Below are positions 1 through 64,000 of a DNA stretch of 64,000 nt, piece after piece. Both the position numbers and the translations under genes were made by a program. Source of the DNA: Aequorivita sp. H23M31 (lineage in GTDB: Bacteria > Bacteroidota > Bacteroidia > Flavobacteriales > Flavobacteriaceae); the NCBI RefSeq assembly GCF_004022485.1, contig NZ_CP034951.1, positions 434,001-498,000 of the forward strand. Reading direction: 5' to 3'. Every line of letters starts with the position of its first letter. Within the stretch, counting starts at the first letter, position 1. The notes below the pieces were generated by a model. The model was not told the DNA's origin and made no database searches. It saw nothing but the letters and a program-made list of their open reading frames with translations.

Positions 1-1312
1 TTAGATTATCCTGGTTCAAATTCTTTATTGTTGTTTCAGCTAAGCCATTGCTTGGGGTTCCAAAGAGGATAAGGTGGCTTATTTTTTCTCGGTCTTCGGG
101 AGATAAATCTAATATAGTTTGTTGAACGGCCAGACCTCCCAAGCCATGAGCAATTATTGCAATACGCTTGTATTTGGAATATTTATGCTTTATGGAAGCG
201 GTGAGGTAAGTGGAATTTCGATTTATGTCGGTAAGAGAAGCCCATACATTTTTGCCAAGGTCAGGAAGGATATTTTCACCATAACCAAATGGAAACATAT
301 CCCATCCCGCCATCTTTTTGTCCTCCATTAAAAATTTAGGGATATCCGCAAAAGCCGTCGCTCCATTACCCATAAAACTATGTACAAAAAGAATAACACT
401 ATTGGCATTTTCCGTTTCCCTGAAAACTGTAGCCTGTTCTTCCTTAGTTGCTTGTTTACCTTGAATTGATGTTTTAGTTTCAATCTTACTCTCTGGATTA
501 GTTCTTAGATCCTTCGGAAGATAACTGAGCACGAAGTCATCATATATTTGAAGATTGGCATAGGGATTTTGCTTAGGATTGGCTTCGGGCACCTTTTTAA
601 AAATATATTGTACCACCTCCGAAATTCGAATAAAGGGATCACTAAAATCCGTTTTGCCCTTCCCCCGTAAAACCTCAATCATACATTTAGTATAAAGACT
701 ATTGCTGTCTCCTTGCATAATATAGCTTAGCTGATCTTCCCTACAAGAGGAAATAATCGACATTCCCTTACCATCATCCAATGTTTGGGCAAGTCCATCC
801 TGTTGCGATAAATGCCCTGCCGCCTTAGACAATATACCAGGTCCGTCCTTGGTAATGCCCGCGGCGTGACAACAATCCAAAAAGAAAACCAGACGGCGCG
901 ATTTCAGTTTACTTATTTTCTCCTTTACCTCTTCCGCTTTTACCCAAGTCTTTTCATAGTTTACGGGGTCATAATCAAATGGACACAAATGAAAGTATTT
1001 TTTGTTTTGGTCCTCTGGTTTCCAATCTTCCTTTCTTAAAAATGTATTGTCACTATAACATCCACCGTGGCCGGAATAATAGATAAGCACGGAAGCGTTT
1101 TCATCCGACTTTTCAATAAGATTGTCGAAGCTGGCAAGAATGTTTTTACGGGTAGCTTTATTGTCCGTAAGCAAGGTAATATTTTCGGGTAAATATCCTG
1201 CAATGGTCTCGTCTGCGAGAATATTATAAATAGCCGTGGCATCCTTGACGGTTACCGGAAGATCATTCCCTACTCCTATCAACAGTGCATATACGTTTTT
1301 TAGATTTCCCAT
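1..1312 (-). CDS. Caspase-like (C14) protease fused to degenerate alpha/beta-hydrolase domain, 3' end outside window
   Basis: The frame is open from the ATG at 1312 to the window edge (437 codons visible, no stop), so the C-terminus is missing. Residues 1-265 are a caspase-like p20/p10 fold. The catalytic dyad looks intact: His82 in YYSGHGG and Cys148 in FLDCCHA. A linker rich in K, E, Q and T (270-300) leads to an alpha/beta-hydrolase-like region with strand VILFVHSF near 307 and FGTPSNG near 418. At the nucleophile elbow the sequence reads AHGLGG (388-393), with Gly where lipases and PGAP1-type esterases have Ser. The gene starts 11 nt after the preceding membrane-protein gene, so it is the third gene of a tight operon. 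It has no signal peptide, so it is probably cytosolic and held near the membrane by its partners. The protease call is firm. The role, perhaps cell death, defence or stress proteolysis, is inference. Confidence 0.85.
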   Translation of the reverse strand, partial: MGNLKNVYALLIGVGNDLPVTVKDATAIYNILADETIAGYLPENITLLTDNKATRKNILASFDNLIEKSDENASVLIYYSGHGGCYSDNTFLRKEDWKPEDQNKKYFHLCPFDYDPVNYEKTWVKAEEVKEKISKLKSRRLVFFLDCCHAAGITKDGPGILSKAAGHLSQQDGLAQTLDDGKGMSIISSCREDQLSYIMQGDSNSLYTKCMIEVLRGKGKTDFSDPFIRISEVVQYIFKKVPEANPKQNPYANLQIYDDFVLSYLPKDLRTNPESKIETKTSIQGKQATKEEQATVFRETENANSVILFVHSFMGNGATAFADIPKFLMEDKKMAGWDMFPFGYGENILPDLGKNVWASLTDINRNSTYLTASIKHKYSKYKRIAIIAHGLGGLAVQQTILDLSPEDREKISHLILFGTPSNGLAETTIKNLNQDNL

Positions 1313-1323
1313 TTTGTTTGGTT

Positions 1324-1869
1324 TTATTTAAATTCAATTTTCTTCATCAGCTCTTCAACTTCCATTGCCTGTTTTTCGGTGGCGGAGTCATTGGCCGCGG
1401 AAGTAACTTCGAGCATTGCCTCCATCATTTTCTTCTGCTGAATAGTTATAACTCCGGTTTCCTTTAGTTTTTGCAAAAGTTGCAAGGGTTCCAAATCCTG
1501 AACTCGAATGTTATTTTTTTCTGAAATCACTTTTAAATAATTTATAAGCTCCGAGCGAACTTTTAAGATTTTACGAAATGGAGTGTCATTTTCCTCATTG
1601 AATACCTTTATATTTCCACCACTCTTTTCAACAGTTGTGGGCACAATCTGTTGAAACAGTTTCTTCGTGGCCTCTATCTTTTGCGCAAAACTTAGTTGAA
1701 GTCCAGAAGTATCCGCTTTTAGTGTATTTAATCGTAAAATGACATTTGCTATACTTTGTCTGAAGATCAAGAACATAAACAACAAGGTTAAAGGCCAAAT
1801 AATAACATCGATCAATTGGACAAATACCTCGAAATTGCTTTTATAAAGGATTTCCGTTTCAATAGCCAT
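1324..1869 (-). CDS. Small membrane-anchored helical protein of the caspase operon
   Basis: This is a 181-residue protein with one clear transmembrane segment at about 18-37, followed by an acidic, helical cytosolic part. Residues 115-160 contain a helix pair (LLQKLKETGVITIQQKKMM) that resembles DUF4145/HEPN-like helical domains, but no RNxxxH nuclease motif is present. I do not recognise a named family with certainty. It lies 20 nt after the TPR gene and 11 nt before the caspase gene on the same strand, so the three are almost certainly co-transcribed. A plausible job is membrane recruitment or scaffolding of the protease; this is inference from position and topology only. Confidence 0.8.
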   Translation of the reverse strand: MAIETEILYKSNFEVFVQLIDVIIWPLTLLFMFLIFRQSIANVILRLNTLKADTSGLQLSFAQKIEATKKLFQQIVPTTVEKSGGNIKVFNEENDTPFRKILKVRSELINYLKVISEKNNIRVQDLEPLQLLQKLKETGVITIQQKKMMEAMLEVTSAANDSATEKQAMEVEELMKKIEFK

Positions 1870-1889
1870 AATGGTTTGTTTTTAAGGGA

Positions 1890-3845
1890 TTAGTACCAGA
1901 ATTTTAATATCTTCTGAAATCTATCGGAGTTTATATACTTCCGAAATAGTGGGTCATTCTGAAAACTTGTGGAAATAAATAAATGACCCTCGGCTACCGA
2001 TTTAAGTAGATTTAGATACATCTCATCTTCCTTATTTGCCATAGCATCGTATTGAGCGAGCACGTAATCAACCTCTCCAAATTGAAAAGGCCCCCGCAAA
2101 TTTTTGAGCATATGGAGATTTTTTTCGGCTTCGGAATTATTGCCAAGCATATAATTTGAAATGGCCAGCTTTCCAAGGAAATCTATGGATTTAGGGCTTT
2201 CAATATGCAGCTTATGATATACTTCTTCCGCTCGCGCAAAGTCACCCAAGTAAAAAAGTGCTTCTGCCAAATAATGTTTATCGGATATCTGGGATCCCAG
2301 ATTTTTTGCTTTTTTGAAATATATTTCGGCGGTGGTATTATTTCCCTTTAATAAGTACTCTTTTCCCGCCGTCATATATAAGAGAAGAAGATTTTCAGGA
2401 GTAGCGGTAAGTTCCTGCTGAAATAAAAAATTATTTAAATCGGCAACACTCCCAGTTCTTACCCAGGCCTGAAGAAGTGGTTTTTTTAGAATATCGGAAT
2501 CTATCTGAGCCAGTACTTTCTGGGATTCATTTATCGCTTTTTGGTAATTATTTAATTGCACGTCCGCTAACGCCTTCACATAAATTCTCTCCACACAATT
2601 GGAGCAATTCACAAAGTCCACACTATCCGACTTAATCACATTAAAAATTTCCTCTACATCCTGAGGTCTGTTCACAAATTGCAATGCCAGGACCATGGCT
2701 GTTTTATTTGTTATAAGATCAAAGGGAGCCATTTTATATTCCCTCAGGAGCATTTCGTAGGCTTTTCTGTTATCACCCTTAAGAGTAGCCTCATACATGT
2801 TCAACAGATTGAGTTGTCGCAGGTTTCGGTGGGAATCAGGTTTTATTAATTTTAGGAGGGAATCTGCTTTTTTAAATTCCCTTTGATTGTAGAAATATGC
2901 CACCCTAAGCACTTTCGCCTCAAAATAAGTAGGGTCAATCTCAAGAGCGCTGTTTAAAAGAGCTAGTTGTTCTTCGTCACTGCCCGTACTTTTTGCGTCC
3001 AAAAGATATTTATAGGCTTCATATTTTGGAGGTCTTTCCTGTAGCAGCAATTTTTTGTTTGCTGAGGTGGCGAGATATCCTGTAATGGACTCGGAAAGAT
3101 CTTTGATACAATCCAAGGCATTAGCCGAATTGCAAGTGTTTTTTTTAAAGGAAATTATTGTTGAATTGGTCTCTCCATCTGTAATACTGCTTTGGAATAT
3201 TAATTGACCATTGTTGAGATAGAAATTCCCCGAAATTATTCTCGCGGGCTTTAAATATTTTCGCACCATATTTTCTTGATCTTCCCCTGATTTTCCAGAG
3301 CGCAGCATATCATTATACTGTGAGATAACATCCTCAGAAATAACCTGTCCTAACTGATTTTCAGTAATTCCGTGAATTACCCAATCGGAAGCCATTTTAC
3401 CAACAATATCATATTTGGGATCACCCGTATTATTTCCAAATTTGAGCACCGCAATTTTATCCGTGTGAATTGCTGATGGCAAAACGGAGTTTTTTGAAAA
3501 CGTATTGCCGACGATGAGGAAAATTGCCGTTGCACATATTATTCCGATCACTCCTATTGCCGAAAAATAAATTTTATGGAATTCCTTGGTAAGTTTTTCT
3601 TGTTCTTCTACATCTTCATTTTTCTTTAGAGGTGCGATTCGAAATTTCCAAACCAAAAAGATAAATACCGGAAAACCTGCCAATAAAAAAATAATCAGAT
3701 AAGTAACGGAGGTATGGGGAAGTCCCAACGCTTCCCAAGTAACAGCAAGGACCTGCAACAAAACCCAAGATGAAACGATATAAAAAGAAAGCAATTTAAA
3801 CACTTCCTTTTTATGGCACTCATTTATAAAGCTTTTGAATTGCAT
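1890..3845 (-). CDS. Three-TM TolB/FlgO-like and TPR-repeat membrane protein
   Basis: This 651-residue protein begins with an amphipathic segment (EVFKLLSFYIVSSW) and transmembrane helices at about 17-37, 46-67 and 93-113. This N-terminal layout is common in proteins that place a TolB/FlgO-like domain before TPRs. The TolB-like part starts at IAVLKFGNNTGDP (131-143) and runs to about 250. From about 275 to the end the sequence is a superhelix of TPR-like repeats with recurrent A and Y pairs. It is the first gene of the operon that ends with the caspase-like protease. By analogy it could sense a cell-envelope ligand or act as a platform for the downstream proteins. The domain calls are good; the function is unknown. 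Confidence 0.8.
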   Translation of the reverse strand: MQFKSFINECHKKEVFKLLSFYIVSSWVLLQVLAVTWEALGLPHTSVTYLIIFLLAGFPVFIFLVWKFRIAPLKKNEDVEEQEKLTKEFHKIYFSAIGVIGIICATAIFLIVGNTFSKNSVLPSAIHTDKIAVLKFGNNTGDPKYDIVGKMASDWVIHGITENQLGQVISEDVISQYNDMLRSGKSGEDQENMVRKYLKPARIISGNFYLNNGQLIFQSSITDGETNSTIISFKKNTCNSANALDCIKDLSESITGYLATSANKKLLLQERPPKYEAYKYLLDAKSTGSDEEQLALLNSALEIDPTYFEAKVLRVAYFYNQREFKKADSLLKLIKPDSHRNLRQLNLLNMYEATLKGDNRKAYEMLLREYKMAPFDLITNKTAMVLALQFVNRPQDVEEIFNVIKSDSVDFVNCSNCVERIYVKALADVQLNNYQKAINESQKVLAQIDSDILKKPLLQAWVRTGSVADLNNFLFQQELTATPENLLLLYMTAGKEYLLKGNNTTAEIYFKKAKNLGSQISDKHYLAEALFYLGDFARAEEVYHKLHIESPKSIDFLGKLAISNYMLGNNSEAEKNLHMLKNLRGPFQFGEVDYVLAQYDAMANKEDEMYLNLLKSVAEGHLFISTSFQNDPLFRKYINSDRFQKILKFWY

Positions 3846-3989
3846 TATGGAAAAAATTTTTAAGTCTAAATTACTTAATTATTCTTTAATCTACCCGATT
3901 AAGACATACTTCATAATTAATTAAATAATACTCTATAAATAACATAGATTTTACTACATTTAATAACGTATAATTTAATCAGAAAAGCC

Positions 3990-4116
3990 ATGTCAGACAA
4001 AAAGAAACCCGCCGCGAAAAGTACTTCGGCAAGCGCAAAAAAAAACCGCTACTAAAAAAGAATCTCCGAAAAAAGGTCCTATTTCAAAACCTGGAGCAAA
4101 CATTAAACCTATATAG
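3990..4116 (+). pseudogene. Small Lys/Ala/Ser-rich basic protein, frame broken in an A9 run
   Basis: The ATG at 3990 opens MSDKKKPAAKSTSASAKK and then stops after 21 codons. If one A is removed from the nine-A run at 4037-4045, the frame continues (ATKKESPKKGPISKPG) to a TAG at 4114-4116, giving 41 residues rich in K, A, P and S. Such composition is typical of small DNA-binding, histone-H1-like or ribosome-associated proteins. A strong intrinsic terminator follows at 4138-4178, which supports a real transcription unit. The shift could be a sequencing error, a mutation or slippage in the homopolymer. Confidence 0.5.
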
Positions 4117-4137
4117 AGATGGTTTAGAATTGGAATG

Positions 4138-4178
4138 AAAAAGTTCCTTTCTAATTATTTTAGGAAGGAACTTTTTTT
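4138..4178 (+). terminator. Intrinsic terminator after the small basic-protein gene
   Basis: A long stem formed by AAAAAGTTCCTT and AAGGAACTTTTT, with a loop of about 16 nt, is followed by a T run. It lies 22 nt after the reconstructed stop of the small Lys-rich gene. No other plus-strand gene is near enough to use it. Confidence 0.8.
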
Positions 4179-4257
4179 CGTTTGATAATTAGAATCCGTG
4201 CTCATGAACTACAAGCCGTCGAAGCTTTAAATAGGAGGAAGACTAGGAAATCCAGGG

Positions 4258-4390
4258 TCTACAAACTCGAAAATTGAAACCAGAAACGTGGAACTTAGGA
4301 ACTGGAACTTGAAACCCGAAACCCTTGTCCTCCGAAGCTTGAGCGTAGTTGGATGAAAATTGAGAATTTAAACTTAGAACTAGAAACCAT
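4258..4390. repeat. Degenerate GAAAC/GGAACTTG low-complexity repeat
   Basis: The stretch is built of loosely repeated words such as TTGAAACC, GGAACTTG, GAACTAGAAACC and AACTTAGAAC, with no open frame of note. It includes CTCCGAAGCTTGAGCGTAG at about 4331-4349, which looks like a decayed palindromic spacer repeat. It lies between the terminator and the end of the nitroreductase gene. It belongs with the other word-like intergenic arrays of this window. Confidence 0.55.
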
Positions 4391-4403
4391 CTCATAGGTC
4401 ACT

Positions 4404-5015
4404 CTATTTCCTCTCTACGAAATTTCCGTTAAAAGCAAACTCATCTTGGGATATTCGCTTTCGTAATTCGGTGATTTCCTGTTTCTTTAAATCTCCTGGC
4501 AGGACTTCTTCATCCCCGCCAAAATATCCAAAAGCAACCGCTGTTGCAACATGATAATCTTCCGGAACGTGAAATTCTTTTTGCGCATCTTTAAACCGAA
4601 CCCCCGCCATTTGGTGAACGGCTATTCCCATACTGTTCGCTTGGGAGATTACATTCCCCATAAACAGTCCGAGGTCATGAAGGGCATGAAAGTTTTCCTT
4701 ATCCTTATTATTCATGGTTTTTTTAAAAGCATTTAACCATAATACCTGCGCATTGCCTGCCCAAGATCGGTTATAGTCATCCAAACATTCAAAAATTCGG
4801 TCAAACATTTCAGTTCCCTTGATTCCCCAGATGATCCGCCATGGTTGCATATTGCCTGAACTTGGCGCCCATCTTCCGGCTTCCAGAAGTGTTTTTACTT
4901 GCCTCTCGGAAATTGGTTTTTCCGCAAATACTCGAGGACTCCAACGATTTTGGATACTTTCTAAGATGGTGTAATCGGTTGGTGTTATTTTATTTATGCC
5001 TGAAATTTTTTCCAT
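4404..5015 (-). CDS. Nitroreductase family FMN oxidoreductase
   Basis: This 203-residue protein carries the nitroreductase signatures RWSPRVF (24-30) and APSSGNMQPWR (50-60), which bind the FMN phosphate and isoalloxazine ring. The helix ALHDLGLFMGNVISQA around residue 112 is typical of the dimer interface. Members reduce nitro-aromatics, quinones or related compounds with NAD(P)H; the native substrate cannot be read from sequence. It is a single gene with no obvious operon partner. The ATG start matches the usual length of about 200 residues. Confidence 0.88.
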   Translation of the reverse strand: MEKISGINKITPTDYTILESIQNRWSPRVFAEKPISERQVKTLLEAGRWAPSSGNMQPWRIIWGIKGTEMFDRIFECLDDYNRSWAGNAQVLWLNAFKKTMNNKDKENFHALHDLGLFMGNVISQANSMGIAVHQMAGVRFKDAQKEFHVPEDYHVATAVAFGYFGGDEEVLPGDLKKQEITELRKRISQDEFAFNGNFVERK

Positions 5016-5145
5016 TTCTTTAAACTGAATTTTATTAATTTTTCTCCAAATTAGACCACAGAGAATTAAATTTTCCTCACATAGAACTAAATCAGGATCG
5101 ATCCTCTAGATTTGTACTCTTGTAGCCGCTAATTTGGATTGAAAA

Positions 5146-6093
5146 TTAGTTATTTTTTAAGGTCTCGGCTTTTTTTTTATCTTCCTCAACTTTTTTCTTA
5201 TAGGCGCGGAGTTCTTCCATTTCCATTTCATAGGAGAGCAAGGCATTCTCGCTTGGTTCTATTTTTATATTTCGGTGAAGCGCCCAGTTCACTGTAAATT
5301 CAGCTCCAAAAAATAAGATAAGACAGGTGTAATATACCCATAAAAGCAATAATACCAAACTCCCGGCTGCGCCGTAAACCGAGGCAGGATCCGATTCTGA
5401 AAAATAGAATCCTATTAAATACTTACCAATCAAGAAAAGCAGGGAAGTCATAAATGCTCCAATCAGGTTTGTTCTCCATTTGACCTTTACATCTGGCAAA
5501 ACGGTGAAAATGGTAGCAAAAAGTGCAGTAATAATAATTTGGGAAAAAATAAAGCTTAATATTTTTAATAGAGTTGAGGACATATCGGCATAATATGTTC
5601 CAATAAAATCGCTGAAAGCGTTGATAGCAGTACTGATAATTAAGGAAATAAGCATTAAAAGTCCAATGGCTAGTACCATTCCGAAGGCAACCGCACGTCG
5701 CTTTAAAGTTGCTAGTATTGTATTTTTCTTCGCGCGGACGCTCCAGATATCATTAAGGGCTTTCTGCAATTGGAAAAATACACCCGTCGCACCAAATATA
5801 AGTACCCCGATTCCAAATATGATAAATAATACAGAGCTTTCAGACAATGCAGAATTTATTATCATTGTCTGTACCAGTTCCGCACTCCCCTGCCCTATCA
5901 ATCCACTAATTTGATCAGTTATTCTTCCCTCTACTGCCTCTCTTCCGAAGAAAACACCCGCAAAGTGGACGGTAATTATAAGCAATGAAGGCAAGGAAAA
6001 GAGAGCGTAATAGGCTATTATAGCACTTTTGGCCCACGGATCATTTTTGTCCCAACTTACATAGGTGTCTTTTAATAGTTTAAAGAATTTCAT
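5146..6093 (-). CDS. YihY/BrkB family inner membrane protein
   Basis: This 315-residue protein has about six hydrophobic segments between residues 25 and 275 and a charged, Lys/Glu-rich C-terminal tail. The pattern DPWAKSAIIAYYALFSLPSL at the start, the central FQLQKALNDIW and the late GAAGSLVLLLLWVYYTCLI are hallmarks of the YihY/BrkB (formerly 'RNase BN') family. The family sits in the inner membrane and its biochemical role is not settled. It is transcribed alone. Confidence 0.88.
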   Translation of the reverse strand: MKFFKLLKDTYVSWDKNDPWAKSAIIAYYALFSLPSLLIITVHFAGVFFGREAVEGRITDQISGLIGQGSAELVQTMIINSALSESSVLFIIFGIGVLIFGATGVFFQLQKALNDIWSVRAKKNTILATLKRRAVAFGMVLAIGLLMLISLIISTAINAFSDFIGTYYADMSSTLLKILSFIFSQIIITALFATIFTVLPDVKVKWRTNLIGAFMTSLLFLIGKYLIGFYFSESDPASVYGAAGSLVLLLLWVYYTCLILFFGAEFTVNWALHRNIKIEPSENALLSYEMEMEELRAYKKKVEEDKKKAETLKNN

Positions 6094-6196
6094 AAAGATG
6101 ATTTAAATATACAACTCCGTTTGCCGAGACCTGCCCCCCCCTTATTCCTTGGGAAGAATGAAGCTTGTCTCTTAGGGATATTTCAATAAAAATAAA

Positions 6197-6225
6197 AAAA
6201 GCCTTCACGCTGGGCAAAGGCTTTT
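6197..6225 (-). terminator. Intrinsic terminator of the Lrp/AsnC gene
   Basis: On the minus strand AAAAGCCTT pairs with AAGGCTTTT around a short loop and is followed by a run of T. It lies 22 nt after the stop of the Lrp/AsnC regulator. Confidence 0.75.
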
Positions 6226-6246
6226 AGACGAAATTATCAATTACTT

Positions 6247-6726
6247 TTAAATCTGACTAAAAATGGAATGCAACAATCTCTTTTTATCATTAATGCTTTC
6301 TTCCATAGAGATCATTGTTTCTGTACGGCTTACTCCTTCAATATCATCAATTTGATAAATAATATCTTTGGCGTGAGCAGTATCCCTAGCTCTTATCTTA
6401 CAAAAGATATTGAATTTACCTGTTGTAACGTGAGCTACCGTAATGTAGGGGATTTCACTAATACGCTCCATTACGAATTGCGTTTGTGATGTTTTAAATA
6501 TAAATACCCCAACATAGGCAATAAAGGAATAACCCAATTTGTTGTAATCGACTTGTAGGGAGGATCCCGTAATAATACCTGCCTCTTCCATCTTTTTCAC
6601 CCTAACATGGACCGTACCCGCGGAAATATCCAATTTCTTTGCGATATCCGTAAATGGAGTTCGCGTGTTATCAATTAATAAATCCAGGATGTTGTGGTCC
6701 GTGTCGTCTAATTTAAACTTTGACAT
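6247..6726 (-). CDS. Lrp/AsnC family transcriptional regulator
   Basis: The protein has an N-terminal winged helix-turn-helix (LDDTDHNILDLLIDNTRTPF to about residue 55) and a C-terminal ligand-binding RAM domain (about 65-140, with VGVFIFKTS and the segment TGKFNIFCKIRARD). It would bind DNA as an oligomer and respond to an amino acid. I chose the ATG at 6726, which gives 159 residues and begins MSKFKLDDTD. The frame can be extended seven codons to a TTG, but the ATG fits family starts better. It lies between the M14 peptidase gene upstream and a terminator downstream. Confidence 0.9.
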   Translation of the reverse strand: MSKFKLDDTDHNILDLLIDNTRTPFTDIAKKLDISAGTVHVRVKKMEEAGIITGSSLQVDYNKLGYSFIAYVGVFIFKTSQTQFVMERISEIPYITVAHVTTGKFNIFCKIRARDTAHAKDIIYQIDDIEGVSRTETMISMEESINDKKRLLHSIFSQI

Positions 6727-6744
6727 AATATCTTCTTTTTTGTG

Positions 6745-6752
6745 CAAAAATA
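6745..6752 (-). promoter_or_regulatory. Possible -7 element for the Lrp/AsnC gene
   Basis: TATTTTTG on the minus strand fits the flavobacterial -7 consensus TAnnTTTG, about 18 nt upstream of the ATG at 6726. No TTG is found at the expected -33 position, so this is a weak call. Confidence 0.35.
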
Positions 6753-6780
6753 AAAAGTTTACTTACATTAAAAAAGAATT

Positions 6781-7923
6781 TTATGCCAATAAATCATCAA
6801 TCCAACCCGGATTTTTGACGAATTCGAATACTTTAACATTATCTGTTAAATTTTCGGCAGGTTTTGTTAATATTTCCCTACCCTTCAGATCTTCGTCAAT
6901 GTGGCCATAGATGTTCTTCAAATTTCCTACTTCCTCCACATAGGGATCAAAAGTAATTAATCCCTCGCTTAAAACCTCATGATATTGAATAGCGATATCC
7001 AAAAGGTTGGGCGATTGAAGCACCTTAACATTCCGAAATATTATATCCCTATAATTCTTACGATTTTCAGGTATTTGAAAATATTCCTCGAAATTTATTT
7101 CGCTTTTTTCGCCCACCAAACCAAAGAACGAGAGAACTGAATAAAAAATCAGTTCACGCGATTTCTCCCGCATATAATCTCCTTTAAAATGTCCCGCCTC
7201 AAATAATATAGTAGGAACGCCAGCCATTTGAAAGGTGTCTCCAACACAATCGGCATTGAAACTATCGTCATAGCGGCCCACATTTCCAGGAATTTTTTTC
7301 TCAAGATATCGATTCATTCGTACAATCCCTTCCATCGCTGTTCTACGGGCACTCGTAATACTTCTCTCCTGATCCGACGATGGGGAAAGAAAAGAAATAA
7401 TTGCGGGTTTTCCATTATCAAAACCATAAATCGAGCGCTGATCGTGCATATTAAAACACCCCTCAGGTTCTAGTTTATCAAAAACAGATCTAAGGCACAC
7501 GCTTTCTCGCTGGGATAAATTTTGGGCATCTCGATTTAAATCCACTCCATTGGCGTTTTCGCGAGTGTAAAGAACGGATCCGTCCGGATTTAGGATTGGG
7601 ATGATATAAAAAGAATAGGAATTTAGAAATTCGTTTATCTCCGATTGAAAATGTTTGGTTTGTCCAAAAAATTTAATTAGATCGAAAATAGCCCTGGTGG
7701 TCGTACTTTCATTTCCATGCATTTGGGACCAGGCTAAAAATTTCCTTGGCCCATTTCCTAATTGAATCATGGGAATATTTCTTCCCTTCTCCGAAATGCC
7801 CACAACTGATATTTCGAATAGGGAAGTATAACAATCCAACAAGGGCGAGATCATCTGAAGAGTAATATATTTCCCAAGTAAATCGCTTTCAAAATTTTCC
7901 CGATACCAGTCTTCTATTTTCAT
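6781..7923 (-). CDS. M14 family zinc carboxypeptidase-like peptidase
   Basis: This 380-residue protein contains the M14 zinc ligands His69 and Glu72 (SQMHGNEST) and a likely third ligand His160 (FNMHDQ). The substrate-binding NPDG (112-115) and VDLNRD (127-132) are present, and the catalytic glutamate is probably Glu242 in LFEAGHF. It has no signal peptide, so it is likely cytosolic, where it could trim peptides or cell-wall fragments. It is divergent from the XRE regulator. Its promoter lies within an array of palindromic operators, so it is probably controlled by that regulator. Confidence 0.87.
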   Translation of the reverse strand: MKIEDWYRENFESDLLGKYITLQMISPLLDCYTSLFEISVVGISEKGRNIPMIQLGNGPRKFLAWSQMHGNESTTTRAIFDLIKFFGQTKHFQSEINEFLNSYSFYIIPILNPDGSVLYTRENANGVDLNRDAQNLSQRESVCLRSVFDKLEPEGCFNMHDQRSIYGFDNGKPAIISFLSPSSDQERSITSARRTAMEGIVRMNRYLEKKIPGNVGRYDDSFNADCVGDTFQMAGVPTILFEAGHFKGDYMREKSRELIFYSVLSFFGLVGEKSEINFEEYFQIPENRKNYRDIIFRNVKVLQSPNLLDIAIQYHEVLSEGLITFDPYVEEVGNLKNIYGHIDEDLKGREILTKPAENLTDNVKVFEFVKNPGWIDDLLA

Positions 7924-7938
7924 AATTTATACTTGTTA

Positions 7939-7965
7939 CAAAACTAAACAAAGCTTTGTTTACAA
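7939..7965 (-). promoter_or_regulatory. Promoter of the M14 peptidase gene
   Basis: On the minus strand TAGTTTTG (7946-7939) matches TAnnTTTG. A TTG lies 16 nt upstream, inside operator palindrome A. The ATG is about 16 nt downstream of the -7 element. A repressor on operator A would cover the -33 element. Confidence 0.55.
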
Positions 7966-8030
7966 TTGTAATCATACAATTGTATCATTTTTAATTACAA
8001 TCGTAAACATATATGATTGACATTGTAAAC
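7958..8030. promoter_or_regulatory. Operator array, four TTACAATTGTAA-like palindromes
   Basis: Four related sites are seen: A TTACAATTGTAA (7960-7971, perfect palindrome), B ATACAATTGTAT (7974-7985, perfect palindrome), C TTACAATCGTAA (7995-8006, then AC) and D with right half TTGTAA (8017-8028). Centres are 14, 21 and 22 bp apart; the last two match about two helical turns, so dimers on B, C and D would face the same side of the helix. The array lies between the divergent M14 and XRE genes. Two further sites (8172-8185 and 8207-8218) lie over the XRE promoter and start codon. They most likely bind the XRE protein itself. Confidence 0.65.
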
Positions 8031-8150
8031 CAATTTCATCTATTTACACGACTCATTATTTATTACATATCTATAATTTGTTATTCAGCTAGTTAAGTTG
8101 CCGAACAAGAAGTTTTAGTTTATGTATATAAGAACATTTGTTATGGATTT

Positions 8151-8180
8151 TTGCGGAGAAACATATATGTTATACATTTG
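8151..8180 (+). promoter_or_regulatory. Promoter of the XRE regulator gene, overlapped by an operator
   Basis: TTG (8151-8153), a 19-nt spacer and TACATTTG (8173-8180) match the flavobacterial consensus TTG-N17/23-TAnnTTTG. Transcription would start near 8187, 25 nt before the ATG at 8212. This also rules out the longer upstream reading of the frame. The -7 element is covered by an operator-like sequence (ATACATTTGTAATC, 8172-8185), which points to autorepression. Confidence 0.65.
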
Positions 8181-8206
8181 TAATCGCAAGAAACATTTCA
8201 AATATG

Positions 8207-8218
8207 TTACAATGGTAA
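8207..8218. promoter_or_regulatory. Operator-like site over the XRE start codon
   Basis: TTACAATGGTAA differs from the perfect palindrome TTACAATTGTAA at one base and contains the ATG of the regulator gene. Its position just downstream of the expected transcription start suits a repressor roadblock. Confidence 0.5.
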
Positions 8219-8628
8219 ACAGTAAGGAATTTACAAAAAGATTGGAGAAAATTTTGGAGTTTTACGGTTTGACGGCTTCTGCATTTGCTGAGGAAATAGA
8301 TTTTAACCGCTCCACCATTTCCCATTTAATCTCTGGAAGAAATAAACCAAGTTTGGATTTTGTGATGAAGATTCTCCAGAAATTTCCCGAAGTGGAAATG
8401 GATTGGTTGGTTTTGGGAAAGGGCAACTTTCCTTCTGATGGCTCCTTAAAGAAGGGTGAAAATAAACCTGGCTCGAAATCCGTCGGAAATTTGAAACAAA
8501 TACCCGATTTATTTTCGGTAACGCAGAATTCTGAAAAAAGAGATTCTACAACTAATTCTAACCTAAAGAATATAGAACGAATCGTAATATTTTTTGAGGA
8601 TGGAAGCTTTAAAGTGTATCAAAACTAA
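8212..8628 (+). CDS. XRE-family helix-turn-helix regulator, probably autoregulated
   Basis: The protein is 138 residues from the ATG at 8212. The N-terminal HTH (about 6-62) has the pattern ASAFAEEIDFNRSTISHLIS, followed by SGRNKPSLDF and the WLVLGKGNFP motif common in Bacteroidetes cI-like regulators. The rest is a linker and a short C-terminal strand (IVIFFEDGSFKVY), perhaps for dimerisation. The frame is open upstream to 8122, but that part would lie upstream of and across the promoter, so it is not translated. The start codon is embedded in operator GTTACAATGGTAAAC (8206-8220). Target genes probably include itself and the divergent M14 peptidase. Confidence 0.85.
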   Translation: MVNSKEFTKRLEKILEFYGLTASAFAEEIDFNRSTISHLISGRNKPSLDFVMKILQKFPEVEMDWLVLGKGNFPSDGSLKKGENKPGSKSVGNLKQIPDLFSVTQNSEKRDSTTNSNLKNIERIVIFFEDGSFKVYQN

Positions 8629-8676
8629 AGTAGCCATTGTCGCAAATTTTGCCGAAATTCGCCAAAAATTATAGCT

Positions 8677-9054
8677 ATGCGTTTTCTTAGTGTTTTGGTA
8701 TTGTTCCTGCTGTTTTCAGGATGTTACAACCAAGAACGAAATTGTGCGGATTATAAAACAGGTAAGTTTGAATTTGAAGCAATTTCTGGCACAGAAGTAT
8801 TTAAAACAACTATTGTAAGAAATGATACGCTGGAAATCGATTTTTTCCAAGGAAAATCGGATACCTCCTCTATCCGTTGGATCAACGATTGCGAATATGT
8901 TATCAAGAAATTAAACCCTAAAAACCAAGCTGAGAAAAAAGCAATTTTGATAAAGATTCTTACCACCTCAGAAAATGAATATACTTTTGAATTTAGCGAA
9001 GTAGGAAAAACCAAATCAAGTAAGGGATTGGCCCGTCGCGTGAGGGAAAACTAA
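8677..9054 (+). CDS. Small lipoprotein of unknown function
   Basis: This 125-residue protein starts with a lipoprotein signal peptide (VLFLLFSGC, Cys16). The mature part is a small beta-rich domain (TGKFEFE, then strands ending ILTTSENEYTFEFSE). Similar small Flavobacteriaceae lipoproteins are often mislabelled 'DNA topoisomerase IV' in databases; nothing here supports a topoisomerase. It starts 48 nt after the XRE gene and may share its transcript. The role is unknown. Confidence 0.75.
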   Translation: MRFLSVLVLFLLFSGCYNQERNCADYKTGKFEFEAISGTEVFKTTIVRNDTLEIDFFQGKSDTSSIRWINDCEYVIKKLNPKNQAEKKAILIKILTTSENEYTFEFSEVGKTKSSKGLARRVREN

Positions 9055-9068
9055 CATCCTCTATCCGT

Positions 9069-9211
9069 TTGCATTTCAGGTTTCAAGTTACAAGTTTCAG
9101 GTTACAAGTTTCAAGTTTTAAGTTTGTAGGTGCCATCTCCTGTGTCCCGTTTCATGTCTCCTTTCTCTTGGTTCCCTTCTCCCATCTAACGTCTACCGTC
9201 CAATGTCCCAA
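9069..9211. repeat. 14-bp tandem repeat and pyrimidine-rich spacer
   Basis: TTTCAAGTTACAAG, TTTCAGGTTACAAG and TTTCAAGTTTTAAG follow one another at 9081-9122 as a three-copy, 14-bp tandem array with few mismatches. They are followed by a C/T-rich, word-like stretch up to the end of mscL. No coding frame is credible here. Confidence 0.6.
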
Positions 9212-9215
9212 ATGC

Positions 9216-9641
9216 CTACCGCTGCTTAAGAATACTATTCTGTTCCTCAATAAGCTTTTCAATATTTGACAAGAGTTGAATATTCTTGGGCGTTTCCACT
9301 GTTTTATCCTGAGTGTCCTCCGACTTTTTCTTAAAGCGATTTATAAATTTTACTACAACAAATATGGTAAAGGCAATAATTACGAAATCGATCATTACCT
9401 CCAGAAGGTTTCCATATCCAATGGCTACCTCTTCGGAGGTTTCTGTGGCTGCCCTAAGCACGTATCTTTTATCTGAAAGATGTACTCCTTCCGTAAGCAG
9501 TGAAAGAGGTGGCATAATTACCATTTTCACAATCGTACTGATCACATTGTTAAACGCTGTCCCTATAACTATCCCGACAGCCATATCGATCATGTTTCCC
9601 TTTATGGCAAAATTTTTAAACTCCTGATAAAATGATTTCAT
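9216..9641 (-). CDS. mscL: Large-conductance mechanosensitive channel MscL
   Basis: This 141-residue protein starts with the S1 helix and the conserved first transmembrane helix (NMIDMAVGIVIGTAFNNVIS). A periplasmic loop follows, then TM2 (GNLLEVMIDFVIIAFTIFVV) and the cytoplasmic helix with NRFKKK. The length and layout match MscL. It forms a homopentameric inner membrane channel that opens under hypo-osmotic shock. It is a single gene. Confidence 0.95.
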   Translation of the reverse strand: MKSFYQEFKNFAIKGNMIDMAVGIVIGTAFNNVISTIVKMVIMPPLSLLTEGVHLSDKRYVLRAATETSEEVAIGYGNLLEVMIDFVIIAFTIFVVVKFINRFKKKSEDTQDKTVETPKNIQLLSNIEKLIEEQNSILKQR

Positions 9642-9778
9642 TCTTAAATTATAAAATAATGGATTGCGTAAAGTGCAAATTTCAACAATAAATGGAGATT
9701 TATAAAAAATTAATTTTTTTGGAACGAATTCAGGTCTCGGAAAAGAGCATTTAAATTCTGTTGAATAATTTAAAATAA

Positions 9779-9801
9779 ATAAAAGTTCGGTTCACTTTTA
9801 T
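9779..9801 (-). terminator. Probable terminator of cmk
   Basis: ATAAAAGT pairs with ACTTTTAT across an 7-nt loop, and the minus-strand read continues into an A/T-rich tract. A second small stem (ATCCG/CGGAT) lies between it and the cmk stop. Confidence 0.5.
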
Positions 9802-9831
9802 CCGTAGAATTCGGATAAATTGCAGTGTAAA

Positions 9832-10527
9832 TCAACTTCGTCCGGCAATACGGTCCTTGGCCAATTGCAGTACCAAATTAAGCTGGTCTTTTATACCCAT
9901 TTCAGAATTATTTATTTCTATTGCGCCATTTGCTTTCCTAAGCGGAGAATCCTCGCGCGTGGAGTCTACCCAATCGCGTTCCTCCAAATTTTTGAGTACA
10001 TCTTCGTAGGTGATGTCCTCTCCACGTTGAAGTAGTTCCTGATATCTTCTTTTGGCGCGTTCTTGCGCTGAGGCATTCATAAAAATTTTCAATTCTGCAT
10101 CTGGGAAGACCACGGTTCCTATATCGCGGCCATCCATAACTACAGCTTTTTCCAAGCCCATCTGTTGTTGTTGCGCAACAAGCTTTGCCCGCACTTCGTG
10201 AATGGTTGCGACGGGACTAACAAAATCGGAAACTTGAAGGTTACGGATATCCTTTTCAACATCCCGCCCATTCAAAAAAATATGTGCTTTTTGGCTATCC
10301 CTATTTCTCTCAAACCTTAAATGGATAGATGGCAGTGCTGCAATAAGTTTTTCTTTGTCAAAACCTTTTTCAGAAATTATACCATTCTCCATTGCATAAA
10401 GAGTCACAGCACGATACATCGCCCCACTATCCACATAGACATAACCCAAGGCGTCAGCTAATTGCTTGGCAACTGTGCTTTTCCCCGTAGAAGAAAAACC
10501 ATCTATGGCTATAGTTATTTTCCTCAT
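9832..10527 (-). CDS. cmk: Cytidylate kinase
   Basis: This 231-residue protein begins with the nucleotide-binding IAIDGFSSTGKSTVA (P-loop at about 9-17), followed by YVDSGAMYRA. It later has VVMDGRDIGTVVFPDA and the lid region with RRYQEL. It phosphorylates CMP and dCMP to the diphosphates. The order lon-porQ-cmk on one strand is common in Flavobacteriaceae. The 45-bp gap to porQ suggests co-transcription. Confidence 0.95.
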   Translation of the reverse strand: MRKITIAIDGFSSTGKSTVAKQLADALGYVYVDSGAMYRAVTLYAMENGIISEKGFDKEKLIAALPSIHLRFERNRDSQKAHIFLNGRDVEKDIRNLQVSDFVSPVATIHEVRAKLVAQQQQMGLEKAVVMDGRDIGTVVFPDAELKIFMNASAQERAKRRYQELLQRGEDITYEDVLKNLEERDWVDSTREDSPLRKANGAIEINNSEMGIKDQLNLVLQLAKDRIAGRS

Positions 10528-10572
10528 AAATGAGTTTCTGGATGTTTTATTTTAGCAAAGATGGGGGAATTA

Positions 10573-11588
10573 TTATTGAAGGTCAATATTAAGTCCGAAA
10601 AAACTTGAACTGGCTGCCGTACTATATTTGGCATAAGAGTAACTAAGTCGCAGCGAATTCAATTTTATTGAGAACCCTGCACTTAATCCGGCAAGAGCTC
10701 TTTTTTCCAAAATACGCAGCTCTTCTCCCCTTCTAAAATTATATCCCAACCTTAGATTGAAACCACTTTCAGGAAATAATTCGATTCCCACTATGGTATG
10801 TCTAAACGCATTGCTAAGAAAATTTATCTTTTCGTGGGTAACGTTTCCCTCCAGGTCAGTTTGATCTCTGGCCGGGTTGGAAAAAGCAACATTCCATATC
10901 TGCATATTTTCTAAGGTAAAATGCCAACGGATGGGAATATTCTCCAAGGTTTGGGAGATTCCGAATAACAATTCAAAAGGTAAAGGTTCGTACTGCTCGT
11001 GGTAAGGCTTAAATTGAGAACCGATATTTCTTGCTACCCCACTTATATTGAGGTCCCAATCTTCATATACATACATCACACCAATATCCACCGCTCCACC
11101 AATAGAAGAATATTGTTCCAGTTTTGAAGAAATAAGTTTTACGTTTACGCCAACGTGAAAATTTGTAAAGGCAATGTTGCGCGCATGTCCAAAAGACACT
11201 GCAACTTCACTTCCGCTAAAACTGTTGGTAGAATTCCCCACCTCGTCATAGCCATCGAATTTTCCGTAGTTAACATACGTTATGCCTGCGTGGATTACTT
11301 GCGTTCGGCGGTCCCATAAATATGCGTATGCAGCGGTGCCATAGTTAACATCTCCAATATAATTGGTATAATTCATTGAAAGTTGGTTATCCATTGCCGG
11401 ATTTATACTGGCAGGATTCCAAATTGCCTGTATGGGATCATAATCGTAGTTGGTGACCACTTTTCCTCCCAAGGCGGCCATTCTGGGATTATTAACCAAA
11501 TTGAGAAATTGGTATGTGGACTACCGCCTACCTGTGCGGTAACTGTAGCTGATAGAATAAAAAATAGAAGAAAAACTTTATTGGCCAT
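10573..11588 (-). pseudogene. porQ: Type IX secretion protein PorQ, single-base frameshift near the signal peptide
   Basis: The C-terminal 300 residues are a PorV/PorQ-type beta-barrel, starting VNNPRMAALGG and containing IWNPASINPAMDN and the late strand LSAGFSIKLNSL. The signal peptide MANKVFLLFFILSATVTAQ lies upstream from the ATG at 11588 but in another frame. Adding one base near 11515-11520 joins QVGGS to TYQFLNLVNNPR and restores about 338 residues, the family length. The alternative TTG start at 11499 would give an outer membrane protein without signal peptide, which is implausible. The position between lon and cmk supports the PorQ call. The shift may be a sequencing error. Confidence 0.8.
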
Positions 11589-11675
11589 GGATATGTTACC
11601 GTAACTGAAATCTAAAACGAAAGTAAGTATAATTTATTTTCAAGAACTTCCGAATGTGGGAAAATGAAAGAAAAA

Positions 11676-11717
11676 ACGGATGGAAAATGAAAAGTCGACT
11701 TTCAAATTCACATCCGT
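11676..11717 (-). terminator. Intrinsic terminator of lon
   Basis: On the minus strand ACGGATG pairs with CATCCGT, enclosing an inner stem GAAAGTCGACTTTC, and is followed by TTTTTTC. It lies about 35 nt after the lon stop. Confidence 0.75.
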
Positions 11718-11750
11718 CAATAATATTGGTTTTATCTTAATTTACCAAAT

Positions 11751-14201
11751 CTAAAGTTTCTTGGCATTCTTCACTTTTTCCTTGGTAAGTGCAACTTCCA
11801 GCACCTCACTCATATCTTTTACATAATGGAATTTAAGTCCTTTTAGATATTCTGGCTTTATTTCCATAATATCCCTTCGGTTATCCTCACAGAGTAAAAT
11901 CTCCTTGATATGGGCTCTTTTAGCCGCCAATATCTTTTCTTTTATTCCACCGACAGGAAGAACCTTTCCCCTTAGCGTTATTTCGCCAGTCATAGCAAGA
12001 CTTTTCTTAACTTTTAACTGAGTAAATAATGAAACCAAAGAAGTCAACATTGTAATTCCGGCACTAGGGCCATCCTTGGGAGTAGCTCCTTCAGGAACGT
12101 GGATATGAACGTTGTAATTTTCGAAAATATCGGGTGAAATTCCCAGTATTTCCGCATTGGATTTTATGTATTCCAAAGCAATGGTTGCCGATTCCTTCAT
12201 TACCTTTCCAAGGTTACCCGTAAGATTTAGAGTACCCTTACCTTTTGAAATGGTGGATTCTATAAACAATATATCACCACCAACGCTGGTCCAGGCTAGG
12301 CCTGTAACTACACCTGCAACATCATTATTTTCATATTTATCGCGCTCCATCTTAGGAGCCCCTAAAACCTCAACGATAATTTTATTGGTAATTTTCTTTT
12401 CGTAATCCTCCTCCATTGCAATCTTCATAGCAACATAACGGACCATTTTAGCTATTTGCTTTTCTAACGAACGAACTCCACTTTCACGAGTGTAACCCTC
12501 AACTATCTTTTCAAGTTGCTTTTTGGGTATTTGAATAGCGTTACTATCCAATCCGTGCTCTTTCAATTGTTTTGGCAGCAGGTGTCTTTTCGCTATTTCA
12601 ACTTTTTCCTCGACAGTATATCCAGTAACGTTGATTATTTCCATTCTATCCCGAAGGGCTGGCTGAATAGTGCTCAAGCTATTGGAAGTAGCAATAAACA
12701 TTACTTTCGAAAGGTCGTATCCCAACTCCAGGAAATTATCGTAAAAGGAATTGTTCTGTTCTGGATCCAAAACCTCCAGCATGGCAGATGAAGGATCTCC
12801 TTGATTGCTGGCAGATATTTTATCTATTTCGTCGAGAACAAAAACCGGATTGCTCGTTCCTGCCTTTTTGATACTCTGAACAATTCTTCCCGGCATGGCT
12901 CCAATATACGTTTTTCTGTGGCCACGAATCTCTGCTTCATCCCGAAGTCCGCCTAGGGACATTCTTACATATTTTCTGCCCAAGGCTTCCGCAACAGATT
13001 TCCCCAGGGAAGTTTTACCCACTCCTGGAGGTCCGTAAAGACATAAAATTGGAGATTTCATATCATTTCGCAGTTTTAAAACTGCCAAATATTCAATGAT
13101 ACGTTTTTTAACATCGTCAAGTCCATAGTGATCGCGGTCCAATACTTTTCTTGCACGCTTAAGGTCAAATTTATCCTTGCTGTACTGGTTCCAAGGCAAG
13201 TCTAGAAGCAGATCTAGATAATTTCGTTGAATGCTGTATTCGGCCACTTGAGGGTTCATACGTTGCATTTTGCTCAATTCCTTCTCAAAATGCTTTTGGA
13301 CCTCTTTGCTCCATTTTTTCTTTTTAGCCTGAATGCGCATTTCATCAATCTCCTCCTCCACGGTAGATCCTCCCAATTCTTCCTGGATGGTGCGCATTTG
13401 CTGTTGAAGAAAATACTCCCTTTGCTGCTGATTGATATCATGCTGCACTTTGGATTGAATATCATTTCTAAGCGAAAGCTTTTGGATCTCGATATTCATA
13501 TATCGAAGCGTTTCGAGAGCACGATCCTTTAGATTGTTTATTTCCAACAACTTTTGTTTTTCCTCTACCGCGATGTTCAAATTGGAAGAAACGAAATTGA
13601 TAAGAAAGCTGGAACTTTCAATATTTTTTATTGCAAAAGCCGCTTCCGAAGGAATATTTGGACTATCCTTTATTATCCGAAGGGCCATTTCCTTTATTGA
13701 ATCGATAATAGCTCGGAATTCGTCGTTCTCCTTTTCTGGGCGAGCTTCGGCCACTTCGCGGATCTGTGCCGTCATATATGGAACAGTCTCTAAAACTTCT
13801 TTTACTTCGAATCTCTTTTTACCCTGAATAATTACCGTGGTATTGCCATCGGGCATTTTTAGGACACGAAGAATTTGGGCAACTGTACCAATGGTATTTA
13901 TATCATCAATACCTGGCTCTTCCTCAAACTCATCCTTTTGGGAAACTACTCCTATTATCTTATTTCCTTTATTGGTTTCATTGATAAGCTTTATAGACTT
14001 ATCACGTCCCGCGGTTATTGGGATTACCACTCCAGGGAAAAGAACCGTATTTCTTAAAGGTAAAATTGGTAGTGTGTCAGGAAGATCTTCCTTATGCATG
14101 GCATCTTCATCTTCGGCGGACATGAGCGGTATAAATTCGGCATCCCCTTGTAAATCCTGAAATGACAGCTTGTCCAATGATGTTAATTTTGATTTTGTCA
14201 T
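11751..14201 (-). CDS. lon: ATP-dependent protease Lon (endopeptidase La)
   Basis: This 816-residue protein has the LAN substrate domain (about 40-240, opening with [19 protein letters not shown]). The AAA+ domain follows, with Walker [10 protein letters not shown] and Walker [11 protein letters not shown]. The LonC domain holds the Ser-Lys dyad, Ser713 in [10 protein letters not shown] and Lys754 in GGIKEKIL. It degrades misfolded and regulatory proteins in the cytosol. It heads the lon-porQ-cmk cluster and is divergent from the ECF sigma gene. I saw no clear heat-shock promoter. Confidence 0.97.
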
Positions 14202-14455
14202 AATTATATTTAAGACATTGTGTCACCTTAATATTAGCAACTACAATATCTGTTAGTAGTATATTCAATATTTAATAAAAGAAACCCTGTATATCAAACT
14301 ACAACAAGGTCCTTTTCCTTTATAATTCAAGAGTTGTGCCAAGCTGAAATAGTTTTACTTATTCAAATCAGAGGCTTTAATTTAGAAAAGTTTTATTTTG
14401 AAGTGTAACAATTTTGGTAATATCCTATCTTTAATACAAACAGCTGTTTTTACTC

Positions 14456-15001
14456 TTGATCCCGACCAATTTAAATATAGATGATTTACTGATTCTTTGT
14501 AAAAAAGACAATCGACTTGCACAAGCTGAAATATACGATCGTTACCAGCGCGCTATGTTTAATGTTTCCGTGAGGATTGTAAAGGATCCCGACGAAGCGG
14601 AGGATGTGATGCAGGAATCGTTTATAACGGCTTTCGATAAACTGGAAAGCTTCAAAGGTGAGGCCCCGTTTGGAGCGTGGCTTAAGAGGATTGTAATAAA
14701 CAAAAGTCTAAACCATTTAAAGAAATCGGAAAAATATGCGATGCTTTCAGAAAAAAATTTGAGGAATCTAGCCGATGAAAGTTATGAACTGGATGAAGAG
14801 GATTATTCAAAAATAAAAGCTGCCAAAGTGATGGAGAGTTTAGCCAAATTGCATACAAGTTACAACCGTATTTTGACCCTCCATTTAATCGAGGGTTATG
14901 ACTACGAAGAACTCTGTGAAATATTGAATATAAGTTACACCAACTGCCGAACGCTTATTTCACGCGCTAAGGACAGCTTGAGAAAACAATTAACGTTATG
15001 A
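14456..15001 (+). CDS. ECF sigma factor (sigma-70 family)
   Basis: This 181-residue protein has region 2 (about 22-90, with DPDEAEDVMQESFITAFDKL and GAPFGAWLKRIV-like sequence) and region 4 (about 125-178, with the helix YDYEELCEILNISYTNCRTL). The start is a TTG: MIPTNLNIDDLL fits family starts and there is no ATG nearby. The stop overlaps the next gene in an ATGA, the usual coupling of a sigma gene to its anti-sigma gene. The stimulus is unknown; envelope stress is plausible because the third gene is an exported beta-rich protein. Confidence 0.93.
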   Translation: MIPTNLNIDDLLILCKKDNRLAQAEIYDRYQRAMFNVSVRIVKDPDEAEDVMQESFITAFDKLESFKGEAPFGAWLKRIVINKSLNHLKKSEKYAMLSEKNLRNLADESYELDEEDYSKIKAAKVMESLAKLHTSYNRILTLHLIEGYDYEELCEILNISYTNCRTLISRAKDSLRKQLTL

Positions 15002-15543
15002 AGAAGGTAAATTTGGAAGAACTTTTCGAGAACTTAAAGGATGAATTTGAAGTTCATAATACTCCCTTTGGACATAAAGAAAGGTTTCTTAAAAAATTGG
15101 AAGCTCGGAAAAATCCTTCCCAGGTCTATCGCTCTTGGTGGAAACCATTATCAATTGCGGCATCTGTTGCCATAATATTTGGTATCGGTTTTATATTCCT
15201 CCAAAATGGTAATCCAACTGCCGATTTAGGAAGTGTATCGCCCGAAATGGCACAGACTCAGAGTTTTTTCACTTCGGAAGTTAATAAGGAAATAGAAATA
15301 TTAAAAGGATATGGGTCTCCTGAAACAAAAATACTTGTAAGCGATGTTTTAAAACAATTGAATGTACTCGAAACAGAATACAATGGTCTTAAAAAAGATC
15401 TCGCTGACAGTGGCAATGATAAACGTGTAGTTTATGCCATGATAAATAACTTTCAAAAAAGAATAGATCTTTTAAAACAAGTAATTACCAAAATAGAAGA
15501 GGTAAAAACCCTTAAACTCAGAACAAATGAAACCAATATTTAA
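14998..15543 (+). CDS. Probable anti-sigma factor, single-pass membrane protein
   Basis: This 181-residue protein has a charged cytosolic N-terminus with GHKERFLKKLEARK, one transmembrane helix at about 48-68 (WKPLSIAASVAIIFGIGFIF) and a periplasmic coiled-coil-like domain. The topology and the ATGA overlap with the ECF sigma gene point to an anti-sigma factor. No zinc-binding HxxxCxxC motif is seen, so it is not a ZAS-type protein. Its end overlaps the DUF4097 gene by 17 nt. Confidence 0.75.
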   Translation: MKKVNLEELFENLKDEFEVHNTPFGHKERFLKKLEARKNPSQVYRSWWKPLSIAASVAIIFGIGFIFLQNGNPTADLGSVSPEMAQTQSFFTSEVNKEIEILKGYGSPETKILVSDVLKQLNVLETEYNGLKKDLADSGNDKRVVYAMINNFQKRIDLLKQVITKIEEVKTLKLRTNETNI

Positions 15544-16606
15544 ATTATTATTAATGCTTTTGCTCCCGGCCCTGGCATTTGCAGGACCAGAAAAATTTAC
15601 GGGCAAATACACAAAGGAAAAAACCATTAAAAAGGAATATACCGTTAATGCCGATGCGGAATTAAAAATTGAAAATAGTTATGGTAATATAGATATCGTT
15701 TCCTGGAATGAAAATCGAATCTCCATTGAGATTTCAATTAAAACGAATGGTGATAATGAAAATGATACCGAGAAAAGGCTTAATGAAATCTCTGTGGATT
15801 TTTCAGGAAACTCATCCCTAGTTACTGCCAAGACGATTATAAGCAGCAATAAAGGCTGGAACTTTTTTGGAAGTAAAAGCAATAATGTTTCAATGGAAAT
15901 AAACTACATTATAAAAATGCCCATAACCAACTCGGTAAACCTTAATAACAGCTATGGCGCTATTACTATTAATGAATTGAAAGGGAATGCAAAAATAAAA
16001 TGCGAATATGGCCAACTTATAATCGGAGATTTAAGAGGTGGAAACAATTCTCTTTCTTTTGATTATACAAATAAATCGTCTATTGGGTATATAAAAACTG
16101 GGGTAATAAAAGCAAACTACTCTGGTTTTATCTTGCGTAAAGCAGATGATATCAAACTGAATGGAAATTATAACAATATTGAAATCCTTGACGTAAAAAA
16201 ACTTAGTTACAATTGTGATTACGGAAAAATCACAATTGACAAAATACAGGACTTAATTGGTAAGGGCAATTATCTAACATCCAAGATAGGGGCGGTTACA
16301 GGATCGGCGATAATGAATTCAAATTATGGGAATATTTCGATAGAAAAACTATCTTCCTCAATGAAAAGTCTTTCAGTTACCAGCGGCTATACGCAACTGA
16401 AAATAGGATTTGAGAGAAATCTTGACTTTAATTTTTCTATCAATACCTCTTATGCCAATTTTAAGGGAGAAAATCTTGTCAACGTCACCAATTCCTCGAA
16501 AGATGGAACTAATAAAATGTATTCGGGATATCACGGATCGCCATCAAGTTCTAATGTAATAAATATAAATTCGAATTATGGAAATGTAACTTTCAACGAA
16601 ATTTAA
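15527..16606 (+). CDS. Exported DUF4097-type beta-helix protein
   Basis: This 359-residue protein has a signal peptide (MKPIFKLLLMLLLPALAFA). Its mature part repeats a turn motif of the type NSYGNI: SYGNIDI, SYGAITI, EYGQLII, DYGKITI, NYGNISI, SYANFKG and NYGNVTF, about every 20-25 residues. This is the pattern of the DUF4097/adhesin-like right-handed beta-helix family. It overlaps the anti-sigma gene by 17 nt, so the three genes form one translationally coupled unit. It may be a target or part of the envelope response; the molecular role is not known. Confidence 0.85.
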   Translation: MKPIFKLLLMLLLPALAFAGPEKFTGKYTKEKTIKKEYTVNADAELKIENSYGNIDIVSWNENRISIEISIKTNGDNENDTEKRLNEISVDFSGNSSLVTAKTIISSNKGWNFFGSKSNNVSMEINYIIKMPITNSVNLNNSYGAITINELKGNAKIKCEYGQLIIGDLRGGNNSLSFDYTNKSSIGYIKTGVIKANYSGFILRKADDIKLNGNYNNIEILDVKKLSYNCDYGKITIDKIQDLIGKGNYLTSKIGAVTGSAIMNSNYGNISIEKLSSSMKSLSVTSGYTQLKIGFERNLDFNFSINTSYANFKGENLVNVTNSSKDGTNKMYSGYHGSPSSSNVININSNYGNVTFNEI

Positions 16607-16635
16607 TTATAAAATATTGAAGACATACAAAATAA

Positions 16636-16678
16636 TCTTTCGCTGACCTCAATTTTGGAAATTGCGTTAAGCGAAAGA
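16636..16678 (+). other. Inverted repeat after the DUF4097 gene
   Basis: TCTTTCGCT (16636-16644) and AGCGAAAGA (16670-16678) form a perfect 9-bp stem with a 25-nt loop, 30 nt after the DUF4097 stop. No T tract follows, so it is at most an RNA-stabilising hairpin. The rest of 16607-16830 shows nothing recognisable. Confidence 0.45.
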
Positions 16679-16830
16679 AAAACTCAATGAAAAAAAACAC
16701 GGATGAGATCGTTCTTGAATTTGAAAGGTAATGGGTTTTTGTCTTTAATTACTTTTAAAAAACAGGAATTAACTCGAGATTTTTCTCCATTGAACATCTT
16801 CACACAATACTATATTACTAAATAATAAAA

Positions 16831-16860
16831 AAGCCGTCCTAGGTTGAACCTGGACGGCTT
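16831..16860 (-). terminator. Intrinsic terminator, probably bidirectional
   Basis: AAGCCGTCC and GGACGGCTT form a GC-rich stem with an inner AGG/CCT pair. On the minus strand it is followed by TTTTTTATT, 22 nt after the stop of the three-repeat lipoprotein. The plus-strand side is also T-rich. Confidence 0.8.
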
Positions 16861-16882
16861 ATTATTTATTTTTATAATCTAT

Positions 16883-18286
16883 CTATGGTAGTATTGCCAA
16901 AAATTCACCGCTAGTAATCTCGTAAATGCCATTGTGTAATCCGGTAGCATCTACGGCAGTAAAGCTGAAAGTACCTTCTATTATTCGTGTTAAATAATCA
17001 TAACTGGTAATCTCTATCGTCCCGGTTTGCGACACATAAGGAATGGAAACTCCATCAATTGGATAATACGTACCTACAATTTCATTACCTAGAATTACCT
17101 CTTCTCCCATATCAAAAGCACCTTCAGTAATAGTTGCTGGGAAGCTAAGGGTCATTCGTCGGTCTCTATCATTTGTAACAATATTGACGCGCGGATATTG
17201 GTTTACGACTGTCATGGAAATTTCAATAGTTTCGGGAGCATATGGATTTCCATCAATGTTTGCCGTAAATAAATTTTCGGGTTGTGGAACTCCCTCAAAA
17301 TAAACCGTAAAATTACCTTCTTTTACCTTTACCACTCGAGGATCATTTCCAAGGGGATCCTTTCCGGTAAATTGGAAGGTAGCTTTTAAAACCCCATGTA
17401 TCAAATCAAATTCCGTGATAGTAATCTTGCCTGGATTGGAAGTAAGATTCTCTCCTCCTCGATTATCTCTATATAATGCTATAAGTTTTGTACCATCCGA
17501 TAAATTCTCCATATTAAAAGTTCCAACCCCAAGAGCTTTTGGAATATCAATGCGCAGGAACTCGTTTTCCGCATTTAGAGCTTCAATTTTTACCATGTGG
17601 ACATCGGCATTTATAGGCTCTGTTACCGTTATGGATTCTGGAATAAAACCGACGCCGTCAACTTTGGCGAAAAATTCATTTAGAGGAGTATCACCATCTC
17701 CACCGCCCTCATCTTCATCCTCTACTATAGTATAGCTTAATGAAGTGAATGACCCACTAGTAATGTCAATACTTTCCATTACAGGGGCTCCATTACCATC
17801 TAAAATAGGATTTCCTGCATCGTCCATTTTGATTCTAACTCCAACGAATTCAAAAGTTCCTGAAACTTTTTTACGTTCTTCATCCAATAAGGTGATTTCC
17901 AAGGTACCTCTTCCACCCCCATCGATAAGGGAAGCATACGGAAGTGATGTAGGCTTAGTGTCTTTATAAACTCCCCAGTTTTTACTGGTCCCGTCCCAGC
18001 TAATGTCAAAAGTCCCTAAGGCAGCATCTGCTACGGAAAGATTGATTTTTTCACCATTCCCTTTGGTTCCTTTCAATACCAAAGTTCTAGATTCTGAAAG
18101 GGTCGCAAGAGCTAAATCAGCAGTGAATTCCACTCCAGCTACGGTAGCTTTGAATTTACCGGCGGCTGGTCCGTTTGGACCTTGACCCTCAGGAAAGGTT
18201 CCGGTTAAAGGCTCATTTTCACAAGAAATAAACGGGAATGCTAATAACAATAATAGGATTCCTCCAATAAGATATCTGTTCTTCAT
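16883..18286 (-). CDS. Lipoprotein with three tandem beta-domain repeats (DUF6252-like)
   Basis: This 467-residue protein, from the ATG at 18286, has a lipoprotein signal (LAFPFISC). The mature chain consists of three related units of about 130 residues starting near FKATVAGVEF, FFAKVDGVGF and FTANIDGNPY. Each ends with a version of GTFxFxxxD...ITSGxF (SGTFEFVG/ITSGSF, KATFQFTG/VKEGNF, EGTFSFTA/ITSGEF). The layout matches DUF6252-type domains of Bacteroidetes lipoproteins. It is probably exposed on the outer membrane; the function is unknown. The Glu/Asp/Gly-rich linker EDEDEGGGDGD separates units 1 and 2. Confidence 0.8.
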   Translation of the reverse strand: MKNRYLIGGILLLLLAFPFISCENEPLTGTFPEGQGPNGPAAGKFKATVAGVEFTADLALATLSESRTLVLKGTKGNGEKINLSVADAALGTFDISWDGTSKNWGVYKDTKPTSLPYASLIDGGGRGTLEITLLDEERKKVSGTFEFVGVRIKMDDAGNPILDGNGAPVMESIDITSGSFTSLSYTIVEDEDEGGGDGDTPLNEFFAKVDGVGFIPESITVTEPINADVHMVKIEALNAENEFLRIDIPKALGVGTFNMENLSDGTKLIALYRDNRGGENLTSNPGKITITEFDLIHGVLKATFQFTGKDPLGNDPRVVKVKEGNFTVYFEGVPQPENLFTANIDGNPYAPETIEISMTVVNQYPRVNIVTNDRDRRMTLSFPATITEGAFDMGEEVILGNEIVGTYYPIDGVSIPYVSQTGTIEITSYDYLTRIIEGTFSFTAVDATGLHNGIYEITSGEFLAILP

Positions 18287-18334
18287 CAATAAGTAGTTTG
18301 GTAGGTAATAAACGCAAACTTAACAAAAAATTGT

Positions 18335-19654
18335 TTAAATGGTTTTATTTCTTGGTACTCTTAATAGTAAAAATAATCCGGAAATAAAAAATACAACCAA
18401 GAACAAAATTGAATTTCGCATACTACCAGTAATCTGGTCAATAAATCCGTACAAAAGCATTCCTATTACTATTCCTATTTTTTCGGCAACATCATAAAAG
18501 CTAAAATAGGAAGTTGTATCCTTTGTGGGCGGTAGAAATTTGGAATAAGTGGAACGGGAAAGCGACTGGATTCCTCCCATAACCATCCCTACCACGCCGG
18601 CAGTAATATAAAACTGAAGAGGTGTCCTAATAAAATAGGCTACAATACATATAAAGACCCAAACCAAATTTATAACCACAAGTACGGGAATATTTCCAAA
18701 TTTTCTCGAAGCCAATGATGTCATTTCTGCTCCCAATACAGCGACCAATTGGATTATCAAAATACTTGAAATTAAACCCATCGTTTTTTCTCCGCTTCCG
18801 CCCCAACTAATTTCCTGTTCTCCAAAATATGTCGCCACCAATAGAACGGTTTGCACAGCCATACTGTACACAAAAAAAGCTGTTAGATATCTCTTAAGTT
18901 GAAGATTGGCAGAAAGTGATGCATAAACTCGTTTCAGTTCATGAAATCCGTTAAGAAGTATTTTCGTTGTCACCTTCTTATCCGATCTGTTTCCTTTCGG
19001 AAGAAAATAGAAAGTATATTGACTGAAAATAATCCACCAAAGCCCAACACTTACAAAAGACCATTTCATTGCGTTCATACTTGCCTGCTCCCCTTTACCC
19101 AATCCAAAAAAATTTGGGTTCATAACCATTCCAAGATTCAAAAGCAATAAAATAACACTTCCGATATATCCTAGAGAAAAGCCGTGTCCGCTTATTTTAT
19201 CCTGTTGTTCGGGATAGGCGACGTCAGGCAAATAGGAATTATAAAAGACCAAACTTCCCCAAAAGCCGATAAGTCCAAAGAAATAAAATAGTAAGCTCAA
19301 CAATATGTTTTCAAGACTGAAAAAATATAGCCCAATACAAGAAAGTGCACCGAGATAACAAAAAAATTTCATAAACTTCTTTTTGTTCCCAACATAATCT
19401 GCGATTCCAGATAATAAAGGCGAAATAAGAGCCACCAATAAAAAGGCCGCTGCTGTGGTATAACTGATTAAAGGAGTACTGCGAATATGGCCGCCAAAAA
19501 CGTATATGGTTTCTATATTGGCCATTTTAAAAAGACTTTGGTAATATATGGGGAAAATGGCCGATGCTATAACTAAGCTATATACGGAATTTGCCCAATC
19601 ATAGAATGCCCACGCAAATAATAATTTTTTACTTCCTTTAGGTAAAGTGGGCAT
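18335..19654 (-). CDS. MFS transporter, UMF1 family
   Basis: This 439-residue protein has about 11-12 hydrophobic helices. It opens with LFAWAFYDWANSVYSLVIAS, the signature of the UMF1 family, and has GIADYVGNKKKFMKFF in the loop between helices 2 and 3. The family is found in bacteria and as the vacuolar Atg22-like transporter of fungi. The substrate is unknown. It is a single gene downstream of the M48 lipoprotein terminator. Confidence 0.88.
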   Translation of the reverse strand: MPTLPKGSKKLLFAWAFYDWANSVYSLVIASAIFPIYYQSLFKMANIETIYVFGGHIRSTPLISYTTAAAFLLVALISPLLSGIADYVGNKKKFMKFFCYLGALSCIGLYFFSLENILLSLLFYFFGLIGFWGSLVFYNSYLPDVAYPEQQDKISGHGFSLGYIGSVILLLLNLGMVMNPNFFGLGKGEQASMNAMKWSFVSVGLWWIIFSQYTFYFLPKGNRSDKKVTTKILLNGFHELKRVYASLSANLQLKRYLTAFFVYSMAVQTVLLVATYFGEQEISWGGSGEKTMGLISSILIIQLVAVLGAEMTSLASRKFGNIPVLVVINLVWVFICIVAYFIRTPLQFYITAGVVGMVMGGIQSLSRSTYSKFLPPTKDTTSYFSFYDVAEKIGIVIGMLLYGFIDQITGSMRNSILFLVVFFISGLFLLLRVPRNKTI

Positions 19655-19691
19655 CTTGGCTTCTGTAGATTTTGAATGCTAAACTAATAAA

Positions 19692-19714
19692 AAATCCCGC
19701 GAATTGCGGGATTT
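19692..19714 (-). terminator. Intrinsic terminator of the M48 lipoprotein gene
   Basis: AAATCCCGC and GCGGGATTT form a perfect 9-bp stem with a 5-nt loop. On the minus strand it is followed by TTTTTATTAG. Confidence 0.8.
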
Positions 19715-19785
19715 AAAATAGCTTATATCTTCTATTTCATTATTTTCATATACGTCAGCCTCAATTTTACAAATAGGGCAATACA

Positions 19786-20604
19786 CTACATTTTAAAAGT
19801 AGTTACCCCAAATTTTTTGGCTTCCGCTTTTGCTGCTGGAGCCCAAGATCTTATATTTCGGATCCTAGTACTGCTAGCTGGGTGCGTACTTAAAAACTCT
19901 GGGGGAGTTCCTTTTTCCCTAGCCTGCATCCTTTCCCAGAGACCAACAGCAGCCATCGGATCATAACCCGCAATCGCCATTAAAGTAAGACCTATTTTAT
20001 CTGCCTCAGATTCGTGACTTCTGCTAAAGGGAAGCATTACCCCAACGTTGGTGGTTATACCATAGGCGGAATCAAATATATTTTGATATTTTGGATTGTT
20101 GGCAAGGGCTAAATCTCCCGCCACGGCTCCCAACTCTTGTAATTGTGCCGCACTCATTCGTTGTTGTCCATGATTAGCAAGTGCGTGGGCTACCTCGTGG
20201 CCCATAACCGCTGCGAGTCCGGCGGCATCCTGGGTTATTGGTAATATTCCACTATAAACAACTATTTTCCCTCCTGGCATACACCAGGCATTTGCCTCGG
20301 GGCTATCAACAAGGTTGTATTCCCATCTATAGTCCTTTAAGTATTCTCCGTATCCGTGAGCTTTTAAATATTTTTCGGCAGCTGCCGCTATTTGATGCCC
20401 CACTTCGTTTACCATTCGCGCATCAGCAGTATTTTTCTCGACCTTATTTTCGGAAAGAAATTGTTGATATTGTTGAAAAGCCATAGGAAGGATCTGGGAA
20501 TTGGGAACCAGGGCCAAAGTCTTTTCTCCCGTAAAGGGATTGGTAGCACAGCCTACAGCAAATAGAGCCACTGCTAAAAAAGATATACTTAATTTGGTCT
20601 TCAT
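19786..20604 (-). CDS. M48 family metallopeptidase, lipoprotein
   Basis: This 272-residue protein starts MKTKLSISFLAVALFAVGC with lipidated Cys19, followed by ATNPFTGEKTLAL, typical of Bacteroidetes LoiP/YcaL-like M48 lipoproteins. The zinc motif HEVAH is at 136-140 and the third ligand is probably Glu198 in SHESEAD. It would act in the periplasm in quality control of outer membrane proteins. I use the ATG at 20604; the frame extends further upstream but that would bury the signal peptide. Confidence 0.9.
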   Translation of the reverse strand: MKTKLSISFLAVALFAVGCATNPFTGEKTLALVPNSQILPMAFQQYQQFLSENKVEKNTADARMVNEVGHQIAAAAEKYLKAHGYGEYLKDYRWEYNLVDSPEANAWCMPGGKIVVYSGILPITQDAAGLAAVMGHEVAHALANHGQQRMSAAQLQELGAVAGDLALANNPKYQNIFDSAYGITTNVGVMLPFSRSHESEADKIGLTLMAIAGYDPMAAVGLWERMQAREKGTPPEFLSTHPASSTRIRNIRSWAPAAKAEAKKFGVTTFKM

Positions 20605-20820
20605 AATGATAAGTTTTAACTTGTTAAAGCTAGGGATATAATCCACACTCAAATATTAAAGTTTTTTTAAAAATTTTACGATGGTATTTTGGGCAAGGTC
20701 CACAACTTTAATGTTTCCTTAATAGATATATATAGGTAGAGCGTGTAAATTTATCTTTTTACAAAAAGTTGGAATGACTTTTGTAAAATTAAAGAAATAG
20801 AAACTCTAAAATAATAAAAC

Positions 20821-21351
20821 ATGAAAAATATTATCCTCTTTTTAGCACTCTCCTCTACTATCTTACTTACTTCATGTACCGGAGAACAAGGCCCTCCCGG
20901 AGGTTTGGTTTATGCTAATATTTTTGAAACCACAGTTAACAGCTACCAATATGATGCTGTTCATAATGAATTTTACTCTAATACAGTTTCGTTCCCATTT
21001 ACAGTTTACGAAAGTGATGCTGTACTGGTTTATCGCTTATCGGGATCAGACAATGTGGTTAACCCTCCGGCGGATGTTTGGACACAATTGCCACAAAGTA
21101 TTTTTTATAATGATGGTACCGGTGATTTCTTCCAATATAATTTTAATTCCACTTTTTTAAGTGTACAGTTTACTATAGAAGGAAATTTTCCTTTATCCAA
21201 CATTGCAAATGAGGATATTACAAATCAGGTTTTTCGTGTAGCTGTAGTTCCTGCCCAATTCGCAAAAACAAATCCTTCTATGGAAAAATTGCTTGAGGTG
21301 ATGGAAGCTAATGACACTCATGTACAAACAATTGAGAATAATAAACAATGA
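20821..21351 (+). CDS. Lipoprotein with a short collagen-like GEQGPPG segment
   Basis: This 176-residue protein has a lipoprotein signal (ILLTSC, Cys19) followed directly by TGEQGPPGG, a remnant collagen-like triplet run. A beta-rich domain with many aromatic residues follows. I do not recognise a function. Its stop overlaps the start of the first msrB gene in an ATGA, so the two are translationally coupled. That suggests an envelope role connected with oxidative damage, which is inference. Confidence 0.8.
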   Translation: MKNIILFLALSSTILLTSCTGEQGPPGGLVYANIFETTVNSYQYDAVHNEFYSNTVSFPFTVYESDAVLVYRLSGSDNVVNPPADVWTQLPQSIFYNDGTGDFFQYNFNSTFLSVQFTIEGNFPLSNIANEDITNQVFRVAVVPAQFAKTNPSMEKLLEVMEANDTHVQTIENNKQ

Positions 21352-21845
21352 GAAATTTAAGTATAATACTTGTATTAAGTGCTCTTCTGTTCAGTTGCGA
21401 TTCCCCTGCACAGAAAAAGGAAATAGCACAGCAAACAAATTTTAAGGTTACTAAAACAGATGCTGAATGGCAGTCGCAATTATCTCCGATAACATTCAAT
21501 GTTATGCGCAAGGGAGGAACGGAACGTGCTTTCAGTAGTAAATTAAACTATAATTATTCACCCGGCACTTATGTCTGTGCGGCGTGTGGAACTCCTCTTT
21601 ACGAAAGCAACCATAAATTTGATAGTGGTACGGGTTGGCCAAGTTTTGATCGGGTAATTGAAGGCAATGTGGCTTTCTCCACTGAAAAACAAATGGGTTA
21701 TAATCTAACAGAAGAACATTGTGCTAACTGCGGAGGTCATCTCGGACATGTTTTTGATGACGGCCCAAAAGAAACAACTGGCAAAAGACATTGTATAAAT
21801 GGTGTTGCCCTAAATTTTATTCCTAAAGATGAACAAACCAAATAA
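21348..21845 (+). CDS. msrB: Methionine-R-sulfoxide reductase MsrB, lipoprotein form
   Basis: This 165-residue protein has a lipoprotein signal (LSALLFSC, Cys17). It contains the full MsrB domain: zinc cysteine pairs CAAC and CANC, GTGWPSF, and the catalytic Cys149 in GKRHCINGVAL. It reduces methionine-R-sulfoxide, here presumably in periplasmic or outer-membrane proteins. It overlaps the upstream lipoprotein gene by 4 nt and the downstream msrB by 17 nt. Confidence 0.92.
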   Translation: MRNLSIILVLSALLFSCDSPAQKKEIAQQTNFKVTKTDAEWQSQLSPITFNVMRKGGTERAFSSKLNYNYSPGTYVCAACGTPLYESNHKFDSGTGWPSFDRVIEGNVAFSTEKQMGYNLTEEHCANCGGHLGHVFDDGPKETTGKRHCINGVALNFIPKDEQTK

Positions 21846-22242
21846 ATATCCCATTTCCAAATCTGAAGCCGAATGGCGGGAGGAATTGGATGAAAAACGC
21901 TACCACGTTCTGCGTGAAAAAGGTACTGAATACCCCCGAACAGGGGAGTATAATTTACATTTTGAAAATGGTACTTACGTTTGTGGTGCCTGCCACGCCC
22001 CTCTTTTCAAAAGTGATCAAAAGTTTGAAAGTAGCTGTGGATGGCCTTCTTTTGACGATGCGCTTGAAGGTGCGATCGAATTCGTCAATGATACTTCTCA
22101 CGGAATGATACGAACAGAAACGTTGTGCGCCAATTGCGGAAGTCATCTAGGCCATATTTTCAATGACGGACCTACCAAAACGGGACAACGGTATTGTATC
22201 AATTCCCTATCCTTGGATTTTAAAGAAGGAGAGGAAAGTTAA
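21829..22242 (+). CDS. msrB: Methionine-R-sulfoxide reductase MsrB, cytosolic form
   Basis: This 137-residue MsrB lacks a signal peptide. It has zinc pairs CGAC and CANC, SCGWPSF and the catalytic Cys123 in GQRYCINSLSL. It starts inside the end of the first msrB. The pair looks like an old tandem duplication with one copy exported and one kept in the cytosol; the sequences are clearly diverged, so this is not an assembly artefact. Confidence 0.93.
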   Translation: MNKPNKYPISKSEAEWREELDEKRYHVLREKGTEYPRTGEYNLHFENGTYVCGACHAPLFKSDQKFESSCGWPSFDDALEGAIEFVNDTSHGMIRTETLCANCGSHLGHIFNDGPTKTGQRYCINSLSLDFKEGEES

Positions 22243-22282
22243 TACCGAAATATAAAATTTCCTACGGGATAAATCTTGATTA

Positions 22283-22306
22283 AAACCCTGAAAATTCTCA
22301 GGGTTT
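22283..22306 (+). terminator. Intrinsic terminator of the lipoprotein-msrB-msrB operon
   Basis: AAACCCTGA and TCAGGGTTT form a perfect 9-bp stem with a 6-nt loop, followed by CTTT, 41 nt after the second msrB stop. Confidence 0.75.
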
Positions 22307-22478
22307 CTTTATGATAATTAACTCCACCTTTCCAGTTAGTTTATCGATAAATTATGCTTCAAAAACCTTATACATTCGATAACGAGGATATTTGGGAATT
22401 TGTTATTTGTAATTTGGATTTTTTCCTTTTGTATTTCGTAAATTCGTGCCTCAATTGAATTATACATAAAAGTAAGAA

Positions 22479-23855
22479 ATGAGCAAATACGACTTAATAG
22501 TTTTAGGAAGCGGCCCAGGTGGCTACGTTGCCGCCATTAGAGCCTCCCAACTGGGTTTAAAGACCGCCATTATTGAAAAAGAAAATCTTGGTGGAATCTG
22601 TTTAAATTGGGGCTGTATCCCTACAAAAGCACTTTTGAAAAGTGCGCAGGTTTTTGACTATCTAAAACATGCCGACAGTTACGGCCTTACCGTAAATGAA
22701 TTTGATAAGGACTTTGGAAAAGTTATTGAAAGAAGCCGCGGAGTTGCCGATGGAATGAGCAAAGGCGTACAATTTTTAATGAAAAAAAATAAAATCGATA
22801 TCATTGAAGGACTGGGGAAATTAAAACCAGGAAAAAAGGTGGAGGTCGATGGAAAAGAATATTCTGCAGACCACATTATTGTAGCTACAGGTGCCCGTTC
22901 AAGAGAATTACCTAATCTAAAACAAGATGGGAAGAAAGTAATTGGCTATCGCGAAGCTATGACGCTTAAAGAACAACCCAAAAGTATGATTGTAGTAGGT
23001 AGCGGCGCCATTGGAGTTGAATTTGCCCATTTCTATAATTCGATGGGCACAGAAGTTACCATAGTTGAGTTTTTACCAAATCTCGTTCCTCTTGAAGACG
23101 AGGAAGTTTCAAAACAATTTGAACGTTCTTTCAAAAAAGCGGGGATCAAGGTAATGACCAATTCTTCCGTAGAAAAATTGGATACTTCCGGTAAGAATGT
23201 AAAAGCCACCGTAAAGACCAAAAAAGGAGAAGAAATATTAGAAGCTGAAATAGTTCTTTCGGCAGTAGGTATCGCTTCAAATTTAGAAAACATAGGTTTG
23301 GAAGATGTCGGAATTGTTACCGACAAAGGAAAAATCGTCGTAAACGATTTCTATCAAACCAACATTCCAGGTTATTATGCTATTGGCGATATAGTGCACG
23401 GTCCCGCCCTAGCCCACGTGGCTTCTGCGGAAGGAATAACCTGCGTTGAAAAAATTGCTGGGCTTAACGTTGAACCTATCGATTATGGCAATATTCCAGG
23501 ATGTACTTATGCAAGTCCCGAAATAGCGAGTGTAGGGATGACAGAAAAACAAGCTAGGGATGCCGGTTACGAAATTAAAGTCGGGAAATTCCCATTCTCT
23601 GCCAGTGGTAAAGCAAGTGCTGCCGGTACCAAGGATGGTTTTGTAAAAGTAATTTTCGATGCTAAATATGGAGAATGGCTCGGCTGCCATATGATTGGCG
23701 CTGGAGTAACAGATATGATTGCCGAAGCTGTATTGGGAAGAAAACTGGAAACCACAGGTCATGAAGTCCTAAAAACCATTCACCCCCACCCTACAATGAG
23801 CGAAGCCGTGATGGAAGCAGTAGCCGATGCGTATGGGGAAGTAATTCACTTGTAG
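22479..23855 (+). CDS. lpdA: Dihydrolipoyl dehydrogenase (E3)
   Basis: This 458-residue flavoprotein has the FAD motif GSGPGG (10-15), the redox-active disulfide Cys41-Cys46 in GGICLNWGCIPTK, the NAD-binding GSGAIGVEFA, the second FAD motif (AIGDIV) and the C-terminal catalytic HPHPTMSE. It reoxidises dihydrolipoamide in 2-oxoacid dehydrogenase complexes. It is a single gene with its own terminator. A TAAATTCG with an upstream TTG might be its promoter, but the match is imperfect. Confidence 0.96.
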   Translation: MSKYDLIVLGSGPGGYVAAIRASQLGLKTAIIEKENLGGICLNWGCIPTKALLKSAQVFDYLKHADSYGLTVNEFDKDFGKVIERSRGVADGMSKGVQFLMKKNKIDIIEGLGKLKPGKKVEVDGKEYSADHIIVATGARSRELPNLKQDGKKVIGYREAMTLKEQPKSMIVVGSGAIGVEFAHFYNSMGTEVTIVEFLPNLVPLEDEEVSKQFERSFKKAGIKVMTNSSVEKLDTSGKNVKATVKTKKGEEILEAEIVLSAVGIASNLENIGLEDVGIVTDKGKIVVNDFYQTNIPGYYAIGDIVHGPALAHVASAEGITCVEKIAGLNVEPIDYGNIPGCTYASPEIASVGMTEKQARDAGYEIKVGKFPFSASGKASAAGTKDGFVKVIFDAKYGEWLGCHMIGAGVTDMIAEAVLGRKLETTGHEVLKTIHPHPTMSEAVMEAVADAYGEVIHL

Positions 23856-23877
23856 GAATTTTTTAATCCTAAATTCA

Positions 23878-23933
23878 GAATTAGGAATTAGGAATTAGGA
23901 ATTAGGAATTAGGAATTTGGAATTAGGAATTAG
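23878..23933. repeat. Heptamer tandem repeat GGAATTA
   Basis: GGAATTA or one-base variants repeat about eight times with a period of 7 bp, starting shortly after the lpdA stop and ending just before its terminator. If transcribed, it lies in the 3' untranslated region of lpdA. Its sequence is unrelated to the octamer array at 49751. Confidence 0.75.
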
Positions 23934-23941
23934 AGAAATAT

Positions 23942-23972
23942 AAAAAACCGTAACTTGATGTTGCGGTTTTTT
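23942..23972 (+). terminator. Intrinsic terminator of lpdA
   Basis: AAAAAACCGTAA pairs with TTGCGGTTTTTT (one G-T pair) around a 7-nt loop and ends in a T run. Confidence 0.8.
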
Positions 23973-23988
23973 CGTTTAACAGCAATCC

Positions 23989-24027
23989 AATAACCCTTCC
24001 AGAGTTATTAACTCTAGAAGGGTTATT
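23989..24027. repeat. 39-bp near-perfect inverted repeat
   Basis: AATAACCCTTC and GAAGGGTTATT flank an inner AGAGTT/AACTCT palindrome, so that nearly all 39 bases can pair in a hairpin, with one mismatch. No T run follows. It could be a mobile palindromic unit or part of a structured RNA. No gene is present in 23975-24283. Confidence 0.6.
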
Positions 24028-24119
24028 TCGGGGAAAGGTTCTTTAGAATGTCCAAATATTCGTGTTTTTCCATTTGTCGTGGCTACTATTTCCCTTCCGT
24101 AATGTTTTCTTCTAATACA

Positions 24120-24280
24120 AGTCGTGGTTCGTGGTTCCCTAAGTCGTGGTTCTGCCACTACAAATCGTGGCTCCGGGTGCTCTTCAGTCGTGGTTCTGCT
24201 ACCACAAATCGTGGCTCCTAGTGCTCTTCAGTCGTGGTTCCCTAAAGTCGTGGTTCACGTTTCCCCTCAGTCGTGGTTCA
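24120..24280. repeat. GTCGTGGTTC repeat cluster with a 44-bp tandem duplication
   Basis: The word CGTGGTTC or CGTGGCTC occurs about ten times. Two adjacent 44-bp units (24143-24186 and 24187-24230) start GTCGTGGTTCTGC and end GTGCTCTTCA, with about five differences. A third partial unit follows. The cluster lies beyond the end of aroQ. Open frames across it are composition artefacts. Confidence 0.75.
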
Positions 24281-24283
24281 AAA

Positions 24284-24697
24284 TCACAAAAAACTCTGCA
24301 GAGCCAATTCATAACTTTGTAAGCCAAAGCCCACAATTATTCCTTTTGAATAAGGAGCGGTAAAACTTTTATGTCGAAAATCCTCCCTTGAAAAAGTGTT
24401 GGAAATATGAACTTCCACTACAGGAGTTTTTATTGCACGTACGGCATCGGCAATACCTACAGAAGTATGTGTATAGGCAGCAGCATTCAGAATGATACCG
24501 TCAAAATATTTTCCTGCTTCATGTAACTTATCAATCAATTCTCCTTCTATATTTGATTGATAACAAGAAAGATTAACTTTGGGAAATTTTTGCTGCAATT
24601 TCTCCAAGAAATCGGTAAAGGTTTCATCTCCGTAAATATCGTTCTCCCGCATTCCCAATAAATTTAAATTGGGGCCATTTATAATAATTATTTTCAT
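24284..24697 (-). CDS. aroQ: Type II 3-dehydroquinate dehydratase
   Basis: This 137-residue protein shows the type II signature: INGPNLNLLGMRE, the catalytic Tyr22 in DIYG, SNIEGELID, LNAAAYTHTS and EVHISN with the catalytic His. It forms dodecamers and dehydrates 3-dehydroquinate in the shikimate pathway. In many Flavobacteriaceae aroQ is divergent from xerD; here five barrel genes lie between them. Confidence 0.95.
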   Translation of the reverse strand: MKIIIINGPNLNLLGMRENDIYGDETFTDFLEKLQQKFPKVNLSCYQSNIEGELIDKLHEAGKYFDGIILNAAAYTHTSVGIADAVRAIKTPVVEVHISNTFSREDFRHKSFTAPYSKGIIVGFGLQSYELALQSFL

Positions 24698-24730
24698 TGT
24701 ATTTTAATTCTTAAAATTGGAAAACAGCAA

Positions 24731-25294
24731 CTACAGAAAATACCCAACTGAAATTTGAATCCCATTAATCTTGGATTCTTCACCGAGCTCGGGAACTTTG
24801 GAAATATTAATAATCCCAAGATTATATCTGGCTCCCAAAATAATGCCGTTTTTGGTTTGATAAGAAGTGCCTAGGCTAAGAGCCATATCAAAAAGATTAA
24901 AACTATCTCTCACCCCTCCTTCTTTTGTCTTAATATTCAATAGGAATCCAGGGGTCGGTCCTGCATCAATACCCCAACCTTTTATAATATAGTATTTCAT
25001 CAAGAGAGGAAAACGCAAATAGGAGGCTTTTAGATTCCCCTGCTTTTCTACCAGACCAACATCCAAAATCTCCAATGAATATAAGGCTTCAGGTTGGAAT
25101 TCCAATCGATTTTTTACGGGAATCGCCCAAATCCCTCCAAGAAAAAATCCTGGGTTCAACTTGAAATCCTCCGAAGATGACCTGTTATTAAAAGATGATA
25201 GATTTACACCTCCTACAATACCGAAAGTTAGTTCTTTGGTCTGGCTAATGGCAACCGAGGATATTAAAAGTAATAGATAAAATATTTTTTTCAT
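24731..25294 (-). CDS. Outer membrane beta-barrel protein (PorT-like)
   Basis: From the ATG at 25294 the protein is 187 residues: signal peptide MKKIFYLLLLISSVAIS, then TFGIVGGVNLSSF, PEALYSLEIL, LRFPLLMKYY and the last strand GIQISVGYFL. These are the marks of the small Bacteroidetes beta-barrel family (PF13568-like). The family makes 8-10-stranded outer membrane barrels of mostly unknown role. It is the last of five barrel genes on this strand, 33 nt before aroQ. The longer frame to 25363 is rejected because it buries the signal peptide. Confidence 0.85.
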   Translation of the reverse strand: MKKIFYLLLLISSVAISQTKELTFGIVGGVNLSSFNNRSSSEDFKLNPGFFLGGIWAIPVKNRLEFQPEALYSLEILDVGLVEKQGNLKASYLRFPLLMKYYIIKGWGIDAGPTPGFLLNIKTKEGGVRDSFNLFDMALSLGTSYQTKNGIILGARYNLGIINISKVPELGEESKINGIQISVGYFL

Positions 25295-25362
25295 AACTAC
25301 CTGTATATATATAGAAAATTCTTTTTTAAGATTTGAGTAATTCTTAATAACAGCTGTAATCA

Positions 25363-25389
25363 AAAAAGCAGGGATACACCCTGCTTTTT
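25363..25389 (-). terminator. Intrinsic terminator of the 25.4-kb barrel gene
   Basis: AAAAAGCAGGG and CCCTGCTTTTT form a perfect 11-bp stem with a 5-nt loop, 21 nt after the stop of the barrel gene at 25411. Confidence 0.85.
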
Positions 25390-25410
25390 ATTATAGTATG
25401 TAAGATTTTC

Positions 25411-25908
25411 TTAGAAAGAAAATTCAACCCCTAAATTTAATGAATTGAAAGATGCTCCTGTCATAGAAACTCCAGAGTAAGAAAGAACTGCTCCAATAGA
25501 TCCAAAGTTGTAACCAGCTTTTGGTCGGTAGAAAAAGCCACCATCGTTTCCGTCAGGCGCCAATCCAATTCCGTAACCTAAATCTGCACCAAAGAAGAAA
25601 TCCTCAACTAGGTATCTAGCTGAAGCTCCAATTGGCAAGAACATTGCATCGTCCATTTTAAAACTTCCCATTCCGTAGCCGAAGTCCACATCTTTACCCA
25701 TATAGTAAAGAAGTCCAGCTTGAGGTCCTACTAAAAATGCATCATTAACTTCAAAGAAATAAGTGAAATCACCCTGAAGCCCAAAAGAATATAAATCCTT
25801 ATAATCTCCCATTGGAATAGCGGCATTAACACCTACTTTCATTTGTTGTGCCTGAACACTTGAAAATGCGAATACTGCGAAGGCAGCAACTAGTAATAAT
25901 TTTTTCAT
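25411..25908 (-). CDS. Outer membrane beta-barrel protein, distinct subfamily
   Basis: From the ATG at 25908 the protein is 165 residues: signal peptide MKKLLLVAAFAVFAFSSVQA, then KVGVNAAIPMGDY, GLQGDFTYFF, GPQAGLLYY, ARYLVEDFFFGADLGYG and the end LNLGVEFSF. It is a small glycine- and aromatic-rich barrel of the OmpW/porin-like kind and differs from its four neighbours. The terminal Phe fits a BAM beta-signal. It has its own terminator, so it is probably expressed alone and strongly. Confidence 0.82.
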   Translation of the reverse strand: MKKLLLVAAFAVFAFSSVQAQQMKVGVNAAIPMGDYKDLYSFGLQGDFTYFFEVNDAFLVGPQAGLLYYMGKDVDFGYGMGSFKMDDAMFLPIGASARYLVEDFFFGADLGYGIGLAPDGNDGGFFYRPKAGYNFGSIGAVLSYSGVSMTGASFNSLNLGVEFSF

Positions 25909-25941
25909 AATTGTTTGTTGTTTAAAAGTTAATTGGGACAA

Positions 25942-26342
25942 ATTAACGAAAAATTAATATCAAATCCAATGATTGCGGGACCTATCTTATTAACACGTTT
26001 TAAACATTAAATTGCAGTTGATAAAACATAACAAAGATTTTAATACAGATTTTTCTATAGTGCTCATTAAAAGTACATTTCATAAAGTCTTCTAGTTTCT
26101 AATCAAGGAAACTAGGTTGGTTTTAGTATATGAGAGAAATAGTTAGAACAATTCTAATTTTTAAAATAAAAAATAGGCAAAAATTCCAACGGAAAAACTT
26201 GAAAAATCGATTTTAGAAGTTGGATTTTTGACATATTTCTGACTTGAACGGAATTACAGTAACGTTCAAATTCACTCCTAATAAAACTAATCTTATACAA
26301 AAAGTAGGTGGAATTGTAGTTAGCGGGAATTCTATTGCGAAC
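25942..26342. other. Intergenic stretch without a recognisable gene
   Basis: About 400 bp of A/T-rich sequence between two barrel genes. It holds an 8-bp inverted repeat, CTAGTTTC (26092-26099) and GAAACTAG (26107-26114), without a T run. No credible coding frame was seen on either strand. Confidence 0.5.
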
Positions 26343-27008
26343 CTAAAATCTATAACCGGCAAAAAATTGTATAACCTTATTCTCTTGCGTAGGACCAGAT
26401 GAATCTTTATAAACACCCGTAAATCCAAAAGTAAACCTTGCTCCTAGGAGAATTCCCATTTCCGATTGATAGGTGGGACCAAAACCAAGCCCCAGTTCTA
26501 CGGTTTTAAATGCCTCTTTTACATCAGACTTTCCCACCGCATACTCGGCCTTAACTACATTAATCGCTTCATCCGACAATTCGCCGCTAACATCTACCTT
26601 GACATTTTTTTTGGCCGAAATTATAAATCCCAACTGTGGGCCAACCTCCAAAGCAAATCCTTCAAGGAGATAGACTTTTGCCATAATTGGTATATTAAGG
26701 TAATGCAAATCAAGTTGTATATTTCTATGGACTTTTGCAACTCGTTTTTCAACCGACATTACATGAAAATATTCCGCCTTAATGCCTTGAGCGGAATAAA
26801 GAAGTTCAGGTTGTAAATAAAAATTCTTACTGACGGGGATTTCTACAAACCCTCCAAAATTGATTCCAGTTTTGGAATCAAAATCTTTAGCTCCCGCCCC
26901 TTTTAATGTGGCTAAATTAATTCCGGCCTTTATTCCCAATCTCACTTCTTGTGCCTCAACCGATAAGGCAAAAAGGGTGACTAATATAATAAGCAATCCT
27001 TTTCTCAT
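26343..27008 (-). CDS. Outer membrane beta-barrel protein (PorT-like)
   Basis: This 221-residue protein has a signal peptide (MRKGLLIILVTLFALSVEA), then VRLGIKAGINLATLKG, LQPELLYSAQG, LHYLNIPIMAKVYLLEGF and ALEVGPQLGFIIS, ending VIQFFAGYRF. These are the repeated family landmarks shared with the genes at 27353 and 28253. The C-terminal Phe is a beta-signal. An insert of about 30 residues (VDVSGELSDEAINVVKAEY) before the last strands is shared with the 27353 neighbour, so these two are closest paralogues. Confidence 0.86.
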   Translation of the reverse strand: MRKGLLIILVTLFALSVEAQEVRLGIKAGINLATLKGAGAKDFDSKTGINFGGFVEIPVSKNFYLQPELLYSAQGIKAEYFHVMSVEKRVAKVHRNIQLDLHYLNIPIMAKVYLLEGFALEVGPQLGFIISAKKNVKVDVSGELSDEAINVVKAEYAVGKSDVKEAFKTVELGLGFGPTYQSEMGILLGARFTFGFTGVYKDSSGPTQENKVIQFFAGYRF

Positions 27009-27352
27009 GATATTGATTATCGTGGTTGTTAAAACAAATAAACGAAGAATTCTTGTAATAGTACCTAAATATCTGTGAATTTAAAGTAGAGAAAGGAGAA
27101 AAAGTTAATTATCCGACAGGAAGTCCATAAATTATTGCGAATGATAATTCTTTTTTTCGAATTCGTAAGCTTAAACCTTTTAATGTGATCCTTAATTCTC
27201 GTTGACTTCGCGAATGAGTGGGACACATATTTATAAGAAGCATGACGGGAGATTTCTCAAATCAACCCTTTATATAGTTCTTTCCTTTTCACTAACAAAA
27301 ATATCAGAATTAAAAAAAGGTTTTAAAAATGGGAAAGTCACACTGTTTTCAT
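27009..27352. other. Intergenic stretch without a recognisable gene
   Basis: About 340 bp between two barrel paralogues, A/T-rich. No terminator, repeat or credible frame was found apart from a short palindrome TTCGCGAA near 27208. Confidence 0.4.
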
Positions 27353-28008
27353 TCAAAAAGTATATCCGGCCGTAAACTGCAGAACACTGTTTCTATTCTT
27401 CAGGCCCGAGTATCGTCTTTATATATGTTGGTTAGACCTAAATTATACCGAACCCCAAAGAAAATATTATTCTCAAGTTTGTAAGAAAGGCCTGCTCCTA
27501 GGGAAATGTCTAAGGTCTCGCATCGATCTTTAATATCTCCACTTCCTGCTTCAAATTCAGCATATACAATCTCCAAAAGTTCCGGCGGAAGATCTCCTTG
27601 GATCTGGAGATCAGTTTCTGTATTGGCTCTTAGTAAAAATCCAATTTGAGGACCTGCTTCCAATGAAAAACCATTAAAAATATAATATTTTGCTAGCAAC
27701 GGGATATTGAGATAATCCAGCTTGATTTTAGCATTCGCATTTATAATAACATCTTCTCTTGACGCCGACCGGTTTACTTTCGCGCCTTGACCCGAATAAA
27801 CTAACTCTGGCTGAAGGGCAAATCTTTCCGACAAGGCAATTTCCATTAGTCCTCCCACATGAAAAGCTGTTATTGTATTTACATCGCTGTCGCCATCACT
27901 GCCTACGGAGGCTAAATTTATTCCTCCTTTTACTCCAAATTGAATTTCTTGTGAATAACTGGCACTGATAAAAATCGCTAGGCTAATTGTTAGTAATAAT
28001 CTTTTCAT
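27353..28008 (-). pseudogene. Outer membrane beta-barrel protein (PorT-like), frameshift removes the last strand
   Basis: The open frame (28008 to 27400, 202 residues) carries the family landmarks: IQFGVKGGINLASVG, LQPELVYSGQGAK, LDYLNIPLLAKYY and LEAGPQIGFLLR. It ends prematurely at NIYKDDTRA. One base later in the reading frame the sequence goes on as SGLKNRNSVLQFTAGYTF and stops at 27353. This is the expected last beta-strand with terminal Phe and aligns with the end of the 26343 paralogue (VIQFFAGYRF). A single missing base near 27408-27412 explains it. The protein as read would lack its BAM signal. Confidence 0.82.
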
Positions 28009-28197
28009 AGTTTACTTTTTAAATTGTGTAGGGTCAAGTAACAACAAAAAAGATCCAATAGGTGAAAAAGAATAAGGTTTTTACGTTTTTTATTAAAGTT
28101 TTAAAAGAAATTTAAGTAAATTTTAATAATAAAGAATAAGTCTTATCAAAAGGGCATTGAGAATTGAGTTATATATCCGTAAGTTCTTTTCATTAAA

Positions 28198-28225
28198 AAA
28201 GGACCATCATTTAAGACAGTCCTTT
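28198..28225 (-). terminator. Intrinsic terminator of the 28.25-kb barrel gene
   Basis: AAAGGAC and GTCCTTT form a 7-bp stem with a 14-nt loop and are followed on the minus strand by TTTTTTAATG. Confidence 0.65.
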
Positions 28226-28252
28226 GAGCAATTTATTTATGTATTGGATTGA

Positions 28253-28789
28253 TTATAAGAAGGAATATCCTAGAGCAATTGAGAATACGCTGTTCTTATT
28301 TTTTGCACCGTCAATAACATCTGTCAAACCAAAGTTATATCTGCCATCAACGCGTATACCAAACGGAAAATCGTATCCCGCACCAACTACTCCTGAAACA
28401 TCAGTGCTTTCTGCTTTAGCGATACTACCAAAAACTTTTGTTACGTTATCATCTACGACAAACCCAAATTGTGGTCCAGCTTGAAGATTTAAACCCTGAA
28501 ATAAATAATATTTTAAAACTACGGGAATGTTTACATAAGAAAGATCAAAACTTCCCCCGTCAAACTTCGCTCCCTGTTGTGAATATAAAAGATCTGCTTG
28601 AATACCAAGTTTATCAGAAAATTTAACTCCACCGAAAATACCGGCTTGAAATCCGGTTTTGTTGGAAAGCCCAGCGGCATCCGAGATATTTGCGAAGTTA
28701 GCTCCGGCTTTAACCCCAAGATCTAGACTTTGTGAAAAAGCGGTTGTGCCGATAAATAATGTCAATGCGACTACAATTAATTTCTTCAT
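28253..28789 (-). CDS. Outer membrane beta-barrel protein (PorT-like)
   Basis: From the ATG at 28789 the protein is 178 residues: signal peptide MKKLIVVALTLFIGTTAFS, then LDLGVKAGANFANISDA, IQADLLYSQQGAKF, LSYVNIPVVLKYYLFQGL and LQAGPQFGFVVDD, with a late strand FGIRVDGRYNFGLTDV and the end ALGYSFL. It is the shortest of the four related barrels and lacks the insert found in the 26343 and 27353 genes. A TATATTTG element lies 22-29 nt upstream. Confidence 0.87.
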   Translation of the reverse strand: MKKLIVVALTLFIGTTAFSQSLDLGVKAGANFANISDAAGLSNKTGFQAGIFGGVKFSDKLGIQADLLYSQQGAKFDGGSFDLSYVNIPVVLKYYLFQGLNLQAGPQFGFVVDDNVTKVFGSIAKAESTDVSGVVGAGYDFPFGIRVDGRYNFGLTDVIDGAKNKNSVFSIALGYSFL

Positions 28790-28817
28790 AATATATATTT
28801 TAGAAGTTTTTATGGAG

Positions 28818-28825
28818 CAAATATA
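28818..28825 (-). promoter_or_regulatory. Likely -7 element of the 28.25-kb barrel gene
   Basis: TATATTTG on the minus strand matches TAnnTTTG and would place the start about 20 nt before the ATG at 28789. A TTG at -33 is not clear. Confidence 0.45.
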
Positions 28826-28894
28826 CTGACAATCCAATGCGGAGCAGGGTTTTTAGTTATATGTTAACTTTTTATTTAATCAAGTTTACAACTA

Positions 28895-29794
28895 ATGGAC
28901 TGGAATAGAGCCTTAAAGGATTATCAAAATTATTTAAGATTGGAAAGAGGTCTTTCCGAAAATTCGATCATTAATTATTCCCTGGATGTAAAAAAGTTAG
29001 TTGGGTGGTTGAATATAAACGCAATACAGATATCTCCCATTTCCATTACCGAAGAAACGCTACAGCAATTTATTTATGAAATAGCAAAAAAAGTAAATCC
29101 TAGGTCCCAAAGCCGTTTAATTTCGGGGCTTAAGGGTTTTTTCAATTATTTAATTTTTGAAGATTATCGTACTACCAATCCGCTGGACCTTATCGAGGCA
29201 CCAAACTTGGGACGAAAACTTCCGGATACTTTAGCTATTGAGGAAATTGACGCAATTATAAAGGCAATTGATTTGGGCTCAAACCTAGGGGAACGTAATC
29301 GCGCAATAGTCGAAACCCTTTATGCCTGTGGTCTTCGTGTATCGGAGCTTACTAATCTTAAAATTTCAGATCTCTATTTTGAGGAAGGTTTTATTAAGGT
29401 TACCGGAAAAGGAGATAAGGAACGCTTGGTTCCAATAGGAACAAACACTATCAAGTTTATTGAGATTTATAGAAAAGAAATCCGCATTCACCATAAAATA
29501 GATCCAAAAGCCAAGGATACCCTGTTCTTAAACCAGCACGGACGCCAACTCACGCGTGCGATGATATTTACCATCGTAAAAAGATTGGCAGAAAAAGCCA
29601 ATATCCAAAAAAACATAAGTCCGCATACCTTTCGCCATTCCTTTGCAACCCATCTTCTGGAAAATGGAGCCGATCTAAGAGCAATTCAACAGATGCTTGG
29701 TCACGAAAGCATTACAACCACCGAAATTTACACACATATTGATAGGAAGCATTTAACCGAGGTGATTAATAGATTTCATCCTAGGAAGGGATGA
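28895..29794 (+). CDS. xerD: Site-specific tyrosine recombinase XerD
   Basis: This 299-residue protein has the N-terminal SAM-like core-binding domain (about 1-90) and the catalytic domain with Arg148 (ACGLRVSEL), Lys172 (TGKGDKER), His244 and Arg247 (HTFRHSFATHLL), His270 (LGHESI) and Tyr279 (EIYTHI). All active-site residues are present. With a second Xer protein it would resolve chromosome dimers at dif. It is a housekeeping recombinase, not a phage integrase: the context is chromosomal and aroQ is the usual flavobacterial neighbour. Confidence 0.93.
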   Translation: MDWNRALKDYQNYLRLERGLSENSIINYSLDVKKLVGWLNINAIQISPISITEETLQQFIYEIAKKVNPRSQSRLISGLKGFFNYLIFEDYRTTNPLDLIEAPNLGRKLPDTLAIEEIDAIIKAIDLGSNLGERNRAIVETLYACGLRVSELTNLKISDLYFEEGFIKVTGKGDKERLVPIGTNTIKFIEIYRKEIRIHHKIDPKAKDTLFLNQHGRQLTRAMIFTIVKRLAEKANIQKNISPHTFRHSFATHLLENGADLRAIQQMLGHESITTTEIYTHIDRKHLTEVINRFHPRKG

Positions 29795-29850
29795 ATTGGG
29801 GGTTGAGAAGTTTGGGAGTTTAGGAGTTGAGGAGTTGAGCTTGCGGTGCT
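29795..29850. repeat. GAGTTGAG-type degenerate repeat after xerD
   Basis: Word-like G/T/A repeats include two exact GAGTTGAG octamers (29824-29839), the same unit that forms the array at 49751-49822. Confidence 0.6.
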
Positions 29851-29880
29851 TCGAGTTAAAAAAAGGCCAAACTACTTCCG

Positions 29881-29907
29881 TTGTTTTTTGATGGAAAGCA
29901 ACTTTTG
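29881..29907 (+). promoter_or_regulatory. Possible promoter of the aldo/keto reductase gene
   Basis: TTG (29881-29883), 16 nt, then AACTTTTG (29900-29907), one mismatch from TAnnTTTG. The start would be about 28 nt before the ATG at 29942. Confidence 0.35.
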
Positions 29908-29941
29908 TAAATTGGAAGGAAAATCTATTGAAAAAATACAT

Positions 29942-30889
29942 ATGAAAACATTAAAATTCAGAAATGGTGATACTATACACGCCATTGGGCTTGGAACCTG
30001 GAAAGCTGGGGGAAACGAACTTAAAAAAGCAGTTAAGGAAGCACTTTACGCAGGTTATAGGCATATTGATACCGCAAAAAACTATGGAAATGAGGAGATA
30101 ATTGGCGAAGCCCTCGCTGAAGTTTTCGCAGAAGGAAAGATATTTCGGGAAGATGTTTTTATCACATCCAAACTTTGGAATGATTCGCACGCGGAAGGAC
30201 AGGTTATTCCTGCATTGCAGGAAAGTCTCAAAAAATTGCAACTGGATCGTTTAGATCTTTATTTAATACATTGGCCTGTTGCATTTAGACATGGAGTTGA
30301 TTTTCCCAAAAAACCAGAAGATTATTTAACTCCAGAAGATGCACCTATTATTAAGACTTGGAGACAAATGGAACAAGCCAAAAATCTGGGTTTGACTCGC
30401 CATATTGGAGTTTCTAATTTTAGTGAAAAGAAATTAAGGGAATTGGTTGAAAAGGCTACCATAAAACCCGAAATGAACCAAGTGGAACTCCATCCATTAT
30501 TACAACAAAATAAATTACTGGAATATTGCAATAGTGAGGATATTCTTGTCACCGCCTATTCCCCACTTGGTTCAGGCGATCGATCAAAGGCAATGAAGGC
30601 AGATGATGAACCAAATATGATGGATATAGAGATCTTAAAGGAAATTGCTAGAGACCGCAGTGCAACTGTTGCGCAGGTTCTTATTGCTTGGCATAATCAT
30701 AGAGGTTGTGCCGCAATCCCAAAATCCACCACAAAAGACCATATCATCTCAAATTTTCGGGCTGCTGACGTCGAACTGGAAGAATCTGATATGAAAAAAA
30801 TCGCAAAACTTGACCGTAATTATCGATATATCAACGGAAAGTTTTTTGAGGAATCTTCCCGAGGCTATGATAATCTGTATGATGAATAA
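29942..30889 (+). CDS. Aldo/keto reductase
   Basis: From the ATG at 29942 the protein is 315 residues. The catalytic tetrad is visible: Asp43 and Tyr48 (HIDTAKNYGNE), Lys77 (ITSKLWN) and His110 (LYLIHWPV). The cofactor-binding AIPKSTTKDHI is near the C-terminus. It is a NADPH-dependent reductase of carbonyl compounds, similar in length to the AKR3/AKR5 groups. The frame is open 32 codons further upstream but that part is not family-like. It converges on rny with a shared terminator. Confidence 0.92.
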   Translation: MKTLKFRNGDTIHAIGLGTWKAGGNELKKAVKEALYAGYRHIDTAKNYGNEEIIGEALAEVFAEGKIFREDVFITSKLWNDSHAEGQVIPALQESLKKLQLDRLDLYLIHWPVAFRHGVDFPKKPEDYLTPEDAPIIKTWRQMEQAKNLGLTRHIGVSNFSEKKLRELVEKATIKPEMNQVELHPLLQQNKLLEYCNSEDILVTAYSPLGSGDRSKAMKADDEPNMMDIEILKEIARDRSATVAQVLIAWHNHRGCAAIPKSTTKDHIISNFRAADVELEESDMKKIAKLDRNYRYINGKFFEESSRGYDNLYDE

Positions 30890-30953
30890 TTCGTAATCTA
30901 TATAGTATCGGTTCCCTAAAGTAAGGTGAACTTTTAATTGAATTGATAAAAGT

Positions 30954-30979
30954 AAAAAGCTCCGAACGTGGAGCTTTTT
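30954..30979. terminator. Bidirectional intrinsic terminator
   Basis: AAAAAGCTCC and GGAGCTTTTT form a perfect 10-bp stem with a 6-nt loop. It lies between the converging aldo/keto reductase and rny genes and has a T run on both strands. Confidence 0.85.
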
Positions 30980-31026
30980 TTGATTCTATTATTTAGAAGT
31001 AAATTCCTTATAAGAATAATTTATCT

Positions 31027-32583
31027 TTATTTTGCAATATTTACAGCTCTTGTCTCGCGGATTACGGTAACTTTTACCTGTCCGGGATAAGTCATATCCG
31101 TTTGTATTTTTTGGGAGATTTCAAAAGAAAGCTGAGAAGCTTTTTCATCGCTTACCTTATCACTTTCCACCATTACGCGTAATTCACGGCCAGCTTGAAT
31201 GGCATATGCTTTGTTGACTCCATTAAATCCAAAGGCAATTTCCTCTAGATCCTTTAACCGTTGAATATACGAATCCAACACTTGGCGACGAGCACCTGGT
31301 CGAGCCCCACTAATAGCATCACAAACCTGAACGATGGGTGAAAGAAGGCCTGTCATTTCAATTTCATCGTGGTGAGCTCCAATTGCATTGCAGACTTCAG
31401 GTTTCTCACCATATTTTTCGGCCCACTGCATTCCCAAAAGTGCGTGTGGAAGTTCTGTTTCGGTTTCAGGAACTTTTCCGATATCGTGAAGAAGACCTGC
31501 ACGTTTGGCCAATTTAGCATTTAAGCCCAATTCCGATGCCATTACCCCGCAAAGTCTCGCAACTTCTCGAGAGTGATGCAACAGATTCTGCCCATAACTA
31601 GAGCGATATTTCATACGACCTACCGCTTTTATAAGTTCAGGATGAAGTCCGTGGATTCCTAACTCAATTACAGTACGTTTACCTACATCGATTATCTCTT
31701 CTTCTATCTGCTTGCTTGTTTTTTCAACAACCTCTTCAATTCGAGCTGGGTGAATTCTTCCATCAGTAACCAATTTATGAAGAGAAAGTCTTGCCACTTC
31801 TCTCCTAACGGAATCGAAACACGACAGAATAATCGCTTCCGGAGTGTCATCTACAATAATCTCCACTCCCGTTGCCGCCTCAAGGGCACGAATATTACGC
31901 CCTTCACGACCAATGATTCTCCCTTTTACATCATCGCTTTCAAGGTTGAAAACGGAAACACAATTTTCCACTGCCTCTTCCGTTCCGATGCGTTGAATAG
32001 TATTGATGATTATTTTTTTAGCATCCTGTTTAGCAGTCATTTTCGCCTCTTCCATTGAAGATTGGATATATGCCATTGCCTGACTTTTTGCCTCTCCTTT
32101 AAGGCTCTCCATTAACTGTCTTTTGGCCTCTTCTGCCGAAAGACTTGAAATAACTTCCAACTGCTCTATTTGACTGCGATGAAGTCTATCAGTATCCTGT
32201 TGTTTTTTATCCAATAGCGAAAGCCTCTCGTCATACTCGCTTTGTTTCAATTCCAACTCGGCACTTAATTTTTTATTTTTCGCCAGTTCATTAGAGACCT
32301 GGGATTCTTTATCTCTGGTTCTTTTTTCCGCTTCTGAAATCTTCTTATCCCGAGACACAATCACCTTTTCGTGTTCTGCCTTCAATTCTAAAAATTTCTC
32401 TTTGGCTTGAAGTATCTTGTCCTTTTTTAAGGTTTCAGCCTCAGACCTTGCTTCCTTTAAGATTCCTGTGGCAGTTTTCTTAGCGAGTTTTATTATACTC
32501 GAGGCTCTTTTCCGTTCCAAGAGCTTAGCCGTTAAATAGCCTACTACCAGTCCTATTAATGCAAAAACTATATCTATTCCCAT
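31027..32583 (-). CDS. rny: Ribonuclease Y
   Basis: This 518-residue protein has an N-terminal membrane anchor ([18 protein letters not shown]), a long Lys/Glu/Ala-rich coiled coil (about 40-205), a KH domain with [19 protein letters not shown] and an HD domain with LLHDIGK and GAHHDE. It is the membrane-bound endoribonuclease that starts mRNA decay. Its promoter region directly follows the 6S-like RNA, so read-through may contribute to its expression. Confidence 0.95.
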
Positions 32584-32603
32584 TTTTTCATTTCATTTTT
32601 AAA

Positions 32604-32792
32604 TAAAAAAAGCCTACATCAATATTGTTATTTTGAATTAAACTCCCTAAAAACAAGTTTAGGGTTAACAAGCTGGTCAAGTATCCGTCTATCCGAGAGT
32701 ATCGGCAACGGCACGCTTTTACAACTTAAACTCACCCTTTTTAAAGAAGTAATGTTGAGTTTACCAAAATTAGTATTAATGTAGGCAGTAAC
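32604..32792 (-). ncRNA. ssrS: 6S RNA-like structured RNA
   Basis: The region between rny and zapA has no frame but has strong pairing: GCCTACATTAATA (32786-32774 on the minus strand) pairs with TATTGATGTAGGC (32624-32612) as a 13-bp closing stem with one G-T pair. The second arm runs straight into TTTTTTT, a terminator-like end. Inside are AAACTC/GAGTTT and CCCTAAA/TTTAGGG stems around large unpaired parts. Size (about 185-190 nt), end pairing, internal bubble and location next to zapA all fit 6S RNA, which binds sigma-70 RNA polymerase. The call rests on structure and context, not on a covariance search. Confidence 0.68.
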
Positions 32793-32811
32793 CTTTTTAT
32801 GTAAAGAACGT

Positions 32812-33102
32812 TTATGTCAATTGTTTCTGCAACAAACGGTCTAAAGCCGCCAAACGGCTTTGGGCCTGTTGCGTATCACTTGATTTATCGATTTCCTTTT
32901 GCTCCACTTGGGCGGCAAACTGGAGGGCACACATTGCCAACACATCCTGTTTGTCTCGCACCGCATAACTTTGTTCGAACTTTTTGATCATCGACTCTAT
33001 CTTCTTCGAGGCCAATCTCAGTCCTTCTTCTTGGGCCGGACTGATTGTCAAGGGATATACCCTATCTGCAATCGATATCTTGATCTTTAATGGTTCGGAC
33101 AT
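32812..33102 (-). CDS. zapA: Cell division protein ZapA
   Basis: This 96-residue protein has the ZapA pattern: IADRVYPLTISPAQEEGLRLA, then a helix with IKKFEQSYAVRDKQDVLAMCALQFA and a short coiled coil. It bundles FtsZ filaments at the Z-ring. It follows a coiled-coil gene by 10 nt and precedes the 6S-like RNA. Confidence 0.92.
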   Translation of the reverse strand: MSEPLKIKISIADRVYPLTISPAQEEGLRLASKKIESMIKKFEQSYAVRDKQDVLAMCALQFAAQVEQKEIDKSSDTQQAQSRLAALDRLLQKQLT

Positions 33103-33112
33103 TGTTATCTTT

Positions 33113-33403
33113 TTATTCGGAAAGCTGTATTATACATTGGTCTATTTCCCGAATTAGAGCATTTATTTTGAGTTTCGTTTCACGTTTATATTGATCGCTG
33201 CCAAGTAAAGAATTTGCTAATTTTAATGAGTGACACTTTTCGCTCCATGTGGCAATTTCTTGTTCAAATTGCAGTTTCTGGGCTTTCAAAACGTCGATTT
33301 CCTTCTCCAATTGCTGGTTGGCACTCTCTAGTTTTTCTTGACGTTCAAGCAATTTGCCAACACTACTCTCTAGAGAATCAACAATTTCAGTAAGATTACT
33401 CAT
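33113..33403 (-). CDS. Small coiled-coil protein, probable ZapA partner
   Basis: This 96-residue protein is almost entirely heptad coiled coil in its first 65 residues (ESSVGKLLERQEKLESANQQ onward), with a conserved C-terminal part (LKLANSLLG, then INALIREIDQCI). This gene precedes zapA in many Bacteroidetes. The layout is like the ZapB or ZauP proteins that bridge ZapA to other division proteins. The partner role is inferred from position and coiled-coil structure. Confidence 0.8.
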   Translation of the reverse strand: MSNLTEIVDSLESSVGKLLERQEKLESANQQLEKEIDVLKAQKLQFEQEIATWSEKCHSLKLANSLLGSDQYKRETKLKINALIREIDQCIIQLSE

Positions 33404-33431
33404 TAAAAATTTATGTTCAATACTACTTCCA

Positions 33432-33461
33432 CAAAGTTAGCATACCGCCGCTAATACGCAA
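33432..33461 (-). promoter_or_regulatory. Promoter of the coiled-coil-zapA operon
   Basis: On the minus strand TTG, a 19-nt spacer and TAACTTTG match the flavobacterial consensus exactly. The start would be about 20-25 nt before the ATG at 33403. Confidence 0.7.
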
Positions 33462-33543
33462 ATGCTTTTCCGTTTATTTTTATAATAAAACACGGCTCGT
33501 ACAATAAAATCCACGACTCCCACTTATAGTAATTAGGTATATT

Positions 33544-33551
33544 TATCTTTG
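33544..33551 (+). promoter_or_regulatory. -7 element immediately before the M23 gene
   Basis: TATCTTTG matches TAnnTTTG and ends only 4 nt before the ATG at 33556. Transcription would start at or next to the start codon, which suggests a leaderless mRNA or a later real start. No clear TTG is seen at -33. Confidence 0.45.
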
Positions 33552-33555
33552 CATT

Positions 33556-35247
33556 ATGAAGAAAATCTGTTTGTCACTCCTGTTTTTAAGCGCTATTTCT
33601 TTTGGGCAGTCCGAAATTCCGAATGATTATTTTGCGAATCCGCTGAACATCAATTTGATATTGTCTGGGAATTTTGGAGAATTGCGGTCCAATCACTTTC
33701 ACAGCGGTTTGGATATTAAAACACAGCAAAAAGAAGGATTACCAGTCTTTGCAAGTGCCGATGGGTATGTGAGCCGTATAAACGTAAGCCATTTTGGATA
33801 TGGAAAAGCGCTTTATCTCCTGCATCCTAATGGTTACACCACCGTTTATGCGCATCTTCAGCGCTACGCGGGAAAAATAGAAGAATATGTAAAGGAACAT
33901 CAGTATAAAAAAGAAAATTTTGAAATCGAGCTTTTTCCAGATGCTTCCTTGCTTCCGGTAAAAAAGGGGGATCTAATTGGTTTTTCTGGAAATACCGGTA
34001 GCAGTGGCGGCCCCCATTTACATTTCGAGATACGGGACAGCGCCCAACGCCCCATGAATCCAATGTTATTTGGCATAAACATACCGGATAGCAAAATCCC
34101 CATAATTAGTTCTGTATTGGCATATCCTATAAGTGCGGATGCCCAGGTGAACCAAGTCCAAGAATCCATAAAACTGCGAATGGTTAAACAGAGTGATGGC
34201 AATTATAAAACGGAAGATCTAATTGCCTTAGGTAAAATTGGATTCGGAATATCCTCTTATGACCAATTGGATGGAGCCTACAATAAAAACGGGATTTATA
34301 GCATCAACACTTATTTAAATAATATTCCAAAATTTGAGGTGAAGTTTGACAAGTTTTCCTTTGCTGAAACCAGATATCTTAATCGGTATACGGACTACGG
34401 CTACTTTAAAACCAACCGGAGCCAGATCCAAAAATTATTTAGGGAAACAAATAACCCTCTCAGCATAATCGTACAGGAAGATACCAATGGATACGTTTCC
34501 GTGGAAGACAGCTTGGATTATTCCTATACCATTTCCGTAAAGGATTTTAAGGGAAATGACATTAGGGTGATTATTCCTATAAAAGGAAGAAATATGGAAA
34601 TACTTAAACCGCGACAAATTAAGGAAACCGACGATTTTATTTATGCCGATCACGCAACTTCTCTCACCAAGGGAAAATTCAGCATTTACATTCCAGCCAA
34701 CAGTCTTTATGATGACACTTACCTGGACATTCAGTCAAGTGGCGATACGCTGAAATTTCACGAGGACATAATCCCGATTCATAAAAATATTTCGATTACG
34801 GCTGATATTTCCAATTATTTGGAAGGTGACAAGGACCGTCTTTACATTGGAAGATTAAACTATAAAGGTGAGCCATATTACACCAGCACAACACGAAAAG
34901 GAGATAAACTAGTTGCCAGTACCCGTTTGTTCGGTGACTATGCGGTAGTTTCAGATTTGGAGGCACCCGTTATCACACCTTTAAATTTTTCTGAAGGAAA
35001 GTGGATAAGTAATCAAAAAACGTTACAAATTAAGATTGTCGATAAATCAAGCGGCATTAGTTCATATCGCGCGGTCATCAACGGAAATTTCATTTTAATG
35101 GAATATAATTATAAAACCGACGTTCTAACCTATGATTTTGGAGATGGTGTAAACCCTGAAACAGAGAACAATTTGAAACTTATTGTAATAGATAATGTGG
35201 GAAATAGCGCTACATTTGAAACAAAATTTTTTAGAAAACAAACCTAA
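33556..35247 (+). CDS. M23 family (LytM-type) exported metallopeptidase
   Basis: This 563-residue protein has a signal peptide (MKKICLSLLFLSAISFG) and an M23 peptidase domain at about 45-175. The zinc ligands lie in HFHSGLDIK and GGPHLHFEIRD. A long beta-rich C-terminal half follows with Ig-like strands, ending NVGNSATFETKFF. It would cut peptidoglycan cross-links or regulate amidases in the periplasm. It lies 9 nt before the TonB receptor gene, a common pairing in Flavobacteriaceae, so the two are co-expressed. Confidence 0.9.
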   Translation: MKKICLSLLFLSAISFGQSEIPNDYFANPLNINLILSGNFGELRSNHFHSGLDIKTQQKEGLPVFASADGYVSRINVSHFGYGKALYLLHPNGYTTVYAHLQRYAGKIEEYVKEHQYKKENFEIELFPDASLLPVKKGDLIGFSGNTGSSGGPHLHFEIRDSAQRPMNPMLFGINIPDSKIPIISSVLAYPISADAQVNQVQESIKLRMVKQSDGNYKTEDLIALGKIGFGISSYDQLDGAYNKNGIYSINTYLNNIPKFEVKFDKFSFAETRYLNRYTDYGYFKTNRSQIQKLFRETNNPLSIIVQEDTNGYVSVEDSLDYSYTISVKDFKGNDIRVIIPIKGRNMEILKPRQIKETDDFIYADHATSLTKGKFSIYIPANSLYDDTYLDIQSSGDTLKFHEDIIPIHKNISITADISNYLEGDKDRLYIGRLNYKGEPYYTSTTRKGDKLVASTRLFGDYAVVSDLEAPVITPLNFSEGKWISNQKTLQIKIVDKSSGISSYRAVINGNFILMEYNYKTDVLTYDFGDGVNPETENNLKLIVIDNVGNSATFETKFFRKQT

Positions 35248-35256
35248 GAACAGCTT

Positions 35257-37716
35257 TTGAAAACAATCAACCTGCCGCTCACACTGCTCTTTCTTCTCTT
35301 CGCAACAACTTTATTTGCTCAGAAAGCCACTATAAAAGGAATCGTCCTCGACGAATTTAACCAACCAATTTCCGGAGCCAACGTTATTTATGACGATCTG
35401 GGAACAATTACGGACCTTGACGGCTTCTACATCCTGGAAATTCCGGCAAAAAAAGCTGTAGTCCTTACATTTTCTCACGTGAGCTATAAAAAAATACAGA
35501 TAACCGTAAATCTTTCAACCAATGAGGATTATGAATTTAATCCCGTTCTAAGTGCAACCGTGGAGCAAATTGGCGAAGTGGTAATCTCTGGCCGTGAAAA
35601 CAAACGGGTTGAGGGGGTAACTACTATTTCACCCGAAGTAATTCGTAAGATGATTGGCGCCAACGCCGGCGTGGAGAATTTGTTAAAATCTCTGCCCGGT
35701 GTAAACAGCAACGATGAACTGAGTACGCAATATGCAGTTCGAGGTGGAAATTATGATGAAAACCTGGTTTATGTAAATGAAATTGAGGTATATAGACCGT
35801 TTTTGATACGCAGCGGTCAGCAGGAGGGATTAAGTTTTGTAAACAGCGATCTTACAAGCAACGTAGAATTTTCGGCAGGAGGCTTTCAGGCTAAATACGG
35901 GGATAAACTTTCATCGGTTCTGGATATTACCTATAGAAAACCGGTAACTTTTGGCGCTTCTCTGGATCTAAGTCTTTTGGGAGCCAATGGTTCTGTTGAA
36001 GGCATATCAAAGGATGGAAGATTTTCAGGAATTGCAGGGATCCGTTACCGCGACAACGGCCTTTTTGTTAATGCAAAGGAAACTATAACCAATTACAGTC
36101 AACGGTTCGCCGATGCACAAACATATTTGACTTATAGATTTACAAATAAATTTGAACTTAGTTTTTTGGGGAATGTTTCTATTAACGATTATGATTTTGA
36201 ACCTCTAACCCGTCAAACTAATTTCGGAACGCTCTCCCAGCCTATTGCCTTAACCGTGTTTTACGAAGGAAAGGAAGAAGATCGGTACAATACATATTTT
36301 GGAGCTCTTAAATCCACTTGGGTCGTTTCAGAAGACTATACCGCCAAGCTTATTGCTTCCCTCTATCACACCACAGAGCAAGAACACTTCGACATTCTTG
36401 CCGAATATTATTTAGGAGAAGTGGACACAGATTTGGGGAGTTCTGGATTGGGGGATGTAAAATTTAATAGAGCAGTCGGCTCGCAGCTCACCCATGCCCG
36501 AAATGATCTAGATGCTTTGATATTTAACGTAGAGCATAAAGGTATAGTTGCCATAGAGAATAACACTATTGAATATGGTATAAAACTAACCCATGAGGAT
36601 GTACGTGATCGGGTTCAGGAATACGAGATGATAGACTCAGCCGGGTTTACTATCCGTCCACCAATTTTTCCAGCAAACGATCAACCTTATCAGCCCAACA
36701 CCTCTCCTATTGTTCCCTATACTAACATCCGTGCACTTAATGATGTGCAAATAAATCGTATTTCGGGTTATGCACAATGGAGCCGAAGAACAAGCTTGGG
36801 CAGTAGCGATCTATGGATGAATGCTGGGGTCCGCGCCCAAAACTGGACGGTAAGCGGGGATGATATCGCAAGCACCACACAAACTGTGTTTAGTCCTCGC
36901 GGGCAAATTGCATTAAAACCAGATTGGGAAATGGACATGCTTTTCAGAATATCTGGAGGTCTTTATCATCAACCACCATTTTACCGGGAACTTCGTGATT
37001 CCACAGGAACAGTGGTACCCGGTGTAAAAGCACAACAGTCGGCACATTTGGTCTTTGGGAACGATTATAGCTTTAAGATGTGGGACCGAAAATTCAGATT
37101 GAATTCTGAACTCTATTTTAAACAATTGACCGATGTTAATCCTTATACGCTTGAAAACGTGCGCATACGGTATCGCGCCAATAACAACGCCGTAGCTTAC
37201 GCCTATGGTCTTGACCTGCGATTGGCTGGTGAATTTGTGCCGGGAACGGAAAGTTGGTTGAGTTTTGGGTACATGAAGACCGAAGAGAACATTGATGACC
37301 GTGGTTATATCTTCCGACCCACAGACCAAAGACTAAAGTTTGCCATGCTGTTTCAGGATTATGTAAAGGTAATTCCTGATTTAAAAATGTATCTTAACTT
37401 AACCTACAACACTGGCTTGCCTGGTGGTACTCCCAATTATGCGGATCCTTATACCTACCAGAGCAGGTTGCCCGATTACAAACGAGCAGATTTGGGAGTA
37501 AGTTATGTAATTGTCAACGAAAACAACCAGCGAAAAAACGGTTGGCTAAAACCCTTTAAAGAACTGACTATCGGGGCTGAAATATTCAACATTTTCGACG
37601 TCCAGAACTCCATTACCAATACGTTTGTGAGAGACGTATATACAAAGGTGCAATATGCTATTCCGAATTATCTTTCTCCAAGAATTTTCAATGTTCGTAC
37701 AACGATGAAGTTCTAA
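35257..37716 (+). CDS. TonB-dependent receptor with CarboxypepD_reg-like N-domain
   Basis: This 819-residue protein begins at a TTG (MKTINLPLTLLFLLFATTLFA, signal peptide). A carboxypeptidase-regulatory-like domain follows (about 23-105, KATIKGIVLDEFNQPISGAN, DLDGFY), then the plug (about 115-225, NLLKSLPGVNSNDELSTQ and the YAVRGG motif) and the 22-strand barrel, ending NVRTTMKF with terminal Phe. It imports an unknown ligand using TonB energy. There is no SusD partner, so it is not a polysaccharide-utilisation SusC. It is translated just after the M23 gene. Confidence 0.92.
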   Translation: MKTINLPLTLLFLLFATTLFAQKATIKGIVLDEFNQPISGANVIYDDLGTITDLDGFYILEIPAKKAVVLTFSHVSYKKIQITVNLSTNEDYEFNPVLSATVEQIGEVVISGRENKRVEGVTTISPEVIRKMIGANAGVENLLKSLPGVNSNDELSTQYAVRGGNYDENLVYVNEIEVYRPFLIRSGQQEGLSFVNSDLTSNVEFSAGGFQAKYGDKLSSVLDITYRKPVTFGASLDLSLLGANGSVEGISKDGRFSGIAGIRYRDNGLFVNAKETITNYSQRFADAQTYLTYRFTNKFELSFLGNVSINDYDFEPLTRQTNFGTLSQPIALTVFYEGKEEDRYNTYFGALKSTWVVSEDYTAKLIASLYHTTEQEHFDILAEYYLGEVDTDLGSSGLGDVKFNRAVGSQLTHARNDLDALIFNVEHKGIVAIENNTIEYGIKLTHEDVRDRVQEYEMIDSAGFTIRPPIFPANDQPYQPNTSPIVPYTNIRALNDVQINRISGYAQWSRRTSLGSSDLWMNAGVRAQNWTVSGDDIASTTQTVFSPRGQIALKPDWEMDMLFRISGGLYHQPPFYRELRDSTGTVVPGVKAQQSAHLVFGNDYSFKMWDRKFRLNSELYFKQLTDVNPYTLENVRIRYRANNNAVAYAYGLDLRLAGEFVPGTESWLSFGYMKTEENIDDRGYIFRPTDQRLKFAMLFQDYVKVIPDLKMYLNLTYNTGLPGGTPNYADPYTYQSRLPDYKRADLGVSYVIVNENNQRKNGWLKPFKELTIGAEIFNIFDVQNSITNTFVRDVYTKVQYAIPNYLSPRIFNVRTTMKF

Positions 37717-37779
37717 GAAAGTTTATGACTATAAATTTCTCCCAGATATTTTGAAGAAGAATTTTATTTAAGACGAATT

Positions 37780-38925
37780 TCAATTCACAAATTCCTTTAA
37801 AATTTCAATTACGAAATCTATTTCATCTTTATTATTAAAGACGGAAAGCGAAAATCGTAGTGAAGGTTTTTTTAAGTCCTCCTCCGATAGAATTTCGTTG
37901 AGAACATGCGAACCTCCCTCGCTCCCGCTCTGGCAGGCACTGCCCTTGGAACAAGCTATACCTTTTAGATCCAGTTGAAATAACAACATCATCGCTTTAT
38001 CAGCGGCGATGGGAAGGCATATATTTAATACTTTGCAAGTGCTATTCTCCTGGTCCTCACAAGAGCCATTAAACTTCACTCCAGGAATAGACGACTTAAG
38101 TTTGTCTATAAAGTATGACTTCAAATCTGCAATATATTCATGCTCCTTATCAAGATTTCGATAGGAAATTTTTAAGGCTTCCGCCATTCCCGCAATATTA
38201 GATACAGGTTCCGTTCCTGCACGCATTCCCCGCTCTTGCTCGCCACCATGGATTAGGGGTTGCAAACCGGAATTCTTTCTGACAAAAGCAAAACCCACAC
38301 CTTTAGGTCCGTGGAATTTATGGGCGGACGCCGCGGCAAAGTCAATTGGTATGTCTTTTAAATCCATCTTGAAATGACCGATAGATTGAACCGTATCACT
38401 ATGGAATAATGCTCCATGTTCCTTACACAGCAAGGCTACTTTTTTAATGTCCAATAAATTCCCCACTTCATTGTTTACGTGCATCAGACTTACCAATGTT
38501 TTTTCTGAAGCATCGCTTAACAGCCGATCCAGATCATTATAATCCACAAGTCCACTTTTATCCAAATTCACGTAATCAATAACTATATCATAATTCTTAT
38601 TAAGCCATTCCAAAGTATGCAGCACAGCATGATGTTCAACTCGGCTTGAAATAACACGCTTTACGCCAAGATCGCGTACCGCACTGATGAGAATCAAATT
38701 ATCAGCCTCAGTTCCGCCGGATGTGAAGATTATTTCGCTCGCCGAAACATTTAATAATCCAGCAATTTCTTTTCGTGCGTTCTCAAGTAGTGATTTAGAT
38801 GACCTTCCGTAAGAATGTGTGGATGAAGGATTTCCATATTCAGTCTTTAAAACTTCACTTATGCAAATAATTACTTCATTGCGCAATTGGGTGGTTGCTG
38901 CGTTATCAAAATAAACTTTTTTCAT
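37780..38925 (-). CDS. Cysteine desulfurase (NifS/IscS-like)
   Basis: This 381-residue PLP enzyme has the substrate and cofactor motifs TSGGTEADN, MHVNNEVGNLLDI and the Schiff-base Lys203 in SAHKFHGPKGVGF. The active-site Cys331 lies in CSKGSACQSGSEGG, a long flexible loop typical of class I enzymes. It frees sulfur from cysteine for Fe-S clusters or tRNA thiolation. No isc partner genes are next to it. Four further Cys lie in CEDQENSTC and nearby. Confidence 0.92.
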   Translation of the reverse strand: MKKVYFDNAATTQLRNEVIICISEVLKTEYGNPSSTHSYGRSSKSLLENARKEIAGLLNVSASEIIFTSGGTEADNLILISAVRDLGVKRVISSRVEHHAVLHTLEWLNKNYDIVIDYVNLDKSGLVDYNDLDRLLSDASEKTLVSLMHVNNEVGNLLDIKKVALLCKEHGALFHSDTVQSIGHFKMDLKDIPIDFAAASAHKFHGPKGVGFAFVRKNSGLQPLIHGGEQERGMRAGTEPVSNIAGMAEALKISYRNLDKEHEYIADLKSYFIDKLKSSIPGVKFNGSCEDQENSTCKVLNICLPIAADKAMMLLFQLDLKGIACSKGSACQSGSEGGSHVLNEILSEEDLKKPSLRFSLSVFNNKDEIDFVIEILKEFVN

Positions 38926-39084
38926 TGGTTGCTGAAATTTATGAAGAGAACAAGATTTGAATCTGAATTTTTAAAAGAAATCTTTTTATTTTTTCAGTTT
39001 GCAAAAATACACATAAAAAATTTTAGGCCATTTCAATAAAAAAGAAATGCGTTACTTTGTGAAACGAAAAATTTCCCGATAGTT

Positions 39085-39663
39085 ATGATGCGATTGTTTT
39101 TTCTTCTATCCCTCCCCCTCTTTTTTCAGGCTTGTAGCGATGGTGATATTATAGTTACGACTTTTAACTTTGAGGATGCCAAATTAAATTCATGTGGAGA
39201 CGTTGGCAATTATGTTTTTTATAAAGAAAATACTCGGGTTTTTGAAAGTCTCTCACTTAAATTGTCAACATCGGACACTCTTTATAGAAAGGAGGGTATT
39301 TCAACCTACCCATTGAGCGCAAATACCAATTTCGCTAACTATCGCAGTTACGATGGAGTTTTGGGTAATAATTATTTCTGCAACAGTATTCCTCCTACTT
39401 ATCCAAATATCCAAGCCGATTATCTAGCAGTCTCCGGAACTGCCGACGTGATTGTAACTTATAAATATGATGATCCTCTCCCAAAAAGTTCCGGGGGAAG
39501 TAACGATTCTGGACTAAATTACCAAAGCCGAAATACGCTTAAAATAAATCTACAGATAATTCTAAGAGACGTAGTTTTTGTGAGTGGTGATAAGCAAATA
39601 ATCCAGGAAACGTTGGATATGGGCACTATCGAAAATTTCCGTACTATAGAGATAACACCTTAA
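39085..39663 (+). CDS. Lipoprotein of unknown function
   Basis: This protein has about 190 residues with a lipoprotein signal (LSLPLFFQAC, Cys17). It could start at the second Met (39088). The mature part is beta-rich, with TTFNFEDAKLNSCGDVGNY and a Ser/Gly-rich loop SSGGSNDSG. Cys37 and a later Cys could form a disulfide. It resembles no family I can name. It stands alone. Confidence 0.75.
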   Translation: MMRLFFLLSLPLFFQACSDGDIIVTTFNFEDAKLNSCGDVGNYVFYKENTRVFESLSLKLSTSDTLYRKEGISTYPLSANTNFANYRSYDGVLGNNYFCNSIPPTYPNIQADYLAVSGTADVIVTYKYDDPLPKSSGGSNDSGLNYQSRNTLKINLQIILRDVVFVSGDKQIIQETLDMGTIENFRTIEITP

Positions 39664-39800
39664 ATATCAAGATTTAAAGTGGATAATATTCCAAATTAGA
39701 AAATATCGAAAATTTTAGATAAGGAGGGACTTCTTCTTAGTTTATCTTCCAATAAAACCAATAAAGAAAATAGAGCTAATAGTGCTTATAAAGTTTCTAT

Positions 39801-40136
39801 TTAAATCAATTTGCCTTTTCTATTGTAATCTATAACAATTACCACTGCGGAAAAGATTGCCATCAAATACCATCCGTAATGAAAGTATGAATCTGAATTT
39901 TCCATTCCGGCAGAAATACAAATGATAACATTCATTACCATAATAGAATAATTCATGTTTTCCAGTTCTCTTCTTTCCTTAAGCTTGAACATCCGGGATA
40001 GGTTGAGGAGAAAGGCCAGCAATAGAATTGCGGCCAATAGGTAATCACCCATCTTGAGTTGCGTAATTCCGCCTATTAAAAAAAGTAGTCCATTGATTGC
40101 GAAAGCACCTTTCATCAGTCTGTTTTTAGTCTTCAA
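39801..40136 (-). CDS. Small four-TM membrane protein of unknown function
   Basis: Up to 111 residues from a TTG at 40136, or 104 from the ATG at 40115, which looks better (MKGAFAINGLLFLIGGIT). Four hydrophobic helices follow (about 10-28, 31-48, 65-80 and 85-102 from the TTG), with a charged KLKERRELE loop in the middle. No family recognised. Confidence 0.65.
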   Translation of the reverse strand: MKTKNRLMKGAFAINGLLFLIGGITQLKMGDYLLAAILLLAFLLNLSRMFKLKERRELENMNYSIMVMNVIICISAGMENSDSYFHYGWYLMAIFSAVVIVIDYNRKGKLI

Positions 40137-40364
40137 TTTTTATTTTTTTACCAATTTAATTGGGGGGAGGAGAAATTTTGGTCAAATATATTAAAATAAC
40201 CTTCTGACCAATCTAATTTTAACAAAATTGCAATAAATAGAATATAGGCCTTTATGTTAACTAATTATTAGGTTCATATTTTATAATGCACTTAAAGTAC
40301 AATAATATATGAACAAAAAAAATACTAATTGGTTTTATTTCATTTGTTCAAAAATCATATTCTA
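40137..40364. other. A/T-rich intergenic stretch
   Basis: No gene, repeat or terminator is recognisable here. It separates the four-TM gene from a relic frame at 40365. Confidence 0.4.
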
Positions 40365-40534
40365 TCATAAATCTTTTCCGAAAACAACTCTCTGGTTTTC
40401 CGTTGCCCAATCAGGGAACCTCTTATATAGTTCGGAATCATCCCAATCCATCCATTTTTGTGACGCGATCTAGATTTCTTCAACTAAGAAAGTCAAGGGA
40501 TTGTCTGTTAAAAAAAATCGGTTCCTTCAGACAT
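40365..40534 (-). pseudogene. Relic of a small protein with frameshift and internal stop
   Basis: From the ATG at 40534 the frame reads MSEGTDFF and stops. With one T added to an eight-T run (40511-40518) it continues LTDNPLTFLVEEI, meets a TAG, then goes on IASQKWMDWDDSELYKRF and PDWATENQRVVFGKDL to the stop at 40365. The composition is clearly protein-like. I do not recognise the family. Confidence 0.5.
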
Positions 40535-40544
40535 CAACAAAATC

Positions 40545-40588
40545 AAAAATCCCTTTCTTAGCCATTATAGACTGAGAAAGGGATTTTT
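40545..40588 (-). terminator. Intrinsic terminator of the pyridoxamine-oxidase-like gene
   Basis: AAAAATCCCTTTCT and AGAAAGGGATTTTT form a perfect 14-bp stem with a 16-nt loop, 18 nt after the stop. The minus-strand arm ends in TTTTTGATT. Confidence 0.85.
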
Positions 40589-40606
40589 AACTTTATTTAT
40601 TCTTAT

Positions 40607-41107
40607 TTAAATTTCTAAATTTCCTTGCACGCCCAGATCGGGTTCGTTACCCGTTATTGCACCACCTGCCATTTTTAGAAGTGAAATTACCTTGCCATTT
40701 TTGGTATCCCAATAATGTGCATCGTCTGGTTCTACCTTTATGGTAGTAATATTTGGGTCGTCAACTCCCTCAAACCAAGCATCATCACCACTTCCATAAA
40801 GTTCCTTGATTTTATTCCTGTCGGAACCTATTGTTGCACGGCCATAAACGCTCAGAAATTCGTAATTCCCTTTATCGGAGTATATAAGGTGGGCTCTTTT
40901 CTCTCTTTCAATATTTGCATTGTGCGTGCTTGTCTTGTTGCTGAGAAACCAAATGTTGCCATCTTCATCAACTTCCTTCGTGCTCATTGGAACGGTATGA
41001 AATGGTTGGGCTTTTAAATTGGTAGCCAACATTGCATAGTCTATAGCTTCTGCGAGTTGCTTTATTTTCTCTTTTGCCTCGGTACTGTAAAGGTTTTTAG
41101 TGCTCAT
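40607..41107 (-). CDS. Pyridoxamine 5'-phosphate oxidase-like general stress protein
   Basis: This 166-residue FMN-binding split-barrel protein shows AMLATNLKAQPFHTVPMSTKE, IWFLSNKTSTHNANI, LIYSDKGNYEFLSVYGRATI and a late DAHYWDTKNGKV. This matches the 'general stress protein 26'/pyridoxamine oxidase-related family rather than true PdxH, as it is short and lacks the PdxH C-terminus. It probably binds FMN or F420; the substrate is unknown. Confidence 0.87.
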   Translation of the reverse strand: MSTKNLYSTEAKEKIKQLAEAIDYAMLATNLKAQPFHTVPMSTKEVDEDGNIWFLSNKTSTHNANIEREKRAHLIYSDKGNYEFLSVYGRATIGSDRNKIKELYGSGDDAWFEGVDDPNITTIKVEPDDAHYWDTKNGKVISLLKMAGGAITGNEPDLGVQGNLEI

Positions 41108-41383
41108 AGTTTTTTATTTTAAGATACTAAACTTGGCAATACAGACTTTTTAAGGAAATCATAAAGTTTTATTATTTTAAAACGGAGCACAAACGAGATC
41201 TCCCATACGAGACTTCTCGATTTTGATAATGGTCTATCCGATTATTATGGTATTCACTTTATTCTCTAGAAAAAAAATATCTGTTCAAAAGACTGTGAAT
41301 ATTAATTTTCTTAACCAATTGGATTTATAGCCATTTTCTTTACTTTAACCACATATTTAAACAGCTGTAAAACCACGCTCATT

Positions 41384-43111
41384 ATGCAATTGTCCATCAC
41401 CGATTGGATTATCATCGTCTTATTTTTTGTCGTTTTTCTTATAATTGGTATTGTTGTTTCAAAACAATCCGGAAAAGATTCAAAGTCCTTTTTCCTTTCC
41501 GACAGAAATATGCCCTGGTGGTTACTTGGTGTAAGTATGGTGGCCACAACATTTGCTGCGGATACTCCCAATTTCGTTGCAGGACTTATTCGCGAAGAGG
41601 GGGTCTTTGGAAACTGGATTTGGTGGAGTTTCTTACTAACGGGAATGTTGACCGTGTTTTTCTATGCAAAACTTTGGCGCCGAAGTGGGATTACGACTGA
41701 CTTAGAGTTTTACGAATTGCGCTATAGCGGGAAAAGCGCCGCTTTTTTACGAGGTTTTCGTGCCATTTATCTCGGCGTCTTTTTCAACATCGTCATTATG
41801 GCAAACGTTTGCTTGGCCGCGATTAAAATTGGCCACGTAATGTTTGGACTTTCCTCCTACCAAGTTTTATTGATAGCTTCTCCTGTTGTAGTTATCTATT
41901 CCGCTTTCGGAGGATTGAAAGGCGTTTTGCTAACAGATTTCGTACAGTTTATTATTGCAATGGTCGGTAGTATTTGGGCGACCATTTATATTGTCAATTT
42001 GCCTGAAATAGGTGGAATGGAAAAACTACTTTCTATTCCTGAAGTGGCCGCTAAAACAGCAATGCTTCCAGATTTCTCCAAACCTGAATTATTGATTCCA
42101 TTACTCATTATTCCTTTAGCTGTACAATGGTGGAGCGTTTGGTATCCTGGGGCAGAACCTGGAGGTGGAGGTTATATTGCCCAACGTATGCTTGCCGCCA
42201 AGAATGAAAAACATGCCACTTGGGCTACCTTATTTTTTAACTTTGCACATTACGCACTTCGTCCTTGGCCATGGATTATTATTGGACTTGCATCAATTGT
42301 TATATACCCAGACATCGCTAGTTTACAGGCTGCATTTCCAAATTTAAATCCTTCATTCGTAAAAAATGACCTCTCCTACCCTGCCATGCTTACTTTTCTT
42401 CCTGCCGGTTTACTTGGTATTGTTATCACTTCGCTTATTGCAGCTTTTATGAGCACTATATCAACGCATCTAAATTGGGGAAGCTCTTATGTGGTCAACG
42501 ACTTCTATGTTCGTTTTCTTCGAAAGGAAGCCACTGGGAAAGAACAGGTTGCAGTGGGACGAATCTCGACAGTTCTTATGATGATTTTTGCAGGTTTATT
42601 GGCTTTAATTCTTGAAGAAGCCCGGGATGGTTTTAATCTCCTGCTATCCATAGGAGCTGGAACGGGTCTTCTGTTTATTTTACGTTGGTTTTGGAGCAGA
42701 ATAAATCCGTATAGTGAGATTGCCGCTATGGTTATTTCATTTCTAATTGCCGCCTTCTTTTTTGTAAATGGAAAATTGGAAAATCCTTGGGTCGATATTG
42801 CCGGACATTGGCAATTGGTTCTGGGTGTTGTAATCACCACTATTGGATGGGTTGCGGTTACACTTCTAACCAAACCCTCAAAAGCAGAAACCCTAAACAG
42901 TTTCAATAGCCTTATTTTTGGAAATGAATCCAAATTCAAAGGTTTTGGGATGAAAATCCTCGGCTTCTTTGCTGGGGTTGTGGGTGTTTACTGTACACTA
43001 TTTGCTATAGGAAACTTTTTGTATAGCAACATCATTTTGGCTTTAATATTATCAGCAGTTGTGGTGGTTTGTGGTTTGGTAATTATAAAATCGTTTCAGA
43101 AGACTGATTAG
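41384..43111 (+). CDS. Sodium/solute symporter (SSS family)
   Basis: This 575-residue protein has about 13-14 transmembrane helices. The N-terminus (SITDWIIIVLFFVVFLIIG) is followed by GKDSKSFFLSDRNMPWWLLG and the sodium-site region SMVATTFAADTPNFVAGL. SAFGGLKGVLLTDFVQF is the conserved SSS signature in the middle. Later AFMSTISTHLNWGSSYVVND is the helix that holds sodium-binding Ser/Thr. The substrate is unknown; sugars, amino acids or other small solutes are used by relatives. It is a single gene. Confidence 0.92.
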   Translation: MQLSITDWIIIVLFFVVFLIIGIVVSKQSGKDSKSFFLSDRNMPWWLLGVSMVATTFAADTPNFVAGLIREEGVFGNWIWWSFLLTGMLTVFFYAKLWRRSGITTDLEFYELRYSGKSAAFLRGFRAIYLGVFFNIVIMANVCLAAIKIGHVMFGLSSYQVLLIASPVVVIYSAFGGLKGVLLTDFVQFIIAMVGSIWATIYIVNLPEIGGMEKLLSIPEVAAKTAMLPDFSKPELLIPLLIIPLAVQWWSVWYPGAEPGGGGYIAQRMLAAKNEKHATWATLFFNFAHYALRPWPWIIIGLASIVIYPDIASLQAAFPNLNPSFVKNDLSYPAMLTFLPAGLLGIVITSLIAAFMSTISTHLNWGSSYVVNDFYVRFLRKEATGKEQVAVGRISTVLMMIFAGLLALILEEARDGFNLLLSIGAGTGLLFILRWFWSRINPYSEIAAMVISFLIAAFFFVNGKLENPWVDIAGHWQLVLGVVITTIGWVAVTLLTKPSKAETLNSFNSLIFGNESKFKGFGMKILGFFAGVVGVYCTLFAIGNFLYSNIILALILSAVVVVCGLVIIKSFQKTD

Positions 43112-43209
43112 GGATTTTTTGAAATTGGGAAAATACGATAAAACTTAATTAGGTTCAATTTAGTTATCCATACGAAATCAAAGAAAGTAATCAACTACTT
43201 ACACCCATT

Positions 43210-43976
43210 ATGTCCAAAGATATTTTTGCAGGTAACTTTTATTCTGGAACCAGTGGTTTGGCGCTCCCTTTAAACAAATCGCAGTTTCCTAATGATTTCA
43301 AAAACAAAACTAGACTACAGTATTATGCTTCGCAGTTTAATAGTATAGAGTACAACAGTACGTTTTATAAACTTCCTAAAAACACTACTGTAAAAAATTG
43401 GAAGGAAAGCGTTCCCAAGGATTTCAGGTTTACCTTTAAAGTCCCCAAATCAATTACACATTCGTCAAAATTAGAATTTGCATTAAGTGACGTAACTGAT
43501 TTCAAAAATACTGTTGAACACATTGGCGACAAAAAAGGGTGTTTACTTGCACAGTTCCCCCTTCCTTTGATATTGAGCAAATTGAACGGTTTACAAAACT
43601 GTGGGAGCAATTTGTAAAACAAAGCAAACACTCATCTTTTAAATTAGCTATAGAATTTAGGAATGAATCGTGGTACGAACCTCAGGTGTTTCAATTGCTC
43701 AAAAAATATAATACTTGTCTGGTCTTACACGATTTTAAAGATTTCTCCCTATTACCGAATCTAGTGGACGTTGATTTTGTTTACCTCCGTTTGCACGGGC
43801 CAGAACCTAGATATCGCGGTAGTTACGGTGATGAATTTTTAAAACACCTTGCCAACTTAATTGTTACGTGGAGAATGGAAGGAAAGACGGTGTATGCCTA
43901 CTTTAATAACACAATGGGGAATGCGTTTAACAACGTGAAAACCCTCAATAAATATGTGAAGGCATTAAAATTCTAA
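43210..43976 (+). pseudogene. DUF72 protein, frameshift in a C5 run
   Basis: The first part (43210-43617) reads ASQFNSIEYNSTFYKLPKN and FRFTFKVPKSITHSSKL to CLLAQFPLP and then leaves the frame. The second part continues with PPSFDIEQIERFTKLWEQF, LAIEFRNESWY, VYLRLHGPEPRYRGSYGDE and YAYFNNTMGNAF up to 43976. Adding one C to the five-C run at 43557-43561 joins AQFP to PSFDIE and gives about 255 residues, the size of DUF72 (YecE-like) proteins. These are TIM-barrel proteins of unknown function. The shift could be a sequencing error. Confidence 0.85.
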
Positions 43977-44080
43977 TATTCAATCAGAATTATTTCACCA
44001 GCTTTTTCTGGTTGTTCCATCCTTATTGTTTCTAAGTTTACAAATGTTTTTTTATTAGAATTGCTTTATCTGACTTTCAA

Positions 44081-44748
44081 CTAAAATGCTTTACCCATTA
44101 AAATTTTCTTTTTCCAATTCAATGGATTGGCAATAATGTATTGTTTTATACGCTGGTATGATTTTTTATTGCGGATAATGTGATCGTGATAATTGGGTTG
44201 GAAAAAATGATTGTTCCGATTGTATTTCGGAATGTTCATTCCGTTTTCATCAATATAATCATCAATTTTTGAATTCACCGCCGATTTAAACCCCGCAATA
44301 AATGACGAAATCGATTTTGGCATGCGGTGGAATGGTTTTGTTTTTGGTGGTTACGTGGGTGGTATCGCGGATTTGGGTAGAGCGCACGGCCGTGCGCCTC
44401 TACCGGGTTATGCGCATCATCGGGGTCAGGGTTATCAACGCCATCGTGCGCATCAATACGGTTTTTTTGATTATCCAATACCACAATGGCATGAATATGA
44501 TTGGGCATGATTACATATTCATCCAAAAACAATTCATTTCGGATTTCAAATGATTTCAACCATTCGTCGCGAACGATTTTTCCAAAATCGGATAGAATCA
44601 TGTTTCCATTGACAATTGCGCCTAAATTACATACCCGATTTTGATACACTAGGGTAATAAAATAACGTCCGACATTGGAATAATCCCAACCAGGTTTTCG
44701 GTGCGATTGGATTCGATATTTATTTTTATATCGTTCCATATCATACAC
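44081..44748 (-). pseudogene. REP-associated tyrosine transposase (RAYT), broken by frameshifts
   Basis: The N-terminal part (44748 on) reads RKPGWDYSNVGRYFITLVYQ and contains the HUH motif MPNHIHAIV of the IS200/REP-associated Y1 transposases. The C-terminal part lies in another frame: RMPKSISSFIAGFKSAV and NHFFQPNYHDHIIRN, where Tyr of NYHDHI is the expected nucleophile. Between them a third frame reads IRDTTHVTTKNK, so at least two single-base indels (near 44355-44360 and 44335-44340) break the gene. The linker contains the palindrome at 44382-44397. The intact protein would have about 220 residues. Confidence 0.82.
44382..44397. repeat. 16-bp perfect GC-rich palindrome inside the RAYT linker
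   Basis: GCGCACGGCCGTGCGC is perfectly self-complementary. It lies in the variable part of the transposase gene and encodes AHGRA on the minus strand. It shares GGCGCAC and ACGGCCGT with the element at 46081-46140. Confidence 0.6.
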
Positions 44749-44826
44749 GTTATTAATATTTCGTGCTACTCATTGATTATCAAAGCAGTTTGATGATGGG
44801 AAAAAATACTAAGATACGGTTAATTA

Positions 44827-45597
44827 CTATTTACCAATAGCATCCAATGGGCACACATCCTTATAATATTCAATGAATGTGGGTATATCAGAAACCGAAA
44901 TTTTGTTTTCCTGCAAATCCTTTTTTATGATAGCACAGTCCGAAAGAAATTCCTCTGCCTTCTTTAGGAAACGTTTATTTTTCTCCACCTTATATATTTT
45001 ATCCAATCCCAATCTCGAGATGTAGTAAATTAAAGTGGGCGCTTTACCATAAGCAATACTATAATTCAAGCCATTATAATAAGAATATCGCATAGGAAGA
45101 ACCATTTCCTTTCCATTAGGTAAGGTGATAGTATCGGAAGTTTTAAGACGTCTATTAAAATCCAGATTTCGTTCAAACCTATCTATCGCCATTAATTCTC
45201 CCATACTCTGACGATCAAATTCTGAATAGAAAAGCTGGGCGGAATCATTGGAATTTATATATATCTGAAAAACGTCGTCATAAATAAGTTCTACAAATAT
45301 TTTGAATTTGGAGTAATTGTGGTTTACATACTGAAAAACTCTTTCGTTTTCAGTATTGGGATTGCTATATATCTTATAAATCAGTTCATAATTAAGTTTC
45401 TGGGGTTTACCACCTTCTTCTTGTTTAAAGTGTGGCGAAAAAGCAGAATTAGCCAATTTTAGAAGTCCACTTTGGACAGTGCTATCCTTAAAAACAATTT
45501 TACTATTAACATACGGCGTTACCCGCAACTCGTAATCCTGTGAAACACAGATTGAATAATTGAAAAGGATAAAGATTAAAAGAAAGTTTTTTATCAT
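44827..45597 (-). CDS. Exported protein of unknown function
   Basis: This 256-residue protein has a signal peptide (MIKNFLLIFILFNYSICVS). The mature chain has mixed alpha/beta character, with YVNSKIVFKDSTVQSGLLKL near the start and a helical end holding FLSDCAIIKKDLQ and YYKDVCPLDAIG. The two Cys there may pair. I do not recognise a family. It stands alone beside the broken transposase. Confidence 0.7.
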   Translation of the reverse strand: MIKNFLLIFILFNYSICVSQDYELRVTPYVNSKIVFKDSTVQSGLLKLANSAFSPHFKQEEGGKPQKLNYELIYKIYSNPNTENERVFQYVNHNYSKFKIFVELIYDDVFQIYINSNDSAQLFYSEFDRQSMGELMAIDRFERNLDFNRRLKTSDTITLPNGKEMVLPMRYSYYNGLNYSIAYGKAPTLIYYISRLGLDKIYKVEKNKRFLKKAEEFLSDCAIIKKDLQENKISVSDIPTFIEYYKDVCPLDAIGK

Positions 45598-45761
45598 AAT
45601 TTATTCTTGAGTGATGGAGGCAAATCGAGACTTTGGTTTGTTTAAGGCATGCTTATAAAAAGCTCAAGACGTTCCTAGTTGTATAAAAGCCTAATTTAAC
45701 ACTAATGCCCAATTGCGCCAAACCCTACTAAAGCAGTTTAGCCATTTTTATACTTTCCACT

Positions 45762-45974
45762 TTACTGGTTACAACAAGATTTATTTTCTTGAATTGATGG
45801 ACAGGGAACAGTTCCATAACTACAAAAAACACAGCAATCGCCCGCCAAGGGTTTTAATTGGCTTTTGCAGTTTTCGCATTCATAGAAAAACTGACAAGCA
45901 TTTGTCGGCATTTCTTCTACTTTTTGTTGGCCACAATTTGGGCAGGTTATGGTTGAGGTGAATATTAATTTCAT
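45762..45974 (-). CDS. Cysteine-rich GDCCVFCSYG-type small protein
   Basis: This 70-residue protein has the motif GDCCVFCSYGTVPCPSIQ (48-65), preceded by a zinc-ribbon-like pair CPNCGQ and YECENC. It has 11 Cys in 70 residues. Proteins with this signature occur in many bacteria, often near mercury or other metal-resistance genes; none is visible here. Metal binding is likely, the role is unknown. Confidence 0.82.
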   Translation of the reverse strand: MKLIFTSTITCPNCGQQKVEEMPTNACQFFYECENCKSQLKPLAGDCCVFCSYGTVPCPSIQENKSCCNQ

Positions 45975-46062
45975 TTTGTTCCGTCGTGTTAATGGACAAC
46001 CTGTGATGGTTAGAATTTATCCTAATAATAAATCGTAGATTCGGACCTGGTTTTATTGATTT

Positions 46063-46080
46063 CCTGAGCCTGTCGAAGGG
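46063..46080. repeat. Dispersed spacer repeat CCTGAGCCTGTCGAAGGG
   Basis: The sequence CCTGAGCCTGTCGAAGG is an extragenic repeat that I know from many bacterial genomes, usually in spacers. Here it sits next to the GC-rich element at 46081-46140. Confidence 0.55.
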
Positions 46081-46140
46081 TACGGTGGTGTGAAAGGCGC
46101 ACCGTGGGCTTACGGCTCACGGCCGTCTACTCGATTGCCC
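46081..46140. mobile_element. GC-rich hairpin fragment, REP-like or group II intron remnant
   Basis: The 60-bp stretch has ACGGTGGTG, GGCGCACCGTGGGC, TTACGGCTCACGGCCGTC and TACTCGATTG. GTGGGC pairs with GCTCAC, and ACGGCCGT is a palindrome. The text reminds me of the 3' part of bacterial group II introns after the maturase gene, but no reverse transcriptase is present. It also shares words with the palindrome in the RAYT gene. It may be a small remnant of either. Confidence 0.35.
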
Positions 46141-46162
46141 TTAGTACTCCCATTAACTTTAC

Positions 46163-46393
46163 TCAATAATCTTGTATCAATATTTCTGTCGGGATGTTTA
46201 AATCAGCGTTCAGTTTTCGGAAATCGGGTCGAACATATCTATTGGAAAATTCTCATTTTCGTAATTCAATTACCATTGCCAAAATTTCCAATTCGTCGCC
46301 TTCTTCGGTTCCTCTTTTAGCATCGAAAATAACCTCAAAGCGCTCAAGTGCTTTTTGGTAATCCGCTTGGTTTGTAATTGGTTTTATTTTCAT
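46163..46393 (-). pseudogene. HigA-type antitoxin relic with the HTH deleted
   Basis: The ATG at 46393 gives MKIKPITNQADYQKALERFE and TEEGDELEILAMVIE, the N-terminus of HigA-like antitoxins. A frameshift follows, after which another frame reads YENENFPIDMFDPIS. Directly after that the end of the family appears: KLNADLNIPTEILIQDY with stop at 46163. The roughly 50-residue HTH that should lie between FDPIS and KLNADL is missing. It is therefore a non-functional antitoxin remnant. Confidence 0.8.
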
Positions 46394-46394
46394 C

Positions 46395-46664
46395 TTAAAT
46401 TTCATTTGCGTTTATTTTATCATACCCGCCTGCCGGACGGGCAGGTTCCCCGTAAGTTCCGATAAAGCGTTTCCACGCCAGTTGATATTCAAAATTAAAC
46501 TTATCAGTCAGTCGGTAATCGTTTCCTTTAATATTAAATACAATTCGGTGGTCTTTCAGAATATTTTCGCTAAGTTGGGGAGGATAAAGCTTAGGCTTCC
46601 TTCCAAATGTATCAAAAATATTTCTTCAACTTCCTATTTATGTTTTAATTTCAGGTGCTTCCAT
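46395..46664 (-). pseudogene. HigB-type toxin relic carrying an in-frame palindromic insert
   Basis: From the ATG at 46664 the frame reads MEAPEIKT, has stops at codons 9 and 13, and then RNIFDTFGRKPKLYPPQ, LKDHRIVFNIKGNDYRL, FEYQLAWKRFIGTYGE and YDKINANEI to a TAA at 46395. The family motif is RFIGTHxEYDxI. Here seven residues (PARPAGG) are inserted between E and Y, encoded exactly by the 21-bp palindromic repeat at 46425-46445. The early stops make it a pseudogene. It lies just before the higA relic. Confidence 0.82.
46425..46445. repeat. 21-bp palindromic repeat inserted in the higB relic
   Basis: CCCGCCTGCCGGACGGGCAGG contains GCCTGCC and GGGCAGG as inverted arms. It is far richer in GC than its surroundings. 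It adds 21 bp, seven codons, without breaking the frame of the higB relic. Confidence 0.75.
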
Positions 46665-46666
46665 AA

Positions 46667-46692
46667 AAAAACCTTCCCGTGAGGAAAGGTTT
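46667..46692 (-). terminator. Intrinsic terminator of the prohibitin gene
   Basis: On the minus strand AAACCTTTCC pairs with GGAAGGTTT around a short loop and is followed by TTTTTTT. It lies about 75 nt after the prohibitin stop and directly before the higB relic. Confidence 0.7.
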
Positions 46693-46737
46693 ATTATTAA
46701 TTGAGATTAAGGTTTTATATCATAGAATATTAATTAG

Positions 46738-46760
46738 GTCTCGACTGCGCTCGACCTGAC
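46738..46760. repeat. Dispersed palindromic repeat TCGACTGCGCTCGA
   Basis: AGGTC and GACCT flank TCGACTGCGCTCGA, a spacer repeat I know from many flavobacterial genomes. It lies a few bases after the prohibitin stop. Confidence 0.55.
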
Positions 46761-46765
46761 ATTGA

Positions 46766-47581
46766 TCAATTATTCCCTAAAATCAAAGGCAGGCCATCTT
46801 TTCCGGAGCCAATTACAATTACCTTGGAGTTCTCAGATTTAGAGAGTTCCACGGTGGCCTGAATACCTTTTTCCTTCAATATATTATCCGTTATGGAAGC
46901 ACTAAGGATGGAGTTTGCTCTTGCTTTACCTTCTGCTTCTATCCGTTGTCTTTCTGCTTCTTTTGTGGCTTTTTCAAGACGGAACTCGTATTCTAAAGAT
47001 TCCTGCTCTTGGCGCAGTTTACGCTCGATTGCATCTTTAATTGTCGGTGGAAGAGTTACGTCGCGGACCAATACTTCATTTAACTGAATATACTGCTTGT
47101 CCAATATTTTTTTCGTTTCTTCAAATATTTCATCTTGTATTGCATCTCGCTTACTGGAATATAATTGTTCCGGAGTATAACGACCAACAACGCTTCTGGC
47201 AGCACTTCTAATGGCGGGCATAATTACCCGTTGTAAATAGTTTTCACCTTTTTCTTGGTGCAATTTTGCCACATCAGAATAAACTGGTTGATACCAAGCC
47301 GAAGCATCCAGCTTAATTTCAAGTCCGTTAGAAGAAAGAACCTGCATTTTATCTGAAAGTTCTTGCTGTCTGGCTTCATAAATAAATACTCGGTTCCATG
47401 GAGCAATGAGGTGGAAGCCTTCTCCCAATGGTGGTTTATTGGTTACAACTCCCTTTCCAAAGGTTTCATAAAGAACCCCGACATGTCCGGATTTAATAGT
47501 TACCGATGATTTTGCAATGATGATGATAAGTACTACGATTCCGATAATTACGGGTATAGTAAGCCTAGGTAATCTTTCCAT
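46766..47581 (-). CDS. Prohibitin/SPFH family membrane protein
   Basis: This 271-residue protein has an N-terminal membrane helix (IPVIIGIVVLIIIIA), the SPFH domain (about 28-200, GHVGVLYETFGKGV, then DASAWYQPV) and a charged coiled coil (YEFRLEKATKEAERQRIEAE). It would form ring-like assemblies at the inner membrane and shape membrane domains or regulate proteases such as FtsH. The order with the VWA protein 18 nt upstream suggests co-transcription. Confidence 0.9.
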   Translation of the reverse strand: MERLPRLTIPVIIGIVVLIIIIAKSSVTIKSGHVGVLYETFGKGVVTNKPPLGEGFHLIAPWNRVFIYEARQQELSDKMQVLSSNGLEIKLDASAWYQPVYSDVAKLHQEKGENYLQRVIMPAIRSAARSVVGRYTPEQLYSSKRDAIQDEIFEETKKILDKQYIQLNEVLVRDVTLPPTIKDAIERKLRQEQESLEYEFRLEKATKEAERQRIEAEGKARANSILSASITDNILKEKGIQATVELSKSENSKVIVIGSGKDGLPLILGNN

Positions 47582-47599
47582 TCTATTATTTGTTGTTTT

Positions 47600-49633
47600 T
47601 TAAATTAGTCCGTTGTATTTTCTGATAAACCATTCTCCCGCGAGGGTAAGAACAATTAAGACCAAGAGGTATTTCCAATCAATTAAGGGAACGGTTTTTC
47701 GTTCAGCCTTTTGGATATTTTGAAAATTTTTGTCTGCAAGAAGTTGATCAATTAGAAGGTTAGTATCAGTTATTAAATATTCCTTTCCGCCGGTGTTTTC
47801 TGCAACTCGGCGAAGTTTGGCAATATCGGCATTTAAAAACTGTTGCTCTACATTAAAGTCCAAAATGGTAAAGTTGCCGCTTTTTGAAACTTCTTCATTT
47901 GCTACGGAAATAGTGAAGGAGTATTCTCCAGCGGGAAGACTGTTTAAATCCACTTCATAAAAATTATTTCGCAATAGCATTGGGAAAACTGTCTGCTTTT
48001 CGGTTTCGGAATTCACCACAGTAATATTCAAGGAAGCACGATTGTCAAAAACATAGTTTTTATCAAAATATTGAGCTGAAATTTTTATGGGATTATTGTT
48101 GTAATAAAAGGTTTCTGAGGAAACTTCTAACCTGCTCCTTCGTTTATTGGAGGCTAGATATTGTACTAGACTTCCGATAAATCCATCAAAATCCTGAAAG
48201 CTATCGGTTTTCAAAAAACTACCTGCACGCCAACGCCAAAAGCCTTCGCCATCCCAAATGGCATTACGCCGTCCGTTGATTTCCATAGTCGCCAATAAGG
48301 GACTTTCGGAAGTAATTCCACGTATAGTCTGATCTAACATAACTTCGTGAGGCACATTAATGGATAGCTCTCCAAATTGCGTATGCAGCGGTGGAAAATC
48401 ATCAAAACCTAAGTCTTCAACCGCAAAACTTCCATAGTTAGAATTTAATTTTCCCTGCACATCTTCCTTTTGTCTAGTTGAGTTTTTTTTGAAATTCTCT
48501 TGGGCCGAGTTCAGAAAAGTCCAATCTGTTTCCAGACCAGCAATTGTCCAAGCGTTTTTATTCAATTTTTCCAATTCTGAAAAAACGGCAGCAAAACTTC
48601 TATCAGGCTGATAAAGAATTACCAGTTGATAATCATTAAGCAAATTAATAGCCTCCACAGGTTTTTTAAAGGTAACCGTCCGTTGTTCGTTGGATGTAAT
48701 GGATTTTTTTAACGCACCCAAATCTGGGTGAGTGAGTTTACTTACAATCAAAATATTAGTGGCTTGATCAATTACCTCAACTGCAAAATGTTTAATGTTG
48801 TTTGTCCTGTTCTTTTCATTCTCCAACGGAAGTATTTGTGCAGTATATTTTTGAAGGCCTACGCTATTCGCTGGAAGGTTAAAGTTTAACGTACTGGAAT
48901 TTTCCTTCTCAGAAAACGAAACCTTAGAACGGTAAACAGTCGAAGTTCCTTGGGTAATAACAAATTCTGAATTTACATCACTCGTGCCACTGTATGTCAA
49001 TATTACCTCAACGGGAAATTGATTTTTTAAAAAGGCATACCTGTTGGTGTTCAATTGACCTATTTTCAAATCTGTATACTGAACGGAATCTCCAAGGACT
49101 ATAGGATAAATCGGGTTCTTGAACGTTGATGAAGAGAATTCGTAATCATTTCCCAAAGTCTGATTTCCATCCGTTATAAGAATAGTTGGTGCGCTTCGGT
49201 TCTTAAAAATTTCATTAACTGAAGAAAGTGCTTCGGAAATATTGGTATTCTTTTCTGCAAAAGAAAGGGTATCACTTTTCCTAAATTTACTTCCGAAGGA
49301 AAAATATGAAATATCGAACTTTTCATTAAGCTTCTTGTTTTCCTTCAGCTCAGTAATTAAATCCAACACATTATTATTCTGGCCCAACACTTCCACTGAG
49401 GCCGAATTATCTATTAATACGGGAAGTTTGGGCTTGTCAGTTGTATAGGTCTCACTCTCAAATTTCGGGTTGATAATAAGTAGAAGAATAGAAAAAATTG
49501 TAATAAACCTAAGAATCCCAAATATCCAACTCAGCCTTTGGCTTTGCTTTGACTTATAGCCATACATAAAAATCGCCAGAGCAATGGAAATTACACTCGC
49601 GAGGATTATATAAAGTATGGTTTCTGTGGACAC
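47600..49633 (-). CDS. Membrane-anchored VWA-domain protein
   Basis: This 677-residue protein starts at a GTG. It has two N-terminal transmembrane helices (about 6-24 and 37-58), then a von Willebrand A domain with the MIDAS DNSAS (about 74-80) and LITDGNQT, followed by Ig-like beta regions. A C-terminal transmembrane helix (LLVLIVLTLAGEWFI) ends the chain. The layout is like the BatA/BatB or 'DUF4159-type' membrane proteins of Bacteroidetes; the exact role is unknown. It precedes the prohibitin gene by 18 nt. Confidence 0.82.
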   Translation of the reverse strand: MSTETILYIILASVISIALAIFMYGYKSKQSQRLSWIFGILRFITIFSILLLIINPKFESETYTTDKPKLPVLIDNSASVEVLGQNNNVLDLITELKENKKLNEKFDISYFSFGSKFRKSDTLSFAEKNTNISEALSSVNEIFKNRSAPTILITDGNQTLGNDYEFSSSTFKNPIYPIVLGDSVQYTDLKIGQLNTNRYAFLKNQFPVEVILTYSGTSDVNSEFVITQGTSTVYRSKVSFSEKENSSTLNFNLPANSVGLQKYTAQILPLENEKNRTNNIKHFAVEVIDQATNILIVSKLTHPDLGALKKSITSNEQRTVTFKKPVEAINLLNDYQLVILYQPDRSFAAVFSELEKLNKNAWTIAGLETDWTFLNSAQENFKKNSTRQKEDVQGKLNSNYGSFAVEDLGFDDFPPLHTQFGELSINVPHEVMLDQTIRGITSESPLLATMEINGRRNAIWDGEGFWRWRAGSFLKTDSFQDFDGFIGSLVQYLASNKRRSRLEVSSETFYYNNNPIKISAQYFDKNYVFDNRASLNITVVNSETEKQTVFPMLLRNNFYEVDLNSLPAGEYSFTISVANEEVSKSGNFTILDFNVEQQFLNADIAKLRRVAENTGGKEYLITDTNLLIDQLLADKNFQNIQKAERKTVPLIDWKYLLVLIVLTLAGEWFIRKYNGLI

Positions 49634-49912
49634 GTGGGGGTTTGGGTTGGAGTTTGGGGTTTAACTGTTGTAGCTTATAATTTAAGGTCGCAGGTTGCAG
49701 TTGCAAGTTTTGAATATTTAAAAGTTTATGAGTTTAAATGTTGTTTCGGGGAGTTGAGGAGTCGATGAGTTGAGGAGTTGAGGAGTTGAGGAGTCGATGA
49801 GTTGAGGAGTTGAGGAGTTGAGGAGTAAAAGAAATGTTTAATAATTTTACTGTCTCTTAACTACCGTCTACCAACCACAAACTACAACCTAGAAACCACT
49901 ACCCACAAACCC
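49634..49912. repeat. Octamer tandem array GAGTTGAG and word-like spacer
   Basis: At 49751-49822 nine octamers follow in register: seven GAGTTGAG and two GAGTCGAT spaced 32 bp apart, so the higher unit is four octamers long. The flanks contain word-like G/T repeats such as GGTTTGGGTTGG and GGTTGCAGTTGCAAG. No gene is present. Confidence 0.8.
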
Positions 49913-50659
49913 TTACGTAAGCATTCCTCCATCAACATTCAGCACCTGTCCGGTTACGTAGGCAGAAAGATCGCTGGCTAAGAATACACAAACGTTGGCG
50001 ATATCCTCGGGCTCTCCTCCGCGTTTTAGAGGAATAGCATCGCGCCAGCCTTGAACTGTTTTTTCATCTAGTTTGCCTGTCATTTCGGTTTCGACAAATC
50101 CGGGGGCAATTACGTTGCAGCGGATATTTCGGGATCCTAATTCCAAGGCAACGGATTTTGAGAACCCAATGATACCGGCTTTCGAGGCGGCATAATTTGC
50201 TTGGCCTGCATTTCCTTTAACTCCTACTACCGAGCTCATATTGATTATTGATCCCTTTCGCTGTTTCAGCATGGTGCGCTGAACGGCTTTGGTCATATTA
50301 AAAACCGATTTTAAGTTAACCTCAATTACCTTGTCAAAATCTTCTTCGGAAATACGCATCAACAGATTGTCCTTGGTAATTCCTGCATTGTTCACAAGAA
50401 TATCGATGCTTCCAAAATCCTTTATTACTTCCTCCGCCAATTGTTGTGAGTCCTCATAAGATGCAGCATTACTTTGGTAAGCCTTTGCTTTAACCCCGGT
50501 TTTAGAAACTTCTTCGGCCAAAGTGTTTGCCGCTTCTGCTGAAGAGCTATAGGTGAAAGCCACATTGGCTCCATGTTGTGCGAATACCTCAACAATTCCT
50601 TTTCCTATGCCGCGACTACCGCCAGTAATGATTGCTGTTTTTCCTTCGAGTAATTTCAT
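49913..50659 (-). CDS. fabG: 3-oxoacyl-ACP reductase FabG
   Basis: This 248-residue short-chain dehydrogenase has the NADP motif TGGSRGIGKG, LVNNAGIT, the Ser-Tyr-Lys triad (MSSVVG, NYAASKAG) and the end GQVLNVDGGML. It reduces 3-oxoacyl-ACP in each cycle of fatty acid synthesis. It lies 177 bp after sucD with a terminator between them, so it has its own promoter. Confidence 0.94.
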   Translation of the reverse strand: MKLLEGKTAIITGGSRGIGKGIVEVFAQHGANVAFTYSSSAEAANTLAEEVSKTGVKAKAYQSNAASYEDSQQLAEEVIKDFGSIDILVNNAGITKDNLLMRISEEDFDKVIEVNLKSVFNMTKAVQRTMLKQRKGSIINMSSVVGVKGNAGQANYAASKAGIIGFSKSVALELGSRNIRCNVIAPGFVETEMTGKLDEKTVQGWRDAIPLKRGGEPEDIANVCVFLASDLSAYVTGQVLNVDGGMLT

Positions 50660-50788
50660 ATTTTAAATCAGTTTATTATTTATTCTAAAAATATCAAGTC
50701 TATTCTCTTAAATGCAGTATTGGCTCTGCATATAGCGCTTGAAAGGTTTGGATTCAAATATAACAAAAGGTTGTGGGTTCTCCATAAA

Positions 50789-50817
50789 AAAGACCCTGTG
50801 AATTTCACAGAGTCTTT
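50789..50817 (-). terminator. Intrinsic terminator of sucD
   Basis: AAAGACCCTGTGAA pairs with TTCACAGAGTCTTT with one small bulge. It lies 20 nt after the sucD stop. Confidence 0.8.
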
Positions 50818-50836
50818 CGTTGTATTTCGATAAATT

Positions 50837-51709
50837 TTAGCCTAGAATCTCAGCTACCTTCTTACCAATTTCAGCAGGGGAATCTACTACGTGTATTCCA
50901 CATTCGCGCATAACTTTTTTCTTGGCCTGAGCGGTATCCTCACTTCCGCCAACAATTGCACCAGCGTGGCCCATAGTGCGTCCGGCAGGAGCGGTTTCAC
51001 CAGCAATAAATCCGATTATCGGTTTTTTAATGCCACTCTCCTTATACCATTTTGCGGCATCAATTTCAAGCTGGCCACCAATTTCGCCGATCATAACCAC
51101 GGCCTCACTTTCGGGGTCTGTAATAAGCATTTCCAAAGCTTCCTTGGTTGTTGTTCCAATAATTGGATCCCCACCAATTCCGATAGCAGTGGTAATTCCC
51201 AAACCTTGTTTTACAACTTGGTCGGCAGCCTCGTAAGTAAGTGTTCCAGATTTTGAAACGATACCAACGGTTCCTTTTTTAAATACGAAACCTGGCATAA
51301 TACCAACTTTTGCCTCACCAGGAGTAATCACGCCAGGACAGTTAGGGCCGATAAGACGGCAGTCTCTATCCTTAATGTAATCTGAAGCCATAATCATGTC
51401 TTTTACCGGAATGCCCTCAGTAATTGTAATAATGACTTTTATTCCCGCATCGGCAGCTTCCATAATTGCATCGGCAGCAAATGCTGGCGGTACAAAAATA
51501 ATAGAGGTGTTTGCTCCAGTTTCTTTTACGGCATCTTCCACAGTATTAAAAACAGGACGATCTAGATGGCTCTGCCCTCCCTTACCAGGAGTAACGCCAC
51601 CAACCACATTGGTTCCATATTCAATCATCTGTTCGGCATGAAAGGAACCTTCACTTCCGGTGAAACCTTGCACTATTACTTTTGAATCCTTATTTACTAA
51701 AACGCTCAT
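50837..51709 (-). CDS. sucD: Succinyl-CoA ligase alpha subunit
   Basis: This 290-residue protein has the CoA-binding Rossmann fold (VQGFTGSEGSFHAEQMIEYG), IGPNCPGVITPGE, and the catalytic phospho-His in GRTMGHAGAIVGG near residue 247. With SucC it forms succinyl-CoA synthetase of the citric acid cycle. No sucC is adjacent, which is common in Flavobacteriaceae. Confidence 0.95.
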   Translation of the reverse strand: MSVLVNKDSKVIVQGFTGSEGSFHAEQMIEYGTNVVGGVTPGKGGQSHLDRPVFNTVEDAVKETGANTSIIFVPPAFAADAIMEAADAGIKVIITITEGIPVKDMIMASDYIKDRDCRLIGPNCPGVITPGEAKVGIMPGFVFKKGTVGIVSKSGTLTYEAADQVVKQGLGITTAIGIGGDPIIGTTTKEALEMLITDPESEAVVMIGEIGGQLEIDAAKWYKESGIKKPIIGFIAGETAPAGRTMGHAGAIVGGSEDTAQAKKKVMRECGIHVVDSPAEIGKKVAEILG

Positions 51710-51771
51710 TTTTAAGTATTTTCTATTAATTATCTCTATGTGTTGTTTAATCTGTTTCTATTAAAATCCTG

Positions 51772-51779
51772 CAAAGATA
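51772..51779 (-). promoter_or_regulatory. Likely -7 element of sucD
   Basis: TATCTTTG on the minus strand matches TAnnTTTG, 62 nt before the sucD ATG. No TTG is found at the right distance. Confidence 0.5.
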
Positions 51780-51809
51780 TAGTTTATGACCAAGTCTTTT
51801 AGGGTGATT

Positions 51810-52223
51810 CTAAATTTTAACCCTATCATAACCTTCATTAGTGTCGTCATTGCTGGTTACTGGTTGGCTCACTTGGTGACCGCGGAATATTTTTCCATCC
51901 TTCACTTCCCAAATGGCAATAAAATGTGCAATCCCCATTTCTTCATCAGGGTTTTCCATAGTTCGTACGTAGTATTTGTAGCGAATGGTAACGTGATTAC
52001 CGTCGGCAAGCAGATGGCTTACTTCAAGACGTAAATCCTGATAGGTTCTTCGAATTTCATCAAAAAAGTTTACAAGATCATCGTAATGCATTATGGAGAG
52101 ACCAATGGGACTGTTCCATAATAAAACCAAATCGGGATGGAAGTAACGCTCGAGGACCGTGTTGTCCTTTAAAATATCGGAACGGTAAAAATCTCTGACA
52201 ACTTCTTTTGCTTTATTACTCAT
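51810..52223 (-). CDS. NTF2-like/SnoaL-like protein
   Basis: This 137-residue protein has a cone-shaped alpha+beta NTF2 pattern: VVRDFYRSDILKDNTVLERY, FHPDLVLLWNSPIG, YDDLVNFFDEIRRTY, then four strands with HVTIRYKYYVRTMEN and FIAIWEVKDGKIFRGHQVSQ. Such folds serve as small enzymes or binding proteins. Its ATG overlaps the end of the LpxD-like gene, so they are coupled. The ligand is unknown. Confidence 0.8.
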   Translation of the reverse strand: MSNKAKEVVRDFYRSDILKDNTVLERYFHPDLVLLWNSPIGLSIMHYDDLVNFFDEIRRTYQDLRLEVSHLLADGNHVTIRYKYYVRTMENPDEEMGIAHFIAIWEVKDGKIFRGHQVSQPVTSNDDTNEGYDRVKI

Positions 52224-53158
52224 AATATTTTATCCAATTTTTCAATTAGTTCTGGGATCAATTTTATGGAGGCCATTTCTTTGTATTTCTTTCTAAAATC
52301 GTCTGCCGGAGTTCCAAAATAAGATTTGTGTCCATCCAAAGATTTGCTCACTCCGCTCTGTGCAGAAATAACAGCCTTATCTCCTATTGTAATTCCGCTG
52401 GTAATCCCTACCTGACCCCAAATTGTTACAAAATCTCCAATAACCACACAACCTGCAATGCCAACCTGCGACGCAATAAGACATCTCTTGCCAATAACTG
52501 TATCGTGGCCCACCTGTACCTGATTATCGAGTTTGGTGCCTTCGCCTATGGTAGTAGAAGCCGTTACTCCTTTATCTATAGTGCAAAGTGCGCCTATATC
52601 TACATTATCCTCAAGGACCACATTGCCGCCACTGAGAAGCTTATCAAATTTTTCAGGACGGTTTTTATAATAGAAAGCGTCGCCGCCAAGTACACTTCCG
52701 GCATGGATGGTAACATTATCACCAATCCGGGCGTTATCATAAATACAAACGTTGGAATAGATTAAACAGTTTTTACCTATTTCCACATTGTGACCTATAA
52801 AAACATTAGGTTGAATTACCGTGCCCTCCCCTATTTTAGCACTTTCAGCAATCGCCCGATTTGCGCCTCTAAAAGGTGAGAAATGCTGGGTCAATTTATT
52901 GAAATCGCGAAAGGGATCTTCAGAGATCAACAACGCTTTTCCTTCAGGGCATTCTACTTTTTTATTTATAAGAATTACGGTTGCATCAGAAGTCAATGCC
53001 TTATCGTAATACTTGGGATGATCTACAAATACAATATCCCCAGGTTGAACCACGTGAATTTCATTCATTCCCAAAACGGGAAAATTGGCATCCCCAACAT
53101 AATAACAACCGATAATGTTAGCAATATTTTCCAAAGAATGGGGAACTGGGAATTTCAC
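52220..53158 (-). CDS. LpxD-like UDP-3-O-acylglucosamine N-acyltransferase paralogue
   Basis: This 312-residue protein starts at a GTG. It has the LpxD-type N-domain, then left-handed beta-helix hexapeptides (IGEGTVIQPNVFIGHNVEIG) and the likely catalytic His in QVGHDTVIG. It is shorter and diverged from the lpxD at 56191-57216. A second LpxD-like gene near efp is usual in Flavobacteriaceae. It may acylate a different sugar or use another chain; this is not proven. Confidence 0.85.
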   Translation of the reverse strand: MKFPVPHSLENIANIIGCYYVGDANFPVLGMNEIHVVQPGDIVFVDHPKYYDKALTSDATVILINKKVECPEGKALLISEDPFRDFNKLTQHFSPFRGANRAIAESAKIGEGTVIQPNVFIGHNVEIGKNCLIYSNVCIYDNARIGDNVTIHAGSVLGGDAFYYKNRPEKFDKLLSGGNVVLEDNVDIGALCTIDKGVTASTTIGEGTKLDNQVQVGHDTVIGKRCLIASQVGIAGCVVIGDFVTIWGQVGITSGITIGDKAVISAQSGVSKSLDGHKSYFGTPADDFRKKYKEMASIKLIPELIEKLDKIL

Positions 53159-53279
53159 AGGGAATGGTTATTGGTTATTGTTAGTAGTTTATTGATTGTT
53201 TGTGAATTATTGTTTATGGTTTGAGCATTAATAATTACTGACTATTGGCAACTGAATACTGACCATTGACCACTGATTA
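53159..53279. repeat. Word-like degenerate repeat spacer
   Basis: Between efp and the LpxD-like gene the spacer repeats words such as TTATTGGTTATTG, TGAATTATTG, ACTGACTATTGG and TGACCATTGACCACTGA. No coding frame is visible. Confidence 0.5.
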
Positions 53280-53846
53280 CTATTCCTTTACTCGTTCTTG
53301 GTATTGACCTTTTTCAGTATCTATACGAATTTTGTCACCTTCGTTTACGAAAAGCGGGACATTGATTTCGGCACCTGTTTCAACTATCGCTGGCTTGGTG
53401 GCATTTGTAGCAGTATTACCTTTAACACCAGGCTCCGTCGAGGTTACCTCCAAAATAACGTGTGCTGGCATTTCAACAGAGAGAGGAGATCCATCTTCAG
53501 AATTTAACAACACAGACACAACTTCTCCTTCTTTCATTAATTCAGGAGTATCCAATATACTTTTCATCAATTGAATTTGTGCGTAATCTTCGGTATTCAT
53601 AAAGTGATAAACATCACCTTCATTGTACAAAAATTGAAATTTATGGGTTTCCACTCTTACGTCATCAATTTTATGACCTGCGGAAAAAGTATTGTCTATT
53701 ACTTTACCCGTGGTGACACTCTTCAATTTGGTTCGAACGAAAGCGGGACCCTTGCCTGGTTTTACGTGAAGAAATTCGATTACCTTATATATATCGTTAT
53801 TGTAACGAATGCAAAGTCCTTTTCTAATATCTGATGATGTGGCCAT
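53280..53846 (-). CDS. efp: Elongation factor P
   Basis: This 188-residue protein has three OB-like domains. The tip Lys32 in HVKPGKGPAFV is the residue that is modified in many bacteria. The end KIRIDTEKGQYQERV matches the family. It helps the ribosome at proline stretches. Position in the lpx cluster is typical for the group. Confidence 0.96.
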   Translation of the reverse strand: MATSSDIRKGLCIRYNNDIYKVIEFLHVKPGKGPAFVRTKLKSVTTGKVIDNTFSAGHKIDDVRVETHKFQFLYNEGDVYHFMNTEDYAQIQLMKSILDTPELMKEGEVVSVLLNSEDGSPLSVEMPAHVILEVTSTEPGVKGNTATNATKPAIVETGAEINVPLFVNEGDKIRIDTEKGQYQERVKE

Positions 53847-53923
53847 TAATAAATTTAGTTTTTAAATTGTAGATTAAAAATGTTATGGTTGATTACCGAA
53901 AATAATGGTGTAAATTATTTAAA

Positions 53924-54709
53924 TTAATTTGAATTGAAATATCCCTTCATAATTCCACGCTTGGAATTTTTGATAAACTGAAGAATTTCGTCACGCTCAG
54001 GTGTGGCTTCCATTTCGGCCTCAATGATTTCGGTTGCTTGAGTGGTGTTATAATTCTTCTGGTAAAGTAGTCTATAGATATTCTGGATTTCAGATATTTT
54101 CTGAGAGGCAAAACCTCTTCTGCGAAGTCCTATAGAATTTATACCCACATAGCTTAAGGGTTCGCGGGCAGCTTTTGTAAATGGAGGCACATCCTTTCGC
54201 ACTAAGGAGCCACCGGTAACAAAAGCGTGATTACCGATCATACAAAATTGGTGCACCGCAGTCATTCCAGCTAGAACAACATAATCTCCAACAGTTATAT
54301 GTCCAGCCAAAGTGCTATTATTACTAAATATGCAATTATCACCCACGATGCAATCGTGAGCAATATGACAGTAAGCCATAATCCAGCAGTTTTTTCCAAT
54401 AACCGTTTTTCCCCGATCTATGGTTCCGCGATTAATGGTTACGAACTCCCTAAGAGTTGTGCCATCCCCGATTTCAACGGTGGTATCTTCATCCCGAAAT
54501 TTTAAATCTTGAGGAACAGCAGAAATAACTGCTCCAGGAAAAATATTACAATTTTTACCTATTCGCGCACCTTCCATGATGGTTACGTGGCTTCCAATCC
54601 AAGTTCCTTCTCCGATAACCACATTATTATGGATAGTCGTGAAGGGCTCGATTACAACGTTCTTAGCTATTTTTGCGCCCGGATGGACGAATGCAAGGGG
54701 TTGATTCAT
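53924..54709 (-). CDS. lpxA: UDP-N-acetylglucosamine acyltransferase LpxA
   Basis: This 261-residue protein has left-handed beta-helix hexapeptide repeats (IEPFTTIHNNVVIGEGTWIG), the catalytic His in YCHIAHDCIVGDN, the AVHQFCMIGNHAFVTGG signature and a helical C-domain. It adds the first acyl chain to UDP-GlcNAc in lipid A synthesis. It lies 82 nt after lpxC/fabZ. Confidence 0.96.
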   Translation of the reverse strand: MNQPLAFVHPGAKIAKNVVIEPFTTIHNNVVIGEGTWIGSHVTIMEGARIGKNCNIFPGAVISAVPQDLKFRDEDTTVEIGDGTTLREFVTINRGTIDRGKTVIGKNCWIMAYCHIAHDCIVGDNCIFSNNSTLAGHITVGDYVVLAGMTAVHQFCMIGNHAFVTGGSLVRKDVPPFTKAAREPLSYVGINSIGLRRRGFASQKISEIQNIYRLLYQKNYNTTQATEIIEAEMEATPERDEILQFIKNSKRGIMKGYFNSN

Positions 54710-54791
54710 TTCTTGTCAATATTATTTTTTCCATTCAAGCTTATCCACTAATTCACTCATTACCAGAGGTTGAAATAGGCCTGCTCGTCAA

Positions 54792-56198
54792 TTATAAATT
54801 TTTTGTTTTAACCATTTGTGCCATCAATTCAGCCTCGGTTACAATTTTATCATTCGCATAAGCCTTACCGCTCATATGAACAATACCGCGACGTATGGGC
54901 GACATAAGTTCCAGTTGGAAAATTAAGGTGTCCCCAGGATTTACCTGCTGTTTGAATTTCACATTATTTATTTTCATAAAGAATGTAAGGTAATTCTCCG
55001 GATCCGGAACGGTGCTCAGGGCCAAAATTCCCCCCGTTTGGGCCATTGCTTCAACTATCAAAACTCCCGGCATTACGGGCGCTCCGGGAAAGTGCCCCAC
55101 GAAGAAAGGTTCATTCATGGTGACGTTTTTTAGTCCTACAACATAGGTTTCTCCCAATTCCATAATTTTATCTACCAACAAAAATGGGGGCCTATGCGGA
55201 AGCATGGCCATTATTTCGTTAATATCCTTAACTGGTGGCTTGCTAAGATCGAATTGCGGAATGCTATTCCTTTTTTCGATCTTAATAATTTTTGAAAGTT
55301 TCTTTGCAAACTGCGTATTAACGTGGTGTCCTGGTTTGTTGGCAATCACTTTTCCTTTTATGCGAATTCCCACAAGTGCTAAATCTCCAATTACATCCAG
55401 CAACTTATGTCTTGCTGCTTCATTTGGATAATGCAAGGTTAGGTTGTCCAGTATTCCGTTTGGTTTAACAGATATGGTGTCTTTGCCAAAGGCAGTCCGC
55501 AATTTATCCATGATACTCGGAGAAAGCTCCTTGTCAACATAAACGATCGCATTGTTAAGATCACCTCCTTTAATAAGTCCGTTGTCAAGAAGGGTTTCAA
55601 TTTCGTGGAGGAAACTGAAGGTTCTTGCATTTGCAATTTCATCTTTAAAATCAGCAAGACGCTTCATGGATGCATTCTGAGTGCCGAGGACTTTTGTTCC
55701 AAAATCCACCATTGTGGTCACTTGATACTCATCGGCGGGCATTACAATGATCTCGCTTCCCGAATCCTCGTCGACATAGGAAATAACTTCCTTTACCACA
55801 TATTCTTCTCGAGGGGCATCCTGCTCAACAATTCCTGCCTTTTCAATTGCCTCCACAAAATATTTTGCCGATCCGTCCATAATTGGAGGCTCAGAGGCAT
55901 TCAATTCCATAATACAATTGTCGATCTCAAGTCCAACAAGTGCAGAAAGAACGTGCTCTGAAGTTTGGATCTTCACTCCTCTCTTTTCGAGGTTAGTTCC
56001 TCTTTGGGTATTTACTACATAATTGGCATCTGCCTCTATCTCAGGACTACCTTCCAGGTCAATCCTTACAAAAGAGTAACCATGATTTTCGGGAGCGGGT
56101 TTAAAAGTAATAATTACTTCCTTTCCCGTATGCAATCCTACCCCAGTAAGGGAAATCTCCCTCCCGATGGTGCGCTGTTTTACAACACTTTCACTCAT
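54792..56198 (-). CDS. Bifunctional LpxC deacetylase/FabZ dehydratase
   Basis: From the ATG at 56198 the protein is 468 residues. The LpxC half (about 1-305) has [13 protein letters not shown], the zinc site [24 protein letters not shown] and [15 protein letters not shown]. The FabZ half (about 325-468) has [13 protein letters not shown] and the catalytic [20 protein letters not shown]. This fusion is typical of Bacteroidetes. It commits UDP-acyl-GlcNAc to lipid A and dehydrates 3-hydroxyacyl-ACP. The start ATGAGTGA overlaps the lpxD stop by 8 nt. Confidence 0.96.
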
Positions 56199-57216
56199 TA
56201 TCAATTCGTTTTTCGACGGTATTTAATCTTTCCGCTATTTTCGGAAGGTTTTTGAAATATACATAACTTTTATTAAAATCGGCATAATTAAGAGCTGGGG
56301 AGCCTTGCAAGGTTTCATTGTCCTTTACATTCCGGCTAATCCCGCTCTGGGCCTGGATCTTTACGTTATCACCAATAATCAAATGTCCCGCAATTCCAAC
56401 TTGGCCTCCAATTATACAATTTTTGCCAATCTTGGTGGATCCGGCCACACCTGTTTGAGCTGCGATAACGGTATTTTCCCCAATGGTAACATTGTGGGCA
56501 ATTTGAATCTGATTATCCAGCTTCACACCTTTTTTGATAATTGTAGAACCCATAGTCGCGCGATCTATGGTAGTACCCGGACCTATATCTACGTTGTCCT
56601 CAATAACTACATTTCCTATTTGTGGCACTTTATTGTATTCACCTTGTTCGTTTGGAGTAAAACCAAAACCATCGGCACCAATTACAACACCACTGTTAAT
56701 TACACAGGAATTCCCGATTTTTGTTTCAGAATATATTCGCGCACCGGTAAACAAAATTGTATTGTTTCCAATAGACACATTATCTCCTATATAAACATTG
56801 GGATAAATCTTCACATTGTCCCCTATTTTTGCTTTTTCTCCTAAATATGAAAAAGCGCCCATATATAGGTTTTCACCATATTCCGCACTTTCAGAAATAA
56901 AAACAGGATTTTCAACTCCTGTTTTATGATTCTTTACCTGATTGTAATATTCCAACAGTTGAGAAAATGCCTTGTATGCATTTTCAACCCGAATAAGGGT
57001 TGTAGAAAGTTCATTAGTGGCTACAAAATCTTGATTTACAATCGTAATTGAAGACTTTGTTGAATAAATATAATGAGTGTACTTGGGATTTGCCAAAAAG
57101 GTCAAGCTACCTTTTCCGCCTTCTTCAATCTTCGCCAAATCAGATACAACAACATCCTCATCACCCTCTACGGTCCCATTCAGAATTTCTGCTATTTGGC
57201 CTGCTGTAAATTTCAT
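56191..57216 (-). CDS. lpxD: UDP-3-O-acylglucosamine N-acyltransferase LpxD
   Basis: From the ATG at 57216 the protein is 341 residues. It has the N-domain ([28 protein letters not shown]), then beta-helix repeats ([20 protein letters not shown]), the signature [13 protein letters not shown] and the catalytic His in [11 protein letters not shown]. It adds the second acyl chain. The frame extends 19 codons upstream but that part is not LpxD-like. It starts the lpxD-lpxC/fabZ-lpxA-efp cluster. Confidence 0.94.
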
Positions 57217-57345
57217 TAGAGCTTTTAAATAAACGTTTTTAAACCCTTTAAAAAGAGCCAGTGCAAAGTACACTTTTTTAAATGAATGAAGGAGCCCAGA
57301 TTATTTTTCATTCCTGCAAAAATAGAAAAAAAGGACATAGCTGCC

Positions 57346-58581
57346 TTAGCAATCCGTATTGTTTTTTGGATAGCACATATAGTACTTAATCACCGATTTG
57401 GACAGCGCTTCTATATTCAACTGATCACTGGCCTTCGCCACATCCACTATTTTTCCATTTTTTCGAACTAAGTTAATAGTATCCTTTTGCATACTATATG
57501 CTTGATTTTCAAGCTTTCCCGAAAATACGAAATAAGCGGCTTCTTCTTCTGAAATTCTATAAAGTTCCGCCACTTCAATCCTTTTTTCCTCTACCTTTTT
57601 TTCTGAAAATGGTTTGGATTTAATCTTTATTTTTAATAAGTCTCTATTTAACAGCATTTTGCAGAGCTTTGATAGAACGAAGTCATCATTAATTTCCCAG
57701 TACTTCATAGCTGATATAATGTCGTTATCATCAAGTTTGGAAAAGATTTCTAGTACTTTTTCGGAAAAGTCATTTAACTTAATATCATTTTTCAAAAAAA
57801 ACAGAAGAGCGGGACTTGCCGGAAGTTCCACCCCTGCAGCAAAAAGTTGTTTAGCTCTTTTAAGAACCCTAACGACCAGTTGTTCGGCTACCACACCCGT
57901 TTTATGTAAATAAACCTGCCAGTACATTAGACGGCGTGCAATAATAAAGTTTTCGACCGAATAAATACCTTTCTCTTCGACTACGAGTGCATCATTTTTT
58001 ACATTCAACATAGCAATTAACCGCTGTGAATTGACGGTACCTTCTGAAACACCAGTATAAAAACTATCGCGCTTTAAATAATCCAATCGGTCCATATCCA
58101 ATTGCCCTGACACCAACTGGTGCAAAAATTTCCGTGGATATTCATTTTTGAAGATTTCAATAGCAGTTGACAACTGACCCTTAAATTGATGGTTTAAAGC
58201 TTGCATGAACAACAAGGAGATGCCTTCATGGCTCACCCCTTCTACTATGCTGTGTTCCATGGCGTGTGAGAAGGGCCCGTGGCCTAAATCATGCAATAAG
58301 ATTGCAATGTAAAGTCCTTCTTCTTCTTTACTGGAAATGGGTACCTTTTTCGATCTTAAAACCTGAACTGCTTTTTGCATCAAAAACATCGCCCCTAAAG
58401 CGTGGTGCAACCGAGTGTGGTGAGCTCCAGGGTAAACAATATAGGAGAAACCCATTTGCGAAATTCTGCGCAGCCTTTGGAAATATTTATGTTCCATCAA
58501 CTGGAAGACCAAAACACTTGGAATTGTAATAAAACCGTAGATGGGATCGTTAATAATCTTTAGCTTGGGAAGGGTTTTCAA
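57346..58581 (-). CDS. HD superfamily phosphohydrolase
   Basis: This 411-residue protein, from a TTG (MKTLPKLKIINDPIYGFI), has the HD motif in LLHDLGHGPFSHAMEH and HTRLHHALGAMFL upstream. RLDYLKRDSFYTG in the middle is the usual pattern of this dGTPase-like group. It probably hydrolyses a (deoxy)nucleotide or signal nucleotide; the substrate is not known. It lies between lpxD and the divergent porX, the usual order in Flavobacteriaceae. Confidence 0.88.
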   Translation of the reverse strand: MKTLPKLKIINDPIYGFITIPSVLVFQLMEHKYFQRLRRISQMGFSYIVYPGAHHTRLHHALGAMFLMQKAVQVLRSKKVPISSKEEEGLYIAILLHDLGHGPFSHAMEHSIVEGVSHEGISLLFMQALNHQFKGQLSTAIEIFKNEYPRKFLHQLVSGQLDMDRLDYLKRDSFYTGVSEGTVNSQRLIAMLNVKNDALVVEEKGIYSVENFIIARRLMYWQVYLHKTGVVAEQLVVRVLKRAKQLFAAGVELPASPALLFFLKNDIKLNDFSEKVLEIFSKLDDNDIISAMKYWEINDDFVLSKLCKMLLNRDLLKIKIKSKPFSEKKVEEKRIEVAELYRISEEEAAYFVFSGKLENQAYSMQKDTINLVRKNGKIVDVAKASDQLNIEALSKSVIKYYMCYPKNNTDC

Positions 58582-58734
58582 ACTTTAACTTTAAATTAAT
58601 AGCTTCATTATTTTTTTGAAATAATTCGGGCCTATTTTTGAAGGAATTCTTCGCAATTGCTGAAAATTATTTACAAATAAGATTTAACAGGTTCCTCGAA
58701 CTAGACTTCAGAGGATAAAGACAAATATACATAT

Positions 58735-60285
58735 ATGAGCGAAATAAAAATACTGTGGGTGGATGACGAAATAGACATGCTAAAACCCCATATCCTCTTC
58801 TTAGAAAATAAAAATTATCGAGTTACTACGGCCAAAAGTGGGTCGGAGGCCCTAGAAGAAATAAAGAAGGACACTTTCGATATCGTTTTTTTGGATGAGA
58901 ATATGCCGGGATTAACGGGTCTTGAGACACTCTCGGAAATAAAGGAAATTTATGCTGCAATCCCTGTGGTTATGATTACCAAAAGTGAGGAGGAATATAT
59001 AATGGAGGAAGCCATTGGCTCCAAAATAGCGGATTATTTAATTAAGCCGGTAAATCCAAATCAAATTTTGCTCAGTTTGAAAAAGAACTTGGACCACAGT
59101 CGGTTGATCTCTGAAAAAACTACTTCAAATTACCAGCAGGAATTCCGAAAAATTGCAATGGATCTATCTATGGTCAATAGTTTTGAGGAATGGCGAGATC
59201 TGTACCAAAAATTGGTTTATTGGGAACTGGAACTGGAAAACATCGAAGATCCTGGTATGTTCGAGATTTTAGAATCCCAAAAAGTTGAGGCCAACAATCA
59301 GTTCTGCAAATTTATTGATAAAAATTACCCCGATTGGTTTATAGACAAGGATGAAGCGCCTATTATGAGCCATACTTTGTTCCAGAAAAAGATAAAACCA
59401 CAAATGCAACAAGGTACTCCTACTCTATTAGTAGTGGTGGATAACTTAAGGCTGGATCAGTGGAAAGCATTGGAGCCATCCATTGCCAATATTTATAAAA
59501 AGACTTCGGAAGAACTCTTCTGCAGTATTCTCCCGACCGCTACCCAATATGCGCGAAATGCTATATTTTCAGGTCTTATGCCACTTGATATGGAAAAGCT
59601 CCATCCAGATCTTTGGTTAAATGACACGGATGAAGGAGGGAAAAACATGAAAGAAGAAGAGTTTTTTGCGGCTCAACTAAAAAGACTTGGATTACAATTA
59701 AATTGGAGCTATCATAAAATTTCAAGTTTAAAGCAGGGAAAAAAACTAGTTGAAAACTTTAAAAGCCACAAGGATGAAGATTTGACAGTAGTGGTTTATA
59801 ATTTTGTGGATATGCTTTCTCATTCAAAAACCGAAATGGAAGTTATTAAAGAGCTCGCCTCTACCGATAAATCTTATAGATCCTTGACCCAAAGCTGGTT
59901 TAAAAATTCGCCCTTGTTGGAAATTATACAACAGGCGGCACGACTTGGTTTTAAACTTATTATTACAACCGACCACGGAACGATTAATGTAAAAAACCCA
60001 TCAAAAGTAATTGGTGACAAAAATACCAGTTTGAATTTGCGGTACAAAACAGGAAGAAGTCTTACCTATGAGGAGAAGGACGTATTGGCAGCAACAGACC
60101 CGAAATCGATAAAGTTACCTGCAATCAATATGAGCAGTTCCTTTATTTTTGCAAAAGGGGATTACTTTTTCGCATATCCAAACAACTACAACCATTATGT
60201 TAGTTATTACCGAAACACATATCAACATGGAGGCGTTTCAATGCAAGAGATGATAATACCTTTTTCTGTACATATTCCTAGGTAA
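58735..60285 (+). CDS. porX: PorX: response regulator/PglZ-phosphatase of the type IX secretion system
   Basis: This 516-residue protein has an N-terminal receiver domain with Asp10/Asp11, phospho-acceptor Asp54 (VFLDENMPG) and Lys in YLIKPVNP. A helical linker follows, then an alkaline-phosphatase-like PglZ domain (about 200-516) with VVVDNLRLDQW, the TATQYARNA nucleophile region, FVDMLSHS and TTDHGTI. PorX works with the PorY kinase to control type IX secretion. The length and layout match the family. Confidence 0.95.
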   Translation: MSEIKILWVDDEIDMLKPHILFLENKNYRVTTAKSGSEALEEIKKDTFDIVFLDENMPGLTGLETLSEIKEIYAAIPVVMITKSEEEYIMEEAIGSKIADYLIKPVNPNQILLSLKKNLDHSRLISEKTTSNYQQEFRKIAMDLSMVNSFEEWRDLYQKLVYWELELENIEDPGMFEILESQKVEANNQFCKFIDKNYPDWFIDKDEAPIMSHTLFQKKIKPQMQQGTPTLLVVVDNLRLDQWKALEPSIANIYKKTSEELFCSILPTATQYARNAIFSGLMPLDMEKLHPDLWLNDTDEGGKNMKEEEFFAAQLKRLGLQLNWSYHKISSLKQGKKLVENFKSHKDEDLTVVVYNFVDMLSHSKTEMEVIKELASTDKSYRSLTQSWFKNSPLLEIIQQAARLGFKLIITTDHGTINVKNPSKVIGDKNTSLNLRYKTGRSLTYEEKDVLAATDPKSIKLPAINMSSSFIFAKGDYFFAYPNNYNHYVSYYRNTYQHGGVSMQEMIIPFSVHIPR

Positions 60286-60363
60286 AAGAGTAGATTGAAA
60301 AAGATTGATTTTTTGCCACTGCGCTTAAGTAAAAGTCTTGTGGTTCTAAAGATTCAGGAAGGA

Positions 60364-60939
60364 TTATTTTTTTGATAAATAATCCATCAACCGTCGCATA
60401 GCTTTTCCACGGTGGCCAATTTCACTCTTTTGTAAGGAGGTCATTTCGGCGAAGGTTTTATCGAATCCATCGGGTTGAAAAATAGGATCATACCCAAATC
60501 CTGACGTGCCTCTTGGTTTTTGGATAATTTTTCCTTCACAAATTCCTAGAAACAATTCTTCGGAATTTTGCATAGAGAGAGCGATAGCTGTTTTAAAACG
60601 AGCCGAACGGTCTGTCAAGTTTTTCATATTATTCAAGAGTTTTTCCATATTGGCGTTTGAATCGTGGGAGGGACCAGCATAACGGGCACTAAAGACCCCC
60701 GGTTCATTATTGAGGGCTCTTACCTCCAGTCCAGTATCATCGGCAAAACAGTCGAGGTTATAATTCTGGCGGACATAATTGGCTTTTAGAATAGCATTTC
60801 CTTCTATTGTTTCAGCTGTTTCAGCAATGTCCTCATCACAACCAATATCATCCAAACTCAACAATTCAATCTGTGACGGCAGCATAGCTTTAACTTCAGA
60901 AAATTTGTTTTCGTTATGAGTGGCAAAGACAAGTTTCAT
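60364..60939 (-). CDS. rdgB: Non-canonical purine NTP pyrophosphatase (RdgB/HAM1)
   Basis: This 191-residue protein has the landmarks FATHNENKFSEVKAML, ADDTGLEVRALNNEPGV, RYAG, SGFGYDPIF and IGHRGKAMR. It removes dITP, dXTP and ITP from the nucleotide pool. It is transcribed convergently with porX. Length and motifs are complete. Confidence 0.94.
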   Translation of the reverse strand: MKLVFATHNENKFSEVKAMLPSQIELLSLDDIGCDEDIAETAETIEGNAILKANYVRQNYNLDCFADDTGLEVRALNNEPGVFSARYAGPSHDSNANMEKLLNNMKNLTDRSARFKTAIALSMQNSEELFLGICEGKIIQKPRGTSGFGYDPIFQPDGFDKTFAEMTSLQKSEIGHRGKAMRRLMDYLSKK

Positions 60940-61015
60940 AGAGGGATTTTAGTTTTAGTTATCTTTTTTTTTTAAATTTGAGGTAGAGATATTACAGGGA
61001 TTTCAGTTTATCTTC

Positions 61016-62023
61016 CTAGGTTACGGATATGGCATCACTTATTAAGTATGCAATTGTCTTCCCCACTTGAGTGGGAAAAAGACCCAATAAAGGAGCGCCT
61101 TCACAGATATGAAGATACCGCGCATTGGTGTTTTTTGTAAATCTGCCAACAAAAATTCTAGCTTCTTCAACTGTGAATCCACTGGGCGAAATCGCACTGC
61201 TGCCCATCATAGCAATAGCATCCATATCGAGCTCAATCCCGAAATTGTTATAACAGCAAAAATCTTCCGCCTCTTTCAATGCGGCTGAGAAAGACAGTTT
61301 CTTTTGCACTGAAATATCCTCAAATAAATTAAAACCTACTCTTTGATTATTTTCTTGTAAAGAATTGAAAACACCTTCCGAAGTATAATTTCTGTGGAGT
61401 CCAAAAATGAAATACTTGTCCAAAAAGCCATTTTCAAAGGCATAGGAAAATCCGTTTCCGCTATGCCTATGTTCCAGAGCACGGAAATCTGTATGGGCAT
61501 CAAAATTAATGCAATTTATCTTTGAATTCAGACCCTGGGAGGTTCCCATCAAATTCCCATAGCTATTGTTATGGCCTCCTCCGATGATAATGGGAAATTT
61601 GCCAGCTTCAATGATTTTCTGTATTATCATTGAAACTTTATGATCTATTTGGACTACCAATTCTCCAAGTTCTTCAGCGTAATGATTTACTTCTTTAGTT
61701 AGAGATGCGGCTTGTTTCATTTGTACATCGCAGTCGATTTCACCCAGAAGAATTAGATTTTCAGCATTTGTGAAGGAGTTATATTGAATATTGAGAAAAC
61801 TGGCCAAAGCAGCACTCCAAGCCATCGACGTACCAGGATTACCGTAATTGGCACGCACACCTATATCTTCAGGAATTCCCAATAATACAAATTTTGATGT
61901 ATTTTTTTTGAGATCATCTAATGATTTAATGAACGAAATTTTTTCCCCAAACTTTGTTTCTCCCGCTCTCCGATTTATGAGTGGGGCTATATCCTTTTCG
62001 CAATAGATTTTCAATATGTTCAT
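61016..62023 (-). CDS. hutG: Formimidoylglutamase, arginase family
   Basis: This 335-residue protein has the manganese motifs GGGHNNSYGN, NFDAHTDFR and ELDMDAI, with all six ligands present (His; Asp, His, Asp; Asp, Asp). Its start overlaps the end of hutI by 4 nt. Together these genes would turn imidazolone propionate into formimidoylglutamate and then glutamate plus formamide. The arginase versus formimidoylglutamase call rests on the hutI partner. Confidence 0.85.
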   Translation of the reverse strand: MNILKIYCEKDIAPLINRRAGETKFGEKISFIKSLDDLKKNTSKFVLLGIPEDIGVRANYGNPGTSMAWSAALASFLNIQYNSFTNAENLILLGEIDCDVQMKQAASLTKEVNHYAEELGELVVQIDHKVSMIIQKIIEAGKFPIIIGGGHNNSYGNLMGTSQGLNSKINCINFDAHTDFRALEHRHSGNGFSYAFENGFLDKYFIFGLHRNYTSEGVFNSLQENNQRVGFNLFEDISVQKKLSFSAALKEAEDFCCYNNFGIELDMDAIAMMGSSAISPSGFTVEEARIFVGRFTKNTNARYLHICEGAPLLGLFPTQVGKTIAYLISDAISVT

Positions 62024-63258
62024 TTTATTTCAGAACCATTTATTATTACGGAGTCAATTAAATTACTGCCAAAAGCGTAGGGCAAATAGCCATAAGAGGG
62101 AATCTCTTTGGTAATTATAAGATTGGCAATTTTTCCTTTGGTTATGCTACCGTGCGTATGACTCAATCCCATGGCATAAGCCCCGTTCACTGTTGCGGCA
62201 TTTATGGCTTCCTCTGGGGTCAGTCTCATTTTGACACAAGCGGTGGAAACTACAAAATTCATATTTCCACTGGGAGTTGATCCCGGATTATAATCCGTAG
62301 CGAGTGCGAGCGGAAGTCCGGCATCGATCATTTTTCTTCCTGGAGCATAGGGAATGCTCAAAAAATAAGAACAAGAAGGAAGAGCAACTGGCATTGTTCC
62401 CGTATTTTGTAACGCATTAATATCCTCGTCCGTCATTACTTCCAAGTGATCTACGCTTAAAGCCCCATGCTTTACAGCCGCCTCTACCCCACCGATGCTA
62501 TTGAATTGATTTACGTGGACCTTGGGAATAAGATTGTATTTTTTGGCCTCATCGAGGAGCCGCTCCATATCGGCCACTGAAAAATATCCCTCTTCGCAAA
62601 AAATATCGACATATTCGGCAAGTTCGTCTTCCGCCACTTGTGGAAGCATTTGTTCACAAATAAGGTCCAAATAGCCACTTTTATCATTTTTATATTCCGG
62701 GGGAATGGCGTGGGCGCCTAAAAATGTAGTCTTTATGGCAATGGGATATTCTTTGGCAAGTCTCTTTGCAACGCGAAGCATTTTTAATTCGGCTTCCACG
62801 GTGAGACCATAACCACTTTTTATTTCAACTGCACCTGTGCCTAGGCGCATTACTTCTTCTAATCGAGTTGCAGATTGACAATAAAGGTCCTCTTCAGATG
62901 TTTGTTGCAGTTTCTTTGCACTGTTTATAATTCCTCCGCCCTTTTCAGCAATTTGTTGGTAACTAAGCCCTTTTATCCGATCAACAAACTCCTGCTCACG
63001 GTTTCCCGCATACACAATATGTGAATGGCTGTCGCACCAAGCCGGAAGAACGATTTTTCCAGAACAATCCAAAGTTTTAAAACCTTTGTGCGGACCCATT
63101 TTATCCATTTTTCCAAAATCTTTTATAATTCCCTGCTCAATATACAACCAAGCGTTTTTCAAGGTGGGAAGCTCTTTCATCTGATCTCCGGAAAGTTTTT
63201 CGGGACAGTGTTCCCGTACCTGTAGCAATTCTTTAATGTGGGTAAGAAGTAATTTCAT
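62020..63258 (-). CDS. hutI: Imidazolonepropionase
   Basis: This 412-residue amidohydrolase has the metal site CDSHSHIVYAGNRE, KSGYGL, HVNQFNSIGG, SVDHLEVM and the later ATDYNPGSTPSGNM. It opens the ring of 4-imidazolone-5-propionate in histidine degradation. It is the first gene of the hutI-hutG pair; hutH and hutU are not in the window. Confidence 0.94.
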   Translation of the reverse strand: MKLLLTHIKELLQVREHCPEKLSGDQMKELPTLKNAWLYIEQGIIKDFGKMDKMGPHKGFKTLDCSGKIVLPAWCDSHSHIVYAGNREQEFVDRIKGLSYQQIAEKGGGIINSAKKLQQTSEEDLYCQSATRLEEVMRLGTGAVEIKSGYGLTVEAELKMLRVAKRLAKEYPIAIKTTFLGAHAIPPEYKNDKSGYLDLICEQMLPQVAEDELAEYVDIFCEEGYFSVADMERLLDEAKKYNLIPKVHVNQFNSIGGVEAAVKHGALSVDHLEVMTDEDINALQNTGTMPVALPSCSYFLSIPYAPGRKMIDAGLPLALATDYNPGSTPSGNMNFVVSTACVKMRLTPEEAINAATVNGAYAMGLSHTHGSITKGKIANLIITKEIPSYGYLPYAFGSNLIDSVIINGSEIK

Positions 63259-63683
63259 TGAAGTATTTTCTTTGAAGATAAAGATAAGGAATGTAGATGG
63301 TAACTTTGGGATGGATAGGGTTAAGTTGGACTATTTTGAAAACGAGCGGAAGACAGCAAGATAGCGTATTTCTGAAAATTTGAATAAAAGAATTTTGACC
63401 CAGATTTATGTCCTTCTAGGTTTTTAGGAAAAATATTTAAGGAAAATAATTAATAAAACTCATTGACCTTGGGTTTATCAAATTGATACTAAGGATTTAA
63501 AATTAGGCAGATTTCAGGATTATATTCTTTCTCTTTATTGGACGAACACGTAATTAGAACCTCTTTTGGAAACTTCACAGACTAATATACTATTGTAATT
63601 TGTATAAATGGTAACTGAAACTCCATGCGCCATAAATCCGATTAATCTTCCCTTCTAGTTGTATATAGCAGGCCCTCGATTTA
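63259..63683. other. Intergenic stretch without a recognisable gene
   Basis: About 425 bp between hutI and the UspA gene, A/T-rich, with no terminator or repeat. A 32-codon minus-strand frame from 63633 has no family resemblance and was not called. Confidence 0.4.
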
Positions 63684-64000
63684 TTATTCCAAACGGAAAG
63701 TCAATATGGGAAAATCGGCCTTATTCGTCAAATCTTCAGAAATGCTACCCTCAAAGAATCGAGCCAATCCGGTCCTACCGTGCGTAGCAATAGCAATCAT
63801 ATCTGCATTTACTTTGTGGGCATATTTTAGAATACCTTTTTCAGCGGATTTATCAGATATATAATGTACATCTTTCAGCCTATTTAAATTACCCTCTGCT
63901 TGTTGAAGGAAGTTTTCCACTCCCGCCTCCATTTCATCTGTGTTCTTAAAACCATCTCCGGGAAGATTTACATAAAGCAATTGAACCTCTGTCGCAATAG
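63684..64000 (-). CDS. Universal stress protein (UspA), 5' end outside window
   Basis: The C-terminal 104 residues of a UspA domain are visible. The frame stays open through TEVQLLYVNLPGDG to the window edge, so the start lies beyond 64000. The ATP-binding signature ATHGRTGLARFFEGSISEDL has the GxxG...GS pattern of nucleotide-binding Usp proteins. The end FPILTFRLE is usual. It may be a one- or two-domain protein. Confidence 0.82.
   Translation of the reverse strand, partial: IATEVQLLYVNLPGDGFKNTDEMEAGVENFLQQAEGNLNRLKDVHYISDKSAEKGILKYAHKVNADMIAIATHGRTGLARFFEGSISEDLTNKADFPILTFRLE

Follow-up and report, generated by a model that had tools for sequence, protein, structure and literature searches.

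What function is served by three genes that lie closely spaced on the minus strand at the start of a 64,000-nucleotide stretch of the genome of Aequorivita sp. H23M31 (the window), one of which encodes a caspase-like protease, and do they belong together at all? They are part of a bacterial gene system that is conserved and pairs a membrane protein, the probable sensor, with a caspase-like protease encoded beside it and with a short, easily overlooked peptide gene. This system exceeds the window, as the protease gene continues past the window start and a gene for a PGDYG protein lies outside. The peptide gene lies before the operon and is divergent from the gene of the membrane protein; like the PGDYG gene, it is absent from the initial annotation. 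Most likely, and with an even chance in our estimation, the module is a membrane-linked caspase/TPR-S signalling switch that acts in a conflict, either in regulated death or in phage defence.

Gene layout and protein domains

The layout given by the initial annotation was reproduced, with the three genes running from 3845 to 1890 (651 aa), from 1869 to 1324 (181 aa), and from 1312 downward, separated by gaps of 20 and 11 nt. By hydropathy, three TM segments were counted in the first protein (g1), one in the second (g2), as stated before, and none in the third (g3). The features are as follows.

1890..3845, minus strand: g1, 651 aa, three-TM N-terminus, conserved domain and TPRs; probable sensor
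1324..1869, minus strand: g2, 181 aa, one TM helix and a predicted four-helix bundle
2..1312, minus strand: visible part of g3 (437 of 745 aa), caspase-alpha/beta-hydrolase-TPR-S protein; continues to G000:C1:433075 in the same genome
557..1291, minus strand: caspase domain of g3, residues 8-252; codon of H82 at 1067-1069, of C148 at 869-871
2..415, minus strand: start of the alpha/beta-hydrolase domain of g3, beginning near residue 300; Gly at nucleophile position 390 (143-145)
3990..4116, plus strand: small peptide gene, divergent from g1, with homologues at the same place in relatives
4138..4178, plus strand: hairpin with T-run that probably terminates the peptide gene (stretch 4117-4190: MFE -23.8, z -4.75)

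The terminator hairpin was missed by a simple scan.

For g1, previously called a TolB-like/TPR protein, Pfam and a profile search against the PDB (best 60 of 86 matches) both support the TPR part. No TolB match was obtained in Pfam or among those best 60 PDB matches, nor for the 158 positions that follow the TM segments. No homology was observed between g1 and another TPR protein approximately 5 kb away.

In case of g2, several of the best Foldseek matches are HEPN proteins, but at E values of 0.25 or worse. The motif of the HEPN fold is R-x4-6-H, and the 31-row alignment of g2 contains no conserved R/H pair. Only scattered weak matches of g2 members were obtained in Pfam and NCBIfam; a death effector domain in a single member (E 0.021) was taken as chance.

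The caspase assignment of g3 stands. The window protein matches PF00656 (E 1.9e-19, 70.7 bits compared to a Pfam cut-off of 21.4) and the PADLOC caspase model (E 1.6e-17), and the His82/Cys148 dyad is intact in all 63 complete g3 proteins, two of which are duplicates. Since D24 and D146 are conserved, the caspase is predicted to cut after Lys or Arg. The part of g3 beyond the window comprises most of the alpha/beta-hydrolase domain and the TPR-S domain, the latter matching PF20308 with 50.7 bits (curated cut-off 27.6). Pfam caspase and TPR-S domains were found in all 45 aligned g3 proteins, with TPR-S at E values up to 0.01. Structures matched by the g3 model in Foldseek include metacaspase/MALT1, lipase, and TPR proteins, and also ASK1 (E 2.6e-4), which fits poorly overall.

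The hydrolase domain itself remains below the cut-off of Pfam DUF676 (18 versus 20.3 bits). Its nucleophile position is occupied by Ser in 28, Asp in 13, and Gly in 11 of the 63 g3 proteins (the two duplicates included), with the domain absent from the other 11, and Asp474 and His498 are kept in all 52 proteins that have the domain. With Gly at position 390, an active Nucleophile-Asp-His triad was not found in the window protein. Due to the changed nucleophile or the loss of the domain in many g3 proteins, the hydrolase was rejected as the main output. As the window operon moreover has no adjacent TIR gene, the caspase must carry the output there, if anything does.

Conservation and genomic context

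A first contig scan with a single sequence as query revealed no relatives. In total, 76 loci were mapped (70 plus 6 more), of which 13 without a complete g3 were excluded, leaving 63; the duplicates L066 and L070 were omitted from the neighbour and peptide counts and kept in the residue counts. All loci were found via g3, and the counts thus state how often g1 and the other genes accompany g3 and not the reverse. Both directions are covered for g1, g3, and the peptide by a search of 28 genomes of the genus, three of which are 69-89% complete.

Except for a single locus, g1 is located upstream of g3 (56 out of 57), in 53 loci directly adjacent or with only g2 in between. Within the genus, full-length g1 and g3 occur in the same 18 of the 28 genomes, and the remaining 10 lack full-length g1 and g3 as well as the peptide. 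The proposal of a sensor and an effector protease fits this pattern. The adaptor role proposed for g2 is not an essential one and was rejected as such, because g2 is present in only 32 of 57 loci; among the 28 genomes, its full-length version occurs in the window's own genome only. The identity matrices of g1 and g3 correlate with r 0.84 and those of g2 and g3 with r 0.93, with none of 999 permutations as high.

The order of the trio, whose conservation the initial annotation had left to a genome search, recurs in many genera, whose proteins share 21-57% pairwise identity. Chance is therefore no reasonable account of the trio, and a fortuitous neighbourhood in one lineage, refuted by this observation, is given practically no weight here. 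The possibility that the protease is instead co-conserved with other partners, named earlier as speaking against the trio, turned out to be partly true: the module includes the peptide, the PGDYG protein and, in many loci, a TIR protein. Downstream of g3, a PGDYG gene was found in 36 and a TIR gene in 38 of 56 loci. In the window genome, the PGDYG gene follows the operon outside the window. No TIR gene is adjacent to the operon there, the profile of the operon-type TIR protein has no match in this genome, and its sole TIR_2 match (C1:2899133) is situated far from the operon.

A search for defence genes in the vicinity, as suggested previously, revealed no evident defence island. In the ten neighbours examined, matches were limited to the PD-T4-6 kinase type (one protein, 4.4e-8 at best) and to HTH (one protein, 4.1e-6 at best), and the surroundings read as housekeeping genes. 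A nitroreductase gene is located upstream in 11 of 61 loci belonging to several genera. Spread by known plasmids or phages was rejected: 66 of 72,556 plasmid records match part of g3, none of them covering 80%, and the phages searched contain no match.

The divergent peptide gene

In 53 of 59 loci, a short, Lys-rich peptide with the motif K-x-G-x-x-[IV]-x-P is encoded divergently from g1 according to a composition rule, which was adopted after viewing the loci missed by a stricter rule and has a background of 121 out of 6840 short frames. Five of the six loci failing this rule contain variants. The first, stricter motif rule was passed by 29 of 59 loci, of which 26 have the tail motif, with a background of 42 out of 6242 short frames of the same loci. 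All 46 strict-motif peptides have Lys two residues before Gly in at least one copy, although the rule used to select the peptides itself required Lys. In the split loci, a second, acidic peptide occurs in front of g1 alone.

The peptide is under purifying selection (pN 0.037 versus pS 0.371 over 14 pairs, which derive from 10 loci of three clades and are not independent). Within the genus, the 17 other genomes that have g1 and g3 all contain it and none of the 10 without them does, as judged with a profile built after the composition rule from 10 Aequorivita-type peptides, probably from genomes in the same search. The sole exception to the tie of caspase and peptide in the genus is the window's own copy. 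Here, the frame reads MSDKKKPAAKSTSASAKKNRY and reaches a stop at 4055, and the conserved tail SKPGANIKPI lies in another frame beyond an A9 run (4037-4045) and ends at 4116. The frame is thus broken at the A9 run, possibly by a sequencing error.

Possible function and alternative interpretations

Gene order, co-occurrence, domain make-up, the intact caspase dyad, and purifying selection on the peptide are directly supported, and are joined in the following proposal. g1 would be anchored by its three TM helices with the conserved domain and the TPRs outside the cytoplasm, as its topology suggests, and may sense an envelope cue, which g2, where present, would relay to the inner face. g3 would be the cytosolic executioner, in which TPR-S may keep the N-terminal caspase inactive as long as no signal is present. 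Where relatives carry a TIR gene, this signal is probably an NAD+-derived messenger made by the TIR protein. Since 18 of 56 loci, including that of the window, showed no TIR gene within 1.5 kb, such a messenger cannot be universal. The caspase, with its predicted cut after Lys or Arg, may act on, or be tuned by, the divergent K-x-G-x-x-[IV]-x-P peptide. It is tempting to speculate on a peptide-gated prokaryotic caspase pathway, with the repeat peptide as the substrate or ligand that couples the membrane sensor to the caspase-TPR-S effector; this part of the proposal is tentative and, in our judgement, somewhat more probably wrong than right.

The inferred death or defence role competes with a physiological envelope-signalling or developmental circuit, in which the caspase would process the repeat peptide into a signal without cell death. 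Housekeeping-like surroundings and a nitroreductase neighbour common to several genera fit defence and a slowly inherited physiological system equally well, and the presence of the module in 18 of 28 genomes of the genus together with the strong conservation of the peptide is in agreement with such a circuit. However, TIR and TPR-S partners are typical of conflict systems, and full-length g1, g3, and the peptide are absent from 10 of the 28 genomes, so that we consider the circuit a serious competitor of clearly lower probability. The peptide could also be an antitoxin-like pseudosubstrate inhibitor of the caspase, forming a toxin-antitoxin-like pair with a membrane trigger. An inhibitor would fit the exact match between peptide and protease occurrence in the genus, the position of the divergent gene close to g1, and the Lys two residues before Gly in the 46 strict-motif peptides, but in the window the peptide frame is broken while the caspase is intact (unless this is a sequencing error) and the acidic second peptide of split loci sits before g1 alone, which makes this interpretation rather unlikely.

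Least convincing among the functional alternatives, and quite improbable, is a plain type IV Thoeris system, i.e., a TIR protein and a caspase-like effector, with accessory genes. It would account for the TIR gene after g3 in 38 of 56 loci and for the combination of caspase and sensor domain in g3, but not for the 18 loci, including the window, without a TIR gene within 1.5 kb, and the most constant neighbours, compared to Thoeris by its description, are g1 and the peptide.

Within the conflict switch that we favour, the module supplies a concrete candidate partner for a bacterial caspase. To our knowledge, the trigger and the natural substrate of most bacterial caspases are unknown. As the caspase of this genus is tied without exception, in the 28 genomes searched, to a single membrane protein and, apart from the broken copy of the window, to a single tiny peptide, trigger and substrate become directly testable.

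Comparison with known systems

TPR-S or ASK1-signalosome-like prokaryotic systems are reported to have been treated by Burroughs and Aravind in 2020. The module shares with them a TPR-S domain over the cut-off, ASK1 structures among the fold matches of g3, and the swapping of effectors, e.g., a hydrolase-TPR-S protein without caspase in 6 of 395 genomes. We know of no description of these systems that includes g1, g2, PGDYG, or the peptide. Caspase, hydrolase, TPR-S, and TIR modules are shuffled here, an observation relevant to how caspase/TIR/ASK death signalling arose in animals. In the literature searched, which comprised open-licence papers only and hence gives a weak negative, neither a description of this gene set nor a mention of PGDYG was found.

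A variable small precursor whose C-terminal motif is conserved, tied to a conflict system with a peptidase, is also known from the peptide processing attached to VMAP/FtsH ternary systems, which involves a zincin metallopeptidase and sometimes a radical-SAM protein, with peptides of the FxSxx, RxD, acidic, and FtsH-associated motif types (PMC7159879). In contrast to these, the module combines a caspase with K-x-G-x-x-[IV]-x-P.

In the EACC1-caspase two-gene membrane conflict system, a 5' single-TM gene is followed by a caspase gene; the EACC1 extensions are described as alpha+beta and the system as prevalent in actinobacteria (PMC7159879). The single-TM gene g2 5' of the caspase gene is similar, and g3 matches the EACC1-type caspase model in 45 out of 45 cases at E values up to 0.001. 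Unlike this system, the window g3 reaches 66.5 bits where the cut-off of that model is 140, and g2 is predicted to be helical and not alpha+beta as described for the extensions. The 31 g2 members gave no EACC1 match in Pfam or NCBIfam, libraries which may hold no model of the EACC1 component.

In type IV Thoeris, a caspase-like protease is activated by a TIR protein (Rousset et al. 2025, as described in PMC12847820); activation of the caspase by N7-cADPR and phage protection would mark such a system. In 38 of 56 loci, the protease of the module likewise has a TIR protein encoded with it, whereas its constant partners are the membrane protein g1 and the divergent peptide, the window operon has no adjacent TIR gene, and g3 has an extra hydrolase domain, Thoeris being compared by description. 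The module thus resembles both type IV Thoeris and the EACC1-caspase systems and departs from each of them in tested features.

Layout and domain composition of the operon

In the window (G000:C1:434001-498000, from a single-contig genome of 3.68 Mb), the operon comprises three genes:

3845-1890, minus strand: g1, membrane TPR protein, probable sensor (651 aa)
1869-1324, minus strand: g2, one-TM helical protein (181 aa)
from 1312, running out of the window, minus strand: g3, caspase/alpha-beta-hydrolase/TPR-S protein (whole frame 745 aa)

All three genes are located on the minus strand. As claimed in the initial annotation, the gaps are 20 nt (g1/g2) and 11 nt (g2/g3), and three TM regions occur in g1 and one in g2. 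Topology reasoning suggests that the TPR part of g1 is situated outside the cytoplasm. The g2 model combines a TM helix with a four-helix bundle (that part at pLDDT about 90) and shows weak HEPN resemblance. In g3, a caspase domain (PF00656, residues 8-252) is followed by a region with weak esterase/lipase matches (approximately 300-525) and a TPR-S domain (PF20308, residues 540-646). These three folds are supported by the AlphaFold2 model (mean pLDDT 82.4, pTM 0.61), which matched PDB structures of metacaspase, MALT1, lipase and TPR proteins; an ASK1 match (E 2.6e-4) superposed poorly overall. Beyond the window, an 82-aa PGDYG protein (PF14083, 32.8 vs 27 bits) is encoded 3' of g3, and a DoxX gene comes next.

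Conservation of gene order

Among 199 genomes of the family, g2 matched in six, the window's own included, and the order g1, g2, g3 put forward for the trio was the same in the other five. In the pairs compared, identities were 45.9-57.4% for g3, 35.5-48.9% for g1 and 21.4-37.4% for g2. In G198, 5.2 kb with apparent metabolic genes lie between g1 and g2. A single-sequence search recovered full-length g3 in 2 of 296 genomes of the order (the window's and G154), and a g3 profile recovered 70 loci in named genomes, mostly Flavobacteriaceae by title, with Aequorivita, Lutibacter, Leeuwenhoekiella, Gelidibacter, Altibacter, and Muriicola among the genera.

Mapping with profiles and removal of duplicates left 61 complete g3 loci. 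Of the 57 with at least 2600 nt upstream of g3, 56 have g1 there on the same strand, L039 being the exception. g1 adjoins g3, or is separated from it by g2 alone, with gaps of at most 300 nt in 53 of the 57, including L069 with a fragmented g1, and lies approximately 5.2-5.4 kb away in three. g2 was found in 32 of the 57 loci, all of them among the 46 whose g3 has the hydrolase domain and none among the 11 without it. For loci with at least 1500 nt downstream of g3 (n=56), a PGDYG gene occurs within 600 nt in 36 and a TIR gene within 1500 nt in 38. The identity matrices of g1 and g3 (r 0.84, 57 loci) and of g2 and g3 (r 0.93, 33 loci) correlate, with 0 of 999 permutations as high in either case.

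L093 and L100 carry a tandem pair of g1 copies ahead of the caspase-TPR-S gene. Approximately 5 kb 3' of g3, L002 encodes another membrane TPR protein (1617-3932, 771 aa), for which comparison detected no homology to g1. A 227-aa protein encoded after the TIR gene in some loci (L009 4957-5640; L013 12463-13146, with one TM segment in the latter) may be a further component of the module.

Within Aequorivita, full-length g3 and full-length g1 occur in the very same 18 of 28 genomes; in the other 10, g1 matches are partial and weaker, or absent. Full-length g2 is restricted to the window's genome, and in one other genome the TM part is weakly matched, at a different place. Neighbouring gene pairs for proteins of approximately 590 aa that share the first ~140 residues of g1 (G480, G485, G488, and others) occur both with and without the operon.

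A divergently encoded peptide

A short frame rich in Lys, Pro, Gly, and Ser is located 5' of g1 in opposite orientation, its product bearing the motif K-x-G-x-x-[IV]-x-P. Under a first, stricter motif rule it was detected in 29 of 59 loci with known g1 start (background 42 of 6242 short frames). A composition rule, devised once the misses of the stricter rule were known, is passed by 53 of 59 loci; its background is 121 passing frames among the 6840 short ones of these loci, peptides counted in. The peptide start lies 75-186 nt from the g1 start (100-144 nt in 48 of 53). The six loci outside the composition rule are the four split loci described below, L078, whose peptide has K-T-G-I-T-I-E-P repeats, and L100, where the peptide is absent at the g1 copy used and present at the other.

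The loose motif is situated in the final 12 residues of 47 of the 53 peptides. The strict motif occurs in 46, and every one of these has a copy in which Lys stands two positions ahead of Gly, a count that is not independent since the composition rule itself requires Lys. In the split loci L011, L052, L083, and L085, both halves carry a divergent motif peptide: the one ahead of g1 is acidic, has the tail D-N-G-I-x-I-D-P and lacks Lys at this position, and the one ahead of g2 is basic with K-P-G-I-S-I-N-P repeats. Split loci have g1 approximately 5 kb from g2-g3 (in L011, g1 at 1732 and g2 at 8912). Upstream of g1 in L044, the peptide is enlarged to 147 residues with 13 motif copies.

Pooled over 14 close pairs, pN was 0.037 versus pS 0.371, and the Altibacter pair has 28 synonymous differences versus 1. 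Within the genus, the peptide profile matched 17 of 28 genomes, exactly those non-window genomes with g3, and gave no match in the 10 Aequorivita genomes without g3 (Fisher 1.2e-7, 27 genomes, relatives treated as independent). Searches of Pfam and NCBIfam with 10 peptides each yielded no convincing family (best E 0.0053, all below cut-off).

In the window, the peptide frame from 3990 stops after 21 residues, and beyond an A9 run (4037-4045) a different frame contains the conserved tail; the break may be either a true frameshift or a sequencing error in the homopolymer. Next comes a strong hairpin (z -4.75) with a T-run. Behind the peptide, 27 of 53 loci combine a T5 run with a stable fold (z at or below -2 vs mononucleotide shuffles).

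Active sites of g3

The intact caspase dyad of the initial annotation holds throughout: His82 and Cys148 are present in 63 of 63 complete g3 proteins, and Cys147 in 61. This set includes the duplicates L066 and L070, both with Ser at position 390. At this position, the hydrolase nucleophile, Ser occurs in 28, Asp in 13, and Gly in 11 (the window among them); Asp474 and His498 are retained in all 52 proteins having the domain, and 11 of 63 (457-492 aa) lack it. In the window, codon 143-145 encodes this Gly, versus Ser in many relatives. Twelve of the 13 Asp loci are titled Aequorivita. The hydrolase domain diverges more than the caspase, most strongly in Gly lineages, with mean ratios of 2.04 (Gly, 10 pairs), 1.56 (Ser, 24), and 1.30 (Asp, 78), the pairs being non-independent. 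Due to the retained caspase dyad and the variable, faster diverging hydrolase, the caspase is the constant catalyst.

Of 395 genomes sampled from the phylum, 107 gave partial matches to the g3 profile, mostly in the caspase part, and only the window's genome and G154 have g3 in full length. A hydrolase-TPR-S frame without caspase occurs in 6 of the 395, and profiles of g1 and g2 had no match in 9.6-17 kb around these six genes.

The acids D24 and D146 of g3 are invariant (45 of 45 aligned), and D24 aligns with an Asp of a metacaspase. Both presumably belong to a Lys/Arg pocket like that of metacaspases and MALT1, and thus the Lys-bearing peptide is a candidate substrate or ligand.

Relation to TIR genes and known systems

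All three TIR neighbours checked have a TM segment, and a Glu is kept in 11 of 11 aligned ones at a position which is presumably the catalytic site. Burroughs and Aravind (2020) reportedly described TPR-S as sensing signals derived from NAD+. The window version consists of g1, g2, g3, PGDYG, and the broken peptide frame, with no TIR gene adjacent, and thus a TIR step would apply to the relatives and not to this genome. The TIR_2 model found one TIR gene in the window genome (C1:2899133), and the profile of the operon TIR proteins had no match anywhere in this genome. G190 is similar, with TIR genes solely elsewhere in the genome.

The surroundings of the window operon look like housekeeping genes. 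Among ten neighbours, PADLOC matched one protein to PD-T4-6 kinase-type models (best 4.4e-8) and a second to HTH-type models (best 4.1e-6), and there is no evident defence island. g3 itself matched the PADLOC caspase model (E 1.6e-17).

Type IV Thoeris combines a TIR protein and a caspase-like protease with N7-cADPR, as cited in passages of PMC12847820 and PMC13373217, and part of PMC7159879 describes an EACC1-caspase pair as well as caspase-with-hydrolase pairings. Since the window operon, unlike type IV Thoeris, lacks an adjacent TIR gene and its caspase fails the cut-off of the EACC1 system's caspase model, the module is assigned to neither, although by analogy it may work like both.
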